Source: Prochlorococcus sp. AG-402-L09 (GTDB lineage Bacteria; Cyanobacteriota; Cyanobacteriia; PCC-6307; Cyanobiaceae). Taken from it: a DNA stretch of 63,533 nucleotides. Of the stretch, positions 1-63,533 are shown in pieces; positions within the stretch are counted from its first letter, which is position 1, and each line of letters begins with the position of its first letter. The notes under the pieces are model-generated. The model was not told the origin of the DNA, did not search any database, and was given only the letters and a program-made list of their open reading frames with translations. A program made the translations under genes and the position numbers. The stretch is from NCBI GenBank assembly GCA_003216715.1, contig QCIK01000004.1:1-63533 (forward strand), in the 5' to 3' direction.

Positions 1-343
1 AGCCATTGATCTTAAGCCTGATTTCGCAATGGCGCATTCCAACCTGGGAACAATATTAAGAGATCTTGGGAAATTACAAGAAGCAGAGTTATCAACGCGC
101 AAAGCCATTGAATTGAATCCTGACCTCGCAAAGGCACAATCCAATCTTGGAACAATATTGTTAGACCTTGGCAAGCTAAAAGAAGCAGAATTATTTGCTC
201 GCAAAGCAATTGATCTTCAACCTGATTTAGCTATTTCTCATTCAACCCTAGGGCTAATATTGAGAGATCTTGGTAATTTTAAAGAAGCAGAATTATCTAC
301 TCGCAAAGCAATTGATCTTCAGCCTGATTTAGCCCAAGCATAC
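1..343 (+). repeat. Tandem 102-bp repeats encoding TPR units
   Basis: About three and a half copies of a 102-bp unit, each containing a variant of GCAATTGATCTTCAACCTGA, are visible with a strict 102-bp period and continue off the left edge. Units at about 205-306 and 307-343 are nearly identical at the DNA level. This suggests recent unit duplication or gene conversion rather than old TPR divergence. Confidence 0.8.
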
Positions 344-1369
344 TATGCTCTATCAATTCTTAATCCCTTATGTGATAACAAAAATTTGAAGGAAAGGCTT
401 TTCTCTGAAAGCATCTTAAAGGATCAAACAAAAAAAGAACTAGTTGATATTTACTTCGCCAGGGCATATATCCTAGAAGAAAATAATAACTTTTCTCAAG
501 CTTCTGATTTTCTAAAAAAAGCAAATAATTTGAACCGAAATATATATGGTTCAAATTATTCAGTTATCAGCCAAAAAATAGAAAGTTGCTATCAAGATTG
601 TGAAGACAATAAATTTGATATACATCAAAAAAGGAATGTTCAAATTCCAATTTTTATAGTTGGATTTCCCAGGTCTGGTAAAACAATGACTGAATCAATA
701 CTTGCCTGTAATAATAAATTAATAAAATGCGGAGAGAATTTCGCACTTGAAAAGGCTATAAAAATATATATGGAGGCAAAAAAAAATTCACTTAAAGCAA
801 ACTTATCAAAGCTTTACTTAGATAATATAGAAGAAGATATTTTTGGGAAATCATTTGTTTGTACAACAAATCCAATGAATTATATCTACACTGGATTAAT
901 TACCAGTCAAATTCCTACAGCGAAGATTATTTATTGTTATAGAAACCCTTTGGATAACATCAAAGAAATTTATAAAAAGAATCTGGATCGTAGACATACA
1001 TACTCTTGTTCTATAGTTGAATCAGCAAAACTTTATATAGAAGTACATTCTTTAATGAAGGAATATCAAAAAAGTTTTAGTTCTAAAATATATTTTTTAA
1101 ATTATGATAACCTCGTCACTAATAATGAAGAAGAAATAAAGCATCTTCTTAATTGGCTTGGATGGAGGAATGAGAGTAAATATATAGAGCCTAATCTAGA
1201 TCCGACAACAATAAAAACAAAAAGGAATGTTGATTCATACAAAATAAACAAAAATGAAATATCTAGCTGGAGAAAATATCGAGATCTATTAAAACCAGCA
1301 ATTCAGATATTTAATAGTAGCACAAAATTTAAACTCCTATTTAAGCAATATGTAGAAGAAATTGTTTAA
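2..1369 (+). CDS. TPR-repeat sulfotransferase-family protein (5' partial)
   Basis: The reading frame is open to the left edge, so the start lies outside the window. The visible N-terminal part is tetratricopeptide repeats of 34 residues with the consensus SNLGTILRDLGKLKEAE followed by RKAIDLQPDL. The second half carries GFPRSGKTMTE, a good match to the 5'-phosphosulfate-binding loop of PAPS-dependent sulfotransferases, and a later YRNPLDN segment matching the 3'-phosphate-binding region. In marine picocyanobacteria such TPR-sulfotransferases are typical of variable islands and may sulfate surface glycans or peptides; the acceptor cannot be deduced here. TPR plus sulfotransferase is well supported, the substrate is not. 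Confidence 0.85.
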   Translation, partial: AIDLKPDFAMAHSNLGTILRDLGKLQEAELSTRKAIELNPDLAKAQSNLGTILLDLGKLKEAELFARKAIDLQPDLAISHSTLGLILRDLGNFKEAELSTRKAIDLQPDLAQAYYALSILNPLCDNKNLKERLFSESILKDQTKKELVDIYFARAYILEENNNFSQASDFLKKANNLNRNIYGSNYSVISQKIESCYQDCEDNKFDIHQKRNVQIPIFIVGFPRSGKTMTESILACNNKLIKCGENFALEKAIKIYMEAKKNSLKANLSKLYLDNIEEDIFGKSFVCTTNPMNYIYTGLITSQIPTAKIIYCYRNPLDNIKEIYKKNLDRRHTYSCSIVESAKLYIEVHSLMKEYQKSFSSKIYFLNYDNLVTNNEEEIKHLLNWLGWRNESKYIEPNLDPTTIKTKRNVDSYKINKNEISSWRKYRDLLKPAIQIFNSSTKFKLLFKQYVEEIV

Positions 1370-1403
1370 GGGGTTTTGGCAATTAGAAATAATCAAACCT
1401 TTT
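1368..1403 (+). terminator. Possible rho-independent terminator after the sulfotransferase gene
   Basis: AAGGGGTTTTG at 1368-1378 can pair with CAAACCTTTT at 1394-1403, with one bulge and two G-U pairs, around a 15-nt loop. It lies directly on the end of the sulfotransferase gene and between convergent genes. The arm itself ends in four T; the run is short, so the call is tentative. Confidence 0.38.
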
Positions 1404-1517
1404 AGAAAAATAAATTTAGAGCTCTAAAACAACAAAATAACGAAAATTAGTATAGAGACTAATATACATTTAAAGGATTAAATGAAAAGATTTTCCGGTT
1501 CCACTTACTCATTGAAT

Positions 1518-1700
1518 TTAGTCATTCACTTTCGCTCTCAACTTGTAGAAGGTTTCTTCACAGCGACAGGTAACACCCTTAAAACCTTTTGGAAAAGATT
1601 GCATAAAAGTAGGAATTACCATCGTGACTGGATAACCACCTTTGATATGAAAGACAACCTCTTTCTTCTTTTCATCTACGAAATGCGGAGGAAAACTCAT
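1518..1700 (-). CDS. Small hypothetical protein, tandem paralogue copy 3
   Basis: A 60-residue protein of unknown function. The ATG at 1700 overlaps the stop of the upstream gene as TGATG, which implies translational coupling; a TTG three bases earlier is less likely. It contains EVVFHIKGGYPVTMVIPTFM, aligning without gaps to EVVFYLHNPYPDCLEIPAIM in the gene just upstream, so the two are paralogues. Both have a short lead, a conserved VVF...Y-P...IP core and a charged helix ending in FxKxR. I know no family for it. An overlapping plus-strand frame (1482-1760) is judged a shadow because the minus-strand frames are homologous to one another. Confidence 0.65.
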   Translation of the reverse strand: MSFPPHFVDEKKKEVVFHIKGGYPVTMVIPTFMQSFPKGFKGVTCRCEETFYKLRAKVND

Positions 1701-1897
1701 CAAACCTGTCCTCTATATTTCTTGAACTCCTCTATTGAACTTGTAACTATGCTCTTGTAATCATCAGGGAACCTTTGCTTCATGATTGCTGGAATTTCCA
1801 AGCAATCTGGATAAGGATTATGCAAATAAAAAACAACTTCCCTCTCTTTCTTTAAGACAATGTAATCAGATAGTCCCACTATATTTTTGTTGGTCAT
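1700..1897 (-). CDS. Small hypothetical protein, tandem paralogue copy 2
   Basis: A 65-residue protein of unknown function, with ATG at 1897 preceded by a good GGAGAGAAGGA ribosome-binding sequence. It carries EVVFYLHNPYPDCLEIPAIM and a C-terminal amphipathic SSIEEFKKYR stretch. It overlaps the downstream paralogue by one base (TGATG), and its ATG overlaps the stop of a remnant upstream copy (ATGA). No signal peptide or membrane segment is seen. The similarity to copy 3 is the main reason to believe it is expressed. Confidence 0.7.
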   Translation of the reverse strand: MTNKNIVGLSDYIVLKKEREVVFYLHNPYPDCLEIPAIMKQRFPDDYKSIVTSSIEEFKKYRGQV

Positions 1898-1986
1898 GCT
1901 GCGTCCTTCTCTCCAAAATCAGGAACCATCAAAACGTCTTCTATCTCTTCAGTAATAGTGAAGACGATATTTATTAGAATTTCACA
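1894..1986 (-). pseudogene. Truncated copy 1 of the small paralogue family
   Basis: Between the oxygenase-like gene and copy 2 the minus strand encodes NIVFTITEEIEDVLMVPDFG and ends in TGA overlapping the ATG of copy 2. The core lines up position by position with VVFYLHNPYPDCLEIP of copy 2 (I/V-V-F, D, L, I/V-P conserved). There is no ATG, GTG or TTG ahead of the core; only ATT at 1980 or a late TTG/ATG could start it. I read it as a 5'-truncated or non-canonically started third copy. Confidence 0.45.
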
Positions 1987-2704
1987 TCATTTTACCCAAC
2001 GGCACTGAATAAGTTTTGACAGTCGCTTTAGCTTTTACACGTTTCGCTGATCGTCCATCAGGAAGAATCATGAAAGGAGTCTGTGTCCCCATCGCTTCAT
2101 GAACACCCCGATTATATTCAGCCAAATCTGTTCCAAATTGAAAGCACACAAGAATACTAGAACTTGATGATGTTCCAGCTTCAGTTGAGTGATAGAAATC
2201 ACTACCAAAAAGTATTCCCTTACCTATCTCATATTTATATTTACATTCTTTCCCAGAAAGATCCTTATAGAGAAGATGTAAAGCATCTTCTTGTTGATAA
2301 AGTGGAGTTAGTAAAGTAAAAGCATTATTTTTAAGGCTACCTGACCAATCACGATGAAAATTTTTCTCACTGGAAGATCTTTTTAAAAAGAAACCAGAAT
2401 ATAGGCGAAGCTGATTTTTACATTCAATAATACCCCTTTCCCTGAATAATTTATCAAGATCTAAAGACTGAAATCCTTTCAAAAACAGATTATAAGTATC
2501 CATATTATTAGATGATATCCATTCCATATCTCCTCCCCAATCAGGTTTAGTAGATGTGAATTTATCAGATGGAAATATATCTTTATTAGTATTCCAAATA
2601 TAAGAATTCTTTATTATTTCTAATTCTTTAAATTTTTCTATATCAATCTCGATCTCAAGAACATTATCAGCATTAAATGTCTTATTTAGAAAAAATTTTC
2701 CCAT
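1982..2704 (-). CDS. Hypothetical protein, possible Fe(II)/2-oxoglutarate-type oxygenase fold
   Basis: A 240-residue protein I do not recognise by name. It contains HRDW at about residues 117-120 and FYHSTEAG with a second histidine near 172. This His-x-Asp...His spacing is reminiscent of the metal triad of the double-stranded beta-helix oxygenases. The usual 2-oxoglutarate-binding Arg soon after the distal His is not evident, so the assignment is only suggestive. The C-terminal tail is basic. It sits just upstream of the small paralogue array on the same strand, its stop touching the first, degenerate copy, so they probably share a transcript. Confidence 0.6.
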   Translation of the reverse strand: MGKFFLNKTFNADNVLEIEIDIEKFKELEIIKNSYIWNTNKDIFPSDKFTSTKPDWGGDMEWISSNNMDTYNLFLKGFQSLDLDKLFRERGIIECKNQLRLYSGFFLKRSSSEKNFHRDWSGSLKNNAFTLLTPLYQQEDALHLLYKDLSGKECKYKYEIGKGILFGSDFYHSTEAGTSSSSSILVCFQFGTDLAEYNRGVHEAMGTQTPFMILPDGRSAKRVKAKATVKTYSVPLGKMM

Positions 2705-2874
2705 ATACTACTCTCCAAAAAAATTATTTAATCATTATACTGAAATAAATCTCGAAATTCAATCATTTGATAAAAAGAATGATTAAATTAGTTCAATAAA
2801 ATGCATCAAACTCATTTAAAACTTTAGAGAAATTTCTAAATATGCTAAGTTAGGAATATAAATAAGGAAATTTA

Positions 2875-3741
2875 TTGATTGGTATATTTGCTGCTTTAGG
2901 TGCCGCTTATGCAGGAACCTTTGCATCATTTCTTTTTAGAGAACAAACGAAATATTTTTCAGCTAGCCAGCTCAACTTAATAAAAAGTCTAATAGCTTTC
3001 TTGATATTTTTTCCTGCCTTATTTACTATTGATATATTTTCTAATTATAAAAATATAATTATTCTGATAATTAGCGGATTTCTAGGCATTGCGGTAGGAG
3101 ATACATTTTTTTTAAGTGCTTTAAAAAGAATAGGCACAAGGAAAACATTAACCATTGAGGCTCTTTCTCCAATATTAGCCAATATCTTAGGATCTTTATT
3201 AATCAATGAAAGTATTAGCCTACAAGCATGGATAGGTACTGTTATCGTAACTTTATCCTTAATTGGTATTTCAATAGATAAGACAGTTGACGATGATTAC
3301 GATCTAAGATTAAAAACGAAATATGGATTCTTATATGCAATTATATCGGTTTTATGTACTGTGCTTGCAGCTGTTTTAGCAAGGCTAGTATTATCTAATT
3401 CAGATTTAAATCCTTTACAGTCTTCAGAATTAAGATTATTTGGTTCACTAATTATCTTAATTCCTTTTGTAAGAATTGACTTTATAAAAATCAATAATAA
3501 TGTACCGAAAAGAAGTAAAGTAAAGCTATTATTAGCTTCATTTTTAGGAACAAATATTGAACTGCTTTTGCAACAAACAGTATTTAAGTTCTTAACTGTT
3601 GGATTAGGATGGACCTTATTAAGTTGTGCTCCTGCAATATCTCTTTTATTTGCTAAAGCTGAGGGTGAAAAAATGAACATTGTCACTATTTTTCTAACAT
3701 TTATGACAATATTTGGTGTATTGATTTCATTGAATGCATAA
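2875..3741 (+). CDS. EamA/DMT-family transporter
   Basis: A 288-residue, very hydrophobic protein with about ten predicted membrane helices in two halves, the layout of drug/metabolite transporter (EamA) proteins. Typical features are GFLGIAVGDTFFLSAL in the first half and an LLASFLGTNIELLLQQ stretch in the second. The start is TTG with AAGGA seven bases upstream; no ATG fits. The substrate cannot be predicted. It is convergent with the methyltransferase gene downstream. Confidence 0.8.
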   Translation: MIGIFAALGAAYAGTFASFLFREQTKYFSASQLNLIKSLIAFLIFFPALFTIDIFSNYKNIIILIISGFLGIAVGDTFFLSALKRIGTRKTLTIEALSPILANILGSLLINESISLQAWIGTVIVTLSLIGISIDKTVDDDYDLRLKTKYGFLYAIISVLCTVLAAVLARLVLSNSDLNPLQSSELRLFGSLIILIPFVRIDFIKINNNVPKRSKVKLLLASFLGTNIELLLQQTVFKFLTVGLGWTLLSCAPAISLLFAKAEGEKMNIVTIFLTFMTIFGVLISLNA

Positions 3742-3873
3742 AATATTTTGCTTCCCAGTCGAAAATAAGATACTTTTTCGTTACTACAATATTTCTCACA
3801 ACAAATTGCTGAGATAGATTGATATAGATGACTTCTTTCTAACAACACACAAAAATGCTAATTAGCAAGCAAG

Positions 3874-4713
3874 TTAAATAACTTTAGGATAAAGCGAACT
3901 ATCTTTAATTTCGGGTAAATCTACACTAATTTTCTGATCTTTACAGATTCCAAGCATATTAAAAGAATGTAATTTACCAAATAGATTATTTTCATTTTTA
4001 AAGAAGTTATTTTTATTATAAAGAGGAATAACATGCCAGTATATTTTATAGTCTAAAGACCATATTAACTCAATCAATTCTTTTGATTTCTCAATATAAT
4101 TCGAATCATTCTCTACATACAAAAAAGGTTTTGTTCTCTTTATTAAGTCAAAACCACCTTTAAGAACATCCACTTCCATTCCTTCAGCGTCTGTCTTTAA
4201 AAGTTTTAAACTTTGCAGATTATTAAATTTATTATCCAAAGTATCAACATTAGCTCGTAAGAAGTTTTTAGATTTTTCAGAAGATAGACTCATTGCCGCA
4301 AAATTACTTTTTTTGCTGTAATTAAGATTAGGATAATAAAACTCTTGATTCTGTTGATCTGACAAAGCAAAGTTAAAGCAAAAACAATTCGTTATTGAAT
4401 TAATAGACATATTTGCGCAAAGATTTTGAAAGATTACATTTTGTGGTTCAAAGGCAAATACAGCACCTTGATTAACAGTTTTTGCTAAAGCAAGAGTATG
4501 ACTTCCAATATTTGAACCAACTTCAATTACAACATCACTTGGACGCAAAATCTGTTTGCATATATCTATTTCTCCTTGCGACCATTCCCCATACTCTTTA
4601 ATACTTTTCCCTATATATTGATCATTCTTGTTATGAACCATCCAACCATCTCTCATTTTGACTAGATCGTTGAAACCATCAAGAGAGATAAATTCTTTAT
4701 TTTCAATATCCAA
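3874..4713 (-). CDS. FkbM-family SAM-dependent methyltransferase
   Basis: 279 residues with the SAM-binding motif DVVIEVGSNIGSHTLALAK around residues 84-102, an acidic FAFEPQN strand end, and the FkbM-type LLKTDAEGMEVDVLKG segment near residues 169-184. The family O-methylates sugars and other small molecules, often in surface-polysaccharide clusters. Here it lies in an accessory stretch with a sulfotransferase, which fits surface decoration, but the substrate is unknown. Confidence 0.82.
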   Translation of the reverse strand: MDIENKEFISLDGFNDLVKMRDGWMVHNKNDQYIGKSIKEYGEWSQGEIDICKQILRPSDVVIEVGSNIGSHTLALAKTVNQGAVFAFEPQNVIFQNLCANMSINSITNCFCFNFALSDQQNQEFYYPNLNYSKKSNFAAMSLSSEKSKNFLRANVDTLDNKFNNLQSLKLLKTDAEGMEVDVLKGGFDLIKRTKPFLYVENDSNYIEKSKELIELIWSLDYKIYWHVIPLYNKNNFFKNENNLFGKLHSFNMLGICKDQKISVDLPEIKDSSLYPKVI

Positions 4714-5073
4714 GAATCTTGTTAGGAAGTTTGCTAAATCATAGAAAATATATATCTTCTATGTCTTCTATAAAAAATATATCTTCTAATATTCGTGCAA
4801 ATCAACATTCAAAAACAACATAAATTCAAATAATTTTTCCTGGTTCAAGGAAAATCTACCAACAACAGATTCTTTGAAACTACATGCAGCGAATAAACGG
4901 ATCTCAAGGAATTACCAACTAATACTTAATACAACTCATACCACCCAACATTCCACCCAAAAAAACTGAACTGTATGCAACAGTATGGAAACTACTGAAT
5001 CAATCTCTTTCGTTATATCTAGTCAGTGAATGGCATTTGAGTCCTTATCAAGCACCCTGAACCAAATTAGAAA
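4714..5073. other. 360-bp gene-free interval before tRNA-Ser
   Basis: AT-rich, with a short reiteration of ATATCTTCT-like words at about 4746-4790. I see no credible gene. A short frame entering the tRNA is an artefact. It separates the accessory block from the core block. Confidence 0.6.
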
Positions 5074-5162
5074 CGGAGAGGGAGGGATTCGAACCCTCGA
5101 CAGAAGTTACCTCCTGTAACTCCTTAGCAGGGAGCCGCTTTCAACCACTCAGCCACCTCTCC
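5074..5162 (-). tRNA. tRNA-Ser (anticodon GCU)
   Basis: On the minus strand the sequence folds as a class II tRNA: acceptor GGAGAGG paired with CCTCTCC, discriminator G, anticodon loop CTGCTAA giving GCU, a long variable arm, and the T loop GGTTCGAATCC. The CCA is not encoded. Length is 89 nt. It lies at the change from accessory to core genes. Confidence 0.95.
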
Positions 5163-5222
5163 ATTACAAATACCTTATCAAGTCAACGATCGAAAAATTT
5201 AGATTGTTCTCCTCTACAAATT

Positions 5223-6422
5223 TTAAGTGACAATTCTAGGAAGTCGATTTCTAAAACTGCAGAGAACTTCCCATGGAATTGATCCAGACAAATCAGACCA
5301 ATGCTGTGGAGAAAGAAAAACTGCACCATCAGTTCCAAGAAGTGTTAAAACTTGACCTGTTTTAATATCTGGTTTATCAGTTATGTCAAAAACCATTTGG
5401 TCCATAGCAATTGCACCTACTTGAGGAACCAAAACTCCATCTATCGAAGCAGAAATTTTTCCAGAAAGTGTTTTGCTTACGCCATCTGCATAGCCAATAG
5501 CAACTACTGCAAGCTTACTTTTTCTTTGAGTTTTAAAAAAATGTCCATATCCCACTCCTATCCCTTTCTCAACATCTCTAACCAAAGTAACTCGAGCTTT
5601 AACTTTCAAGGCTGGGTTAAGGTTCAAGTCAGACTCGAAATCATTTGTGGGAAAGTAACCGTACAAGCTAAGTCCTACTCGAACCATGTCAAAATGAAGA
5701 CAACTATCAGATAGTGTTCCCGCTGAATTTGCTAGGTGTCTACATAAAAACTCTTTTCTTTTGCCTAAACCCTTTACAACCTTTTCAAATCTATTTAATT
5801 GAATCCGAGTAAAACTGAGTTTATTATTATTTTCTAGATCTTTATCCGCAATTGCTAAATGACTATATATACCTTTTAAAGATATATTTTCTAAGCAATC
5901 AATTCTAGAAATTAATTCTTCTACTTCATTGCAATCACAGCCAAGTCTTGTCATACCTGTGTCAACTTTTAAGTGAATAATAAATTTTTTTTGATTATTT
6001 TCAGCGATATTATTACAAATTATTGCCTCGCGAATTCCACTAATCGTAGGAATAAGATTCCAGCAAAAGGAGGAATAAAGTTCTTCTGCATTTATTAGAT
6101 TCCCAAGAATTAATATCTGACACGTCAAACCAGCATTTCTTAATTGAATCCCCTCTTCTAAAGTTGCTACTCCAAGGCTATCAGCGCCTCCAATCAAAGC
6201 AGCCTTCGCGACAGTCTCTGAGCCATGTCCATAGCCATCAGCTTTGACAACTGCCATTAATAAGCAATCTTTGCCAATAAAATTTTTCAAGACTCTTGAA
6301 TTATTTTCTATCGCTTTCGAATCCACTTCAACCCATGCGCGACTTCGAGGGTCAGGTCTCATTACATTTTGAGTTGTCCCATCAAAAGTGACAAGTTTTT
6401 GACTTCTATTGATCTTTGACAT
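5223..6422 (-). CDS. alr: Alanine racemase
   Basis: PLP enzyme interconverting L- and D-alanine for peptidoglycan. The PLP lysine motif VVKADGYGHG is near the N-terminus, and the GVGYGHFF segment carries the catalytic tyrosine of the C-terminal domain. I chose ATG at 6422 (MSKINRSQ), giving 399 residues, the usual length. The frame is open to an ATG at 6506, but that would add 28 residues unlike the family and overlap the divergent HNH gene. Confidence 0.93.
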   Translation of the reverse strand: MSKINRSQKLVTFDGTTQNVMRPDPRSRAWVEVDSKAIENNSRVLKNFIGKDCLLMAVVKADGYGHGSETVAKAALIGGADSLGVATLEEGIQLRNAGLTCQILILGNLINAEELYSSFCWNLIPTISGIREAIICNNIAENNQKKFIIHLKVDTGMTRLGCDCNEVEELISRIDCLENISLKGIYSHLAIADKDLENNNKLSFTRIQLNRFEKVVKGLGKRKEFLCRHLANSAGTLSDSCLHFDMVRVGLSLYGYFPTNDFESDLNLNPALKVKARVTLVRDVEKGIGVGYGHFFKTQRKSKLAVVAIGYADGVSKTLSGKISASIDGVLVPQVGAIAMDQMVFDITDKPDIKTGQVLTLLGTDGAVFLSPQHWSDLSGSIPWEVLCSFRNRLPRIVT

Positions 6423-6504
6423 ACTCAGCATGCAATCAATGTAATAAGGGAAACTGCAACAAGGCCGTAATACCACTAGCATGCCGCTTAAATAGCTTGC
6501 TTGC

Positions 6505-7011
6505 ATGGGTCAAGTTCTTGTTTTGAATGCGTCCTATGAGCCATTGAACATCACTTCATGGCGACGCGCGACTGTTTTAATGCTTAAAGGTAAGGCTGAA
6601 AGTCTTGAAGAAGATGCTGCTCACAATATTAGACAAGATGTTAAAGCTCCTACCGTAATAAGATTAAGACAATTTATTAGAGTTCCATATCGTGATATTC
6701 CTCTTTCTAGAAAAAATATATTTCAAAGAGATGATAACTGCTGTCAATATTGTGGTCAGAAAAATAAAAAACTTTCAATTGATCATGTATTACCCCGTAG
6801 TAGAGGTGGAATGGACAATTGGGAGAATGTTATTACTGCATGTCTGAGATGCAACGTAATGAAAGGTAATCGAACTCCTGAAGAGGCAAAGATGCCATTA
6901 AAAACAAAACCTTATAAACCTTTAAATAATATGAGTTTTGAAACTACAAAACAAATTCACTCTGGTCGCCATAAAGAATGGAGTAAATATGTAATTGGAT
7001 GGGCAGCTTAG
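6505..7011 (+). CDS. HNH endonuclease family protein
   Basis: 168 residues. A CxxC pair (CQYCG), the HNH core LSIDHVLPRSRGGMDNWEN and a second CxxC (CLRCN) form a zinc-supported beta-beta-alpha nuclease fold. The N-terminal VLVLNASYEPLNITSWRRA is typical of a family widespread in cyanobacteria, without a firm biological role. It is not next to any intron, phage or restriction gene, so a housekeeping DNA or RNA processing role is more likely than mobility; that is inference. Confidence 0.85.
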   Translation: MGQVLVLNASYEPLNITSWRRATVLMLKGKAESLEEDAAHNIRQDVKAPTVIRLRQFIRVPYRDIPLSRKNIFQRDDNCCQYCGQKNKKLSIDHVLPRSRGGMDNWENVITACLRCNVMKGNRTPEEAKMPLKTKPYKPLNNMSFETTKQIHSGRHKEWSKYVIGWAA

Positions 7012-7017
7012 TTTCTT

Positions 7018-8115
7018 TTACTCTTCAGATTGATTACTGAGCTCTTCCATTTGCCTTTTTTGTTCTTCTGCAACACAGGCTCCAATAACATCTTCTAATT
7101 GACCTGCTAGAACTTGTTCAAGGGGAAAATTAATTCCCAATCGATGATCAGTGGTTCGATTATCTTTGTAATTATAGGTCCTTATTTTTTCACTTCTATC
7201 ACCTGTTCCAACCTGAGACAATCGAGCAGATCTCTCTTTTGCATTAGCCTCAGCTATTTCAAGTTCTAATAATTTAGCTCTTAAAATCTCCATAGCTCTT
7301 TCTCTATTTTGTAATTGAGAACGTTCCTGTGTGCAAAAAACTCTTATTCCTGAGGGTTTATGAAATAAATCAATAGCTGTTTCTACTTTATTTACATTTT
7401 GACCACCAGCCCCACCAGACCTTGCTGTACTAATTTCTAAGTCAGTAGATTCTATTTTTACCTCTACTGGATCAGCTTCTGGCATAACAGCAACAGTTGC
7501 CGTGGAAGTATGAACACGCCCTTGTGATTCAGTTGAAGGAACTCTTTGAACTCTATGAACTCCTGCTTCAAATTTTAATTGACTAAAAACAGACTCGCCT
7601 TTTACTGAGATAATCATTTCTCGAAAACCGCCCATATCAGCTTCTGTTGAACTAATAGGTTTTACATTCCAACCTAATTTTTGTCCATATCTCTCATACA
7701 TTCTTGCTAGATCACCAGCCCATAAACAAGCTTCATTTCCTCCTGCTCCAGCTCTTATTTCAAGCATCACACTTCTTTCATCTCTAGGGTCTTTGGGTAA
7801 AAGAGCCAAAGTCAATTTTTGAATTAATTCATTTTTTGAAAGTTCAAGATTTTGGAGCTCTTCTCTAGCCAAAAGTTCCATTTCTTTGTCATCTCTGCTC
7901 TCTTTTACTAAACCTTTAGCTTCTAAGCATTCTCTTTCTATTATTTGGAGTTTCATATAATCATTAACCAAAGGTTCTAAACGAGACCTCTCTCTAGCAA
8001 TTTTCTCTAATTGCTTAGGATCTGATGCAACATCAGGATCTGCAAGTTGCAACTCTAAATTTTGAAAACTACTTTTAGCTGTTTCTAGACGTTTTATAAG
8101 GGTTGAAGAATCCAT
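7018..8115 (-). CDS. prfA: Peptide chain release factor 1
   Basis: 365 residues. The peptidyl-tRNA hydrolysis motif GGQ lies in [15 protein letters not shown], and [20 protein letters not shown] is the class I release-factor signature of the RF1 side. RF1 reads UAA and UAG. It is the last gene of the long ribosomal block, close behind rpmE, as in other marine picocyanobacteria. Confidence 0.95.
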
Positions 8116-8146
8116 TCTTTGTATGCCCTACTTACATCAACGACTA

Positions 8147-8407
8147 TCAACTTTCCTTTTTTTCTTTTGAAGATTTATCTTTTACTTCATTCGAGTCTGA
8201 TGAAGCCATACCGTATTTACGCATAAATCTATCTACCCTACCTTCCGTATCTAAAATCTTCTGGGTTCCTGTGAAGAAAGGATGATTTCCACTCCATACA
8301 TCAACCTGTATTTCCGGTTGTGTAGAGCCTGTTGTCATCACAACTTCACCATTACAAATAACTTTTGCCTCTGGATACCAAGTTGGATGTATATCTGATT
8401 TAGGCAT
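8147..8407 (-). CDS. rpmE: 50S ribosomal protein L31
   Basis: 86 residues, with IHPTWYPEAKVICNGEVV and VWSGNHPFFTGTQKILD. The CxxC zinc pair of Cys-plus L31 is missing (VWSGN replaces the second pair), so this is the zinc-free form known from cyanobacteria and plastids. The Lys/Glu-rich tail of about 18 residues is unconserved in type. Confidence 0.95.
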   Translation of the reverse strand: MPKSDIHPTWYPEAKVICNGEVVMTTGSTQPEIQVDVWSGNHPFFTGTQKILDTEGRVDRFMRKYGMASSDSNEVKDKSSKEKKES

Positions 8408-8442
8408 GATAAAAAAAGCAGTATAGAAAGTAAAAAGTGAAA

Positions 8443-8850
8443 TTATCTCTTTGAGAATTGTGGAGCTTTACGAGCTTTTTTGAGACCATATTTACGTCTC
8501 TCTTTAGCTCTGGGATCACGACTAAGATGACCCTCTACTTTAAGAGGCTTACGGTTATCAAGAGATAGGTCACATAAAGCTCTAGCAGCTCCCTGCTTTA
8601 TTGCATCAGACTGACCAGTCAATCCACCGCCATGAACGTTAACTAGAACATCATAAGATTCACTCAAGCCTAAGGTTTTCAGAGGAGCTTTAACAGCAGA
8701 TATATATGCAGGATTGAAATTCAAATAATGATCACCAGGCCGACCATTGATAACTATTTCACCTTTTCCAGGGGTTAACCTTACTCTCGCAATTGATGTC
8801 TTACGTCTACCAGTTCCCCAGTAAACTACTTGGTTTGTGGAACTAGTCAT
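8443..8850 (-). CDS. rpsI: 30S ribosomal protein S9
   Basis: 135 residues ending in the typical [10 protein letters not shown] tail, which reaches toward the decoding centre; [16 protein letters not shown] is the conserved start. Its ATG overlaps the rplM stop (ATGA), the usual rplM-rpsI coupling. Confidence 0.97.
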
Positions 8851-9299
8851 TTCGAAACAGAATCAGAATTTAGAGTGAGAATTTTTGGTTCTTGGGCTGA
8901 ATGAGGGTGTTCAGATCCTTTGTAGACTTTAAGTTTAGTAAATAATTGCCTTCCTAACCTAGTGTGAGGCAACATTCCTTTGATTGCCTTTTCAACAATC
9001 CTCTCTGGAATTCTAGATTGAAGAGCCTTAAAGGTTTCAACTTTCATTCCTCCGGGACGTCCAGAGTGCCTGCGATAAAGTTTTTGATCAGATTTCTTGC
9101 CAGTTACTTTGATTTTTTCTGCATTTACAACAATAACAAAATCACCTGTATCTAAGTGAGGGGTAAAATTTGGTTTTGTCTTACCCCTAAGGACACTCGC
9201 AACCTCAGTTGCTAATCGACCTAAAGTTTGATTCTCTGCGTCAACCAGAAACCATTGACGATCTATGGAATCCAGAGACGGAACGGATGTCTTGTTCAT
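8847..9299 (-). CDS. rplM: 50S ribosomal protein L13
   Basis: 150 residues, with [43 protein letters not shown] and the [11 protein letters not shown] motif. It is translationally coupled to rpsI. A 186-bp gap separates it from truA upstream, so it may have its own promoter there. Confidence 0.97.
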
Positions 9300-9327
9300 T
9301 TTTCCTGAACACCTTTAACACTGAATT

Positions 9328-9350
9328 AGCATTATCGTTTTAATAATGCT
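9328..9350. promoter_or_regulatory. Small inverted repeat in the rplM leader
   Basis: AGCATTA at 9328-9334 pairs with TAATGCT at 9344-9350 around a 9-nt loop, 29-51 bases upstream of the rplM start. There is no T-run. It could be a leader hairpin; seven AT-rich pairs are weak evidence. Confidence 0.3.
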
Positions 9351-9485
9351 GTTTAAGGAAGTTATCAAGTCAAATAATTGATCTGATTCTTCGGAAAGTT
9401 GATTCTACACTTTAATGGCTGAAAACTGACCTTTTTGTTGGCATAAAATTTAAATTGCTGATTTAAGAAATTTCCATTTTTTTAT

Positions 9486-10331
9486 TTAGTAATAATTTAT
9501 ATTTTGTGAATCTTTTGAAGAATCAAATATTGGGAGAGAAAAATTAGGAAAAGTGTCAAAACTTTTCTCTTTTGAAAAGATTTTGTCCTCATAACCAACT
9601 CTAATTAAGCAAAGGCCATGTGGCGGAGCAGCCTCCTTAACTTCAGAACGCAAACCGTTTCTCCACCTGTATTTAAATTTTTCAAGAGAAAGTCGTTTTT
9701 CCCCTACAGCAACCAATTGTCCAATTAAGAGTCTTACCATTCCATATAAAAAGCCACTAGCTTGTATTTCAACTGTGACTATGTCCCCATCACGGCAAAT
9801 AGAAACATCTTGCACTGTGGTAAATGAATTAGCCCTATTACTACCTGCTTTTTGAAAAGCTGAAAAATCATGTAAACCTAATAAATCATTTAAAGCCTGA
9901 TTCATTAAATCGACATCTAATCTAAATCTATATTTAAACCAACTGATGTTTTGAAGAAAGAGATTTGGAAAGGATCCATTGAAAATAGTATATCTATATC
10001 TTCTATACTTTGCCGAATAGCAAGCGTGCCAATTCTCCGACACCCTTACTGCTTCAAGAACTTTAATTGATGATGGAAGCCTTCCATTTAGTGCTGACGG
10101 CCATTTATGAATAGGGATTGGACCAGCACAATCAAAATGAGCAACTTGTCCAGAAGCATGAACACCCGCATCAGTTCTGCCTGCTGCTATTAATTTGACT
10201 GGTCTAATAGGATCAAGCTCTGAAACTTTCTCTTCTAAGGTTCCTTGAACAGTTACTGAATCTTTTTGATTTTGCCAACCTCTAAAACCTGAGCCATTAT
10301 ATTGAATAACTAGAGCAATTCTATTAGTCAA
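9486..10331 (-). CDS. truA: tRNA pseudouridine38-40 synthase
   Basis: 281 residues. The catalytic Asp lies in [18 protein letters not shown], and [17 protein letters not shown] is the conserved C-terminal motif. TruA makes pseudouridine in the anticodon arm of many tRNAs. The truA-rplM-rpsI order behind rplQ is widespread in cyanobacteria. The last 30 residues or so are unconserved in character. Confidence 0.95.
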
Positions 10332-10403
10332 ATTAAAACTAAAACGTCAGATCAGTAAACAAATTAGAAAATATTTAATTACTATTTATTTGGAATTAAT
10401 GAC

Positions 10404-10754
10404 CTATACAAGCTCAACAATAGCCATTTCAGAATTATCTCCACGCCTTGGTGTAGTTCTCACAATTCTAGTGTAACCCCCTTGGCGATCACCATAACGC
10501 TCTTGAGCCTTTTCAAAAAGTGCGTGCACCAATTGCTTATCGTATACATAACCAATAGCTCTTCTTCTTGACGAAAGGCTGCCATCCTTAGCCAAGGTAA
10601 TCATTCTTTCAGTTTCATCTCTCAAAGCTTTTGCTCTTGCTTTGGTTGTAGTGACTCTACCTTCACGAATTAGTTGAGTAGTTAATCCTCTTAAAAGTGC
10701 CTTCCTTTGATCAGCAGGGCGACTCAATTGTGGAATTCGACGTTGATGACGCAT
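10404..10754 (-). CDS. rplQ: 50S ribosomal protein L17
   Basis: 116 residues, full length: [20 protein letters not shown] at the start, and [20 protein letters not shown] near the end. It follows rpoA by 39 bases, the standard order. Confidence 0.97.
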
Positions 10755-10793
10755 TTGATTAGCTTTGAAACGTAGTAGGAATAAAACTGAAAT

Positions 10794-11732
10794 TCATGCA
10801 GAAGTTCTGCTTTGAGGAATAGAAATTCCAATTCTCTCTAGAGCTTCAATAACTTCATCTGCAGATTTAGAACCGAAGTTCTTAATTTCCAACAAATCCT
10901 CATAACTGAAACCCATCAAATCAGAAACAGAGTTCACTTGGGCACGTTTTAGGCAATTGTAAGCTCGTACAGACAAGTTTAGCTCTTCAAGGGGTATTTG
11001 GGCCTCCGCAGCAGGTTCTGGCTCCTCGGGTATCTCTTCTACCATTGAGACAGTTGCAAGAGGCTGAAAAAGTTCGATTAATTGATTTGCAGCTTCCGCC
11101 AATGCATCATCAGGGGAGGTAGATCCATCAGTAACAAGCTCCATTTTCAATCTTTCTCTAGTAGAACCTCCCTCAGCCACGGCAGTTTCATCAATAGTAA
11201 AATTAACTCTATTTATAGGCATAAAGACAGCATCAATTTGAAGCAAATCAATTGCGCTTGTCTCTTCATTTCTTCTATCAACAGGTCGATATCCAACACC
11301 TCTTTCTACATGTAATTCCAATTCAAGATTGTGACCCTCATGGACTGTTGCTATTGGACGATCACCATCAACAACTTCAACTTGAGATGAAAACTGAATA
11401 TCCCTCGCTTTAACTTCAGCAGGACCTGTGACAACAATCCTTCCTATTTCGAGTTCTTGACTGCGACTATCAACTGAAATTTGTTTGCAATTAAGAAGAA
11501 TGTCTAAAACATCCTCTCTTACGCCAGGGATGGTTGCATACTCATGATTTACACCTGCAATCCTGACGGCAGTAACTGCGCTGCCTTCGAGACCACCCAT
11601 TAATACTCTGCGTAGAGAATTACCCAAAGTTGTTGCTTGACCTCTTTCAAGAGGTCCAATTAGGAAGACGCCTGTTTGGGAACGATCATTAGAAACTTGA
11701 TGGTCGATCCTGTCAATCTGGTATTGCAACAC
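10794..11732 (-). CDS. rpoA: RNA polymerase subunit alpha
   Basis: 312 residues. The N-terminal assembly domain has [20 protein letters not shown]. An acidic linker ([13 protein letters not shown]) leads to the C-terminal promoter-contact domain, which includes [19 protein letters not shown] and [19 protein letters not shown]. It sits in the usual place between rpsK and rplQ. Confidence 0.97.
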
Positions 11733-11783
11733 GGTCTAATGCGATGTGGAAAAAAAAGAAAAGTTCACTTAAGTGAATAGAAT

Positions 11784-12176
11784 TTAAACGCGTCTGCGTT
11801 TAGGTCTCCTACAACCGTTATGTGGGAGAGGAGTGACATCTCTGATCAAAGTAATTTCAAGACCGGCTACTTGCAATGCACGTATTGCGGTTTCACGACC
11901 TGAGCCTGGGCCTCTTACAAGCACTTCTATTTGTCGCATTCCTTGCTCTAAAGCCCTACGGGCTGCAACTTCAGCAGCGGTTTGAGCAGCGAAAGGAGTA
12001 CCTTTTCGAGCGCCTTTAAATCCGCTTGCTCCTGCTGATGACCAGGAGATGACTTCACCAGAAGTGTCAGTAATTGAGACAATGGTGTTATTGAAGGTAC
12101 TTTGAATGTGCACAACTCCATTTGGAACATTGCGCTTTGACTTCTTAGAACCGGATTTCTTTGAGGTTGTAGCCAT
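11784..12176 (-). CDS. rpsK: 30S ribosomal protein S11
   Basis: 130 residues, with [44 protein letters not shown] and the C-terminal [13 protein letters not shown]. It forms part of the mRNA exit platform. Standard alpha-operon position. Confidence 0.97.
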
Positions 12177-12239
12177 TTGGCTGTGCCTTATTTAAAAAAG
12201 ATTTAGTAAATTAACAAGTGGTGACAGGAGACTAAGAAA

Positions 12240-12605
12240 TTATTTCTTTCTTCCTGCAACAGTTTTCCTAGCTCCTCTCCGAGTACGAGCATTAGTCCTA
12301 GTTCTCTGTCCACGAACAGGAAGACTCATTCTATGCCTTCGTCCACGAATACATCCTATATCTTGAAGTCGTTTCAGCGCCATTCCTTCTTGGCGCCTCA
12401 AGTCTCCTTCAAGAGTGAATTCTTCAGTAACAGCTCTAAGCTTCTGAATATCACTATCATTTAAATCCTTTACACGAATATCAGGATTAACTCCTGATTT
12501 TTCGAGGATTTTCTGGGCTCTGGTTAAGCCGATGCCATAGATGTATGTAAGAGCAACTTCTACCCGCTTTTCGCGAGGTATGTCGATGCCTGAAATACGT
12601 GCCAC
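12240..12605 (-). CDS. rpsM: 30S ribosomal protein S13
   Basis: 121 residues. [20 protein letters not shown] at the start and [17 protein letters not shown] near the end are diagnostic. S13 bridges the head of the small subunit to the large subunit and contacts P-site tRNA. Confidence 0.97.
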
Positions 12606-12718
12606 TTAGGAACAAAATCGAAGAGGACAATTAAAATCATCAAATTTTAATGATGACCTTTGCTTAAGAAGCAAACGAGAAGAAAATAATCGTTCATGGT
12701 TTCTTAAGAAGTCAGGAA

Positions 12719-12835
12719 TCAACCCTGACGCTGTTTGTTTCGAGGCCTTTTCTTGTTGATCACATAGATCCGGCCTCTGCGCCTCACGATTTGATCGTCA
12801 GGACTAATTTTTTTGACTGAGGATCTAACCTTCAT
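12719..12835 (-). CDS. rpmJ: 50S ribosomal protein L36, zinc-free type
   Basis: 38 residues, reading [20 protein letters not shown] and ending in [10 protein letters not shown]. The four zinc ligands (three Cys and one His) of Cys-plus L36 are absent, replaced by Ser, Asp and others, so it is the Cys-minus form. It lies between adk and rpsM, exactly where rpmJ belongs. Confidence 0.95.
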
Positions 12836-12876
12836 TGGGCGAGACTCTCCTATTTCCAAACTACAACCTTACTACA

Positions 12877-13428
12877 TCATCCGCCTAAAGCTTTCTCAAT
12901 AGATGAAAAAACAACATCTATGTCAGCATTACCTTCTATCTCCTCAAGAATTCCTTGCTTGTTATACAAATCTATAAGAGGAGAAGTTTTTTCTCTGTAG
13001 ATTTGAAGTCTATTGGCTATGACTTGTTCATTATCATCCTGCCTTCCTCTTCCTAAAAGTCTTTTAATTAAATAATCGTCGGCAATTTTTATTAGGACCA
13101 CACGTTCTAAGGGTTGATTGATTTTTTCTAAAAGAATTTTCAGAGAATTAGCTTGATTGACGTTACGAGGGAAACCATCAAGCAACCAACCATCATTGGT
13201 ATTTAGCAATCTTCCCTCAACAATTGATAAAACTAATTCATCACTCACTAATTCTCCTTTATTCATAATCTCAGCAGCTTTAAGTCCCAAAACAGACCCA
13301 GAAGAGACCTCATCCCTGAGCAAATCTCCAGTTGAAAGATGACTTAATCCGTACTTGTTACAAAAAAGATTTGCTTGAGTGCCTTTACCTGCGCCAGGAG
13401 GACCAAGGAATAATAGTTTCTTTTTCAT
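12877..13428 (-). CDS. adk: Adenylate kinase
   Basis: 183 residues, with the P-loop LGPPGAGKGTQA at the N-terminus, GDLLRDEV, the WLLDGFPRN substrate motif and a short lid (LLGRGRQDDN), so it is a short-lid enzyme. It balances ATP, ADP and AMP. It follows secY, as in most bacterial spc operons. Confidence 0.96.
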   Translation of the reverse strand: MKKKLLFLGPPGAGKGTQANLFCNKYGLSHLSTGDLLRDEVSSGSVLGLKAAEIMNKGELVSDELVLSIVEGRLLNTNDGWLLDGFPRNVNQANSLKILLEKINQPLERVVLIKIADDYLIKRLLGRGRQDDNEQVIANRLQIYREKTSPLIDLYNKQGILEEIEGNADIDVVFSSIEKALGG

Positions 13429-13449
13429 TTAAAAATCATAGTAAAGATT

Positions 13450-14769
13450 TTATTGACGCACTAATCCTTCATATCTTTGAGATATCACATACGTCTGAAC
13501 TTGTTTTGATGTATCTATTGCTACTCCTACCAAAATCAGTAATGAAGTGGCCCCAAGCCCTTGAAAAGTTTGAACATTGGTTGCTCTCTCTACTGCAGCA
13601 GGAACAATGGCTACTGAGCCAAGAAATAATCCTCCAAGCAAAGTAAGACGGTTTTGAACACCTGAGAGATAATTAGAAGTAGGCCCTCCTGGTCTCACGC
13701 CTGGAATTGCTACACCACCTTTTTTTAAATTTGACGCAATATCTATCGGATTAATTGTTAAGGAAGCATAAAAATAAGCGAATCCCAAAATCAATGCAAA
13801 AAAGGTTAACGCATATGGCCATGGATTAGAAGAACCTGGATTAAGAGAACTAGCAGCCTTGATAAGTAAGGGGTTTTGCGTAAAATTTGCAATTGTTATT
13901 GGCAGAAAAATCAGAGCGGAGGCAAAAATTATTGGCATAACACCTCCCGCATTCAACTTAAGAGGAAGATAACTTTGTCTGCTTGGCAAAAGTGCTGTTC
14001 CTCCCATTTGACTTTTTGCACTTACGATTGGAATTCTCCTAGCACCTTCTTGAACAAAAATAATGCCTACTATTGTAATTAAAAAAACTATCAAAAGAAT
14101 TATTATTCCAAGAACATCTGCTCGATCACCAGTCTGAGCTTTTTCAATAGTTGAGCTTAGTGCCTTAGGCAAAGTTGCAACAATATTCAAGAAAATAACT
14201 AAAGAAGCTCCTTGGCCAATTCCTTTTTCAGTAATGATCTCACTCAGCCACATAACTATCATCGATCCAGTAACTAAAGCCAGAGATGTTTGAATAACAA
14301 ACTCAGTTTCACCAAGGCCTTCGACTGAATATTGCCTAAGAATTAGAGCAAAAACTGTACTTTGGACTAATCCCCACCCTAAAGCGACATATCTAGTAAT
14401 TTGAGCAATCTTCCTTCTTCCTGCCTCCCCCTCATTTTTCTGCAGATCTTCTAATTGAGGTAAAGATGCAGTGAGCAACTGTATAATTATAGATGCATTA
14501 ATGAATGGCAATATACCTAAGGCAAAAATACCCAAAGTTGAAATACCACCACCTGTAAAAATATCAAGAAATCCAATCAGTTGTCCGCCTTGGTCAATAA
14601 AAGTTTTAAAAGCCTCCCTATCTATTCCAGGCATAGGAATGTAAATTCCTAATCGAACAATTAATAATAAACCTAAGGTAGTGAAAACTCTTGCCCTTAG
14701 CTCCTCATTACTTAAAAGCTGGGTAATTACTTCACCTGCACTTGGATTCCGACCACGACTAATTAACAT
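13450..14769 (-). CDS. secY: Preprotein translocase subunit SecY
   Basis: 439 residues and about ten transmembrane helices: the plug region IPMPGIDREAFKTF, GIGQGASLVIFLNIVATLP, QEGARRIPIVSAK, and SYLPLKLNAGGVMPIIFASA. It forms the protein-conducting channel in plasma and thylakoid membranes. Standard position between rplO and adk. Confidence 0.97.
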   Translation of the reverse strand: MLISRGRNPSAGEVITQLLSNEELRARVFTTLGLLLIVRLGIYIPMPGIDREAFKTFIDQGGQLIGFLDIFTGGGISTLGIFALGILPFINASIIIQLLTASLPQLEDLQKNEGEAGRRKIAQITRYVALGWGLVQSTVFALILRQYSVEGLGETEFVIQTSLALVTGSMIVMWLSEIITEKGIGQGASLVIFLNIVATLPKALSSTIEKAQTGDRADVLGIIILLIVFLITIVGIIFVQEGARRIPIVSAKSQMGGTALLPSRQSYLPLKLNAGGVMPIIFASALIFLPITIANFTQNPLLIKAASSLNPGSSNPWPYALTFFALILGFAYFYASLTINPIDIASNLKKGGVAIPGVRPGGPTSNYLSGVQNRLTLLGGLFLGSVAIVPAAVERATNVQTFQGLGATSLLILVGVAIDTSKQVQTYVISQRYEGLVRQ

Positions 14770-14829
14770 TGAATTATAAAAATTTATTGAATGTTAAAGT
14801 ACAAAATTAAATTTTTAATGAAAAAGAAA

Positions 14830-15282
14830 TTAGGTGTATAGCTCACATGTTCCTCCAGCATCTTCAATTTTCTTTTTGGCCGACGTTGTAAACGCTGAAG
14901 CTTGAACAGTCAATTTCACTTCTAATGTACCGTTACCAAGTATCTTGAGAGGATTTTTTGGCTTTGTCAAAATACCTTCCTTCACCAACAAGTCAAGATC
15001 AACAACAGTTCCGGCTTTCAATTTATTCAAACTGGAAACGTTGAGAACAGTAAAATTTTTCTGATTAACTATTGGGAAATGTTTTAATTTTGGAACTCGC
15101 CTGTATAGAGGCATTTGACCACCCTCAAAGCCTGGTCGAGTAGGTCTCCCAGATCGGGATTTTTGCCCCCTCATGCCAAACCCGCAACTAGCTCCTTGGC
15201 CAGCAGCAATACCTCGACCTTTACGCATTTTCTTACGTCTAGATCCTTTGTTTGATTGAAGGGATTCCAATTTAATAGTCAT
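14830..15282 (-). CDS. rplO: 50S ribosomal protein L15
   Basis: 150 residues from ATG at 15282 ([20 protein letters not shown]). The frame extends to 15354 inside rpsE, but the extra 24 residues do not resemble L15. [20 protein letters not shown] and [18 protein letters not shown] are diagnostic. Confidence 0.95.
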
Positions 15283-15286
15283 GATT

Positions 15287-15919
15287 TTAAGAATAAATCT
15301 GCTCAAGTGAAATACCACGCTCTTTTGCTGTGGCTTTATGAGTTCGCAACTCACTTAATGCAACCATTGCAGCACGAGCGTTATTAAGAGGAGTTTTACT
15401 ACCTAATCTCTTAGCAAGTACATTTTTTATTCCAGCCAACTCTAAAACAGTACGAATTGAACCTCCTGCAATTACACCTGTACCAGGCGCTGCAGGACGT
15501 ATTAACACACTTGCTGCTCCATCTCTGCCATTAGAGAGAGTTGGAATAGAGTTGGACCGCGTTAAAGGGACACGAACTAAATGTTTTTTTCCATCAGCGA
15601 CACCTTTACGAACAGCTCCAATAACATCTCCTGCTTTTCCTACCCCAACACCAACTTGCCCTTTTTCATTTCCTACTACAACTATGGCCCTAAAACTCAT
15701 TTTCTTTCCCCCTTTAACTGTTTTGGAGACCCTTCTAATTTGGACAACCCGTTCTTGCCATTCAGAGTCCCTGTCTTGACCTCTTCTATCTCTCCTCCCT
15801 CCGCGTTTTTCACCTCTATTGCGTCGGTTTTGGTTTTCCTGCCTGCCATCTGCAGCGGGAGGTGCATCTGATGATCCAGAAGTTCTTTTATTTTGGGACT
15901 GGTTTTTAGAGTCTGTCAT
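15287..15919 (-). CDS. rpsE: 30S ribosomal protein S5
   Basis: 210 residues. The S5 core begins at about residue 53 ([20 protein letters not shown]), with [17 protein letters not shown] and [20 protein letters not shown]. The first 50 residues are a charged, low-complexity Arg/Gly/Asp/Gln extension, as in other picocyanobacteria, which makes the protein longer than enterobacterial S5. Confidence 0.96.
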
Positions 15920-15933
15920 TATTAAAGCAATAA

Positions 15934-16302
15934 TTAAAAGTTCAAGCCTGCCACTCTGGCAGCTTCGGCTAGAGCTTTAACCCTGCCATGATAGATGTTC
16001 CCACCTCTGTCAAAGATAACTTGTTTGATGCCTTTTGATAAAGCTTTTTTTGCAACAAGCTCTCCTACTGCTGTAGAGGCATCGCAGCTACCAGCATTAG
16101 CTGTTAAAGAAGCTTTTAAGTCTTTATCAAGGGTTGATGCAGCACATATAGTGTTTTGTGCATCATCATCTATTATCTGAGCATAGATGTGGTTATTAGA
16201 ACGAAAAACAGCAAGTCTTGGTCGAGCTTCTGTTCCGCTTAAGTTTCTTCTCAAGCGTTTATGTCGTTTTTGGGTCTGTTGTTTTCTAGAAAGTTTTGAC
16301 AT
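15934..16302 (-). CDS. rplR: 50S ribosomal protein L18
   Basis: 122 residues: [31 protein letters not shown] and the C-terminal [20 protein letters not shown]. It binds 5S rRNA together with L5. Usual spc-operon position between rplF and rpsE. Confidence 0.97.
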
Positions 16303-16336
16303 GGCTTAAAAAATTTTAAAAGACAAATAAGCAAAA

Positions 16337-16876
16337 TTAAGTTTTGCCAGACTTACCAGCTTTTCTAATGATTTGTTCTCCTTCGTATTTAATTCCTTTG
16401 CCTTTATAAGGTTCTGGAGGTCTAATTGCTCTTATTTTTGCAGCTTCATTGCCAACTACTTCTTTATCAGGTCCAGTTACAATCACATTTGTATTATTTT
16501 CAACTTTAAAAGTTATACCTTCTGGTGGAACTACCTCAACAGGATGACTATAACCAGCACTAACAACAAGAGTTTTTCCCTTTAATTGGGCTCTTGAACC
16601 AACGCCTACAATCTCAAGTTTTTTTGTAAAGCCATTACTTACGCCCTCAACCATATTTGCAACCAGTGATCTACAGAGTCCATGCATTTCCCTAGACTGT
16701 CTCTTTTCATTTATGGGTTTAACAATAATTGTGTTGTCATTCTTGCTAAGGCTTACTCCATCAGGAAGAGTTCGTTTCAGTTCCCCTTTAGGACCTTTCA
16801 CAGTGATGGAAAGTCCTTCGAGTTTTACATCTACCTTTTCAGGAAGGGAGATTGGTTTTTTTCCAGTACGAGACAT
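16337..16876 (-). CDS. rplF: 50S ribosomal protein L6
   Basis: 179 residues with two alpha/beta repeats: [18 protein letters not shown] at the start and [20 protein letters not shown] near the end, the latter a signature of L6. Confidence 0.97.
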
Positions 16877-16893
16877 AATAAATACCTAATCAA

Positions 16894-17295
16894 TCAACAT
16901 ACGTAGCAGAGGACTTCTCCTCCAACTCCTTGCTTGCGAGCATCACGATCACTCATGACTCCCTTAGAGGTAGAGATTATTGCAACTCCAAGGCCTCCTA
17001 AAACTTTTGGTAATCCTCGAGTATTTTTATAAATCCTCAATCCTGGTTTACTCACTCGCTGCATTGAACGAATAATGGGTGAGCGATGCTTACCAGTATA
17101 TTTCAATCCAAGAATGAGCTGCTTTCGAAAGCCCTCTCCTTCTTCATTGATTTCTGCGATAAAACCCTCTCGCTGAAGAACCTTAGCGATACTAAGAGAC
17201 ATTCTTGAAGCAGGGACTTTAGTTTTTTCATGACGCTTTTCACTTGCATTTCTTATGCGAGTGAGCATGTCTGAAATTGGATCGTGGTTGGCCAT
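16894..17295 (-). CDS. rpsH: 30S ribosomal protein S8
   Basis: 133 residues, with [32 protein letters not shown] and the C-terminal [21 protein letters not shown]8 is an early assembly protein contacting helix 21 of 16S rRNA. rplE is directly upstream; no rpsN gene lies between them. Confidence 0.97.
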
Positions 17296-17314
17296 AGTAT
17301 TTAGCTAATCAAAC

Positions 17315-17854
17315 TCATTTTTTACGGAAGGGCATTCCCATTTCACTAAGAAGAGCCTTACCTTGTTCATCAGAAGAGGCACTGGTCACAATTGTGATAT
17401 CCATGCCTCTAATGGTGTCGACTTTGTCAAAAGTGATCTCAGGGAAAATAAGTTGCTCTTTGACTCCAATGGTGTAATTTCCTCGGCCATCAAAGCTTTT
17501 TGGACTCACACCACGAAAATCTCTGATTCTTGGAAGTGCCAAATTAATGAACCTTTCCAAAAATGCGTACATGCGATCGCCTCTAAGTGTGACTGAGCAA
17601 CCTATGGGCATTCCTTGTCGGATCTTAAAGGTAGCAATTGCTTTCTTGGCTCTTGTAACAAGAGCTTTTTGCCCAGAAATTGTTGCCATCTCAGCTAGAG
17701 AAGCTTCTAAAGCTTTTGAATTCGATGCGGCTTCACCAAGACCTCTGTTTAAAGTGACTTTCTGCACCTTAGGAACTTGATGAACATTTTTTAAACCAAG
17801 ATCTTTTAAAAGCTTTGGTCTAATTGTCTCTCGATAGCGGGTTTTTAGTGACAT
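17315..17854 (-). CDS. rplE: 50S ribosomal protein L5
   Basis: 179 residues: [40 protein letters not shown] and [20 protein letters not shown]. It carries 5S rRNA into the large subunit. Confidence 0.97.
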
Positions 17855-17946
17855 GGCTGAAAAAAAGTTGATTCTGGTCTTGGTCAGAATTCAATTAGGA
17901 AAGAAAGTCTGCTTGAGTTAATTCAGACAAAGGAAAAGTGAATTAA

Positions 17947-18303
17947 TTAATCAATTAATTCTCCTGTCTTCTTTAATCGTCGTTTCTTTGATCCATCTTT
18001 ATCTACAAAAATCTCGACCTTACTAGCAACTTTTTCCTTAGTGGAGTAGATCATTACATTTGAGGCATGTAAAGAAGTTTCTTTAGTCTCTATTCGACCA
18101 GTTTCTCCTTCTTGAGATGGTTTTACATGCTTTGTTCTTTGATTAATTCCTTGAACTACAACTCTATTTTCATAGGGAAGTGTTTGAAGGACTTCACCAG
18201 TTTTACCCTTGTCCTTTCCAGAAATAATCTGAACTGTATCCCCTTTACGGATCTTCATTTTGATCCGGTCAGAAGAAGCTTTGGTTTTGTTAATTGCTGG
18301 CAT
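17947..18303 (-). CDS. rplX: 50S ribosomal protein L24
   Basis: 118 residues. The KOW motif [20 protein letters not shown] is at residues 19-38, and there is a short basic C-terminal tail. Two bases separate it from rplN; 92 gene-free bases separate it from rplE downstream. Confidence 0.96.
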
Positions 18304-18305
18304 GA

Positions 18306-18671
18306 TTAAATAACCTCCGGAGCCAAGGAGACAATTTTAGTGAAATTGCGCTCTCTTAATTCTCTTGCTACGGGACCAAATACCCTAGTCCCTCTTGGGT
18401 TTTGATCATCATTAATAAGAACTGCAGCGTTGTCATCAAAGCGAATTGAATTTCCAGTCTCTCTTCGCATTGTTGCTCTAGTACGAACAACAACAGCTTT
18501 CACCACATCCGATTTTTTGACTCCCATATTCGGCATCGCATCTTTAACAGAAGCAACGATCACATCGCCTACGTGGGCATAACGGCGATTGGATCCCAAG
18601 ACCCTTATACATTGCAAACGCTTAGCACCACTATTATCTGCAACGGTTAGGAAGGTTTCTTGCTGAATCAT
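18306..18671 (-). CDS. rplN: 50S ribosomal protein L14
   Basis: 121 residues: [20 protein letters not shown] at the start, and [20 protein letters not shown] near the end. Its ATG overlaps the stop of rpsQ (ATGA), so the two are coupled. Confidence 0.97.
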
Positions 18672-18934
18672 TGTGCAGCCTCCTTAGATTTCATACCCTG
18701 AACGAGAACATCTGTAACCGTCCATCGTTTATGAGCGCTCATAGGAGGAGACTCTTTAATACGAACTCTATCTCCGACTTTGCAATGGTTTTCTGCATCA
18801 TGAGCTTTATATCTAGTCGTACGACTAATAATTTTCTGGTAGATAGGATGTGGAAATCTATTTTCCACAGCCACAACTACTGTTTTTTGCATTTTGTCAC
18901 TGACAACAGTGCCGACCATTTCCTTAAGTGCCAT
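18668..18934 (-). CDS. rpsQ: 30S ribosomal protein S17
   Basis: 88 residues with an OB fold: [20 protein letters not shown], the [20 protein letters not shown] motif and the MSAHKRWTV segment. Confidence 0.97.
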
Positions 18935-18944
18935 AACTAAAAAA

Positions 18945-19157
18945 TCAAGATGATGTGTTTGAGCGGCTTCGCTCGTTAGAAACCGTTAGAAGTTGAGCCA
19001 ATTCGATTCGTGCCTCTTTGAAACGGTGAGTTTTAGCAAGCTGTCTAGTAGCTTGCTTAAAACGAAGATCAAAAAGTTCTTTACGAAGATTTCCAATCTT
19101 TTCTGATATCTCGGAATCAGAGAGATTCCGTACATCTTTTGTAGTTGTTTTACTCAT
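18945..19157 (-). CDS. rpmC: 50S ribosomal protein L29
   Basis: 70 residues, two-helix protein: [20 protein letters not shown] is the conserved helix pair. It lies at the tunnel exit, where SRP and trigger factor dock. Three bases follow rplP. Confidence 0.96.
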
Positions 19158-19159
19158 AG

Positions 19160-19639
19160 TTATGACTCCGAATTATCTGCTGTAACTGGTGTTTTAGCAG
19201 GTTTATAATTTCCCTTATTGAGATCTTCCTCTAGGGAAATAAATTTTGTTTTTACTGGCAACTTGTATTGAGCAAGACGCATTGCCTCTTTTGCAATTTT
19301 CTCGGTAATTTCTTCTCCACCCATTTCAAACAAAATTCGACCAGGCTTGACAACTGCAACCCAAAATTCTGGGTTACCTTTACCAGATCCCATTCTTGTC
19401 TCGGCAGGCCTCATAGTTACAGGCTTATCAGGGAAAATACGAATCCAAATTTGTCCTCCCCTTTTTACATAACGAGTCATGGCACGTCGACTTGCCTCGA
19501 TTTGTCTTGAGGTAACCCAACCACAATCTTGAGCTTGCAATGCAAACTGACCAAAAGAGATTTTGTTTCCTCTGGTAGCAACGCCGCGCATACGGCCTCT
19601 CTGTTGTTTGCGAAATTTGGTTCTTTTGGGACTAAGCAT
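19160..19639 (-). CDS. rplP: 50S ribosomal protein L16
   Basis: 159 residues: [20 protein letters not shown] and [20 protein letters not shown] are diagnostic. The C-terminus is some 20 residues longer than the common 137-140-residue L16, with a polar tail ([10 protein letters not shown]). Confidence 0.96.
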
Positions 19640-19651
19640 GATTAAAACTCC

Positions 19652-20386
19652 TTATTTAGCTTCATTGGAACGATCCTCAAATTGTTGAGGTCTTCGATTA
19701 CCCCTATTGCGTCTAGGAGAAGAACCAACAGGTAATGGCTGTTCTTCCTTAGGAAGAACTTCACCTTTGAAAACCCATACTTTGATTCCTAAAACGCCAT
19801 AGGTTGTAGTCGCTACTTTGGTTGCATAGTCAATTTCTGCTCTCAAAGTGTGGAGAGGAACTCTTCCTTCACGTGTCCATTCAGAACGTGCGATTTCAGC
19901 GCCATTCAACCTTCCGCCTACTTGTATCTTAAGACCTAAGACACCCGCTCTTTGTGCTCTTTGAACAGCCATTCGAATAGTTCGTCTAAAGGCAACACGC
20001 TTTTCTAGTTGCTGAGCAATATATTCAGCTAGAAGATAAGCATCTGCATCAACTTTTTCTACTTCGACAACATTGATACGTACTTGTCTATTTCTATCAC
20101 CGATTGTTTTTTGAATACCCGATCTGAGTTCTTCAATACCACTTCCTTGCCTACCGACTATCACTCCTGGTCGAGCAGTTTTTAATTCAACCTCAAGTTG
20201 ATCTGCTTTTCGAGCAATCAAGACATCACTTATACCCGCTGCTACATACTTTTTCTTGATGAAAGTACGGATCCGATCATCTTCTTGGAGTAGTAAAGGA
20301 TAAGTTTTACTTGGTGCGTACCATTTAGAACGATGCTCTTGAGTGATACCGAGCCTAATTCCAGTGGGGTGAATTTTATGTCCCAT
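19652..20386 (-). CDS. rpsC: 30S ribosomal protein S3
   Basis: 244 residues: [20 protein letters not shown], the KH domain around [14 protein letters not shown], and the C-terminal [16 protein letters not shown]. It overlaps the rplV stop by one base. The last 30 residues form a low-complexity basic tail. Confidence 0.97.
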
Positions 20387-20766
20387 CAGTCCGAGTCCTC
20401 AGAATTGGTTGATTGAGTGGCCGAAACAGCAATGCTGATGTGGCATGTCTGCTTTTTAATTGCAAATGCTCTGCCTTGAGCTCTAGGTCTATAGCGTTTC
20501 ATTGGTGGGCCCATATCAGCGGTAGCAGTGCTAATCACCAATGAAGAAGGTTCAAGACCAAGATTGTTTTCTGCATTCGCAACAGCTGATCGCAATACTT
20601 TTGTTATTGGCTCAGTTGATCGATAAGGCATGAATTCAAGCATGATCAAAGCATCCCTGTAAGTTCTTCCTCTTATTTGATCAAGAACTCGTCGTACTTT
20701 TGAAGCAGATCCGCGAATATAACGCCCATGGGCTTGGGCTGTCGTTTTGGTAGATGAAGTAGTCAT
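20386..20766 (-). CDS. rplV: 50S ribosomal protein L22
   Basis: 126 residues: [20 protein letters not shown], and the beta-hairpin region [20 protein letters not shown] that lines the exit tunnel. Confidence 0.97.
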
Positions 20767-20768
20767 GA

Positions 20769-21044
20769 TTAGCGTGCTCCTTTTTTATCTCTGATGTGAC
20801 CTCTGTAGGTTCGAGTTGGTGCAAACTCTCCTAACTTGTGTCCAACCATTTGCTCAGTTATGAAAACAGGTATGTGACTCTTTCCATTGTGAACAGCAAT
20901 TGTATGGCCAATCATCATAGGCAGAATTGTTGAGGCTCTAGACCATGTTTTGATGACAGCTTTATCGTCATTAGAGTTTTGCTTCTCGATTTTACGAAGC
21001 AGACTATCTGAGATAAATGGCCCTTTTTTTAGTGAACGTCCCAT
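20769..21044 (-). CDS. rpsS: 30S ribosomal protein S19
   Basis: 91 residues: [40 protein letters not shown] and [12 protein letters not shown]. It pairs with S13 in the head of the small subunit. Confidence 0.97.
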
Positions 21045-21079
21045 AACGGTTTAAAAGAATTGGTAAAGAAAGATAGAAA

Positions 21080-21943
21080 TCATGAATCGCGACCTCCTCT
21101 ACTACGTTTAGATACCTTGCGTCGTTTTCGAAGAACGTACTTATTACTGGGCTTATTCTTCTTCCTGGTTTTCAAACCAAGCGCGGCTTTACCCCAAGGT
21201 GTTACAGGACCAGCACGTCCAACTGGTGCCTTACCCTCGCCCCCTCCATGTGGGTGATCACATGGATTCATAACACTTCCTCTAACTTGAGGTCGTCTAC
21301 CTAGCCATCTTCTTCTTCCAGCTTTACCAAGGCTTGTGTTTCTAATTTCTGAATTTCCAACCTCTCCAAGTGTGGCGTAGCACTCTTTTCTAACTAAACG
21401 GACTTCAGTTGAGGGTAATTTCAACGCAACATAATCACCTTCTTTAGCCATAACTTGAGCGCTAGCTCCAGCTGTACGGACCATTTGTCCTCCCCGACCT
21501 GGATACAGTTCAACACAATGAACACTGGAACCTAAAGGCATTGAGGAAAGTGGTAAAGCATTACCAGTTTCGATTGGTGCATCTGGGCCTGAAATAACTT
21601 CCTGCCCGACTGTTATGTCCGCAGGTGCAAGTATGTATCTCTTTTCACCATCTGAGTAAAAGAGCAAAGCAAGTCTTGCATTCCGATGTGGGTCATAGTG
21701 TATTGCCGCAACTTTGGCCGAAACACCATGCTTATTCCGACGAAAATCAACAATCCTATATAGCCTTTTATGCCCTCCTCCTCTATGACGACAAGTAATT
21801 ACCCCTCTATTATTACGTCCTTTCTTTCGATGTTTAGATACGACAAGTGAGCGTTCAGGTTTATTGGATGTAACTTCACTAAAGTCAGTTACTACTCTTG
21901 TACGAGTACCAGGTGTGTAAGGTTTGAAACTTCTTATAGCCAT
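21080..21943 (-). CDS. rplB: 50S ribosomal protein L2
   Basis: 287 residues: [26 protein letters not shown]-like [15 protein letters not shown], and the functional C-terminal [20 protein letters not shown] containing the conserved histidine next to the peptidyl transferase centre. Confidence 0.97.
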
Positions 21944-21947
21944 TGTC

Positions 21948-22259
21948 TTAAGCCTCCTCTGATTCTGGGAACAACTGTATTGAGTTGCCTTCTGCTAGAC
22001 GAACCACAGCCTTCTTCACTTGAGGTCTCTTTCCAGAAAACCTACCAACTCTTCTGCTTTTTCTTGGGGGATTCATTGTGCTAATTCCAAGAACCTTGAC
22101 ATCAAACATCTTTTCCACAGCAGCTTTTATGTCAGGTTTAGCTGCTCTTGGATCGACTTCAAAAGTGTACTGATTTAGGTCTAAAGCTTTTGTAGCCTTC
22201 TCAGTTATCAAAGGACGCTTAATCACATCAGTTAGTCGTTGATCAAAAAATTTAGTCAT
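21948..22259 (-). CDS. rplW: 50S ribosomal protein L23
   Basis: 103 residues: [40 protein letters not shown]. It sits at the tunnel exit and docks trigger factor and SRP. It overlaps rplD by eight bases. Confidence 0.96.
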
Positions 22260-22890
22260 TACCGTAGACCTCCTTAATGGTTGATAATGCGTCTTCGCCT
22301 ATAACCAATGAATTGGCATTGAGAAGGTCAAACACATTTAATTGATCGGCAGAGATAAGCTTTATTTTCTCTAAGTTTCTGATTGAGCGCTTTATAATTT
22401 CAGATGGTTTATTGAGAATAATAAGAATTTTCCCATCAGAATCAATTCCTATTCGTTTGAGCAAAGCAATAATTTCACTTGTTTTAGGAACTTCAAGCTT
22501 TGAACCGAAGTCTTTAATTACTTTTGAGTCTGAGATTCTACTCATTAGAGCAGTACGTAGAGCTAGCCTTCGTTCCTTCCTATTCATTTCCAAGTTATAT
22601 TTGCGAGGCTTAGGGCCAAATATAATTCCACCTCCTGGTCGGAGAGGAGTTCTAATTGAGCCTTGTCTGGCTCTACCAGTCCCCTTCTGCTTGTAAGGTT
22701 TTCGCCCGCCTCCTTGAACCTCAGACCTGGTCAGAGTACTTGCAGTCCCTTGACGACTGTGTGCCTGTTGACGCAAAACAGCACGATGTAATAAATCTGC
22801 TGCCGAAGATTCCTTGGCAGTTTGTAAATCAATGGATGATTCTCCAGCCTCTTTGCCTTGCCAATCAAGAACAGTACAGTTAGCCATCAT
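22252..22890 (-). CDS. rplD: 50S ribosomal protein L4
   Basis: 212 residues. The extended loop [20 protein letters not shown] and [20 protein letters not shown] are diagnostic. Two adjacent ATG codons are possible starts; the first overlaps the rplC stop (ATGA) behind a strong GGAGGT. Many bacteria use L4 to repress the S10 operon; whether that holds here is unknown. Confidence 0.96.
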
Positions 22891-23543
22891 TTACCTCCTT
22901 GCTGGGTAGGGACGCCAACTCTTTTGGCAGGTCTAATATTTAAAAGAGAACCAGGCTTCCCTGGAACAGATCCTTTTACTACCAACAGATTGTAATTTGT
23001 ATCTATCTTTAGAATTTCAAGGCCTCTTGTAGTGACTTTTTTACCGCCCATACGACCAGCCATCCTTTTCCCGGGATAAACACGACCAGGAGTTGTTCCA
23101 GCTCCTGTCGAACCAGGTAATCGATGATTCTTTGAACCGTGACTCATAGGACCTCGGCTAAAGCCATGTCGCTTTTGATAACCTGCGAAACCTCTACCCA
23201 TAGTGTCGCCACTAACATCAACTTTTTGACCTTTTTCGAAATCATCGACAGTTATTGCAGCTCCAAGTTTAAATTCACCAGAATTTTCTACTCGGTACTC
23301 TCGAAGATAGCGCAAGAGATCATCTCCTGATTTTGCAAGATGACCTTTTGAAGGCTTGTTAATAAGTTTTTCACGAATCAATTGAAAGCCTATCTGTACA
23401 GAGGCATAGCCATCCGTATCAGCAGATTTCAATTGAGTGATTCGACAGGGACCCGCTTCGATCAAAGTGACTGGAACGGCTCTGCCTTGATCATCGAAGA
23501 GTTGGGACATACCCAACTTCTTGCCTAAGATTCCTAAAGACAT
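22887..23543 (-). CDS. rplC: 50S ribosomal protein L3
   Basis: 218 residues: [40 protein letters not shown] and [20 protein letters not shown] are diagnostic. It is the first gene of the block here. The usual head gene, rpsJ, is not upstream, in line with cyanobacteria, where rpsJ sits with the str genes. Confidence 0.97.
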
Positions 23544-23914
23544 GAGTTAAATAAACGCCAGCTAAAAGGTCAATCTGTAAACAGAGAGACTTGAGTACCT
23601 GAATTAAATCGCCTATCTAGCCAAAAAAGTTGAAGTCAATTGAAATTCAATTTATTTGGAAAAATGCTAGCGACAATCAGCTGGCTGAGACTTTTTCAAA
23701 CTTGTCAAAAAGTTCAAACAGTATCTCGACAAAAGAAAATAAATTCTTCTGGACTGGCCAAAAAGACTAAACGCAAACGCTTAGTCTGCTCAAGCATCTA
23801 GAGGCCCGGCTAGCGGGCGGGCATAGAAAAGCTTTAGCAACTTAAAAGATTACACTATTAACACCCATTTTGTGTGATGCTTCAGTTGAATAAGATAAAG
23901 AATTTGATTTAAGG
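23544..23914. promoter_or_regulatory. 371-bp divergent leader between rplC and ndhN, with two hairpins
   Basis: No gene is seen. It must hold the promoter of the whole ribosomal block and that of ndhN-ldpA. GACTAAACGCAAACGCTTAGTC-like sequence at 23765-23786 folds with a six-pair outer stem plus two inner G-C pairs. GCCCG(GCTAG)CGGGC at 23804-23818 is an unusually GC-rich hairpin inside a GC-rich patch (23801-23822). Neither is followed by a T-run, so they look like leader or regulatory structures rather than terminators. Confidence 0.5.
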
Positions 23915-24379
23915 ATGCCTTTATTACTCTCTGGTCAGAAATTTCGCACTGATCTTGAATCATTCGGCTGCCTTGCAATCCTTAGTCCACTGGAAGGGGG
24001 AGCAGAAACTCGTTTACTTCGAAGACTTAGAGCTAGTGGATATCAAACACAGATAACATCCGCTCGAGGGTTGGGAGATCCTGTTGTCTTTCTGACCCAA
24101 TTACATGGAATCAGACCACCACATCTAGGACATCAAAATGTTGGGAGAAATGGTGCCTTAGGAGAAGTTCAACAAGTGATTCCTCAATTAAATGAATTGT
24201 TAGTAAAGGATAAACCGTTGGTTCTATGGTTATTAGAAGGTCAAGTCTTATCCAAGTCAGAGCTATTAGCAATAAATAATCTCTGCCAAAAGGAACCTCG
24301 TATCAAAATTGTTATTGAAATGGGAGGGGCTCGAAGTATTAAATGGCAACCGTTAAATGAATTCATCAATGGAAATTAG
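23915..24379 (+). CDS. ndhN: NAD(P)H-quinone oxidoreductase subunit N
   Basis: 154 residues, soluble. [20 protein letters not shown] and [18 protein letters not shown] are characteristic of NdhN, a subunit found only in cyanobacterial and plastid NDH-1, which carries cyclic electron flow around PSI and respiration. It is 12 bases ahead of ldpA, as in related genomes. Confidence 0.93.
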
Positions 24380-24391
24380 GCATTCATCAAG

Positions 24392-25414
24392 GTGATTACT
24401 CAAAATTCGATTTGTAATTCTGAAGCTCTCAAGAAAGGTAACTGGGTAAAATTAATTTGTGGTGCAAGTAATCAAGACTTACCTTCAATAACTGATCTTT
24501 GCTCAATTTACGGAGCTGCAGGTGTGCATTGTATTGACCTTGCTGCTGACGAAGCTGTGATCCACGCAGCTCGAAATGCCATTGATTGGGTTTTCGAAAT
24601 TTATGGAAAAAAACCATGGTTGATGATCAGTTTAAGTGATGGGAAAGATGCTCATTTTCGCAAAGCTTGGTTTAATCCAGACCTTTGTCCATCTAATTGT
24701 TTGAGGCCCTGTCAAAATATTTGTCCAGCTCACGCGATTAAAAATGCAGGTGGTGTAAACGCTAAAAAATGCTATGGATGTGGCCGATGTATTAATGCAT
24801 GCCCGTTAGGTATCATTCAAGAAAAAGATAGAAGATTAACTCTTAGAGATTTTGGTCCATTGTTAACCACTATCAAACCAGATGCAGTAGAGATTCATAC
24901 TGCTCCCGGCAGAGGCAAAGAATTTGAAAAAACAATCAAGGAAATTTTCAAAGTCGACCTGCAGCTAAAGCGATTATCTGTTAGTTGTGGTTTACAAGGG
25001 CATGGAATCAACCATGAACAATTAGCAGAAGAACTTTGGCTGCGGCATAAATTCCTAAGAATTCATAATCAAAAACCTTTATGGCAAATTGATGGGCGTC
25101 GAATGAGTGGAGATCTCGGAGCAGGTGCGGCCAAAATCGCAGTAAAACTTTGGGAAAGAATACGCCCAATAGCTCCGCCAGGCCCCTTACAACTTGCTGG
25201 AGGGACTAATGAATCGACCATAAAGTACCTTCCAGAGATTAAAGGACCTGAAGGAGTTGCTTTTGGAGGAAAAGCAAGAAAAATAATCCAACCATGGTTA
25301 GAAGAGGCTCAACGAAAAGGAATTAGTCTTAGAGAGTGGCCTGAAGGCTGGGAGGCAGCTCTTTCAGAGGCAAAGCGACTTATAAATCCTTGGCTTTTAA
25401 GAAAATCTTTATAA
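24392..25414 (+). CDS. ldpA: LdpA, light-dependent-period iron-sulfur protein
   Basis: 340 residues from a GTG start. It carries two Cys clusters: CPSNCLRPCQNICPAHAI and CYGCGRCINACPLGII, typical of two 4Fe-4S centres. In Synechococcus elongatus, LdpA passes redox/light information to the clock. Prochlorococcus has a reduced clock (no kaA), so the function here may differ. No kai genes are in the window. Confidence 0.88.
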   Translation: MITQNSICNSEALKKGNWVKLICGASNQDLPSITDLCSIYGAAGVHCIDLAADEAVIHAARNAIDWVFEIYGKKPWLMISLSDGKDAHFRKAWFNPDLCPSNCLRPCQNICPAHAIKNAGGVNAKKCYGCGRCINACPLGIIQEKDRRLTLRDFGPLLTTIKPDAVEIHTAPGRGKEFEKTIKEIFKVDLQLKRLSVSCGLQGHGINHEQLAEELWLRHKFLRIHNQKPLWQIDGRRMSGDLGAGAAKIAVKLWERIRPIAPPGPLQLAGGTNESTIKYLPEIKGPEGVAFGGKARKIIQPWLEEAQRKGISLREWPEGWEAALSEAKRLINPWLLRKSL

Positions 25415-25596
25415 TTGTATTTTCCTAGCCAAATCAATCATTCGAAAGCCCACGTTGAGCTGTATTAATGAAGAAATCTTCCGATTAACAAAAAAAAACT
25501 GGATCAAGACATGACAGGATTGAATCAAATATGCAATTATCTAATAGAAAGAATCCAAATCTGTGGCTCTCAATTGCAAACATAGATCTGGAACAA

Positions 25597-25668
25597 TGGG
25601 CCGTCGCCAAGTGGTAAGGCATCGGGTTTTGGTCTCGACATTCCTAGGTTCGAATCCTAGCGGCCCAG
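25597..25668 (+). tRNA. tRNA-Gln (anticodon UUG)
   Basis: 72 nt. The acceptor TGGGCCG pairs with CGGCCCA, discriminator G. The anticodon loop reads TTTTGGT around UUG, and the T loop is GGTTCGAATCC. No CCA encoded. The HAD gene begins 13 bases after it. Confidence 0.95.
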
Positions 25669-25681
25669 TTTTCAACAGTTA

Positions 25682-26461
25682 GTGACAGAGAAACCTCTAC
25701 TTGTTCTTGATTTTGATGGTGTCATCGTTGACGGCATTAAGGAGTATTGGTCAAGTTCTAGTAAAACTTGTCTAAACATAATTTCTGCCAAAGAAAAAGA
25801 AATAATTTCTTTTCCTAGTGAGATCCCCGTAGCTTTTAAGGCCATTAGACCCTGGGTTCATCATGGTTGGGAAATGGTTATTCTGGCTGCTGAATGTTCA
25901 AATAAAACTAGTCAATTAAACTTAAAAGGTTTACAAAATTTCTCAAAAAATTATCAAATAGAATGCTCTTTAGCTCTTAAAAAATGGGGTTGGACACCTT
26001 TTCAATTACAAGAGGCTTTAAATCAAACGAGAAGAGAAGCGATATCAAATAATTTCAATCAGTGGTTAAATTTTCATCAGCCTTTTTCTTTAGTCACTCA
26101 ACGCCTCAAGACACTTGAGCATGAAGGCATTGAATTTGCTGTTTTAACAACAAAAAGTATTGAGTTCACAAAAAAACTTTTGGATTGTTTCGATCTTCAG
26201 CCAAAGCTTGTTTTCGGTCACGAATCAGGAAGTAAAGTCGGCGTCTTGAACCAACTCTTACAGAAAAGAATAATTCTAGGGTTTATTGAAGATCGTAGAA
26301 CTACCTTAGAAAAAGTCTTAGAAGATCCCAAGCTGAAATCTATCCCTTGTTACTTAGCAAGCTGGGGATACTTGAAACCTCAGGATCGAAATAATCTTCC
26401 TTCTGGTATTAAATTATTAAATTTAGATATTTTACGAGAACCTATTACAAAGTGGTCTTGA
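25682..26461 (+). CDS. HAD-superfamily hydrolase
   Basis: 259 residues from a GTG start. LLVLDFDGVIVDG is HAD motif I with the nucleophilic Asp and acid/base Asp; AVLTTKSIEF is motif II; and HESGSKVGVLNQLLQ then GFIEDRRTTLEKV are consistent with motifs III and IV. The insert between motifs I and II suggests a small-molecule phosphatase with a helical cap. The substrate is unknown. The gene is downstream of tRNA-Gln and upstream of recA on the same strand. Confidence 0.8.
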   Translation: MTEKPLLVLDFDGVIVDGIKEYWSSSSKTCLNIISAKEKEIISFPSEIPVAFKAIRPWVHHGWEMVILAAECSNKTSQLNLKGLQNFSKNYQIECSLALKKWGWTPFQLQEALNQTRREAISNNFNQWLNFHQPFSLVTQRLKTLEHEGIEFAVLTTKSIEFTKKLLDCFDLQPKLVFGHESGSKVGVLNQLLQKRIILGFIEDRRTTLEKVLEDPKLKSIPCYLASWGYLKPQDRNNLPSGIKLLNLDILREPITKWS

Positions 26462-26469
26462 CTTAATGG

Positions 26470-26483
26470 CGTACGTCTGTACT
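26470..26483. promoter_or_regulatory. LexA-type SOS box upstream of recA
   Basis: CGTACGTCTGTACT lies 91-104 bases ahead of the recA ATG. It fits the cyanobacterial LexA pattern AGTAC-N3-TGTACT except for the first base, and holds two GTAC half sites four bases apart. Position and target gene both support the call; no experimental evidence is implied. Confidence 0.6.
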
Positions 26484-26573
26484 ATCGGTCTAATTGCTAT
26501 TCGTTGAGGAACTGAGTATTTCATCATCAACCCCAACGTCTGTTGTTATCCCTCTGAATTAACGTTATTTGTC

Positions 26574-27707
26574 ATGTCAAACGAAGGTAAGTCAATCCAA
26601 TCAACAGAAACTAAGAAAATAGAAGCAAAATCTGGAGAGAAAGAAAAAGCATTGAGCTTAGTGGTTGGGCAAATAGAACGCAATTTCGGGAAGGGTTCGA
26701 TCATGCGTCTTGGAGACGCGTCAAAGATGCGAGTGGAAACCATCTCTACTGGTGCTCTAACGCTTGATTTAGCTCTTGGTGGCGGCTATCCCAAAGGACG
26801 TGTCATTGAAGTTTATGGCCCCGAAAGCTCTGGAAAAACAACACTGACATTACATGCAATAGCTGAGATTCAACGTAACGGCGGAGTTGCTGCATTTGTA
26901 GATGCAGAACATGCTCTTGACCCAGTCTATGCTGCTTCTCTTGGTGTTGATGTAGAGAATCTTCTCGTATCTCAACCGGATACAGGAGAAATGGCATTGG
27001 AAATCGTTGACCAACTGATTAGATCTGCTGCAGTCGATCTAGTTGTTGTTGATTCAGTCGCTGCACTTACACCCCGTTCAGAGATAGAAGGAGAAATGGG
27101 TGATCATTCAGTAGGTGCTCAAGCTCGTCTAATGAGTCAAGCAATGAGAAAAATTACCGGAAATATTGGCAAGTCTGGTTGCACAGTGATTTTCTTAAAT
27201 CAATTACGTCTAAAGATTGGTATTACATATGGGAATCCAGAGACAACCACTGGTGGAAACGCTCTTAAATTTTATGCCTCTGTAAGATTAGATATTCGTC
27301 GTATTCAAACGCTAAAGAGAGGAACTGAAGAATATGGAATTCGCGCAAAAGTGAAAGTCGCAAAAAATAAAGTTGCACCTCCATTTCGAATAGCCGAATT
27401 TGATATTCTTTTTGGAAAAGGAATTAGTACTCTTGGTTGTCTTCTTGATTTGGCAGATGAGACGAATATCGTTACTCGTAAAGGAGCTTGGTATAGCTAT
27501 GAAGGTGACAATATTGGGCAAGGAAGAGACAATACAATTACTTGGCTTGAACAAAACCCTGACTCAAAAGAAATAATTGAAAAATTAGTTAAAGACAAAT
27601 TAACTGAGGGCTCAGAAGTAAGTGCTAATTCAATGAGACCATTAGCAGCAGCAGCTCGACATGCTTCATCACGACCAAACCTAAGCCAAGTTTCCGCAAA
27701 CGGTTAA
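26574..27707 (+). CDS. recA: Recombinase A
   Basis: 377 residues. Walker [11 protein letters not shown], Walker [11 protein letters not shown], the L2 loop region with [20 protein letters not shown], and a C-terminal tail rich in Ser/Ala/Arg. RecA forms filaments on single-stranded DNA for recombination and stimulates LexA self-cleavage. A LexA-type box precedes it. Confidence 0.98.
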
Positions 27708-27727
27708 AGGTAAAAAGATACGTAGCT

Positions 27728-27967
27728 TTACCTGATGTCTGCAGGAATCCACCACCCTAGAGCAGGTCCAACAAAACGAACAATAATCCAAAGAATAACT
27801 AAAGCAACAATACCTACCCATCCTGCACGAATACTTAATTGTATAAATTGATCTCTTTGCTCTTGCGTAACAGGAAACCAAGAAATAATACGAGGTGACT
27901 CATTCCTAGAGTTTTTCTTACTACGAGGTTTTAATCCTTGTTCAGATCTTCGGCGTGCTTCTCCCAT
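27728..27967 (-). CDS. DUF2839 small membrane protein
   Basis: 79 residues. MGEARRRSEQGLKPR starts it, and a single membrane helix near the C-terminus runs through VALVILWIIVRFVGPALGWW. This matches the cyanobacterial DUF2839 family, function unknown. It is convergent with recA. Confidence 0.85.
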   Translation of the reverse strand: MGEARRRSEQGLKPRSKKNSRNESPRIISWFPVTQEQRDQFIQLSIRAGWVGIVALVILWIIVRFVGPALGWWIPADIR

Positions 27968-28005
27968 TATAAAAAACCAATATTTTTCAATCTAAGAGAT
28001 TGATT

Positions 28006-29454
28006 TTAATAAGGCAATAAACGCTCTAGAGCTACCCACGGCTCAAGAGCTTCAAATATTAGTTTTCCCCAACTTCTATAGTGCATCCGGCCGTCAAGTA
28101 TAGCGACTCGAACATCTTTACCCCTAATGATTACAAGTGATTTGAGAAGTATAGTAAGAGTTTCTGGGAAAAGGAATTCTCGAAACCAGTCACGACCTTG
28201 ATGCTTAAGCATCTCAACTTTAGCGGCAACCCAGGGTGATTCTAAAGTAGGCAATGGAATTACTGGAAAAATCAATTGACCTGGTATTGGCAAATTGTAC
28301 TGATTAATAATCCACCAATTACAACTACAACAAATAATCCCATTTGTCTCAATATTCGTGGTTTCATGAACTACTCTCAATCCAAATTCTCCAGCCAATT
28401 CACTAGTTATCTGAAGTCGTAGTTGCGAATCATCTACCAAAATAATAGTTGGATGAGTAAGACCAAGAATTAATCTTTGACACTGTCTTATAATATGACG
28501 ATAAAAATGAGACGTATTTGGCAAAGGTTGTCTTTTAGGCACAAATAAAGGAATTGGTTCTTGATCAAATTTATTTCCTAAATTTACCTTCACAGCGAAA
28601 GTAAATTTTTTACTATTTAAATCTAAAAAGAAAGAATCGCTTTGACCTGAATTGGTCAGCATTAAAATAGTATTTTTTGATAACAGACCCGAGAGATTAT
28701 TCAAAGGAACCAGAGGTTGAACATACCAATCCCAACTAAGTTTTCGATTATCTAGTTTTGCCCAGGTTACCCATTCATTATTAACCACATTAAGAGCTCG
28801 TTTCCAAGGCATTGAGGAAGGTAAGTCATCTTTGAGAATTTCTTTTAATGCTAAAAGTTCTTTATAATCAATTCTTATGACAGCATCAGAACTCACTGAA
28901 TGACTAAAAAGACTTCGACTTAGGCGCTCATGAACTTCAATAATTGAACCTTCAAAACGTGAGTGAGAAGCAATTAAATCCTCCCAATCTTTTGGAGTAA
29001 TTTTAATAGACATAGATTCTCTAAGCTCACTAGAAATAAACTCAGATTCAGGAAATATTAATTGGCGATTTTTTAATAAATCTTTTTCATGAGCAAAAAT
29101 AAGATCTTGGTATCTTAGAACCCAAACTTTTTCATCTGAGGGAGTTAAATTAATTCCTTCTACATAATCGAAAATTAGTCGACTAGATTTTAACTTTGGT
29201 AATTCGACTTCAAATAAGAATCGACATTTACTCTCTGAAAGAATTAGAACAATATTATTGTTATGCAAACAAAGTGGAATCAATAGGCCAGGCCACCAAA
29301 AATTTCTACTGTCACTTGATAATTGAATAAAAGTATTATCTTTACGACTTAAGCTTCTAGATATCAATCTTGTTAAGGTCAAATTATGAGGCCATTGAGC
29401 AAGATTCTTTTGATAGTATTTTTTTAGATGTTTATGTGAATTCACCTCAAGCAT
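28006..29454 (-). CDS. Degenerate DinG-like helicase-family protein
   Basis: 482 residues. The C-terminal LVIIRGKDVRVAILDGRMHY resembles motif VI and the following strand of DinG/XPD helicases, and VDDSQLRLQITSELAGEFGL resembles a helicase strand-helix unit. At the N-terminus, where GxGKT is expected, the sequence is SDSRNFWWPGLLIPLCLHNN with no Walker A, and no DEAH motif is evident. I think it is a helicase-fold protein without ATPase activity, shared by picocyanobacteria in this place. Function unknown. Confidence 0.6.
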   Translation of the reverse strand: MLEVNSHKHLKKYYQKNLAQWPHNLTLTRLISRSLSRKDNTFIQLSSDSRNFWWPGLLIPLCLHNNNIVLILSESKCRFLFEVELPKLKSSRLIFDYVEGINLTPSDEKVWVLRYQDLIFAHEKDLLKNRQLIFPESEFISSELRESMSIKITPKDWEDLIASHSRFEGSIIEVHERLSRSLFSHSVSSDAVIRIDYKELLALKEILKDDLPSSMPWKRALNVVNNEWVTWAKLDNRKLSWDWYVQPLVPLNNLSGLLSKNTILMLTNSGQSDSFFLDLNSKKFTFAVKVNLGNKFDQEPIPLFVPKRQPLPNTSHFYRHIIRQCQRLILGLTHPTIILVDDSQLRLQITSELAGEFGLRVVHETTNIETNGIICCSCNWWIINQYNLPIPGQLIFPVIPLPTLESPWVAAKVEMLKHQGRDWFREFLFPETLTILLKSLVIIRGKDVRVAILDGRMHYRSWGKLIFEALEPWVALERLLPY

Positions 29455-29527
29455 TAGTAGTACCTTTTATCAATAAATTCTTTTAATCATGTTGCCCTAT
29501 CAATAAAGATATAGAACAATAGTATTT

Positions 29528-30403
29528 ATGGAGCTTAAAACAAAAACCTCTGAAAATATTGGAATTGTTGGATTAGGTCTTATTGGAGGCTCCCTAGGCT
29601 TAGATCTCCAAAAGCGTGGACATACAGTGTATGGGATTACTCATCGAGAAAAAACTGCACAAAAAGCCAGAGCCAGAAAACTAGCCCAAGTTGTTAGTAC
29701 TGATCCGAGTGTATTAAAAAATTGTTCTCTTATTTATATTGCTTTACCACTTGAGCAACTCCTAAATCCTTCAACAGCTTTAATCAATGCCATTCCTAAA
29801 AATGCTGTTGTTACTGATGTTGGATCTGTAAAAGTTCCTGTTTTAAAAACTTGGGACGAGCTACATCCACATTTTGTAGCCAGTCATCCAATGACAGGAA
29901 CAGAAGAATCTGGAATTAACGCAGGTCGACATAATTTATTTAAAAATAAGCCATGGGTCGTCACTCCAAGTAAAAAAACTGATCCAAAAGCCCTCGCAAT
30001 AGTGCAGCAAATTTCTTTGTCACTTGGGAGTCAATGGATAATCTCTGAAGCTCAAATACATGATGAAGCTGTAGGCTTGATTTCACATTTACCAGTTCTA
30101 ATAAGCGCAGCATTGCTGAATACACTCAGTGCAGATGCAAAGCCCTCCTTATATTCACTTGCAAAAAGTATTGCATCCAGTGGGTTTGCTGACACCTCTA
30201 GGGTCGGAGGTGGCAACCCAGAGCTAGGAGTCTCTATGGCAAAATTTAACAAGAAAAATATAGAGAGACATTTGGCCTCTTATAGACATTCTTTAGATCT
30301 TTTTGAAAAATATTTACTTGAAGAGAACTGGAGTGAGCTCGAAAAAATACTAATCAATAGCCAGGAAGAAAGACAGAATTTTATTTTAAAATCTACTAAT
30401 TAA
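29528..30403 (+). CDS. tyrA: Prephenate/arogenate dehydrogenase
   Basis: 291 residues. The N-terminal Rossmann motif is IVGLGLIGGSLGLDLQKRG, and TDVGSVK followed by FVASHPMTGTEESG is the TyrA active-site region. It makes tyrosine precursors from prephenate or arogenate; cyanobacterial TyrA is usually arogenate- and NADP-specific, but that cannot be read here. It overlaps the convergent crtD by eight bases. Confidence 0.93.
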   Translation: MELKTKTSENIGIVGLGLIGGSLGLDLQKRGHTVYGITHREKTAQKARARKLAQVVSTDPSVLKNCSLIYIALPLEQLLNPSTALINAIPKNAVVTDVGSVKVPVLKTWDELHPHFVASHPMTGTEESGINAGRHNLFKNKPWVVTPSKKTDPKALAIVQQISLSLGSQWIISEAQIHDEAVGLISHLPVLISAALLNTLSADAKPSLYSLAKSIASSGFADTSRVGGGNPELGVSMAKFNKKNIERHLASYRHSLDLFEKYLLEENWSELEKILINSQEERQNFILKSTN

Positions 30404-31913
30404 AGATAGGGATATTCAAATGTCTACCTTTGCATTCCATTAGTTGTCTGACAACCATCATGGCTGATTGGCTTACGCCAGCTGTACCTTCACCGGGATA
30501 AATTGAATCTCCACAAAGCCATAAACCTTTGAGAGGGGTTCTACTTGGCAAGCCAAAAGGACCAAATTGATCTGGATGTTGACCAAGACCTCCGACTATT
30601 CCACCAGGACGTCCTGTCCACCTTTCAAAGCTTCTTGGGGTTGAAAGTTCTTGATGATCCCAACTCGTCTCAAGCAAATCAAACTTTTTATTTAAAATAG
30701 TGATAATCTGCTTTGAGACAATATTTTTTTTCCTAGCATAAGATTGACTATCCAGATTAGACCATTGATTAATATCAACAAATACACTTGCAATTAAAGT
30801 AGCCATTCCAGTTGGTGCACGCTGATCATCTTCCATACTTATAGAAATAAATAAAGAGCCAAAATTCTCATCGAATATTTGAATATGTCCTGGACAATTA
30901 ACGGGCAAATCTGAACGACGAAGAGCCCCGTAAAATACAAGGGCACCACTAGGTTGTGGTAATTTTTTTATACTTTCACGGTATTTTGTGGATAAACCTC
31001 CATCAATAGGAATTAAATCTAAAAGAGATTGAGGAGGCAAGCTAAAAACAATATCTGATGCTTTAAGCCGTATCAAATTCTTTCTTCTATCAATCACATT
31101 GACATCAAAAATATTTGAATTTTTTTTACTTAATATTTTAGTCACTCTATGTCCAATCAAAAGGCTTCCTCCATCTCTCAAAAAACTATCTTTCAACAAA
31201 TTGCTAAGTATTTGCATTGATCCATGAAGATGCCATAGGCCTCTAGGAGATTGGGCCATTTGAAGAACAGTTGCACCGTACAAAGCTGCCGTTCTACTTG
31301 CTGGCTCTTGAGAGTAAAGTTTTAATTGTAGGTCTAAAAAACTTCGTAAACGTTTATCTTTATGACAACCAGTAATTTTAAGTAAGTCTGCAATAGTCAA
31401 CTTACTCAACAAACCTGTTAAAAGATTTGAAGGACGTATAGCTCTAATTAATTGACTTAAATCCCAAAAATTTCTTACCGGAAGTATTGGCTCTCTTTCG
31501 ACAAATTCCCAGTTGCTTTCGTGAATTTTAGAACATAATGACCAGAAGATTTCACTCCCAGGGAACTGTTCTTGCCTTTCTTTCTGCCATCTCAATGGAT
31601 CATGCCAAAGATTGATTGGCTTACTCCCATCACCAAGAACAACTGAACATCCAGGATCTAAAATTTTTGCATCAGGTAACGGAATATCTAAATAATTAAA
31701 TAAACGATGATGAATTCCTCCCCTTTCAAGGCCTGCAACTTGGGTAGCGCCTACATCAAAGGTATATGAACCTCTTTTAAAAGTTCCTGCACAGCCACCT
31801 AATTGACTATGTGCTTCTAACAAAGTTACACGATACCCCTCTTTAGCGAGAAGAGCAGCACCTGTTAAGCCAGCTATCCCTCCCCCAACAACAATGATAG
31901 ATTCTTCAGACAT
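30396..31913 (-). CDS. crtD: CrtD-type carotenoid desaturase (FAD-dependent)
   Basis: 505 residues. FAD motif IIVVGGGIAGLTGAALLAKE and GGCAGTFKRGSYTFDVGATQ are typical of the CrtI/CrtH/CrtD group. VAGLERGGIHHRLFNYLDIP and LWHDPLRWQKERQEQFPGSE point to the CrtD (C-3',4' desaturase) branch rather than CrtH. In other cyanobacteria it acts on the way to myxol glycosides; picocyanobacteria are not known to accumulate these, so the actual reaction is uncertain. Confidence 0.8.
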   Translation of the reverse strand: MSEESIIVVGGGIAGLTGAALLAKEGYRVTLLEAHSQLGGCAGTFKRGSYTFDVGATQVAGLERGGIHHRLFNYLDIPLPDAKILDPGCSVVLGDGSKPINLWHDPLRWQKERQEQFPGSEIFWSLCSKIHESNWEFVEREPILPVRNFWDLSQLIRAIRPSNLLTGLLSKLTIADLLKITGCHKDKRLRSFLDLQLKLYSQEPASRTAALYGATVLQMAQSPRGLWHLHGSMQILSNLLKDSFLRDGGSLLIGHRVTKILSKKNSNIFDVNVIDRRKNLIRLKASDIVFSLPPQSLLDLIPIDGGLSTKYRESIKKLPQPSGALVFYGALRRSDLPVNCPGHIQIFDENFGSLFISISMEDDQRAPTGMATLIASVFVDINQWSNLDSQSYARKKNIVSKQIITILNKKFDLLETSWDHQELSTPRSFERWTGRPGGIVGGLGQHPDQFGPFGLPSRTPLKGLWLCGDSIYPGEGTAGVSQSAMMVVRQLMECKGRHLNIPIFN

Positions 31914-31941
31914 AAAAAATTATCAAGCGAGAATACAGTGA

Positions 31942-32829
31942 ATGGAGGAATCAATTAAAAAGGCTCTCTCAAGTTCAAATGAAATAAGTAAAAACTCACT
32001 AATAGAAAAAATAATTCCCGTAGGCGGAGGTTGTATCCATAAAGCCTGGTGCATTCATTTCCAAAATGGCAAGAGAGTTTTTGCCAAATCAAATCACATT
32101 GACAATATTAATATGTTTACGTTTGAACGTGAGTGTCTTTCAATTCTAAAAAGATTTGCTAATAAATCGTATATCTGCGTACCTAAAACACTTGATATAA
32201 TAAGTTATCAAAATTTATCAATACTTTTTTTAGAATGGATAGACCTCAAACAATCTCAACAAAATCTCCTTGGGAAAGGTTTAGCACTACTCCATAAATC
32301 TTCGAGTGAATCGAGCCAAAACAATTTCGGATGGGAAGAAGAAGGTTTTATAGGATCAAGCACCCAAAAGAGAGGATGGGACAGTAACTGGGGAGAATTC
32401 TTTGTAAATTATCGTCTTAGACCACAACTTATACAAGCAAAAGCATGGGGGGTTAGAGTAGATGATTTTGAGGATGTTTTAATATATTTAAGCTCATATC
32501 TAAATGATCATCACCCATGTATCTCAATAGTTCATGGTGATCTATGGTCCGGTAATTGTGGAAGTACTAAAAATGGTTTAGGAGTTCTTTATGACCCTGC
32601 CAGTTACTGGGCTGACAGAGAAGTTGATATCTCAATGACTAAATTATTTGGTGGTTTTAATGAAGAATTTTATGAAGGGTACGAGGAAATTTGGCCACTA
32701 GATAAATTTTCAAAAGATAGAACTGATATTTATAACCTTTACCATTTGCTTAATCACGCAAATATATTTGGTGGATCTTACAAAGAAAATTCACTAAAAA
32801 TACTAAAAGATCTGAGATCTCGTGTGTAA
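31942..32829 (+). CDS. Fructosamine kinase family protein
   Basis: 295 residues, aminoglycoside-phosphotransferase-like. VFAKSNH carries the ATP-binding Lys; SIVHGDLWSGNCG is the catalytic loop; GVLYDPASYWADREVDISMT is the metal-binding segment typical of fructosamine-3-kinases. The family phosphorylates ketoamines, initiating removal of sugar adducts from proteins or metabolites. Confidence 0.88.
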   Translation: MEESIKKALSSSNEISKNSLIEKIIPVGGGCIHKAWCIHFQNGKRVFAKSNHIDNINMFTFERECLSILKRFANKSYICVPKTLDIISYQNLSILFLEWIDLKQSQQNLLGKGLALLHKSSSESSQNNFGWEEEGFIGSSTQKRGWDSNWGEFFVNYRLRPQLIQAKAWGVRVDDFEDVLIYLSSYLNDHHPCISIVHGDLWSGNCGSTKNGLGVLYDPASYWADREVDISMTKLFGGFNEEFYEGYEEIWPLDKFSKDRTDIYNLYHLLNHANIFGGSYKENSLKILKDLRSRV

Positions 32830-32843
32830 CGAAACCTCAGATC
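32809..32843. terminator. Hairpin at convergent gene ends, probable bidirectional terminator
   Basis: GATCTGAG at 32809-32816 pairs perfectly with CTCAGATC at 32836-32843. On the minus strand, the stem is followed directly by TTTTAGTATTTTT, a good tail for the CAAD gene; on the plus strand ATTTGTTCTGTTT follows. It overlaps the stop of the fructosamine kinase gene. Confidence 0.6.
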
Positions 32844-32865
32844 ATTTGTTCTGTTTCTTAACAAT

Positions 32866-33228
32866 TTATCCTAAGTACTCTTTCTTAAGATTTTGAACTT
32901 TGTCAAATACAGCTGTTCTTTTTTCGCTAGTTGTTAAGTTCTGCCAACTCCATTGGCCTAAAACAACAATTCCAAGAAGTTCTAGCAAACCAGGAAGAAT
33001 TGGGAAAAAATTAACTGTATCAATAACAACCTTGATTAAAACTTGAGCTAAAACAACAACGGCAATGATCCCAGCGGCCTTGCCATACTTACCCATTTGA
33101 GTCCAATCAATTTTGCTCAAAGATTCATTAACTTTTCCCATTACATCACTGTAACGTTCTGAAAAATTAACACCTTCTGTTTTCCCTACCTTTGATTCAT
33201 CTTTAGAATCAGGATTTACATCAGACAT
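32866..33228 (-). CDS. CAAD-domain thylakoid membrane protein
   Basis: 120 residues from ATG at 33228 (a GTG two codons earlier is less likely). An acidic N-terminus is followed by GIIAVVVLAQVLIKVVIDTV and LPGLLELLGIVVLGQW, two membrane helices, and a short amphipathic end with NLKKEYLG. This is the cyanobacterial CAAD domain, found alone or fused to tRNA synthetases and related to the CURT1 curvature proteins of thylakoids. Membrane anchoring or curvature is the likely role. Confidence 0.85.
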   Translation of the reverse strand: MSDVNPDSKDESKVGKTEGVNFSERYSDVMGKVNESLSKIDWTQMGKYGKAAGIIAVVVLAQVLIKVVIDTVNFFPILPGLLELLGIVVLGQWSWQNLTTSEKRTAVFDKVQNLKKEYLG

Positions 33229-33326
33229 GAACACAAGCTACTAAGCAAATATGGACTGAGCGTATCGAATTAATTTAATAAATGCCATAGGCTGAATAGA
33301 GATAAGTCCGAACCAAAATAGAGAGG

Positions 33327-33863
33327 ATGCCGAATCAAATCATTTTTTCCATGAAAATTCCTAAATATATTGAATTTCATAACGAAACGAATTGTGTTCT
33401 CTCTAGATTTTTAAAGGCGGCAGAGCCAGAGGAAGGCTGCTGTATGTTGATTGGCAAAACAAACAGCTCAGCTAAAGATCACAAAAGAAATATTTGGGAG
33501 GTCACTCACATCTGGAATTGTCGCAATATTTGGGGAGAACAAGAATCAAAATTAATTGATCAAAATATAGGAGCGTTTTCTAATCAAAAAAATATGCAAT
33601 TATCCAAAAATAATCGCTTCGAAGTTGACGCTAAAGACCAAATTGCATGTAACAAATGGGCAAGGAAAAATGATCTAGAAGTTTTATGTTGTGCTCACTC
33701 ACATCCTTCAGATGAAAACAAACCCTCAGAAATGGATCTATTATTACACCAATCTCCTGGTCTTATGATTATCTCAAATAAGGACGGAGATTTAAAAGCA
33801 TGGTGGATTAAAAATAAATTAAACTTTCATAATGTGAAAATTGAGAATTTTTCTTTAACGTAA
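33327..33863 (+). CDS. JAMM/Mov34-family metallopeptidase
   Basis: 178 residues. The glutamate in EEGCCMLIG and CAHSHPSDENKPSEMD together make the JAMM motif (Glu, then HxHP...S..D) of zinc isopeptidases related to Mov34/Rpn11. An internal ATG at 33351 (MKIPKY) may be the true start. In other bacteria such enzymes cut ubiquitin-like sulfur carriers from their fusions or targets, and here the next gene is an E1-like MoeB/ThiF, 23 bases away. The partner carrier is not in the window. Confidence 0.85.
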   Translation: MPNQIIFSMKIPKYIEFHNETNCVLSRFLKAAEPEEGCCMLIGKTNSSAKDHKRNIWEVTHIWNCRNIWGEQESKLIDQNIGAFSNQKNMQLSKNNRFEVDAKDQIACNKWARKNDLEVLCCAHSHPSDENKPSEMDLLLHQSPGLMIISNKDGDLKAWWIKNKLNFHNVKIENFSLT

Positions 33864-33886
33864 ATGAATCAGGAAAGGTTTGATTA

Positions 33887-35032
33887 ATGGAGCAAAGCCA
33901 GAATGAAGCAAATTTAAGTTCTGAAGAAATTGCTAGGTATGCAAGACATATAAGTCTCCCTGAGATAGGTATCAAAGGTCAAGAAAAATTGAAGACAAGC
34001 TCAGTTGCTTGCATTGGGACAGGAGGACTAGGGTCTCCACTTTTAATTTATCTTGCAGCAGCTGGAATTGGACGTATCGGAATAATTGATTTTGATGTCG
34101 TTGAATACTCAAATTTACAAAGACAAATCATTCATAATACAAATTCAATAGGTCTATTAAAAACAGATTCTGCCAAACAACACATCCGCAAAATAAATCC
34201 TTCTTGTCGAGTCGATTTATTCAATCAAAAGCTAACAAGTAGTAATGCTTTAGAAATACTTAGAGATTATGATGTGATATGTGATTGTTCAGACAATTTC
34301 CCCACTCGTTACCTAATTAATGATGCTTGTCTAATACTGAATAAGCCTAATATATATGGTTCAATTGCAAGATTCGAAGGACAAGTAAGTGTATTTAATT
34401 TGAAGAAAGATAGCCCTAATTATCGAGATCTTATCCCCACACCCCCTCCTCAAGGATTAATTCCATCTTGCTCTGAAGCAGGCGTTATGGGAATTCTTCC
34501 AGGAATTATTGGTACAATTCAAGCAGCAGAAGCCATAAAGATAATAACAAATATTGGTTATCCTCTAAACGGTAGGGTCCTCATTTTTAATGCCTTAAAA
34601 ATGCAATTTAAAGAGCTAACATTAAAATCCAATTCAGAAAATAGAAATATCCATAAATTAATAGATTATAAAAGTTTCTGTTCAGAAGTGAAAGTTAAAA
34701 ATGAGATAGATTATGATATAAAAAGTATTTCTATTAAAGAATTAAAAATACTTCTTAGCCAATCTTCAAAAGAAATAGTATTAATAGATGTTCGCAACCA
34801 AAATGAATACAATCAATATTCAATTGAAGGATCAACGCTTATACCTCTTAGCACTATTGAAAGTGGAGAAGCCATTAATGAAATTAAAATTCTTGCTGCA
34901 AAAAAAATTCTTTATGCATTTTGTCAAAGTGGGAAAAGATCATTGCGTGCATTAAAGCTTTTAAACAAATTTGGAATTAGAGGTATTAATATTCAAGGAG
35001 GTATTGAAGCCTGGAATAACGAAAAAAATTAA
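33887..35032 (+). CDS. moeB: E1-like MoeB/ThiF adenylyltransferase with rhodanese domain
   Basis: 381 residues. ARHISLPEIGIKGQEKL and CIGTGGLGSPLLIYLAAAGI form the nucleotide-binding N-terminus; LIPSCSEAGVMGILPGI contains the conserved Cys. The C-terminal third is rhodanese-like, with active-site loop CQSGKRS. The first structural-zinc CxxC of MoeB, expected before PTPPPQGL, is replaced by NYRD, and no second pair is obvious, so zinc seems lost. Such fusions adenylate and then sulfurate carriers such as MoaD or ThiS. Confidence 0.85.
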   Translation: MEQSQNEANLSSEEIARYARHISLPEIGIKGQEKLKTSSVACIGTGGLGSPLLIYLAAAGIGRIGIIDFDVVEYSNLQRQIIHNTNSIGLLKTDSAKQHIRKINPSCRVDLFNQKLTSSNALEILRDYDVICDCSDNFPTRYLINDACLILNKPNIYGSIARFEGQVSVFNLKKDSPNYRDLIPTPPPQGLIPSCSEAGVMGILPGIIGTIQAAEAIKIITNIGYPLNGRVLIFNALKMQFKELTLKSNSENRNIHKLIDYKSFCSEVKVKNEIDYDIKSISIKELKILLSQSSKEIVLIDVRNQNEYNQYSIEGSTLIPLSTIESGEAINEIKILAAKKILYAFCQSGKRSLRALKLLNKFGIRGINIQGGIEAWNNEKN

Positions 35033-35044
35033 TTAAAACTAATA

Positions 35045-36196
35045 CTAATAATCAACCCCCCTTTTTAAATCAACTCCTTTTTCTGCGTAGTGCTTGTGAC
35101 ACACCATCTCAGAATGAACACTTGCTAAATCAAAATATATAGGTTGGTTTTTGCATCTTCCTGTAATAATCACCTCAGTTTCTGAAGGTTTACGAAGCAA
35201 TGTTTGAACAATAGGCTCAACGGGGAGGAGTTCCAAATCAACGGTTGGGTTTAACTCATCCAAAATCACAGTCTTATAAAGACCACTTGAAATAGCTGCC
35301 CTTGCAATTTCCCATGCTCTTTCAGCTTCTACATAATCAATGGGCTTTTGCTGCCCCCTCCAAACAATCGCATCTCTACCAGATCGAAGATGGTCTACTA
35401 AATGAGGATAACTTTCTCGAAGAGCTGCAATGGCGGCATCCTCTGTGTAACCACTACCACCCTTAAGCCATTGCAAAATTAATACACGATGACTTTTATC
35501 CTGACTAATTCCTCTCCCGATAGCTTGTAAAGCCTTACCTAGAGCACTGGTTGATTTTCCTTTACCTTCACCGGTATAAATTTCTATCCCTCCAACATTA
35601 TTTTCAAAAAGAATTTCATCGTTATTAATCTCAGGTCGTCTGTGTGCTCTCATCTCAGAATGAAGTTCCGCAACTTTAATAAGAGGGTTGGGTGCGGCTC
35701 TTCCAGTGACGATAATTTCCATTCCATCTGGTCTAGCAGTAAGTGTTTTAACAACTTCTTCAACAGGCAATAATCCCAAATCCAGAACAGGGTTCAATTC
35801 GTCTAAGACAACAACCGAATATAAAGCACTAGCAATTGCCCCCTTTGCGATGTCCCATCCTCTTTGAGCTTCCTGATAATCAAATTTGGTGGATTGGTCA
35901 GCGCTAAAAAATTCGCCCCTGCCAGTCCTAACTTGATCAATCAAGTGAGGAAAACCTTGCTGCAAAGCATCAATTGCTGCATCTTCGTCATACGAGCGAC
36001 CAGGTCCTTTCAAGAATCTAAGAAGTAATACTCTTGTTTGTCTTTTCTCACATATACCTAAACCTATAGTCCTAAGAACCACCCCCAAAGCTGCCTGGCT
36101 CTTACCTTTACCCTCTCCGTCATAAACATGTAATTGACCGTGACTACGTTCCTGACTTTCCGATGCTGTCGTAATTCCTATACCGTTTGATACCAC
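35045..36196 (-). CDS. cobO: CobO-type cob(I)yrinic acid a,c-diamide adenosyltransferase, tandem two-domain
   Basis: 383 residues. Two homologous halves, each with a P-loop: VYDGEGKGKSQAALG near residue 24 and IYTGEGKGKSTSALG near residue 205. Each also repeats VLDELNP and IVTGR/IITGR segments and HSEM. CobO puts the 5'-deoxyadenosyl group on corrinoids. The family unit is about 190 residues, so this is an internal duplication and fusion in which both halves keep the ATP-binding motif. Confidence 0.85.
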   Translation of the reverse strand: MVSNGIGITTASESQERSHGQLHVYDGEGKGKSQAALGVVLRTIGLGICEKRQTRVLLLRFLKGPGRSYDEDAAIDALQQGFPHLIDQVRTGRGEFFSADQSTKFDYQEAQRGWDIAKGAIASALYSVVVLDELNPVLDLGLLPVEEVVKTLTARPDGMEIIVTGRAAPNPLIKVAELHSEMRAHRRPEINNDEILFENNVGGIEIYTGEGKGKSTSALGKALQAIGRGISQDKSHRVLILQWLKGGSGYTEDAAIAALRESYPHLVDHLRSGRDAIVWRGQQKPIDYVEAERAWEIARAAISSGLYKTVILDELNPTVDLELLPVEPIVQTLLRKPSETEVIITGRCKNQPIYFDLASVHSEMVCHKHYAEKGVDLKRGVDY

Positions 36197-36329
36197 GATC
36201 GAAAATTCTGCTTCTTATGCATGCAACTTAACTTCTTCTACATTAGACGTCATAGAATATTCGAAATGCATACAAAGATGAAAGAGTATAGGAGTATCAA
36301 TTTCATCAAATTAATGATCTTTTTTAAAA

Positions 36330-37178
36330 GTGTTTTTTAGTCAACTTGAATCTTTAACTGACTCAGAACTGAAACAATTAAAATTGTTAAGGGAGTTTAT
36401 TAAAGATATAAATCATGCCTGTGTTGCTTTCTCTGGAGGCGTTGATAGTTCTTTAGTGGCGGCAATATCGCAAGAACAACTAGGTTCAAACGCCTTTGCC
36501 GTTACTGGTGTCTCTCCTTCCTTAGCTCCGTATTTACTTAAACAAGCGCGTCTTCAAGCGGCTTGGATTGGTATTCGTCATGAAGAATGCCAGACGAATG
36601 AAATAAATGAACCAAATTACTTTAAAAATCCTGAGAACAGATGCTTTGCGTGCAAACAGGAATTGCATAAACATTTAAATCAAATTTCAAAAAGATTCCA
36701 TCATGCTCAAGTCCTTGATGGAGTGAATTATGACGATCTTCACGACTTTAGACCAGGAATTAAAGCATCGACTCACGCAGGAGTGATATCACCTCTGGCT
36801 GAACTCAAAATAGATAAAAAAGCAATTCGTTCGATTTCTAAATCATTGGGTCTACCTTGGTGGGATAAACCTGCTCAACCATGTTTAGCCTCTCGCATCC
36901 CTTTTGGAGAGGAAATAAGTTCGAAAAGGCTCGAGCAAATTGCCTTAGCAGAAGAGTGGATTATTAATCAAGGTTTTTCTCAAGTACGTGTGAGAAGTCA
37001 AGGCCTATCAGCCAGAATTGAATTACCCGCAAATGAAATAGATAAATTTCTTCAACTTATTGAAAGAGATAAATTAATTAAATATTTTTTAGATTTAGGT
37101 TTCCATTCAATAAGTCTTGACCTAGAGGGCTTGATTAGTGGAAAACTCACTAGAGACTTAAATACTACTTACAAATAA
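36330..37178 (+). CDS. larE: LarE-family ATP-dependent sulfur transferase
   Basis: 282 residues from a GTG start. The PP-loop CVAFSGGVDSSLVAA is near residues 31-45, RCFACKQELH has a CxxC pair, and QPCLASRIPFGEEIS is typical of LarE. LarE builds the nickel-pincer cofactor of lactate racemase. No larA, larB or larC is seen here, and in picocyanobacteria the family may serve another sulfur-transfer task. Confidence 0.85.
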   Translation: MFFSQLESLTDSELKQLKLLREFIKDINHACVAFSGGVDSSLVAAISQEQLGSNAFAVTGVSPSLAPYLLKQARLQAAWIGIRHEECQTNEINEPNYFKNPENRCFACKQELHKHLNQISKRFHHAQVLDGVNYDDLHDFRPGIKASTHAGVISPLAELKIDKKAIRSISKSLGLPWWDKPAQPCLASRIPFGEEISSKRLEQIALAEEWIINQGFSQVRVRSQGLSARIELPANEIDKFLQLIERDKLIKYFLDLGFHSISLDLEGLISGKLTRDLNTTYK

Positions 37179-37225
37179 ACTTTGACTATGAAATGATTAT
37201 TGATTTACTTTCACTTTTCATTTTA

Positions 37226-37693
37226 TCAAGGCTCACGATGCAAATTTTGAATTCCTGAAGGTATCTCCCTTGCGATATTTTTAAAAGAGAAGTGCTCAGC
37301 CACAAAATCTTTAAAAAGTAACTTACAAGCTTTTTCAGGCATCGTATGATCACCACACGTGAATACATCTATGGCTGCATAACCAATCTCAGGCCACGTA
37401 TGTATTGAGATATGAGATTCAGCTAGCAAAGCTAGTCCCGTAACTCCTTGAGGATGAAAACTATGTGTTACTAAATTTATGAGTTTTGCACCGGAAATTT
37501 TAGCTGATGATGTGATGGTTGTCCTTATAAAAGCTTCATCATTAAGCTTCGCACGATCACATTGATACAGTTCAAGTATGCAGTGCCTGCCCATATTCTC
37601 ATGAGAATTAATATGTAAGGTTTCTATATCATTTGACTGGCAAGAGTCATGCCATCCAGGATTTGGATGCAATTCTGGAAAAAAAGGTTCCAT
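37226..37693 (-). CDS. speD: S-adenosylmethionine decarboxylase proenzyme
   Basis: 155 residues. [14 protein letters not shown] contains the Glu-Ser cleavage site at which the serine becomes the pyruvoyl group, and [15 protein letters not shown] the catalytic Cys. It provides decarboxylated SAM for spermidine. The conserved part begins at [13 protein letters not shown], residue 34; the leader of 33 residues may be partly untranslated. Confidence 0.92.
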
Positions 37694-37734
37694 ATCTATT
37701 CAAAAATCATTCCCACAATAACCGACCAATAGTT

Positions 37735-38835
37735 TCAACAAAAGGAATCTAATTGCATTAATTGCGAGTTTCTTACCCATTCACCTTCAAATGATTCCAC
37801 ATGTGTTGCACTGATTAAACACTGATGTTTTTGACCGACAGCATCTAAAAGCAATAATTGTCGTTTGGGATCCAGCTCAGCCAAAACATCATCTAAAAGC
37901 AATATTGGAGATTTACCATACACAGATTTAATCAACTCTAATTCGGCTAATTTCAAGGCCAGCACAATAGTCCTTTGTTGTCCAGCAGAGCCAAAACGTC
38001 TAGCATCCACCCCATTTACTAAAAACTGAACATCATCACGATGAGGACCTACCCGACAATTACCCGTTAGCTCCTCCTCAGATCTCATTTCTAAAAGTTG
38101 ACGTTCAATATTCTCCCTCCACAATCTTTCACTTTCTTCACCCTCAAGTTTACTACCAGGCAAATATAGAATATTCAGTTTTTCCTTACTGTTGCTTAGA
38201 TGTTGTTGCCAACTTGCAGCAATAGGAAGTAGACGATTTAAGATACGCCTCCGTCTCCGATGAATTCTTGTACTAACCAAGGCCATTTGCATATCAAAAG
38301 AATCTAATAAAATATTTTGATCCTCGTTCGATTCAAGACTTAAATTTCGCCATAGCTGACTTCTTTGCCTAAGCAATCTAGAAAACCTTCCCATCAAATC
38401 AGAATATATAGGCTCGAGTTGTTGAACGGTTCTATCTAGCCAATTTCTCCTTTGAGATGGTTCTCCCCTAATTAATTCTAGATCAAGTGCACTAAACCCT
38501 ACACTTCTAAGAGGTCCAATCAAATCAATTTGACGAGTTAAAAGTTTTTCATTTTTATAGGCTTTTCTGCCACCTTTTCTATGCAATTCTAAAGAAAGTT
38601 TTTGATCATCTTCAATTATCGCAGTTAAACAAGCTTTATCTTGATCCCAATAAATCAAATCCTGATTTCGGTTGGATCGATGAGAACGTAAACTAGACAA
38701 GAGCTCTACAGATTCAAGTAGATTAGATTTTCCAATTCCATTTTGCCCTGTGACTATCAAACGATTTTCAGTAAACTCAACCTGAAAACGTTGATAATTT
38801 CGAAAATAGTTAAGTTCTAACTGGTGAAGTTGAAT
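37735..38835 (-). CDS. recF: DNA replication and repair protein RecF, probable AUU start
   Basis: 366 residues if started at ATT 38835. Walker [15 protein letters not shown], and the signature/Walker B part [20 protein letters not shown] with [13 protein letters not shown]. The first ATG/GTG/TTG in frame is TTG at 38760, yet the sequence upstream encodes [20 protein letters not shown], which is clearly the conserved RecF N-terminus. The frame closes at TAA 38844-38842. ATT is the only near-standard codon in the right place. RecF loads RecA at gaps with RecO and RecR. Confidence 0.85.
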
Positions 38836-38914
38836 GTTTCTTTATGGGATTTGTATGTAAGCTAATTTTAATAAGGTCTCAGTATTTGGCCTTTTTTAAT
38901 AACAACCCATTATT

Positions 38915-38988
38915 GGGCATGTAGCTCAGTTGGATAGAGCATCAGATTCCGGTTCTGAGAGTCGGGGGTTCGAGTCCCTCCATGCTCG
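38915..38988 (+). tRNA. tRNA-Arg (anticodon CCG)
   Basis: 74 nt. The acceptor GGGCATG pairs with CATGCTC (one G-U), discriminator G. Anticodon stem CAGA/TCTG with loop TTCCGGT gives CCG, and T loop is GTTCGAGTC. D arm AGCTCAGTTGGATAGAGC is canonical. Confidence 0.95.
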
Positions 38989-39002
38989 TTATAATTAATT
39001 TT

Positions 39003-39455
39003 TCACAATCTAAATCCCATTGTTTTGATACCATTTGGATCTAACAAAAATCCATTTGCTTTTAATGCTTGAAGTGAAATATTAGGTGCAGCAACAGAAA
39101 TGCTACAACCTGGTAACTCACGTCTAATAATTTCAATTGCTTTAAAAACTACAATAGACATATATTTTTCTTGTTGATCGCCGGGCTCCGCTACCAAATC
39201 CCACAAATTTGCATTTAAACCTTTATCACTAGTTACGCGAACAAAACCTACAAGGCTATCAGAAGTTTTTTTTAGGAGAGTTAAATAAAAATCACTACTT
39301 TTCAAGGCTAATTCCAACTTCCTTGGTTGATGAGTATCTTGATTACATCTTGATAGTAGGTTATTGATTTTTCGTACAGAAATAAGTTCACTCCTTAAAA
39401 GAACAAAGCCCTCAGGAATTTGAGGACATTTATTTGATGAATTTAATCCAAGCAT
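39003..39455 (-). CDS. GNAT-like acetyltransferase
   Basis: 150 residues. LVGFVRVTSDKGLNANLWDL looks like GNAT strands 4-5, and the C-terminal PNISLQALKANGFLLDPNGI fits the last helix-strand unit with the typical Asn...A..NGF pattern. The acetyl-CoA pyrophosphate loop is not obvious. Its stop-start spacing with ppc is one base, so they may share a transcript. Confidence 0.65.
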   Translation of the reverse strand: MLGLNSSNKCPQIPEGFVLLRSELISVRKINNLLSRCNQDTHQPRKLELALKSSDFYLTLLKKTSDSLVGFVRVTSDKGLNANLWDLVAEPGDQQEKYMSIVVFKAIEIIRRELPGCSISVAAPNISLQALKANGFLLDPNGIKTMGFRL

Positions 39456-39456
39456 G

Positions 39457-42400
39457 TCATCCTGTATTCCTCATCCCTGCAGCTATACCATTAATGGTCA
39501 ATAAGGCTCCACGCAATAATTCACTACGGCTATATGTTCGTGAACTTTGAGAAGCGTCAACACTTAAATCCTCACTAATTGGTGGTTGACGATTCTGATC
39601 TCTTAATCGTTTAAGAAGAGCAACTTGTAAAAATCCTAAGGGGACAATAGTCCTATTTCTAAGATTTACAGACAATTGCAACGCAGGATCTGCACTTAAT
39701 AATTTTGATTTATCAGTAATTTCTAGAATTAATTTCTTCGTCAAACTATATTCTTTAGAAATAATTTCAAAAATACGAGCAAAAGCATCTCTATTTTCAT
39801 TGCCACCTAAACTTACCATGTAATGATGGGCGACCTCCAAATCAACTTTTGAAAGTGTCATCTCTACTTTAGATATCAACATTCTAAAGAATGGCCATCT
39901 CTGATTCAACATTCGCAACATCTCCATCTGGTCGGGGTCTATCTTCAGTTCAGTAGCTAAAGCGGTACCAACCCCAAACCAACTTGGCAAAAGGAAACGA
40001 CTCTGAGTCCAACCAAAGACCCATGGGATAGCACGAAGACTTGATAAATCTTTGGCACCACTTTTTCTTCGAGCAGGACGACTAGAAATTTGTAACTTAC
40101 TGATCTCCTCTATTGGAGTCACTACTTGAAAAAATTGAACCAATTCGGGATTATCATGTACTAGAGCTCGGTAGTGCTCCCTTGAACGAGCTGCAAGCCT
40201 AGTCATGAATTCATTCCAACTAGGCGTAGCATCTAGTTTATTGGTAACTAAGCTATTCTGGAGAACAGCTGTAGTTACAGTTTCAAGATTATAAAGAGCT
40301 AATTCTGGAAGACTATATTTTGATGCAAGAACCTCCCCTTGCTCTGTGATCTTTATCCGGCCTTGAAGAGTACCACTCGGTTGAGCCAATATTGCTTGAT
40401 AGGCTGGACCGCCACCCCTGCCTACAGACCCTCCTCTCCCATGAAAAATACGTAATGCTATTCCTTGTCTACTAGCAAGATCTTGGAGTGCTATTTGGGC
40501 CTTATGGATTTCCCAATTACTTGAAAGGAAACCGGAATCCTTATTGCTATCAGAATATCCGAGCATAAGTTCCTGCAGTGGTTGAATTTTCTCCCCTACT
40601 CGTGGAAGTAATTCACGATAAATATCTGTCTGGAGTAATGACTCCATTACTGAAGGAGCACGTTGCAAATCCTCAACCGTTTCAAATAATGGAACAACGA
40701 GAAAATCAGCAGCCCCTAAAGTGGGATCAATCAACCCTGACTCTTTAGCTAAAAGAAGAACTTCTAATAAATCTGATGCTGTATGACTCATTGAAATCAC
40801 ATACGAGCGACATATACGAGTGCCAAATTCTTTCTGAAGCCTATGGAGCATATGAAAAACTGAGATAGTTTCTTGAGTACTTTTAGACCACTCAAATGCA
40901 GGTGGAATCAGTGGTCTACGAGTTTGCAATTCCTTCATTAACCACTTAACACGGTTTTTTTCATCCATTTCTCCATATGATTCAGGTAAATCTAAATAGC
41001 GCGTAAGTTCGTCCAAAGCATCGCTGTGTCTTGTACTTTCTTGCCTAATATCTAAGCTGGCCAAAGAAAAGCCAAAGATATGAACTTGATTCAACAAAGT
41101 ATCCAGAGGTTCGCAACTGAGATCTGTACTAACTAGACTATTTCTAATAAGCTCTAATTCATTCTTGAATTCTTCTACAGATCTATAGTGGAGAAACTCA
41201 TCAAAACTATTATTTGTAGACATTAAAGGCTTTCCTTCTGGAGAGAATTGCCATCCAGCATCAGCCAACTGCTTATTACGTAGTTGAGTAAGTCTTAGCC
41301 TCTCTAATGTATAGCTAAGTTTCAGGCGATAAGGTTCTAGACGATATCTAGCAGCCCTTTCCTCATAGACTTCAGGGAAACGAACTCTGTCCATTTCTAA
41401 TGACTCTAGCAAAGGGGAACTTACTTGACTCCATTGCATAGATATACTCAGTTGGTCTCTTAACTCTTGAACTGATGCAAGATACCTATCCAACATTAAT
41501 TGTCTTTGATAACAGGCTGTTCTCCATGTGATTTCAGGGGTTACGGACGGGTTTCCATCACGATCTGAACCTACCCATGACCCAAATGTACAAAAAGCTT
41601 CATTAGGAATCTCTACGTCTGGATAACTTGAAGCGAGTGCAGTAGTCAGTCTCCTTCTTAATTGAGGCATAGCATCAAACAAAACCTGCTGAAAATAATG
41701 AAGCGCATAGTCAACCTCATCAAGAACAGTTGGTTTGAATTGATGAAGTTCATCAGTTCTCCACCAAAGTCTGATCTCTTCCTCTAATTGCAACCTAAAT
41801 ATTTCCTTCTCAGATTCAGAAATTGAATTATTAGATTGAAGTTGTTGTAAAAGAGTGGCTACTCTACGTTGCTTGTGACGAACAGTGTGTCTAACTATTT
41901 CAGTTGGATGAGCTGTGAAAACAAGACGAATATCCATTTCCCTCATCAAAGCATCAAGCTGAGCTGGAGGAACATTCAAACGACGTAATCGCTCAAATAA
42001 TTGTCTAAAAGTTGCTGGCGCAGTCTGACTCGCTAATGCAGGAGCAAATGGATCTATTTTGTCATTACTATTCTCAAGCTTCCCTTTTTTCATACTGTCT
42101 AAATAACTATCTTCTTCTATACGTTGCTCAAGAATATTTACTAGCTGAAAATAAAGTGAAAAAGCCCTCGCCGCAGATATCGCCTCTGCCAAGTCCATTT
42201 CTGTAATCAATTGGACAATGGCTTGCGAGGAATTATCTTGCTTTGACTTACTTGGGTCACTTAATTGTTTTAAACGCAATAATCTCTCTGTTTGATCAGG
42301 TGGACATTCACTTTTGAGAACTGTTTTCCAAAGATCTTCAACAAGTTCAAGCCTTTGCTGCAATAAATATCCGGGATCTTGATCCTCGACACTTACTGTC

Positions 42401-42477
42401 GAGTGATTAGAGATATTTTCGTTAGGAGAATTTTTCAACATAAATGTATTATGAGGCAGTTCCACCGACTTAGTCAC
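39457..42477 (-). CDS. ppc: Phosphoenolpyruvate carboxylase
   Basis: 1006 residues from a GTG overlapping the gshA stop; an internal ATG 12 codons in is possible. The catalytic [20 protein letters not shown], the [19 protein letters not shown] glycine loop, [20 protein letters not shown] and the C-terminal [11 protein letters not shown] are all present. The enzyme adds bicarbonate to PEP, supplying oxaloacetate for amino acids. Confidence 0.97.
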
Positions 42478-43616
42478 TAGTAGGTTGATTTCATTTGAAG
42501 GAAATTTGTCTCTTCTTGTTCCATTTCACTTATACCTTTCTGAAGCAAAGACTGAATTGATACACCCTTAGAATATGAATCAAGCCAAATTATTGATTGA
42601 TTTCCATTTAACAAAACAGATTCTATAGGTTGAAGTAACTCAAAGATATCAAGCTCCTTAGCTAAAGGAGTGACATCTAACAGAAGTTCTTTTATCCAAT
42701 CACGGCACTGGATTTGTTTCCCATTTTTCCAATGAGATAAATTTGCATCAAGACTATATCTAGCTGCAATCAAATCATTTTCATCTGCCATTACAGCCAA
42801 TTCTTGTTGCGTTTTAGAGCTTGCTTCAATTGGATCATATTTTTTTATATTTCTTTGAAGATTAATAATTCTGAGTTCTAGTAAAGCAGTTATGGCCAAA
42901 AGCAAATCAACACTACCGACCAAATCACATATCCTTAACTCTAATCGATTTAAAATATGCGGCCTTTCTGGGCCATTGGGCCTTACTGATGTCCACAAAT
43001 GTCTTTCATTTTGCATTTTTCTCTGATCTAGTTGCTCCTGAACCCATTTCACGTAGTGTGAGTGATCCAAAAACATAGGAACATTGGCAGGAGTTTTAGG
43101 GAACTGAATCCATCTTTGAGAATGAGCCCCCGTTGCATTTCCCTCTAAAAAAGGAGAACTAGCACTTAATGCAAGAAATAATGATGCTTCACATCGAACC
43201 AAACGAAGGGCAGAAAAAAGTAAGGATAAATTTTCAATGCCTAAATTAATATGTATGCTCGCAGTTACAACATTTGTTCCATAATTTTTTTCTATAAAGG
43301 AATGATATGCGTTTTCTAAATCTGACCTTTCAAAAATTTTTGTATTTCCAAGGCTTAGTGTGCTCCCTGGAAGAATTGTCAATTTTTTGTAATCAAGCCA
43401 TTTCCTAAGTTTTTGTCTTGGTAGTAAAAGTGCATGTTTTAAAACTGCATATCTTTGATCTGGAACAGTTATATACTCAAGATTTCTTTGATCCGGTTCT
43501 TTAACAAAATCTGAGAAATCTTTAGTAATGGCAGATGCAACACCTACATTTTCACCAGCAAATGTGCCAGTAAAAAGCTCCACTTCAAAACCCTTTAAAA
43601 GCATAAAGTTGGTCAT
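42477..43616 (-). CDS. gshA: Glutamate-cysteine ligase, cyanobacterial type
   Basis: 379 residues. The N-terminal [26 protein letters not shown] and [20 protein letters not shown] are typical of the separate cyanobacterial GshA family. It catalyses the first step of glutathione synthesis. ATGA overlap with trpE upstream; one-base overlap with ppc downstream. Confidence 0.9.
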
Positions 43617-45133
43617 AAATCATGGGCTTCTAAGCAAGCTAAAGCAGTAAACATTCCTTTCGCTTTATTTAAAGTTTCTTGATACTCATTACAAGGGATG
43701 GAATCTGCAACGACCCCAGCTCCTGCTTGGACCTGTACAGTAAAATCATTTTTATTTTTCTTTCTGACAACCATAGTTCTTATAGTAATAGCTGTATTCA
43801 ATGCTCCATTTAAATCAATAGAACCATAAACGCCTGAATAAGGACCTCTACGTTGTTTTTCCAATTGATTGATTAGTTGCATAGCTCTTATTTTTGGAGC
43901 TCCACTAACAGTCCCAGCGGGGAAAGAAGCAATTAACAAATCCCAAATATCCTTTCCTATTTCTAGAGTTCCCTCTACCTCACTGACGATGTGCATTACG
44001 TGCGAATATTTTTCTATAACCATTAATTCTTTTACAGAAACACTACCTGGGGTGCAAACTCGACCTAAATCATTTCGTCCTAAATCTACTAACATCACAT
44101 GCTCCGCTCTTTCTTTAGGGTCTTTTAAAAGATCTTTTTCTAGAGTTACATCTTCCAGATTATTTTTTCCTCTTGGACGTGTACCTGCGATTGGTCTCAA
44201 ACTTGCTTGAATTCCGTTATCTGTTTGCTGAGCCTTAACCATTACCTCTGGACTAGAACCAATGAGTTGCCAATCTCCAAAGTCAAAAAATGCCATAAAG
44301 GGGGAAGGATTTACCATCCTCAGGCTTCGGTATAATTCAAAAGGTTTTTGAATCACAGTCGACTCCAATTTTTGACTAATAACTAACTGAAAAATATCAC
44401 CTTTTCTAATAAATTCTTTTGCAGATTTAACACTATCTTCAAATTCGTTTTTTGATGTATTAGCAGTCATATCAATTGATCCATTTCCTTTTTCATTCCA
44501 CCTTAAAGACTTTATAGGCTTTAAAGGTGCAGCCATCAGATCTTGAAGTTCATTGATTTGACCAAAGGCAGTTTCATAAGCATTTTCAGGAGAAACTCCA
44601 TCACTTAAATTTCCATATGCAACAGCTGTTATCAGACGTTTAACTTGATCAAAAATTAAAATTTTATCCATAAACATCCAAATACCATCAGGCAAATCTT
44701 TATCTGATAATTGATAGGTAGGTACTGAGGGCTCTATCCATTGAATTAGTTCATACCCCCACATTCCAAATAATTGTCCTAGTTGAGGCAAGCCAGACAA
44801 AGAGACAGATTTATAAGGATCGAGCATTTTTCTCAGTATTTGAATTGGACTTCCATAGAATTTTTCTTGTTTCCCATTTCTCCAGCATCTAGTCAATTCA
44901 TTACCTCTGACTGTCGCTTTCCAGAGAGGATCTGATGCCACCACACTCCACCTACCAAGAGTTTCTCCACCTTCTACGGATTCAAGCAAGACTCCTGGAG
45001 GACTATCTTGACCAACTTTAAGCCATGTTGTAAGAGGGGTTTCTAAATCTGCAGGCCAACTTTTTGCCAAGGGAATGTAGTTTGCCCCTCTTGAAGCTGA
45101 TAAAAGAAATTGTTCCTTATCTAAACTATGCAT
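43613..45133 (-). CDS. trpE: Anthranilate synthase component I
   Basis: 506 residues from ATG at 45133 (MHSLDKEQFL); a TTG at 45154 is open but unconvincing. LLESVEGGETLGRWSVVAS contains the tryptophan-binding LLES motif, so feedback inhibition is probable. RPIAGTRPRGKNNLED, DLGRNDLGRVC and GTVSGAPKIRAMQLI are chorismate-binding signatures. It forms anthranilate from chorismate with the TrpG glutaminase. Confidence 0.95.
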   Translation of the reverse strand: MHSLDKEQFLLSASRGANYIPLAKSWPADLETPLTTWLKVGQDSPPGVLLESVEGGETLGRWSVVASDPLWKATVRGNELTRCWRNGKQEKFYGSPIQILRKMLDPYKSVSLSGLPQLGQLFGMWGYELIQWIEPSVPTYQLSDKDLPDGIWMFMDKILIFDQVKRLITAVAYGNLSDGVSPENAYETAFGQINELQDLMAAPLKPIKSLRWNEKGNGSIDMTANTSKNEFEDSVKSAKEFIRKGDIFQLVISQKLESTVIQKPFELYRSLRMVNPSPFMAFFDFGDWQLIGSSPEVMVKAQQTDNGIQASLRPIAGTRPRGKNNLEDVTLEKDLLKDPKERAEHVMLVDLGRNDLGRVCTPGSVSVKELMVIEKYSHVMHIVSEVEGTLEIGKDIWDLLIASFPAGTVSGAPKIRAMQLINQLEKQRRGPYSGVYGSIDLNGALNTAITIRTMVVRKKNKNDFTVQVQAGAGVVADSIPCNEYQETLNKAKGMFTALACLEAHDL

Positions 45134-45194
45134 GACTGCATAATGGCAGCCCAATAAATATATTCAAAGGGGGCAAAAGTTAAATTTGAATCAC

Positions 45195-45620
45195 TCATGC
45201 ATCGTAAGTTCTTTTTCCGCTAAATTTCAAGCTTGCTGGATTAGGATTTTCGCCAATTCGCCTATTATTGTATCCTTCTTTTTGACGCCCTTCATTTGGC
45301 TTCTCAGAGAAAACACCATCTTTAGGGAAAAGTAATTCCCTATCTCCACCAGGATAAATTCTATATATTTTACTTGTTTCAATTCTTGGTTTAAATCCTC
45401 TCAATTGAGTATTCAAAGCAAAACACTGTTCTTTTCTAGCAAAGTACATAAGATTTTCACCCTCATGCATAACTGCTGCTCCTCCAGTGGGAAGTTCAAA
45501 GACCTCAGAAGTTTTACTTGTCCAAGTAATTGCGTATTTCTCTTCGGTTTCAGCCGAGTTTAATAGTCCACCAGTGCTACCAATGTGCTTTGGAAGTGCT
45601 CCAGGTAATACTTCAGTCAT
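45195..45620 (-). CDS. psaD: Photosystem I subunit II (PsaD)
   Basis: 141 residues. FGGSTGG-like [20 protein letters not shown] at the start, [20 protein letters not shown] in the middle, and [20 protein letters not shown] near the end are diagnostic. PsaD is the stromal subunit that docks ferredoxin on PSI. Confidence 0.97.
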
Positions 45621-45716
45621 GCTTTCAATTAAACTAACTTATTCTTTATATTTTTAAATTAGCACTTTATTTTGTGCCTTTTGACTCATTTCTCGTCAAC
45701 TTCACACGCGTCAACA

Positions 45717-47108
45717 TTAATCCAGCAGATCAAGTTCTTTTAATTCAGAAACAGGAAAAAATATCGTCATTCCACTATCTCTTCTATTTGTAAGGCGGCC
45801 ACCAAGACTTTTCAAAAGCCTTTGAGTTGCAGCCTGACTAAGCTGCAAATTACCTGTAGATGGATTCCAACTAAGTACTGGCCCAATTTCTTCATTAGAA
45901 ACATTTTCTGATACTCCAGAGTTATTAATTGAAGAGAACTGAGTTAAAATTTGAAGCTTTAGTCTCTGCCCTGCTGGCCTTAATTTCAAAGTTAATTCTC
46001 CACCCGTTTGCAATCCACGACTGTTGCGATCAATAAGACCGGTCAACATTAATTCAAGCCCTTCAGAATCACTTAAAACTTTAGGTAAATCCTGAGTTAT
46101 ATCAAGAATAAGTTTCAAGCCTTTTCTCTCTAGCTGATTACGCCACACGGGGGAGAGCATTGTAAGCATTTTACCTAAATCAGTTAAAGCTAAATTAGTT
46201 TTTTCAGGCTTGCTTCTTTCTAACTCAACTGCATTAAAAATCAAACCAAAACGATCAATTTGTTCTGTACATTCAATATCTATTTGTTTCAAACGGCTTT
46301 CAACAACTTTAGGTAAGTCTTGCTTCCTAAGAAGAGATTTGATTAATGTTCTTATTGTTGCCAATGGAGTTCGAATTTCATGGGTTAAAGCTTCAAGTAA
46401 AGAGATTTCACTATTTTTTGCACTTGATTTGTGGTCATTAATTATGTTATCTGGCAAAGTCTGAATATTTAAACTTGGTGCAATATCTGCAAGTCGTTGG
46501 GACAATAAAGGCCAAAATACTTTAGACAAATCATCATTTGTTTTAAGCTGTCCCATCTTTCCAAGAGCATGTCTAAGACTATTTGCTTGTTCAACATTTT
46601 CTGTATTTAATCTGTTATCTAATAGCGTCAAAAGATCACTCAATGTCTCAGGATCACTACGCATTAATAGTTTTCTCTCATGAGTTTCCCCTTCTAAAGC
46701 TAAAGCAATTTGAATTTCAGGAGTAATAACGATTAGCAGTGGATCGTTACCATCCTCCTCGAGAAGTGTCAGGCGCTCATACGCTAAAGAATCATTATGA
46801 AAATCCATCGAAACTGATTGACTAGGTGGCAACATGCCAATAGATGGATTAGTAAGGTTTAATAAATCCTTTGGTGCCCAAACCCATCCTTGAAATTTAT
46901 TGAGTAGTTTTGGTTCGTATAGTGCAGGCAAAGGGGAGGACAACCACAAACCTTGGGTAAGGTTCATTGGTAGCAAGATTTCTGATTGGAGAATATCTAG
47001 GGCTGCCCACCACATTCTTCTTACTGCTGATTCACTACAAGTTGAATGGGGGACTCCCTGAGCCATCCTTTTCTGTAAAGCTTTGATGGTTACCAGAGGT
47101 TTGCTCAC
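45717..47108 (-). CDS. Sensor histidine kinase with atypical ATP-binding domain
   Basis: 463 residues. The phospho-acceptor box LLEALTHEIRTPLATIRTLI has His at about residue 243. The N-terminal 230 residues have no clear membrane helix, so it is probably cytoplasmic. In the catalytic domain, the N-box is weak (LIDRNSRGL) and the G1/G2 glycine motifs (DxGxG, GxGxG) cannot be found; GNLQLSQAATQRLLKSLGGR stands where G2 normally does. It may be inactive or use partner kinases. No response regulator adjoins it. Confidence 0.8.
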   Translation of the reverse strand: MSKPLVTIKALQKRMAQGVPHSTCSESAVRRMWWAALDILQSEILLPMNLTQGLWLSSPLPALYEPKLLNKFQGWVWAPKDLLNLTNPSIGMLPPSQSVSMDFHNDSLAYERLTLLEEDGNDPLLIVITPEIQIALALEGETHERKLLMRSDPETLSDLLTLLDNRLNTENVEQANSLRHALGKMGQLKTNDDLSKVFWPLLSQRLADIAPSLNIQTLPDNIINDHKSSAKNSEISLLEALTHEIRTPLATIRTLIKSLLRKQDLPKVVESRLKQIDIECTEQIDRFGLIFNAVELERSKPEKTNLALTDLGKMLTMLSPVWRNQLERKGLKLILDITQDLPKVLSDSEGLELMLTGLIDRNSRGLQTGGELTLKLRPAGQRLKLQILTQFSSINNSGVSENVSNEEIGPVLSWNPSTGNLQLSQAATQRLLKSLGGRLTNRRDSGMTIFFPVSELKELDLLD

Positions 47109-47315
47109 AAGAACCTCCCGACCTTATACAAACCTTTAAATCCATTTGATCGATTAGGTTTTAAAGGATGAAAAAGCATAAAAAAGAAGAGTTAAACTCG
47201 TGAAAGTGCCTTAGCTGAATATTATTTATTCGAATTGAATTGAGGATTTCTCAATCAATCTATTTAAGAAGCCAAAAAAATTGTGTTTAAACAAATTAAT
47301 ATCAGGAGAACTAAT

Positions 47316-47480
47316 TTGTCTATCAGCGAGAATTAGAGGGACTAATCACAGCAACAGATTTCAGAAGTCAAACGTGAATATCCTAATGAACTATTTGCTT
47401 TAGCAGGAAGTGAGGATTCCTTCCTTTACATTGATGGGCAAACTTTACCTCAAGATGGTATTTCAAGGGAATCAAACTAG
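47316..47480 (+). pseudogene. Decayed small gene with two in-frame stops
   Basis: A TTG with AGGAGA upstream starts a 55-codon frame that reads MSISEN, then TAG at 47334-47336 and TAA at 47343-47345, and then a coding-looking stretch SQQISEVKREYPNELFALAG continuing EDSFLYIDGQTLPQDG up to a TAG at 47478. No start codon lies after the stops. I read it as a recently inactivated small protein gene. Family unknown. The rest of the 435-bp interval 47109-47543 shows nothing. Confidence 0.5.
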
Positions 47481-47543
47481 GTCTTGAAACTCAATTACAA
47501 CTTAATTAGCATGTTTATCAAAGACATAAGCAAAAGCTTATAA

Positions 47544-48815
47544 TTAAAGATTTTTTCTTATTGATTGTCCACGTCTAGAGACCGACAAACAAAAACCCAA
47601 ACTTATAAAATTAACAACTAATGCGGTTCTTCCATAGCTCATAAAAGGTAATGGAATCCCTGTCACTGGACCTAGGCCAATAGTCATAAATATATTGACC
47701 ATAATCTGAAAAATAAACATTGAAGCTATTCCAATAACAACCAAAGATTCAAAATCAGTACGCGCATCAGCGGATATTTTTATTAATCGAAAAATAAGAA
47801 TAAAAAATAAAAATATGACCAATAAAGTTCCCAAAAAACCTGTTTCTTCTCCAAGAGCACTAAAAATAAAATCAGTATGTTGTTCAGGTATGAATTTTAA
47901 TTTAGTTAATTGGCCTTGCATTAGGCCTGTGCCAATAAATCCACCAGATCCGATACCTATTTTACTTTGAAGCATGTGATATCCACCACCTAAAGGATCT
48001 TGACTGGGGTCAAGAAAAGTAATTAGTCGATCTCTTTGATAATCTCTTAAAACTGTTTCCCAAAACCAAGGCGTGATTTTTGCTATTAATGAATGAAAAC
48101 ATATAACTAATAATGTTAATATTTTCCGATTTGGTAAAGATTTATAAGATAAAAAACCAATTATTGGAATCCAAATAAGAAGTCCAATTTGATACAAATA
48201 TGAAAGCAATCCTGTAACTAAAGTAGCCAAAATAATAAATGCCCACTCATATGGCATTCCTGACCAATATAACATTCCCAGAAGTATTGCTCCAAAAACA
48301 AGAGATGTACCAAGATCAGGTTGTATAAAGACCAAAACCCAAGGGATAAAAGTAACTAATAATGGTTTTATTAAATGTGATAATTCAGAAAATCTTTTTC
48401 GATCCAAAATAGAAGCCAAGACAAGTATCAAATTTATTTTCGCAAACTCGGATGGTTGAATATAAAACCCAGCAAAGCCAAACCACCTTTGAGCTCCAAG
48501 GGCAGAAGTGCCACTAAAGTTTACATATAAAAGTATTAAAATAACTATAAAATATATTGGAACAATATATTTTCTTAAATTTTGCAAAGGAAACTGAGCT
48601 AATAAATAAATAATTAAAGAACCTATATAGGCAATAATTGCATGGTGAAACCAATCTGTAATTTCAAGGTTTCTTTGAGTACTTGCAATTAAGAAGGAAG
48701 ATAAATGTACTAAAATAAAAGGTACAAACCAAATCACATAATCTACATCTTTCCAAAATTTTGTGCTTCTAGCTCGCTTTAAGGTAGATATTTTATTGCG
48801 ACCAAAACCCAGCAT
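47544..48815 (-). CDS. rodA: Rod shape-determining protein RodA (SEDS glycosyltransferase)
   Basis: 423 residues, about ten helices. FIQPDLGTSLVFGAILLGML, GGGYHMLQSKIGIGSGGFIG, FIPEQHTDFIFSALGEETGF and GIPLPFMSYG are SEDS signatures; the conserved Asp in PDLGTS is the proposed catalytic one. The family polymerises peptidoglycan strands with a class B penicillin-binding protein. Confidence 0.93.
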   Translation of the reverse strand: MLGFGRNKISTLKRARSTKFWKDVDYVIWFVPFILVHLSSFLIASTQRNLEITDWFHHAIIAYIGSLIIYLLAQFPLQNLRKYIVPIYFIVILILLYVNFSGTSALGAQRWFGFAGFYIQPSEFAKINLILVLASILDRKRFSELSHLIKPLLVTFIPWVLVFIQPDLGTSLVFGAILLGMLYWSGMPYEWAFIILATLVTGLLSYLYQIGLLIWIPIIGFLSYKSLPNRKILTLLVICFHSLIAKITPWFWETVLRDYQRDRLITFLDPSQDPLGGGYHMLQSKIGIGSGGFIGTGLMQGQLTKLKFIPEQHTDFIFSALGEETGFLGTLLVIFLFFILIFRLIKISADARTDFESLVVIGIASMFIFQIMVNIFMTIGLGPVTGIPLPFMSYGRTALVVNFISLGFCLSVSRRGQSIRKNL

Positions 48816-48824
48816 TAGTTTAAA

Positions 48825-49910
48825 TCACTGATTAACAGATAATGTCTTACATAACGTTTCAGCAAGTTCTAAAAATACTTTTGCAGTTATTGACTCGCGA
48901 GATGTATGAACTACTGGTAGATCCTTAGCTGTACCAGAATAAATATCTGACTCTATTGGTATCTGAGAAAGTAAAGGGACATTATTCTCTTTGGCTAATT
49001 GATTACCTCCTCCTGAACCAAAAATCTCATATGATTTTTCTGGCTGGTCTGGAGGGATAAAATACGTCATATTTTCGATCACACCGAGTATGGGAATATT
49101 CATTTGTTTAAACATTGCTAAACCCCTTCTTGAGTCTTGAAGAGATACATTTTGTGGCGTTGTAACTATTATCACACCTGCCATAGGAACTGCCTGAGCC
49201 AAAGAAAGTTGAGCATCTCCGGTTCCAGGAGGAAGATCTACTATTAAAAAATCCCGTTCACCCCAAGTGGCTTGATATAAAAATTGTCGAATAATTCCGT
49301 TAAGCATTGGGCCACGCCAAATCACTGGCTGATTTTGATCAATTAACAATCCCATTGAAACCATTCCCATTCCGCATGTTTCAATCGGAATAATCTTTTG
49401 CTCCGCGCCCGAGCCACTGACTTCAGGAGTTATTTCGCTAACTCCAAGCATATAAGGCGTATTTGGTCCATAGATATCAGCATCAAGTAAGCCAACCTTG
49501 AAACCCTTTTGACTAAGTGCACAAGCCAAATTAACGGCAACAGTACTTTTACCGACACCACCTTTACCGCTACTTATTGCGATAACATTTTTCACGTTTG
49601 GTATTGGCGTTAATCCCTGAGATTGCCCCCCATGTCCTGCTTGACCAATAGGAGACTCATCAGATGAAGATGAATCACCTATCTCAATTTGAACTTGCTC
49701 TATATCATCCAGTGACTTAATGCTTTCCCTGATATCATTAGCTATTTGACTTCTTTGCGCTATCGCGAAATTGGGTAAGGACAGTCTTACAATAATTTTC
49801 GGAGGCTTGACTGCAACTATTTCCAGCCATCCAAGTTCTACAATAGATCGCTTACTTCCGACATCTGTGACTGAATTAAACGCTTTTAAAACCTTCTCGT
49901 TGGTTTTCAT
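48825..49910 (-). CDS. mrp: Mrp/NBP35-family ATP-binding Fe-S carrier
   Basis: 361 residues. An N-terminal DUF59-like (MIP18) domain is followed by VIAISSGKGGVGKSTVAVNL, the deviant Walker A, then GLLDADIYGPNTPYML and DFLIVDLPPGTGDAQLSLAQ. It is thought to carry or deliver Fe-S clusters. The CxxC near the C-terminus of some homologues is not present here. Confidence 0.93.
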   Translation of the reverse strand: MKTNEKVLKAFNSVTDVGSKRSIVELGWLEIVAVKPPKIIVRLSLPNFAIAQRSQIANDIRESIKSLDDIEQVQIEIGDSSSSDESPIGQAGHGGQSQGLTPIPNVKNVIAISSGKGGVGKSTVAVNLACALSQKGFKVGLLDADIYGPNTPYMLGVSEITPEVSGSGAEQKIIPIETCGMGMVSMGLLIDQNQPVIWRGPMLNGIIRQFLYQATWGERDFLIVDLPPGTGDAQLSLAQAVPMAGVIIVTTPQNVSLQDSRRGLAMFKQMNIPILGVIENMTYFIPPDQPEKSYEIFGSGGGNQLAKENNVPLLSQIPIESDIYSGTAKDLPVVHTSRESITAKVFLELAETLCKTLSVNQ

Positions 49911-50090
49911 TCTTAATTTCTATTACATCCGATGATAGTAAAAAAATCGACACATATTCCACCTCATTATCCAATGATATTGCCTTTAGTAATAAGTAAA
50001 AAATAGTCGCAATACAAACTTTTCCAATATTGGTGTGAAATTTGCATCATTTAAAAGTATTTTTTTAAAGAAAGCAAAATAAAATTAATT

Positions 50091-51137
50091 TTGTCCTCCT
50101 CACAAGATCAAGCCAATTTACCGGCAAAAAACTCAAGAGAACGAGCAAAAAAGCTTGTTTTAGCTCTTCAAGATGAAATTTGTGCTGGCTTAGAGACTAT
50201 TGATGGTGAAGGGAAATTCATAGAAGAATCTTGGGAGAGGCCAGAGGGTGGCGGTGGACGCTCAAGAGTCTTGAAAGATGGAGAAATCTTTGAACAAGGA
50301 GGAGTGAATTTTTCTGAAGTACATGGCAATGAACTTCCGCCTTCAATCATTAGTCAAAGGCCAGAAGCAAAAGGTCACTCTTGGTTCGCGACAGGAACCT
50401 CAATGGTTCTTCACCCCAAAAGTCCTTTCATACCAACTGTTCATCTGAATTACAGATATTTCGAAGCAGGTCCTGTTTGGTGGTTCGGAGGAGGTGCAGA
50501 TTTAACCCCCTTCTATCCATATTTATCTGACACTCGTCACTTTCATTCATGCCATAAAGCTGCATGTGACACGATTAATGAAGATCTTCATAAGGTTTTC
50601 AAGCCTTGGTGTGACGAATATTTCTTTCTAAAACATCGAAATGAGACCAGAGGAGTTGGAGGTATTTTTTATGACTATCAAGATGGATCCGGCTTGCTTT
50701 ATAAAGGACAAAATTCCAATGGGAAGGCCTCTAACATATCAAACGAGCTAGGGAACTATTCTTTGAATTGGGAAAATCTTTTTTCACTGGCTAAGGCATG
50801 CGGGCAGGCATTTCTCCCCTCCTATGAGCCAATAATAAAAAAGCGAAAAAATCAAAGCTTTTCAACAAAAGAAAGAGACTTTCAACTTTATAGGCGAGGT
50901 AGATATGCTGAGTTCAATTTGGTATGGGATAGAGGCACCATTTTTGGATTACAAACGAATGGAAGGACGGAGTCAATATTGATGTCATTGCCTCCCTTAG
51001 CAAGATGGGAGTATGGATATAAGCCAGAAGAAAATTCACGTGAGGCTCTATTAACTGATTTATTTACTAAGCCTCAAGATTGGTTTACAGATAAATCTCT
51101 AGAAGAGAGGTGTTTAACTCATCAAGCACTGGATTAG
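50091..51137 (+). CDS. hemF: Coproporphyrinogen III oxidase, oxygen-dependent
   Basis: 348 residues from a TTG start ([10 protein letters not shown]). [40 protein letters not shown] and [20 protein letters not shown] are HemF signatures. It decarboxylates coproporphyrinogen III on the way to heme and chlorophyll. Confidence 0.96.
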
Positions 51138-51148
51138 ATACTGCACTT

Positions 51149-51904
51149 CTAGTTTATTCCATTTAAAAAAGCCTGAACTATTTCACTTGTAAGGAGCTTT
51201 ATTGTTTTTTGCCTGGTTTTTAAATTTCTAAGATTTTTTTCTAGCAAACCCTCTAATTTTCCAATTTCAAGAACCCTTATTTGCCTTCTTGGAGCACCTA
51301 AGCCTCCTCTAAATAAAACAGGAAACCTTCCAAATGTGCTTGCAATTGACTCGTCTATTTTATTTGGCGTCTCTGAGAAAGGAGGGATCAAGCCTGAACC
51401 AACTCCATACTTACCATATGCATCAAAATGAATCTCAATCGCATATCCACCTCGCTTAGCAAATCTCCTTCCCACTGACCAATTCGTTCTTGGATCATTA
51501 GCGTCATCTATATTTCTTATTCCTGGGTCATAAGACCTGATATTTAAACCTTTCTTTTTTCCAAGTTTAACAATTGATTCTTGTAATTTTAAATTCCAAA
51601 AAAGTTCATCACTCATTCCAGGATGCATTGGATTAAAACCAAATTTGTCAACAGCTTCGCCAGATGTGCCAGCGCCAGCCAATCCCTGAGAATCTGCATG
51701 GCCAGCTAAAATTAAAATAGGGATATTTTTATCTACATCTAGACTGCCAACCCAAGTTGCAGGAAGATTCGACCTTTCACCAATGATCCGATCAAGATCT
51801 TCAGTAATATTTAAATTCCTAGTGGAATAAAGTTGAGAAAAAGCATAAAAAGTAATTATAAATACTATTATTTTTAAACTTTTTAATACTGTATTTCTCA
51901 ACAC
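51149..51904 (-). CDS. Probable membrane-anchored N-acetylmuramoyl-L-alanine amidase-like protein
   Basis: 251 residues. A hydrophobic N-terminal segment (SLKIIVFIITFYAFSQLY) acts as signal anchor. ILILAGHADSQG resembles the first zinc-His motif of amidase_3 enzymes, and YAIEIHFDAYG resembles the second (usually FVSIHANA); the order and spacing also fit. The zinc Glu between them is not certain. Cleavage of stem peptides from glycan is a reasonable but unproven role. Confidence 0.65.
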   Translation of the reverse strand: MLRNTVLKSLKIIVFIITFYAFSQLYSTRNLNITEDLDRIIGERSNLPATWVGSLDVDKNIPILILAGHADSQGLAGAGTSGEAVDKFGFNPMHPGMSDELFWNLKLQESIVKLGKKKGLNIRSYDPGIRNIDDANDPRTNWSVGRRFAKRGGYAIEIHFDAYGKYGVGSGLIPPFSETPNKIDESIASTFGRFPVLFRGGLGAPRRQIRVLEIGKLEGLLEKNLRNLKTRQKTIKLLTSEIVQAFLNGIN

Positions 51905-51913
51905 AAATAGGAA

Positions 51914-52471
51914 TTAAATAGGCGAAGAAAGTAGAGAATTTTCACTACTAAGCTCAAGCCTTTCAGATAATTCCAACTGAATTGCTATCAGCTCATCACG
52001 ATGAGCTTTGATTCGTAAAATACTGATATCAGATAAATCTGAACTTAATAACTTAACTTCTAATGATTCCTCTCGTTTGGATTTAACATGATAAATAATT
52101 CCAGATAGAGGAGCACCAATAGCAGCAAGAAGTAAAGGCCACCAACTCAACGAGGGATAAAGCTGAATCAGAACAAGACCTAAACAGGCTGAGCCCAATC
52201 CTCCGAGGCAAGATAAAAAAATCACCAAAAAAGTACTAGAAGCAACATTGCCATTAAAGATCAACAATTTCTCTTCAGCATTACCTCCATTTTTTTTCCA
52301 ACCACGTTCTTCTAACCAAAAACTAATGCCTTTCAAAACTTCCAGAGGAGGCAAAGGAGACTGAACATCAACAACTGTTGTGCGGTCCTTACTAGCAGCT
52401 CGCAGAAAAAACCCCAAGCCTATCGCCAATAGGATAGTGAGAAATAAAGTTGAGGAGAATGCAGATTGCAT
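51914..52471 (-). CDS. CCB2/CCB4-family protein (cofactor assembly of complex C, DUF2930)
   Basis: 185 residues. An N-terminal helix (TLFLTILLAIGLGFFLRAAS) followed by KDRTTVVDV, a pair of helices around residues 78-123, and a C-terminal HRDELIAIQLELSERLEL match the family related to plastid CCB2/CCB4, which help attach heme c(i) to cytochrome b6. Its start overlaps the divergent small gene. Confidence 0.8.
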   Translation of the reverse strand: MQSAFSSTLFLTILLAIGLGFFLRAASKDRTTVVDVQSPLPPLEVLKGISFWLEERGWKKNGGNAEEKLLIFNGNVASSTFLVIFLSCLGGLGSACLGLVLIQLYPSLSWWPLLLAAIGAPLSGIIYHVKSKREESLEVKLLSSDLSDISILRIKAHRDELIAIQLELSERLELSSENSLLSSPI

Positions 52472-52650
52472 CTCAAAAATACGATCGCTTTTATTTTAAT
52501 TGTTCTGGAAAACATATCTACAAAAGTGAGCTAAAAAAATTAAAAGATATTAGAAAAGATAAAATAGTTAAATTTACTAAACATTTTTCATCATTTAAGG
52601 TATTAGAATTATTTCATAAAGAAATAACTGATGAATTAAATTCCAATTAA
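52459..52650 (+). CDS. Small basic hypothetical protein
   Basis: 63 residues from ATG at 52459, preceded closely by GAGGAG; a TTG at 52450 is also open. The sequence is Lys-rich (KSELKKLKDIRKDKIVKFTK). It ends eight bases before the exonuclease gene, suggesting a shared transcript. Its 5' end overlaps the divergent CCB-like gene by 13 bases. No known family, so it is only moderately supported. Confidence 0.5.
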   Translation: MQIASQKYDRFYFNCSGKHIYKSELKKLKDIRKDKIVKFTKHFSSFKVLELFHKEITDELNSN

Positions 52651-52657
52651 ATTTGTT

Positions 52658-53302
52658 ATGCAAAAAAAACTTGATAAACCCTCGACATTCAAGATCTTTG
52701 ATAAAGACATAGATAATGAAACTGAAATTGCTTTAAGCTCATCTATGGCTTTAGCAGTTGATACCGAAGCCATGGGATTAATTCATGGTAGAGACAGACT
52801 ATGTTTAATACAAATATGTGATGAATTTGATAATGTTATTTGTATTCGTATAGAACGAAATCAGCGTTCAGCACCACACTTAAAATCTATTCTTGAGAAA
52901 AAAACCATTGAAAAAGTCTTTCATTTTGCAAGATTTGATGTCGCTGCCTTAGCAAGTAATCTAAATATTGACGTAAATCCAATCTTTTGTACAAAAATCG
53001 CAAGTAAAATAGGTAGAACTTACAGTCCCAGGCATGGATTGAAAGAAGTAGTTATGGAAACTGTTGGAGTGGAATTAGATAAACAAGCTCAAAGTAGTGA
53101 CTGGGGAAAAGTTGGTGATTTAACTGAAAAACAACTTATCTATGCAGCAAATGATGTTAGATATTTACTAGAAGCAAAACATAAACTTGAAGAGATGTTG
53201 AAACGTGAAGAAAGATGGGAATTAGCAAAAAAATGTTTCCAATGCGTACCAATTTTGTCTGAGCTTGATAGAAGGCGATTTACAAGTATTTTTGATCATT
53301 AA
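52658..53302 (+). CDS. RNase D-like 3'-5' exonuclease
   Basis: 214 residues, a single DEDDy domain: AVDTEAMGLIHGRDRLCLIQ (Exo I, DxE), VFHFARFDVAAL (Exo II) and YAANDVRYLLEA (Exo III, Y...D). Longer RNase D has C-terminal HRDC domains, absent here. It may trim tRNA or small RNA 3' ends. Confidence 0.88.
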   Translation: MQKKLDKPSTFKIFDKDIDNETEIALSSSMALAVDTEAMGLIHGRDRLCLIQICDEFDNVICIRIERNQRSAPHLKSILEKKTIEKVFHFARFDVAALASNLNIDVNPIFCTKIASKIGRTYSPRHGLKEVVMETVGVELDKQAQSSDWGKVGDLTEKQLIYAANDVRYLLEAKHKLEEMLKREERWELAKKCFQCVPILSELDRRRFTSIFDH

Positions 53303-53321
53303 TTTTTTCAAATTAATGATC
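53294..53321. terminator. Perfect 12-bp inverted repeat between convergent genes
   Basis: GATCATTAATTT at 53294-53305 and AAATTAATGATC at 53310-53321 pair perfectly with a four-base loop. It contains the stop of the exonuclease gene and stands two bases from the stop of the opposite gene. It is AT-rich without a long T-run, and I think it ends both transcripts. Confidence 0.55.
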
Positions 53322-53323
53322 TA

Positions 53324-53593
53324 TTAATCCTCAAGCATAAAATTCTCTTCTTCTTTTAGAGCCTTTAATAATTGATCAAAGGATGCAGAGGCTGATAAAC
53401 CTTGTTTTTTATCCTCATTCAAAGTTTGCTCAAGGATTTTATGAGCAATTTCTTTTCTGGATTGCAAATCTTTTTTTCCTTCTTTAGCTGCCACGACCTC
53501 CACTTTTCGTCGAGCTGCTGAAATACTAATACTTAAAGAAGATGCTAACTGAGCACAAATTTTAAGATAATGATGATCTTCAATTAGTGGCAT
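53324..53593 (-). CDS. Conserved-looking hypothetical protein
   Basis: 89 residues from ATG at 53593 (MPLIEDHHYLKICAQLASSL); a TTG at 53635 would add 14 residues. It has an acidic FDQLLKALKEEENFMLED end and basic middle (ISAARRKVEVVAAKEGKK). It resembles a picocyanobacterial conserved hypothetical with helical content. Function unknown. Confidence 0.68.
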   Translation of the reverse strand: MPLIEDHHYLKICAQLASSLSISISAARRKVEVVAAKEGKKDLQSRKEIAHKILEQTLNEDKKQGLSASASFDQLLKALKEEENFMLED

Positions 53594-53650
53594 ATGCAGA
53601 AGCTTGAATAGAAAATCTTCATGAAAAATCTTCAACTAGATTACATTGCA

Positions 53651-54871
53651 CTATAAACCCTTGGACAAGTAAGTCGAAATACTAAAAGCTATACCTTGAC
53701 TTCCACCCTCGGAACCCATTCTTTTAGCCCCTCTTAAGCCAATAATCTCTCTATCGAAATCAGAGTTCAGTAAAAACTCCACTTGTTTTGCGAGTGTTTC
53801 ATAACCCTTAGCGATAGCTACTGCACCTCCTAACAAACGACTTTGACGCTTAGCAAAACTGAAATTAAATTGATGTCCTTCGCCTGGCAAGGACACACAT
53901 GGTATTCCTAAACCTACCAATTGTTCTGTAGCTGTACCTGCATTAGCTACTCCTACTTCTCCCCAGTTAGCCCAACAAGAAAATTGATTAAAGCCAATCA
54001 ATATAAGAAATGAGTTCTTTTTCCATATTTCCGAAATCCCAGTGTTACCTGTTGACTGATAAGTAGGTTTAAAACCTAAGTTCATCAATATTAATTCTAT
54101 TTTTTTTCTCATTGCAAAAGAACTTAAAGGCACAAATACTGCAATGGAAGAAGTACTTTGAATTAACTGGATTGCAGTTAAAAGTTTTTTAAAATTCTGA
54201 TATGCCTCTGGCAAACGACTTCCACATAACAAAATCAAACGTCTATATTTTTCAAAGTCTTTTGGACACTCTCTCTTAGAAATTCCATCCATCATTGGAT
54301 TACCTAGCGATAGTGCCTTTACGCCATGATTTCTCAAACCTCTAGCAGTAATTTTGTCTCTTACTGCAACCATCCTGCAACGACTAGATCGCATTAACCA
54401 ATATTCCCATGGATCCCATTCAGTTCCTTTCAATCGATGGTAACAATCACTCAAAGCGGATCTTGGCCCACTGACCCATGTGTAATCACTTTTAGGAGTG
54501 CCAATAAAAAAATAATTTGCCCCGCTAGCCCATGCAAAAAGCAGAGGTAATAAATCCCCAACTGCAACGATAATTCTTCCTTCTTTTGCTGACTTATGAA
54601 TTAAAATCCATTGCCTCCAAAGACTTCCTAATAATCCAGCTTTTAAATCTAAGACTAAACCACTAAAACTCTGATTACTAAATCCCCCGCTTGGCAAAAA
54701 TGTTGAGGCACCTATTTTGGCAAGCAAGCCATCTTTGACAAGCCTTGAAAATGCTTTCCCATCTCCAACCATCGGGAGAACTTCATTGGAAATATCAGGA
54801 TTAATTTCATGGAGAGCTTCTATAACCCTTAAAGCAATCAGGTCTTCTCCATGTCCATTACAAAGAAACAA
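53651..54871 (-). CDS. LpxB-related (lipid-A-disaccharide synthase-like) glycosyltransferase
   Basis: 406 residues from TTG at 54871 (MFLCNGHGEDLIALRVIEAL). The frame stays open to 55075 but crosses tRNA-Cys on the other strand, and the resulting PRFELGIKDLQSSALPLGHA is an antisense tRNA artefact. FIGTPKSDYTWVSG, LSLGNPMMDG, ILLCGSRLPEAYQNF and AGTATEQLVGLGIPCVSLPG give a GT-B fold like LpxB/MurG. It belongs to a cyanobacteria-specific relative of LpxB; the product is unknown. Confidence 0.8.
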   Translation of the reverse strand: MFLCNGHGEDLIALRVIEALHEINPDISNEVLPMVGDGKAFSRLVKDGLLAKIGASTFLPSGGFSNQSFSGLVLDLKAGLLGSLWRQWILIHKSAKEGRIIVAVGDLLPLLFAWASGANYFFIGTPKSDYTWVSGPRSALSDCYHRLKGTEWDPWEYWLMRSSRCRMVAVRDKITARGLRNHGVKALSLGNPMMDGISKRECPKDFEKYRRLILLCGSRLPEAYQNFKKLLTAIQLIQSTSSIAVFVPLSSFAMRKKIELILMNLGFKPTYQSTGNTGISEIWKKNSFLILIGFNQFSCWANWGEVGVANAGTATEQLVGLGIPCVSLPGEGHQFNFSFAKRQSRLLGGAVAIAKGYETLAKQVEFLLNSDFDREIIGLRGAKRMGSEGGSQGIAFSISTYLSKGL

Positions 54872-54928
54872 AAGATTTTGTTCGGTTTGACTGATACGAT
54901 CTGAATTGGGAATGAAAATCTCATTTTC

Positions 54929-54999
54929 GGCGGCATGGCCAAGTGGTAAGGCAGAGGATTGCAAATCCTTTATCCCCAGTTCGAATCTGGGTGCCGCCT
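54929..54999 (+). tRNA. tRNA-Cys (anticodon GCA)
   Basis: 71 nt. The acceptor GGCGGCA pairs with TGCCGCC, discriminator U. The anticodon arm GAGGATTGCAAATCCTT gives GCA, and the T loop is AGTTCGAATCT. It lies head to head with the LpxB-like gene, 57 bases from its start. Confidence 0.95.
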
Positions 55000-55340
55000 T
55001 AATTATCATTCGTTTAATTTTTCTGAGTAAGCCTTCCAGAACAATGCTCCATGTGTAGCGAGTAGCAAGTTTCAAGAAGATTCAGAAATTAATAAATTGA
55101 TTTTAGTAATAGATCTAAATATTGATCATATATCCATTCTTACAGTTAGCCTCTAAAAGAACCACTAGCGAAAAGGTTATAGGTAATAAGGATGACAAAT
55201 ACTTACATCTTCTTTTCACTACTTGATTGAATATTAATTGTCTATGTTGTGAAGGTTTTTTTTCATTACAATTAAATAGAAGAATTCACATAGAAACATT
55301 ATTCATGAATTAATATTAATCATATTAACCAATAAGAAAA
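55000..55340. other. 341-bp gene-free interval after tRNA-Cys
   Basis: AT-rich. I see no credible gene, tRNA or strong hairpin. It must contain the promoter of the following hypothetical gene. Confidence 0.55.
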
Positions 55341-55772
55341 GTGTCTGATCAAATTGAATTTAGTTCTTTTTATAAATTATTAAATTCAATAAAGGAAGGT
55401 GACTCTGAACAAATATCTTTACTTGATGAAAAAATTAATGAATTCAAAAATGGTAATAACTCGAAAAGTTTTCTTGATGAATTAGGATCCCTTTATCTCT
55501 CTATAGGTATTACAGAATTATATAATTTTACAAACACAAACGATCTCCAGGAAATTGGACTCATCGATAAAGAAGGGTGGGAAAATTTATCTACTACAAA
55601 TCAAGAAGAATTACCTGTTTACCTAGCAAATAAAATGATTAAGTATATTAAAGAAAATAAAAAAGTAAAGGAAATGTCGGACAAGTGGAATGTTAAAGAA
55701 GGTGAAATAAGAAAGCATATAACTAAAATGGCAAGATATATAACTGAAGGTATTATTGATGTAATTGAATAA
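55341..55772 (+). CDS. Acidic helical hypothetical protein
   Basis: 143 residues from a GTG start, no known family. It is rich in Glu, Lys and Asn and predicted mostly helical (LLNSIKEGDSEQISLLDEKI). The C-terminal VKEMSDKWNVKEGEIRKHIT looks like a helix-turn-helix-sized unit, but this is not a firm DNA-binding call. It stands alone and is closed by a strong hairpin. Confidence 0.65.
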   Translation: MSDQIEFSSFYKLLNSIKEGDSEQISLLDEKINEFKNGNNSKSFLDELGSLYLSIGITELYNFTNTNDLQEIGLIDKEGWENLSTTNQEELPVYLANKMIKYIKENKKVKEMSDKWNVKEGEIRKHITKMARYITEGIIDVIE

Positions 55773-55798
55773 TACTAAATACAGATTGAAGCATTATA

Positions 55799-55843
55799 TT
55801 AATTTATCTATTTAATTATAAGATAATTAAATAGATGAATTAA
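55799..55843. terminator. 20-bp inverted repeat between convergent genes, probable bidirectional terminator
   Basis: The arms 55799-55818 and 55824-55843 pair over 20 positions with a five-base loop; the single mismatch is a G-U pair in one direction. It falls 27 bases after the stop of the acidic hypothetical gene and overlaps the stop of the small Cys-motif gene. Confidence 0.6.
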
Positions 55844-56019
55844 TAATCATTATCTGCCACACAAATACCTAGACATCTTATTCCGTTATTAGAAGTTCTT
55901 CCACAATGATTACATAGAACTTTTTCTTGCTGAACTTTACTTTCATGGTTTTTGTTATTTTCTTCATTACTGTGTTTTTCCTCAAAAAAAGAATTTTTAA
56001 AACTATTTAATTTATTCAT
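55840..56019 (-). CDS. 59-residue Cys-motif small protein
   Basis: The frame starts at ATG 56019 and ends in TAA at 55840. The N-terminal half is Asn/Glu/Lys-rich; the C-terminal end reads VLCNHCGRTSNNGIRCLGIC and then VADNDY, four Cys as CxxC-N9-CxxxC. This resembles a small zinc-ribbon or metal site. Coding is supported by the clean Cys pattern and by the strong hairpin at its stop. Family and function unknown to me; I think related proteins exist in picocyanobacteria. Confidence 0.62.
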   Translation of the reverse strand: MNKLNSFKNSFFEEKHSNEENNKNHESKVQQEKVLCNHCGRTSNNGIRCLGICVADNDY

Positions 56020-56069
56020 GTAAAATAATGATATTAGTTTTTTTTATTTGAAATAACATAAATGAAATC

Positions 56070-57041
56070 ATGACTAAGAAAAAAATTGGGATTGGTTTTG
56101 GAACTTGGGCTTGGGGAAATAAGCTTGTTTGGGGCTACAAAGCTGAAACAGATGATATCTTACTTAAAAAAACTTTTTTTGATGCAATAGATGGAGGATT
56201 AGATCTTGTTGACAGTGCAGATTCATATGGTTCTGGAAGTTTATTTGGACAAAGCGAAAAGCTGATCGGTGATTGCCTAGAAGAGTTACCCAAGAGAAAG
56301 CTCAAAAAAATCACTATCGCAACAAAGCTCGCACCCTTTCCATGGAGAATTGGTCGAAATGGTCTAAATAAAGCTTTTCAAGAAAGTAATCAGCGCCTGA
56401 AAGGGAATATGACAAGAGTACAACTGCATTGGAGTACATATCGCTATGCACCTTGGCAAGAAGAGCAATTACTAAATGGTCTAGGAGATTTATACGAAGA
56501 AGGGTTAATTAAAGAAATTGGGCTCTCTAATACTGGTCCAAAAAGATTAAATTTTTTATTCCAAAAACTGAAAAAAAGAGGAATTAAAATTAATAGTATA
56601 CAAATGCAACTTTCGTTATTAACAAAACCAACTATAGAAGATGAAAAAATAAAAAATATATGCGCTAAGAATGAAATTGAATATTTAGCTTATAGTCCAT
56701 TAGGGCTAGGAGCCCTTACAGTTCCACCTAATAAATCTCCCAAGCCTCAAACATTTTTGCGACAAAAGTTATTCCAAAGGTTACTTCCAAAAACCATAGA
56801 ATTGAGAACACTAATAAGTAATATTGGTAAAAAATATTCTGCCTCCCAGGCACAAGTTGCCTTGAATTGGGTAAGGTCTCATGGAGCTAAACCAATAGTC
56901 GGTATTCGTAATCCATTGCAAGCTAAAGATGCAATTTCTGCACTTAATTGGTCTTTAACTAAAAGTGAAAAAGAAAGTCTGGATTTTCAGAGAAATAAAT
57001 GTCTAACAAATATGCCTCTAAACCCTTTCACTAGTCCCTAA
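56070..57041 (+). CDS. Aldo/keto reductase family oxidoreductase
   Basis: 323 residues. The catalytic tetrad can be seen: Asp and Tyr in LVDSADSYGSGSLFGQSEKL, Lys in ITIATKLAPFPW and His in VQLHWSTYRYAPWQ. EYLAYSPLGLGAL and the C-terminal PIVGIRNPLQAKDAI are the NADP-binding parts. The natural substrate is unknown. It is divergent from the small Cys-motif gene. Confidence 0.88.
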   Translation: MTKKKIGIGFGTWAWGNKLVWGYKAETDDILLKKTFFDAIDGGLDLVDSADSYGSGSLFGQSEKLIGDCLEELPKRKLKKITIATKLAPFPWRIGRNGLNKAFQESNQRLKGNMTRVQLHWSTYRYAPWQEEQLLNGLGDLYEEGLIKEIGLSNTGPKRLNFLFQKLKKRGIKINSIQMQLSLLTKPTIEDEKIKNICAKNEIEYLAYSPLGLGALTVPPNKSPKPQTFLRQKLFQRLLPKTIELRTLISNIGKKYSASQAQVALNWVRSHGAKPIVGIRNPLQAKDAISALNWSLTKSEKESLDFQRNKCLTNMPLNPFTSP

Positions 57042-57048
57042 TAAAAAT

Positions 57049-57681
57049 TCAATTATCCGGGCTGACAATAACCTTCATTGAATCTGAGGAAGTAGGAAGA
57101 CTAATCACTTTGGCTGGTGGAGTGGGCTGAGAATTTACGCTTTTTTCAATTATTTCTTTTTCAGGCTCTTCCTCATCTTTAGCACAAGCTTCTAATGCTT
57201 CTCTCAGCAAGGAGTCAAAGGTTGCACCTGGCAATCTATGCCTAGCGACCTCAAGGAATGTTAGAGGTAAAGACTCGGATGCCGCATCTTTTAATGCAGG
57301 ATTATTTTTTCTATGCTCTTGTTCGTCCTGAATGGCTCGAATAAATCTGAGAGTAACTTCATGCTTAGTCGACGCTTTAATCAAAGTATCGTTATCTCTT
57401 TGCCCATTAGTTGCTTCTTGTTCTAGGTCATTAATTCTACTCTCCAAACTTGTAAGCACTTCATCAGCTTCTTTCCCAATATGAGAAAGTTGTCCATCAG
57501 ACAAGTTTGGCAAATCAGCTACATAAACTTTTCCATGATCTCTAAGAGTTAAAAAAGTCGGTCTTGGGCCAGCATTTTGTCGCATACCCAAATCTGCTTG
57601 ACCTCCTAAAGGCCTTTTTGGAGGTGTTGGACCTGCAGAACTTCTCCTACGCGTTAGACGCTGTTGATTTTCAAATGGCAT
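57049..57681 (-). CDS. Conserved cyanobacterial hypothetical protein
   Basis: 210 residues. N-terminus basic and Pro-rich (LTRRRSSAGPTPPKRPLGGQ), middle helical (EADEVLTSLESRINDLEQEA), C-terminus acidic with Pro/Ser. No membrane segments, no catalytic motif recognised. I believe it is a cyanobacteria-only conserved hypothetical; no function is proposed. Confidence 0.7.
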   Translation of the reverse strand: MPFENQQRLTRRRSSAGPTPPKRPLGGQADLGMRQNAGPRPTFLTLRDHGKVYVADLPNLSDGQLSHIGKEADEVLTSLESRINDLEQEATNGQRDNDTLIKASTKHEVTLRFIRAIQDEQEHRKNNPALKDAASESLPLTFLEVARHRLPGATFDSLLREALEACAKDEEEPEKEIIEKSVNSQPTPPAKVISLPTSSDSMKVIVSPDN

Positions 57682-57843
57682 AGAGCTAATTAAGATCTAA
57701 CTTCGCATTACCCGAACTAATATCCGGCTTGCGTTTTTTTACATCTTACTGTTTTTTTACCGTTATAGAAAATCTTTTTTAACCTTCATTTAATTTATTC
57801 AAAAAACTGTACTACTTGATTTTATAAAACTCCCCTTAAAACC

Positions 57844-58884
57844 TCACCTAGGTATTCCTAAAATATCGACATGCTTCGTACTGTTCTGACTTTCAACAAC
57901 TTGACCTATATGCCAAGCTTCAAAATCATTTATCATACAAATTTCTAATGCAGAATCCACTTCACTTTTAGGAACAATTAGACAAAAACCTATCCCCATA
58001 TTAAAAGTATTCCAAAGATCGATTTCAGGAATATCTCCAGCATTCTGCAACCAATTAAAGATTTCAGTTATTTCCCAAGTAGATATATCTATATGTGGGG
58101 ACAATCCAGAAGGGAAAATTCTAGGTAGATTCTCTGGCAAACCTCCACCTGTGATGTGGGTCATGCCATGAATTGGTAAATTTTCTCTCAATAATTTCTC
58201 AACAAGTTGAACATAAATCGCGGTAGGTTCCAGCAAAGATTGAATCAAGTTCCTCTTATCTTTCCCATAAAGAGTATTTTTATCCACATTCGCCATGGAA
58301 AGAACTCTACGAACTAGACTAAAACCATTGCTATGAACACCGTTACTTTTAATCCCAACAATCTGATCTTCACAATTAATTTGTGTGCCATCTATTAACT
58401 GATGATTTTCAACTATCCCAACACAAAAGCCTGCTAAGTCATATCTTCCACTGGGATAAAAACCTGGCATTTCAGCAGTTTCGCCTCCCAAGAGAGAACA
58501 ATCCGATTGACCACAGCCTGCTGCAATCCCCTCTATCACTTCAGCTAAAGCATCAGGAGTCAAAGTTCCGCTTGCTATGTAATCAAGAAAAAATAAAGGC
58601 CGAGCCCCATTAGTTATTACATCATTGACGCACATTGCAACTAGGTCTATTCCCACTCCAAAATGACAGCCATATTGCTGAGCTAATTCTAATTTTGTAC
58701 CAACACCATCCGTCCCAGATACCAAGACTGGACTTTCATAGCCTTTTGGAATTCTTATGCATCCTCCAAAACCTCCTAACCCACCGATGACCTCACTTTT
58801 ATGAGTTTTTTCAACGCATGATTTAATTCTCTCCACAAAGGCTCTTCCAGCAGTAACATCAACTCCCGCAGTTTTGTAATCCAT
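57844..58884 (-). CDS. purM: Phosphoribosylformylglycinamidine cyclo-ligase
   Basis: 346 residues. [60 protein letters not shown] and [16 protein letters not shown] are AIR-synthase signatures. It closes the imidazole ring in purine synthesis. Confidence 0.97.
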
Positions 58885-59007
58885 CAGTAAAAAGCTTTCT
58901 TATTCAAAAGATATGAATCCTAATATGAAATCCATATGGGATCAGTATGCAATCAACTTATTTCATTTCAATCATAAGTTGATGAAATTAATTTATTTAC
59001 CAACATA

Positions 59008-60558
59008 GTGGTACAAAAAATCTTTCAAACTAATGCTGAATTAAAAGATTGGCTTAGTGAACAAAATTCAGCAATAATTTTCATCCCTACGATGGGAGGA
59101 CTTCACCCTGGCCATCAATATTTAATTGAGAAAGCAAAAGCCAATAACACACAAAAAAAACAAATTATTCTTGTAAGCATTTTTGTAAATCCATTGCAAT
59201 TCGGAAAGGATGAAGACTTCAAAAAATATCCTAGAAATATAAGCAAAGATGCTGAATTAGCGTTTAAAGCAGGCGCAGATGCAATTTGGGCACCAGATTA
59301 TTTTGAGGTTTTCCCTGGGGGAGAAAATTCACATTTTAAAATTCAAGTTCCTCAAATATTGCACAATCAATTATGTGGTGCAGAGAGAGCAGGGCATTTT
59401 GATGGGGTTGCAACAGTTATTATTCGTCTCATCAAAATAATCAAACCAGAGAAACTAATCCTAGGAGAAAAAGATTGGCAACAATTGATTATTATTAGAA
59501 AGCTATTTCAAGAACTATACATACCCATAAAAATTGAATCTTATTCCACGCAAAGAGATCAAAGTGGATTTGCTTATAGTTCAAGAAATTCTTATTTGAG
59601 TAGTTCGGAAAAGATAAATGCTCAATCATTACCTAATGCACTTAAAGAAGCAAAAACAGAATTTGATAAAGATAAAGTAATAAATCTCACAAAAATAGCT
59701 TCTAGACTTAAAGAAAATAATTTAAAAATTGAATATCTAAAAATCGTAGATCCATTTTCATTAAAAGAAACCTCAAATATAAATGGACTATGCCTTTTGG
59801 CAGCAGCAGTAAAGTGTGGGTCAACGAGGCTAATTGATCACACTTTTCTTATGCAACGAAAACCAATTATTGCGATTGATGGTCCAGCTGGCGCCGGGAA
59901 AAGCACTGTAACTAAAGCATTTGCCAAAAAACTTGGTTTTATTTATTTAGATACAGGCGCAATGTATCGAGCGGTGACTTGGTTAATCATCAACAATTCG
60001 ATTGATCCAAGTGATCAATCAGAAATCAAAAATATGTTGAAAAATTCAAAATTAGAGTTTAAAAACTCAAGCTTTGTTGAGCAAAAAATATTCATAGATC
60101 ATATTGACGTAACAGAGAAGATACGATCCCCAGAAGTGACTTCAATGGTTTCTGAGATTGCCAAACAACAATTTGTAAGAGAATTACTTACGCGAAAACA
60201 ACAAGTCATTGGAAATGAGGGGGGCCTGGTTGCAGAAGGAAGAGACATCGGCACAGCTGTATTTCCAGATGCAGATGTAAAAATTTTTCTTACTGCCTCT
60301 CCAACAGAAAGAGCAAAAAGAAGAGCTCTTGATTTAAACAAAAGAGGTTATGAATTCTCCAGCATTGAAGATCTTGAAAAAGAAATTAAAGAAAGAGACA
60401 AAAAAGATAGTGAAAGAAAAATCGCTCCGTTAAAAAAAGCTCTAGATGCAATAGAGCTCGTAACAGATGGGATGAATATTGAAGATGTATTAAAAGAAAT
60501 GATTTATATTTTCAGATCAAAGATTCCAGAAGAAGTCTGGCCAACTCCTAATCGATGA
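59008..60558 (+). CDS. panC-cmk: Bifunctional pantoate-beta-alanine ligase/cytidylate kinase
   Basis: 516 residues from a GTG start. The first 280 residues are PanC: FIPTMGGLHPGHQYLIEKAK, LVSIFVNPLQFGKDEDFKKY and YSSRNSYLSSSEK. From about residue 287 comes Cmk: IAIDGPAGAGKSTVTKAFAK, YLDTGAMYRAVTWL and VAEGRDIGTAVFPDADVKIF. The fusion joins pantothenate and pyrimidine nucleotide metabolism and is typical of cyanobacteria. It overlaps the convergent phosphatase gene by 11 bases. Confidence 0.96.
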   Translation: MVQKIFQTNAELKDWLSEQNSAIIFIPTMGGLHPGHQYLIEKAKANNTQKKQIILVSIFVNPLQFGKDEDFKKYPRNISKDAELAFKAGADAIWAPDYFEVFPGGENSHFKIQVPQILHNQLCGAERAGHFDGVATVIIRLIKIIKPEKLILGEKDWQQLIIIRKLFQELYIPIKIESYSTQRDQSGFAYSSRNSYLSSSEKINAQSLPNALKEAKTEFDKDKVINLTKIASRLKENNLKIEYLKIVDPFSLKETSNINGLCLLAAAVKCGSTRLIDHTFLMQRKPIIAIDGPAGAGKSTVTKAFAKKLGFIYLDTGAMYRAVTWLIINNSIDPSDQSEIKNMLKNSKLEFKNSSFVEQKIFIDHIDVTEKIRSPEVTSMVSEIAKQQFVRELLTRKQQVIGNEGGLVAEGRDIGTAVFPDADVKIFLTASPTERAKRRALDLNKRGYEFSSIEDLEKEIKERDKKDSERKIAPLKKALDAIELVTDGMNIEDVLKEMIYIFRSKIPEEVWPTPNR

Positions 60559-61021
60559 GACTGTCTATTAATCCATCCATAGCTTCATCAAGTAAATCTA
60601 TAACCTTATCGAATCCATTTTGACCCCCATAATATGGATCAGGGACTTCATCTAATTGAGAGTTTTTTGAGTAACTTAGAATCAGTTTTATTTTTGAATT
60701 TACAGGATTCTTATGATCTTTAGTTAATGATTGAACAGCGTCAAGATTATCATTATCCATAACCAAGATATGATCAAATTCATATAAATCACTTTCTTCT
60801 ATTTTTCTTGATCTACTAGTCAGTTCTATACCTCTTGATAATGCTGTTTCACGCATGCGTGGATCAGCAAGATTTCCAACATGCCAACCGCCAGTTCCTG
60901 CAGAATCAACCAAAAAAAGATTTTCTAAATCCCTATCTTTAATTTTTTGCTTAAAGACACCTTCGGCTGCCGGAGAACGGCAAATGTTTCCTAAACAAAC
61001 AAAGAGAATTTTTTTTACCAT
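60548..61021 (-). CDS. Low-molecular-weight protein tyrosine phosphatase
   Basis: 157 residues from ATG at 61021; a TTG at 61030 is open too. ILFVCLGNICRSPAAEGVF holds the CX5R catalytic loop, and EVPDPYYGGQNGFDKVIDLL the acid/base Asp. It follows pebB by 18 bases and probably belongs to the bilin operon transcript. Targets unknown. Confidence 0.92.
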   Translation of the reverse strand: MVKKILFVCLGNICRSPAAEGVFKQKIKDRDLENLFLVDSAGTGGWHVGNLADPRMRETALSRGIELTSRSRKIEESDLYEFDHILVMDNDNLDAVQSLTKDHKNPVNSKIKLILSYSKNSQLDEVPDPYYGGQNGFDKVIDLLDEAMDGLIDSLID

Positions 61022-61039
61022 AGGTTTCAAATTTCAACA

Positions 61040-61816
61040 TTATTGTAAGTCAAAAAGAATCTTATTTATATAGCGTTCAGTCCATTCATTACCAAAGAAG
61101 CCACTTAACATTCCTCTTGCAGGATCTTTTTCAGCTCGATATCGCATATATTTTTTCTGACCATTTAGCAACTTTGAAGATCTTTCTGTTGAAATCTTTT
61201 TTGCATTACTCACTAAATCCAAGAATAAATTCAAATACTCATCAAAAGCTGATTTAATTACTTGACAAATTAATTTATCACCTTCTGCTCCTAGGGGAAG
61301 TCTAGACCAAAGAAAACCTGGAGAAAAATATTGTCTAGCTTCCAATGGTATATCTCCTCCTGAAGGAAGTTTAGATTGCCAATTAGCGTGGATAGATTTT
61401 AACTTTCCTAAAACATATTGAGTATGAATCATGTCATCTTTTAATGCAGGTTGAAGATCTAAAGCAATAAGATGTCCATTTGGAAGTGTTACAAAATCAG
61501 CTCCAAAAAAAGGTAAGTCATAATGATTTAAAGGTGAAATTACCAAATTCATGACAGAAGTGATTTCACCAGCTTGCAGGCAAACACATCGAGCCTGGCG
61601 TATTTTTTTCGTCTTTAGACCCCATGTTTCCAAAACAACTTTTTTAGGATTAGAACTGGAACCAAAAAAAGATTCTCTAAAAAGAAAATCATTCTCTATC
61701 GGATAAGGACTAGGTTGAAAAATAGAAAACTTCTTAATAGTTTCATCTAAGAAAGAAGCCCAACGCCAATTACTTATTGAAATAGGATCAAGACTATTAT
61801 TTCTGTTAAGTTGCAT
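61040..61816 (-). CDS. pebB: Phycoerythrobilin:ferredoxin oxidoreductase
   Basis: 258 residues of the ferredoxin-dependent bilin reductase family. PFFGADFVTLPNGHLIALDL, ARQYFSPGFLWSRLPLG and RAEKDPARGMLSGFFGNEWT are family motifs; order after pebA supports PebB, which reduces 15,16-dihydrobiliverdin to phycoerythrobilin. Seven bases after pebA. Confidence 0.93.
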   Translation of the reverse strand: MQLNRNNSLDPISISNWRWASFLDETIKKFSIFQPSPYPIENDFLFRESFFGSSSNPKKVVLETWGLKTKKIRQARCVCLQAGEITSVMNLVISPLNHYDLPFFGADFVTLPNGHLIALDLQPALKDDMIHTQYVLGKLKSIHANWQSKLPSGGDIPLEARQYFSPGFLWSRLPLGAEGDKLICQVIKSAFDEYLNLFLDLVSNAKKISTERSSKLLNGQKKYMRYRAEKDPARGMLSGFFGNEWTERYINKILFDLQ

Positions 61817-61823
61817 TTAAAAA

Positions 61824-62546
61824 CTAAAATGAAGAATTAAATTTTCTAAGACTTAAAGGAAATAAAAACTCTTTCATATATTGCTCTGACCATTCTTTGC
61901 CAAAAAAACCAGAGAATAAACCATGAGCAGGATCTTTTTCAGCACTATATTTATCATAATCTATATGCAATAAGCTGACCTCTTGAGATTTAATATGATT
62001 TTCATTAGCTTTAGATAAACTAAGATTTGCCCAATAACATTTAAGAAAAGAACTAAAAACTTTTGGTAAAATATTTTCCGCTTCAAAATTTCCACCCTTA
62101 CAAAAAAGAGCCCATGGAGAGAAGTACTTACTTGGATCATATATATTACTTTTCATATCAGAATTAAACTCATTAAAACATTGTTTTAGGCTTTTTAAGC
62201 CATCAAAGTATCTATCAAAATATTCTTTATCTTGAATAAGAGGTTGAAAATCAAGAATCGCAACAAGCTTTTCTTTTTTCTCAAACCACAATAGGTCAAT
62301 ACCCATAATTGGCATATCATTTTGATAATGAGGATAAGCAACTGAATTTAATACTTGCAGACGGTCTCCTGCGTCTAATCGCGTCACTCTCCATCGTCTA
62401 AATTCAGGAACGTCCCATAACCAGCTATTCAGCTTATAATTGCCTTTTTTAGAAACGCGCTCACAAAACTCATCAGGAACAATCAACTTCTTACCGCCAT
62501 GTTCAAGAATATTTTTTGTTAACTCACTAAACAGATCTTCAAACAT
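61824..62546 (-). CDS. pebA: 15,16-dihydrobiliverdin:ferredoxin oxidoreductase
   Basis: 240 residues. MPIMGIDLLWFEKKEKLVAI, DPSKYFSPWALFCKGGN and SAEKDPAHGLFSGFFGKEWS are bilin-reductase motifs. It reduces biliverdin IX alpha at C15. Its place after ho1 and before pebB is the usual operon order. GGAGAT precedes the start. Confidence 0.93.
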   Translation of the reverse strand: MFEDLFSELTKNILEHGGKKLIVPDEFCERVSKKGNYKLNSWLWDVPEFRRWRVTRLDAGDRLQVLNSVAYPHYQNDMPIMGIDLLWFEKKEKLVAILDFQPLIQDKEYFDRYFDGLKSLKQCFNEFNSDMKSNIYDPSKYFSPWALFCKGGNFEAENILPKVFSSFLKCYWANLSLSKANENHIKSQEVSLLHIDYDKYSAEKDPAHGLFSGFFGKEWSEQYMKEFLFPLSLRKFNSSF

Positions 62547-62705
62547 ATAAAGTCATCTCCTTAGAGAATTTAATAATTTTCTCTCCATTAAAGTAATTGA
62601 ATCAGTTACAAAGAATAAATACAAACCTTTTATACTATTCTAATAGATATCTTAATAGATACTGAATATAAATAAAGGAATATTCTTGTGAAAATATCAA
62701 TTTCA

Positions 62706-63413
62706 TTACTCGGTACTACCTTTTCGCTTTTTATTTGCAAAAAATCTAAATAAAACTTTTCCTATAGCCGAAATTAAATTTCCTTCCAATTCATTAAAAA
62801 TATCCATATTATATTTAAAAGATCTATTAGCTTCTTCAATAATTGAATCAGCTATCTTTTGATCAATAGGAAGACTATCTAAAGTATTGCGATACTTGAT
62901 TTTAAATTCTTTTTCATCTCTAATTTTCTCAAAGATATAAAAGCTCAATCCTTCATCACCAGGCAGATTCATGGCTTTTTGAGTGATGGTTTTCAACAAC
63001 TGTCCCCCAGACAAGTCACCTATATATCTGCTGTAATGATGCCCAATTAAAAGTTCAGGATTATCTTTAGCAATTTCTCTAATTCTAGCTTCATATTCAA
63101 TAGCTGGCTTAGAGGGCTTTATCAATTCAGACCACTTGCTACCAAAGTAGAACGACAGATCTTGTTCCAACTGTTCCTTACGAAAAAGCTCTTTAAATCC
63201 AATTTGAGAAATTATCGGATGAGAGTTTTCACAAAGTTTTTCTATCTCTTCTTCCATTGCAGAATAAACAAAATATAAATCAGCCAACAAATTTCTATAT
63301 GAGGACTTATCAACTACTCCCTTCAGAAAACAACTTATAAAACCTGTATTTTCAGCCATCGTATGAGACTTTTTAGTCCCTTCACGAAGTTGCCTAGCCA
63401 AGGCTACTGCCAT
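62706..63413 (-). CDS. ho1: Heme oxygenase
   Basis: 235 residues. LREGTKKSHTMAENTGFISC carries the proximal heme His (residue 17), and LIGHHYSRYIGDLSGGQLLK the distal helix. It opens heme to biliverdin, which PebA and PebB then reduce. First gene of the bilin operon. Confidence 0.95.
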   Translation of the reverse strand: MAVALARQLREGTKKSHTMAENTGFISCFLKGVVDKSSYRNLLADLYFVYSAMEEEIEKLCENSHPIISQIGFKELFRKEQLEQDLSFYFGSKWSELIKPSKPAIEYEARIREIAKDNPELLIGHHYSRYIGDLSGGQLLKTITQKAMNLPGDEGLSFYIFEKIRDEKEFKIKYRNTLDSLPIDQKIADSIIEEANRSFKYNMDIFNELEGNLISAIGKVLFRFFANKKRKGSTE

Positions 63414-63492
63414 GAGTTCAAAATCATTTAATCAAAACTTACCACTTAGACATAAGCTCAACATTAGATCTATTAATCGCTGAATAAAAATT

Positions 63493-63533
63493 ATGGAAAA
63501 TTTTGAAAAGCTCATTGCTCCATCAGAAGGCCA
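63493..63533 (+). CDS. icd: Probable isocitrate dehydrogenase, 3' partial
   Basis: The frame opens with MENFEKLIAPSEG and runs off the window. This resembles the N-terminus of cyanobacterial NADP-isocitrate dehydrogenase (xxFEKLxAPxEG), and icd lies beside ho1 in related genomes. Only 13 residues are visible. Confidence 0.55.
   Translation, partial: MENFEKLIAPSEG

Follow-up and report, generated by a model that had tools for sequence, protein, structure and literature searches.

The DNA analysed here, hereafter the window, is a stretch of 63,533 nucleotides from a Prochlorococcus contig, and near its left end it carries a short run of minus-strand reading frames joined by overlapping stops and starts. 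Copy 3 (1518-1700, minus strand) opens with an ATG at 1700 and encodes 60 amino acids, and copy 2 (1700-1897, minus strand) opens with an ATG and encodes 65. The stop codon of copy 2 overlaps the start codon of copy 3 in TGATG (1698-1702, minus strand), and the stop codon of a further frame, copy 1, overlaps the start of copy 2 in ATGA (1894-1897, minus strand); both junctions had been named in the original prediction and are present in the sequence. That prediction regarded all three frames as paralogues. Its claim held for copies 2 and 3, which were confirmed as a local pair when a search of their own genome with copy 2 recovered copy 3 (E of 8.9e-6) and when an iterated profile of a 57-position core, built without copy 1, matched copies 2 and 3 at E values of 1.4e-28 and 9.9e-31. 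Identification of copy 3 as a gene is supported by homologues, a low dN/dS, and an AF2 model, and that of copy 2 by matches in the genus and an AF2 model. Both are real genes and diverged paralogues; their family, whose members have approximately 60 residues, is unnamed and is referred to here as FAM, with copy 2 in branch A (FAM-A) and copy 3 in branch B (FAM-B). The genome search with copy 2 also gave a third, weak match on contig C6 (E of 0.3) containing internal stops.

Copy 1 proved to be a truncated, unrelated gene. As predicted, its frame (1894-1986) contains no ATG, GTG, or TTG ahead of the supposed core. Its 3' part (1894-1958, minus strand), which ends in EEIEDVLMVPDFGEKDAA before the stop codon, aligned with a 64-residue gene of loci L068, L102, and L103 that we call MDEC. 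In relatives, MDEC lies between a recombinase and FAM-A and finishes in residues like EEIEDVLMVPNFGEKETA before its stop, followed by ATGA into FAM-A; the window retains the MDEC tail alone. Above approximately position 1967, the window instead matches the flank of an oxygenase-like gene in locus L180, where L180 then diverges. Since homologies differ on the two sides of 1958-1967 (no strand), the copy 1 frame is, as judged from these alignments, a chimera at a recombination breakpoint. The residues IVF (1960-1968), which make up the part of copy 1 resembling the FAM core, fall in the unmatched breakpoint stretch. When identities to the copy 2 core and the copy 3 core were summed, 6 of 888 window open reading frames of 25 to 45 amino acids reached the value of copy 1, copy 1 itself being among the 6, and its likeness to the FAM core is within chance. 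An earlier, small profile (A1) had matched copy 1 at an E of 2.8e-8, but that profile included copy 1 among its own rows, which makes the match circular; copy 1 is absent from the match list of the iterated profile built without it. The MDEC alignment and the chance-level core identity rule out copy 1 as a third FAM paralogue, and the copy described as degrading is the cut-off tail of a different gene.

Upstream of this remnant lies a 240-amino-acid gene (1982-2704, minus strand) in which we noticed by eye an HxD..H motif that we take to be that of a 2OG-Fe(II) oxygenase; a Pfam search up to an E of 1 gave zero matches. The gene occurs in 3 of 41 genomes of the genus, the window's genome counted, and in the other two (loci L180 and L181) it stands beside a transporter-like gene, with the FAM string absent from the fetched stretches. 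Between positions 1300 and 2900, promoter-like sites were below the level in shuffled sequence (4 versus 7.8), and the single terminator-like site was within the oxygenase-like gene. Farther upstream, a tRNA-Ser(GCT) gene (5073-5163, minus strand) coincides with an edge of synteny. The window and eight compared genomes have alr and this tRNA in common, and in 7 of the 8 the long match starts at 5049-5073, at the tRNA 3' end, and heads away from the island (in L259, it starts at 4939). By this synteny, tRNA-Ser(GCT) bounds the island that holds the window's remnant. Positions 1-333 of the window consist of 102-bp tandem repeats (3.3 copies, TPR-like units of 34 residues) that open a gene which by eye looks like a TPR and sulfotransferase gene. 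The TPR repeats at bases 1-340 recur inside the tRNA-Ser islands of 7 of the 8 compared genomes. L258 additionally shares 3845-4712 of the window, and both L255 and L258 contain a copy of 9 to 19 nt of the tRNA end with approximately 130 to 140 nt of window flank, 3.5 to 3.7 kb from their tRNA.

FAM has many relatives. Copy 2 matched at an E of ≤0.001 in 27 of 41 genomes of the genus, and when 400 genomes of the window's taxonomic family were searched with the small profile, which still included the copy 1 row, FAM was found in 82, representing 27 of 59 genera. The iterated profile gave 153 matches at an E of <1e-4 in 115 of 118 loci (117 fetched stretches and the window), a proportion that is high by construction, as nearly all stretches had been fetched for a FAM match. 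A pattern search of a species-genome collection yielded 28 loci, every one titled Prochlorococcus. We found no relative of FAM in the cultured phages searched, none was confirmed among 109 and 29 pattern-matching stretches in IMG/VR viral contigs, and copy 3 as the sole query gave no match in plasmids. The original prediction gave no family name, and searches with 29 FAM members (3 of 32 nonredundant members, from L072, L076, and L097, were omitted from alignment A2) returned no credible match in Pfam (best E of 0.087), NCBIfam (0.057), or PHROG (0.015), and PDB sequences contained no credible relative. Copies 2 and 3 had no match in PADLOC, and FAM members had none to phrog_685. Three loci carry FAM in unusual arrangements. 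L145 encodes an identical FAM protein twice, 5.1 kb apart on one contig (2135-2347 and 7256-7468), and L149 encodes the same FAM protein twice, 1.7 kb apart with slightly different frame ends (15202-15474 and 16906-17169); these doublings are either recent tandem duplications or assembly artefacts. L163, from a genome of another genus (g18), contains two FAM domains in a single open frame of 141 codons (5996-6418, minus strand).

The FAM sequence is under purifying selection, with a median dN/dS of 0.132 among 124 sequences (1573 pairs with dS of 0.2 to 1.2, which are not independent of one another). Medians across seven modules, FAM included, ranged from 0.075 to 0.26. The description of the system as fast evolving thus fails for the FAM sequence, and it is in gene content that the strings vary instead. 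The low dN/dS on the sense strand also bears on the reading that the minus-strand frames are spurious or that plus-strand frames at 1482-1760 and 1786-1977 are the true genes, which we regard as highly improbable. Although 5 of 7 tandem loci (the window counted) keep the frame antisense to copy 3 uninterrupted, it is broken in the other 2, the compared part of the second plus-strand frame is broken in 4 of the 7, and the sense family recurs in the 82 genomes noted above. Low sense dN/dS and broken frames in relatives weigh heavily against the antisense frames as real genes, and the original prediction of minus-strand genes was not refuted, homologues being abundant on the minus strand and the opposing frames interrupted in some relatives.

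AF2 models of copy 3 (pLDDT of 84.7, pTM of 0.68) and of copy 2 (pLDDT of 73.5, pTM of 0.56, with residues 1-8 at a pLDDT of <50) both have the order strand-strand-helix-strand-helix. Judged by element order in these two models, copies 2 and 3 are predicted to share a fold. Searches of fold libraries with the FAM models, of which the PDB search used copy 3 only, found no significant structural neighbour, and resemblances to KH-like, deiminase, and prodomain folds were dropped as not significant. In a viral fold library, both models had the same top two matches, Synechococcus phage proteins of 46 and 52 amino acids, at nonsignificant E values of 0.14 to 0.23; these model-based matches are a lead and no more.

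The FAM genes of relatives stand in strings with other tiny genes. We profiled ten recurrent neighbour modules under names coined in this analysis: REC, MDEC, DWL, KVEV, PVLI, IDAY, MDWD, LATI, NYSD, and DFFA. String members have approximately 30 to 110 residues, and their starts overlap or abut the preceding stop. Examples are REC-FAM-DWL-NYSD-IDAY-MDWD-PVLI-LATI, REC-FAM-KVEV-DFFA-PVLI-LATI, REC-MDEC-FAM-FAM-PVLI, and FAM-DWL-DWL-KVEV, and another string remnant in the window's genome, on contig C20 (L175), reads FAM fragment-DWL-KVEV. The 128 FAM strings represent 51 compositions, with 27 of them FAM alone, some at contig ends. FAM is followed by nine kinds of successor and preceded by six kinds of predecessor. 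Among adjacent module pairs, 254 of 350 overlap, the leading gaps being -4 (163 pairs) and -1 (63 pairs). MDEC is joined to FAM at -4 in 9 of 10 pairs, the window's pair included, and FAM to FAM at -1 in 9 of 18 pairs, broken-gene fragments among them; pair and string counts treat such fragments as modules. An overlapping minus-strand duplicate in L072 was dropped before counting, and since orthologous or near-identical loci are numerous, the counts are not independent. An ATG at -4 or -1 that opens a frame of at least 40 codons followed 55 of 125 FAM stops (copies near a locus end left out), compared with 46 of 663 stops of open reading frames of at least 150 amino acids and 76 of 2949 stops of those of 40 to 110 amino acids in the same, related and hence nonindependent, loci. 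The stop-start overlap of FAM exceeds chance.

Junctions are retained when neighbours change. For several genes, unrelated upstream genes finish on identical bases ahead of the start; for example, agtaATGCCAGTC precedes PVLI after DFFA, MDWD, or FAM, although not after DWL. Alternative modules (KVEV or IDAY, and DFFA or MDWD) occupy equal positions with their junctions kept. As module order is mostly constant, with exceptions such as KVEV ahead of FAM 13 times, the strings are better explained by modules being deleted or replaced at fixed positions than by free shuffling. The original prediction of an accessory system is supported, and relatives keep FAM in strings of variable composition within variable islands. 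Most modules scanned belong to no named family; the scans took in every module but DFFA, with NYSD in Pfam and PHROGs only, LATI outside PADLOC, and NCBIfam for FAM alone. In L158, an HsdR-like gene, part of what by eye looks like a type I restriction-modification operon, shares its last four bases with the start of the string FAM-KVEV-DFFA-PVLI(broken)-LATI (6277-9381 and 9384-12288).

The REC module is a small serine recombinase of the Hin/resolvase type. Two representatives have a PF00239 catalytic domain and a C-terminal helix-turn-helix, the latter matching below Pfam cutoffs; they matched Pfam Resolvase at E values of 3.2e-23 and 9.1e-29 and received the PHROG label "DNA invertase." In the 1.5 kb upstream, 44 of 61 FAM-A copies have a recombinase (full length in 37), as do 18 of 61 FAM-B copies (full length in 15), with 4 of 127 FAM copies left out for too little upstream sequence, along with the L072 duplicate. 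At 50% identity, the 41 full-length recombinases form groups of 25, 11, 4, and 1. From REC, 39 of 49 scored steps lead to FAM, 35 of these 39 with a gap of -4. Among recombinase matches in FAM-positive genomes of the 201 searched, FAM followed within 800 nt downstream in 24 of 40 and did not in 16. In 30 fetched recombinase loci, FAM was downstream in 7, all in genomes of ≤1.8 Mb, and the remaining 23, which came from larger genomes and some small ones, had none of the modules by these profiles. The window's own genome (92.5% complete) contained no resolvase by PF00239 at an E of ≤0.001, and the window's string remnant is without a recombinase upstream.

Two modules connect the strings to cyanophages. 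One KVEV representative matched phrog_685 (1.9e-18) and 322 phage records at an E of ≤0.001, all named Synechococcus, Prochlorococcus, cyano-, or marine phages; other KVEV variants matched 23 records or none at that limit (best E of 3e-3). DWL corresponded to phrog_869 (9.1e-8) and matched 3 phage records at an E of ≤0.001 over 76% of its length. In phage S-SM2 (Kyanoviridae), KVEV, annotated "T4-LIKE GC: 650," is one of a row of tiny genes, some of which share four bases with a neighbour. MDEC and PVLI had no match in the phages searched, and ten proteins scanned against PADLOC gave no credible match, that of IDAY at 0.0019 being taken as chance. T4-like cyanophages have hot spots of small genes, according to the portion of PMC3037559 available to us.

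Other strings also occur near tRNA genes. The G005 string is in an island at tRNA-Thr/Tyr, where all 12 of the loci L242 to L253 begin their long match at L068 8706-8773, the tRNA 3' end being at 8773. Across all strings, 31 of 115 loci carry 34 tRNAs of only six anticodon kinds (13 Ser-CGA, 7 Cys-GCA, 5 Thr-GGT, 5 Asn-GTT, 3 Tyr-GTA, and 1 Phe-GAA), and the other 84 have no tRNA within the fetched stretch. This number is not above the approximately 30 expected by rough arithmetic from approximately 40 tRNAs per genome. The tRNA kinds near strings are skewed, and the skew is inflated by orthologous loci.

We propose, with a probability of about 0.72, that the locus is what is left of the tail of a string of tiny genes, modular and polycistronic in appearance, which our searches so far place in Prochlorococcus only. 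This estimate refers to the anatomy of the string. Judged from sequence, the stop-start overlaps would couple translation, so that the tiny proteins would be made in fixed proportion. Modules would be reassorted by phage-like mosaic recombination, with selection keeping the coupling. FAM would serve the element as an accessory protein, putatively binding a partner protein or nucleic acid, and would be carried as cargo out of a gene pool shared in part with cyanophages; the most likely function is thus that of accessory cargo of a mobile, phage-linked element. The window's string lacks the recombinase and most of MDEC, with a breakpoint near 1958-1967. Several observations count against this account. 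The window's genome is without a resolvase, 17 of 61 FAM-A and 43 of 61 FAM-B copies lack an upstream recombinase, and 16 of the 40 recombinases in FAM-positive genomes lack FAM. FAM was not found in the phages and viral contigs searched, phage records are far fewer for the other KVEV variants, 84 of 115 loci are without a tRNA in the fetched stretch, and 27 of 128 strings are FAM alone. The mostly constant module order could also be explained by deletions from one ancestral operon.

That last point leads to a different reading, which we consider unlikely, in which an ordinary small accessory operon has decayed and only island location ties the tiny genes to the recombinase. Deletion from one ancestor could account for many strings, and islands gather unrelated genes, but neither the overlap of -4 in 35 of 39 REC-FAM pairs nor the exchange of alternative modules at equal positions with junctions retained fits readily with such an origin. 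The same REC-FAM overlap, together with the 39 of 49 steps from REC to FAM and the persistence of this link across recombinase groups of <50% identity, would be expected if FAM were a translationally coupled working partner of the serine recombinase, such as a directionality or accessory factor, with the other tiny genes as passengers. We think this improbable, given that FAM is without a recombinase in 60 of 122 scorable copies, is tandemly duplicated, follows KVEV 13 times and an HsdR-looking gene once (L158), and is missing from the recombinases' neighbourhood in the 16 of 40 cases above. A role for the tiny proteins in phage-host conflict, either as phage-style takeover proteins domesticated by the host or as antiphage cargo, is less likely than not. 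KVEV and DWL are cyanophage families, the S-SM2 KVEV gene lies in a run of tiny genes of which some overlap, one string (L158) is borne by the restriction-modification-looking operon assigned by eye, and the top viral fold matches of both FAM models are Synechococcus phage proteins (E of 0.14 to 0.23). Those fold matches are not significant, however, the ten-protein PADLOC scan gave no credible match, and FAM, MDEC, and PVLI were not found in the phages searched. The conflict role, the recombinase-partner role, and the leftover-string account that we favour are not mutually exclusive.

If the leftover-string account holds, a recurring, selected, recombinase-linked microprotein string, partly common to cyanophages, would be a concrete, testable unit of island dark matter, and string anatomy offers a way of recognising decayed copies, as in the window. 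Few photosynthetic organisms are as abundant as Prochlorococcus, and much of its unexplained gene content sits in its islands. We also entertain, as a long shot, a serine-recombinase cassette system in which tiny promoterless genes are the cassettes and stop-start overlaps their boundaries, with cassettes captured, lost, and swapped behind a resident recombinase in tRNA-bounded islands. In that event, Prochlorococcus would gain a combinatorial, phage-fed bank of coupled microproteins, with FAM as the signature protein. Integron cassettes are defined by attC sites and the tyrosine recombinase IntI. The strings resemble them in lining up varying sets of small genes behind a recombinase, but the string recombinase is a serine enzyme and string order is mostly fixed. 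Reading the string junctions by eye, we found only start-codon context in common and noticed no attC-like site.

Tycheposons were reportedly described by Hackl et al. in 2023. The available part of PMC10872708 summarises them as tRNA-bounded cargo islands of Prochlorococcus, and synteny in the window likewise stops at a tRNA 3' end. Tycheposons are, however, tied to tyrosine recombinases, and place is what links the strings to them. Also comparable are the variable picocyanobacterial islands at tRNA-Cys or tRNA-Phe in the accessible text of the preprint PMC10187409, whose novel tyrosine integrase is often found close to "a small serine recombinase." Common to these and the string loci are a setting in variable Prochlorococcus islands, a small serine recombinase, restriction systems nearby, and tRNAs, Cys and Phe among them, whereas tiny-gene strings and FAM go unmentioned in that text; the terms small protein, hypothetical, overlapping, tRNA-Ser, and operon led to no mention of such strings in its main text. 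No description of tiny-gene strings was found in a literature search that mostly excluded subscription papers. As for phrog_685, KVEV belongs to the same strings as FAM, and two Synechococcus phage proteins similar in size to FAM show a weak likeness to its models, which does not imply their membership in phrog_685; no FAM member matches phrog_685, and FAM is predicted to have a C-terminal helix.

Many strings have a small RNA gene as their upstream neighbour. A 66-nt element considered as an attachment site or promoter turned out to be the Cyano-1 RNA read from the opposite strand. Of 113 strings, 29 have Cyano-1 in the 600 nt upstream, always divergent, compared with approximately 1.4 expected from its density in the loci, and Rfam confirmed it (RF01701) in 10 of 10 loci scanned; RF01701 is absent from the window. 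According to the part of PMC8400943 available to us, Cyano-1 is the Yfr2 motif. The divergent placement beside 29 of 113 strings is to be set against the nature of yfr2 genes as a known multicopy family at unconserved loci, as stated in the accessible part of PMC6778093. A Yfr2-type gene upstream of a string is seen, for example, at L068 4794-4858 (minus strand), and an island may hold several, as L243 holds two. Such repeated copies could act as sites of homologous exchange. In the tRNA island of L243, a glutamine-II riboswitch (247-309, minus strand) and a Cyano-1 RNA lie approximately 170 nt apart.
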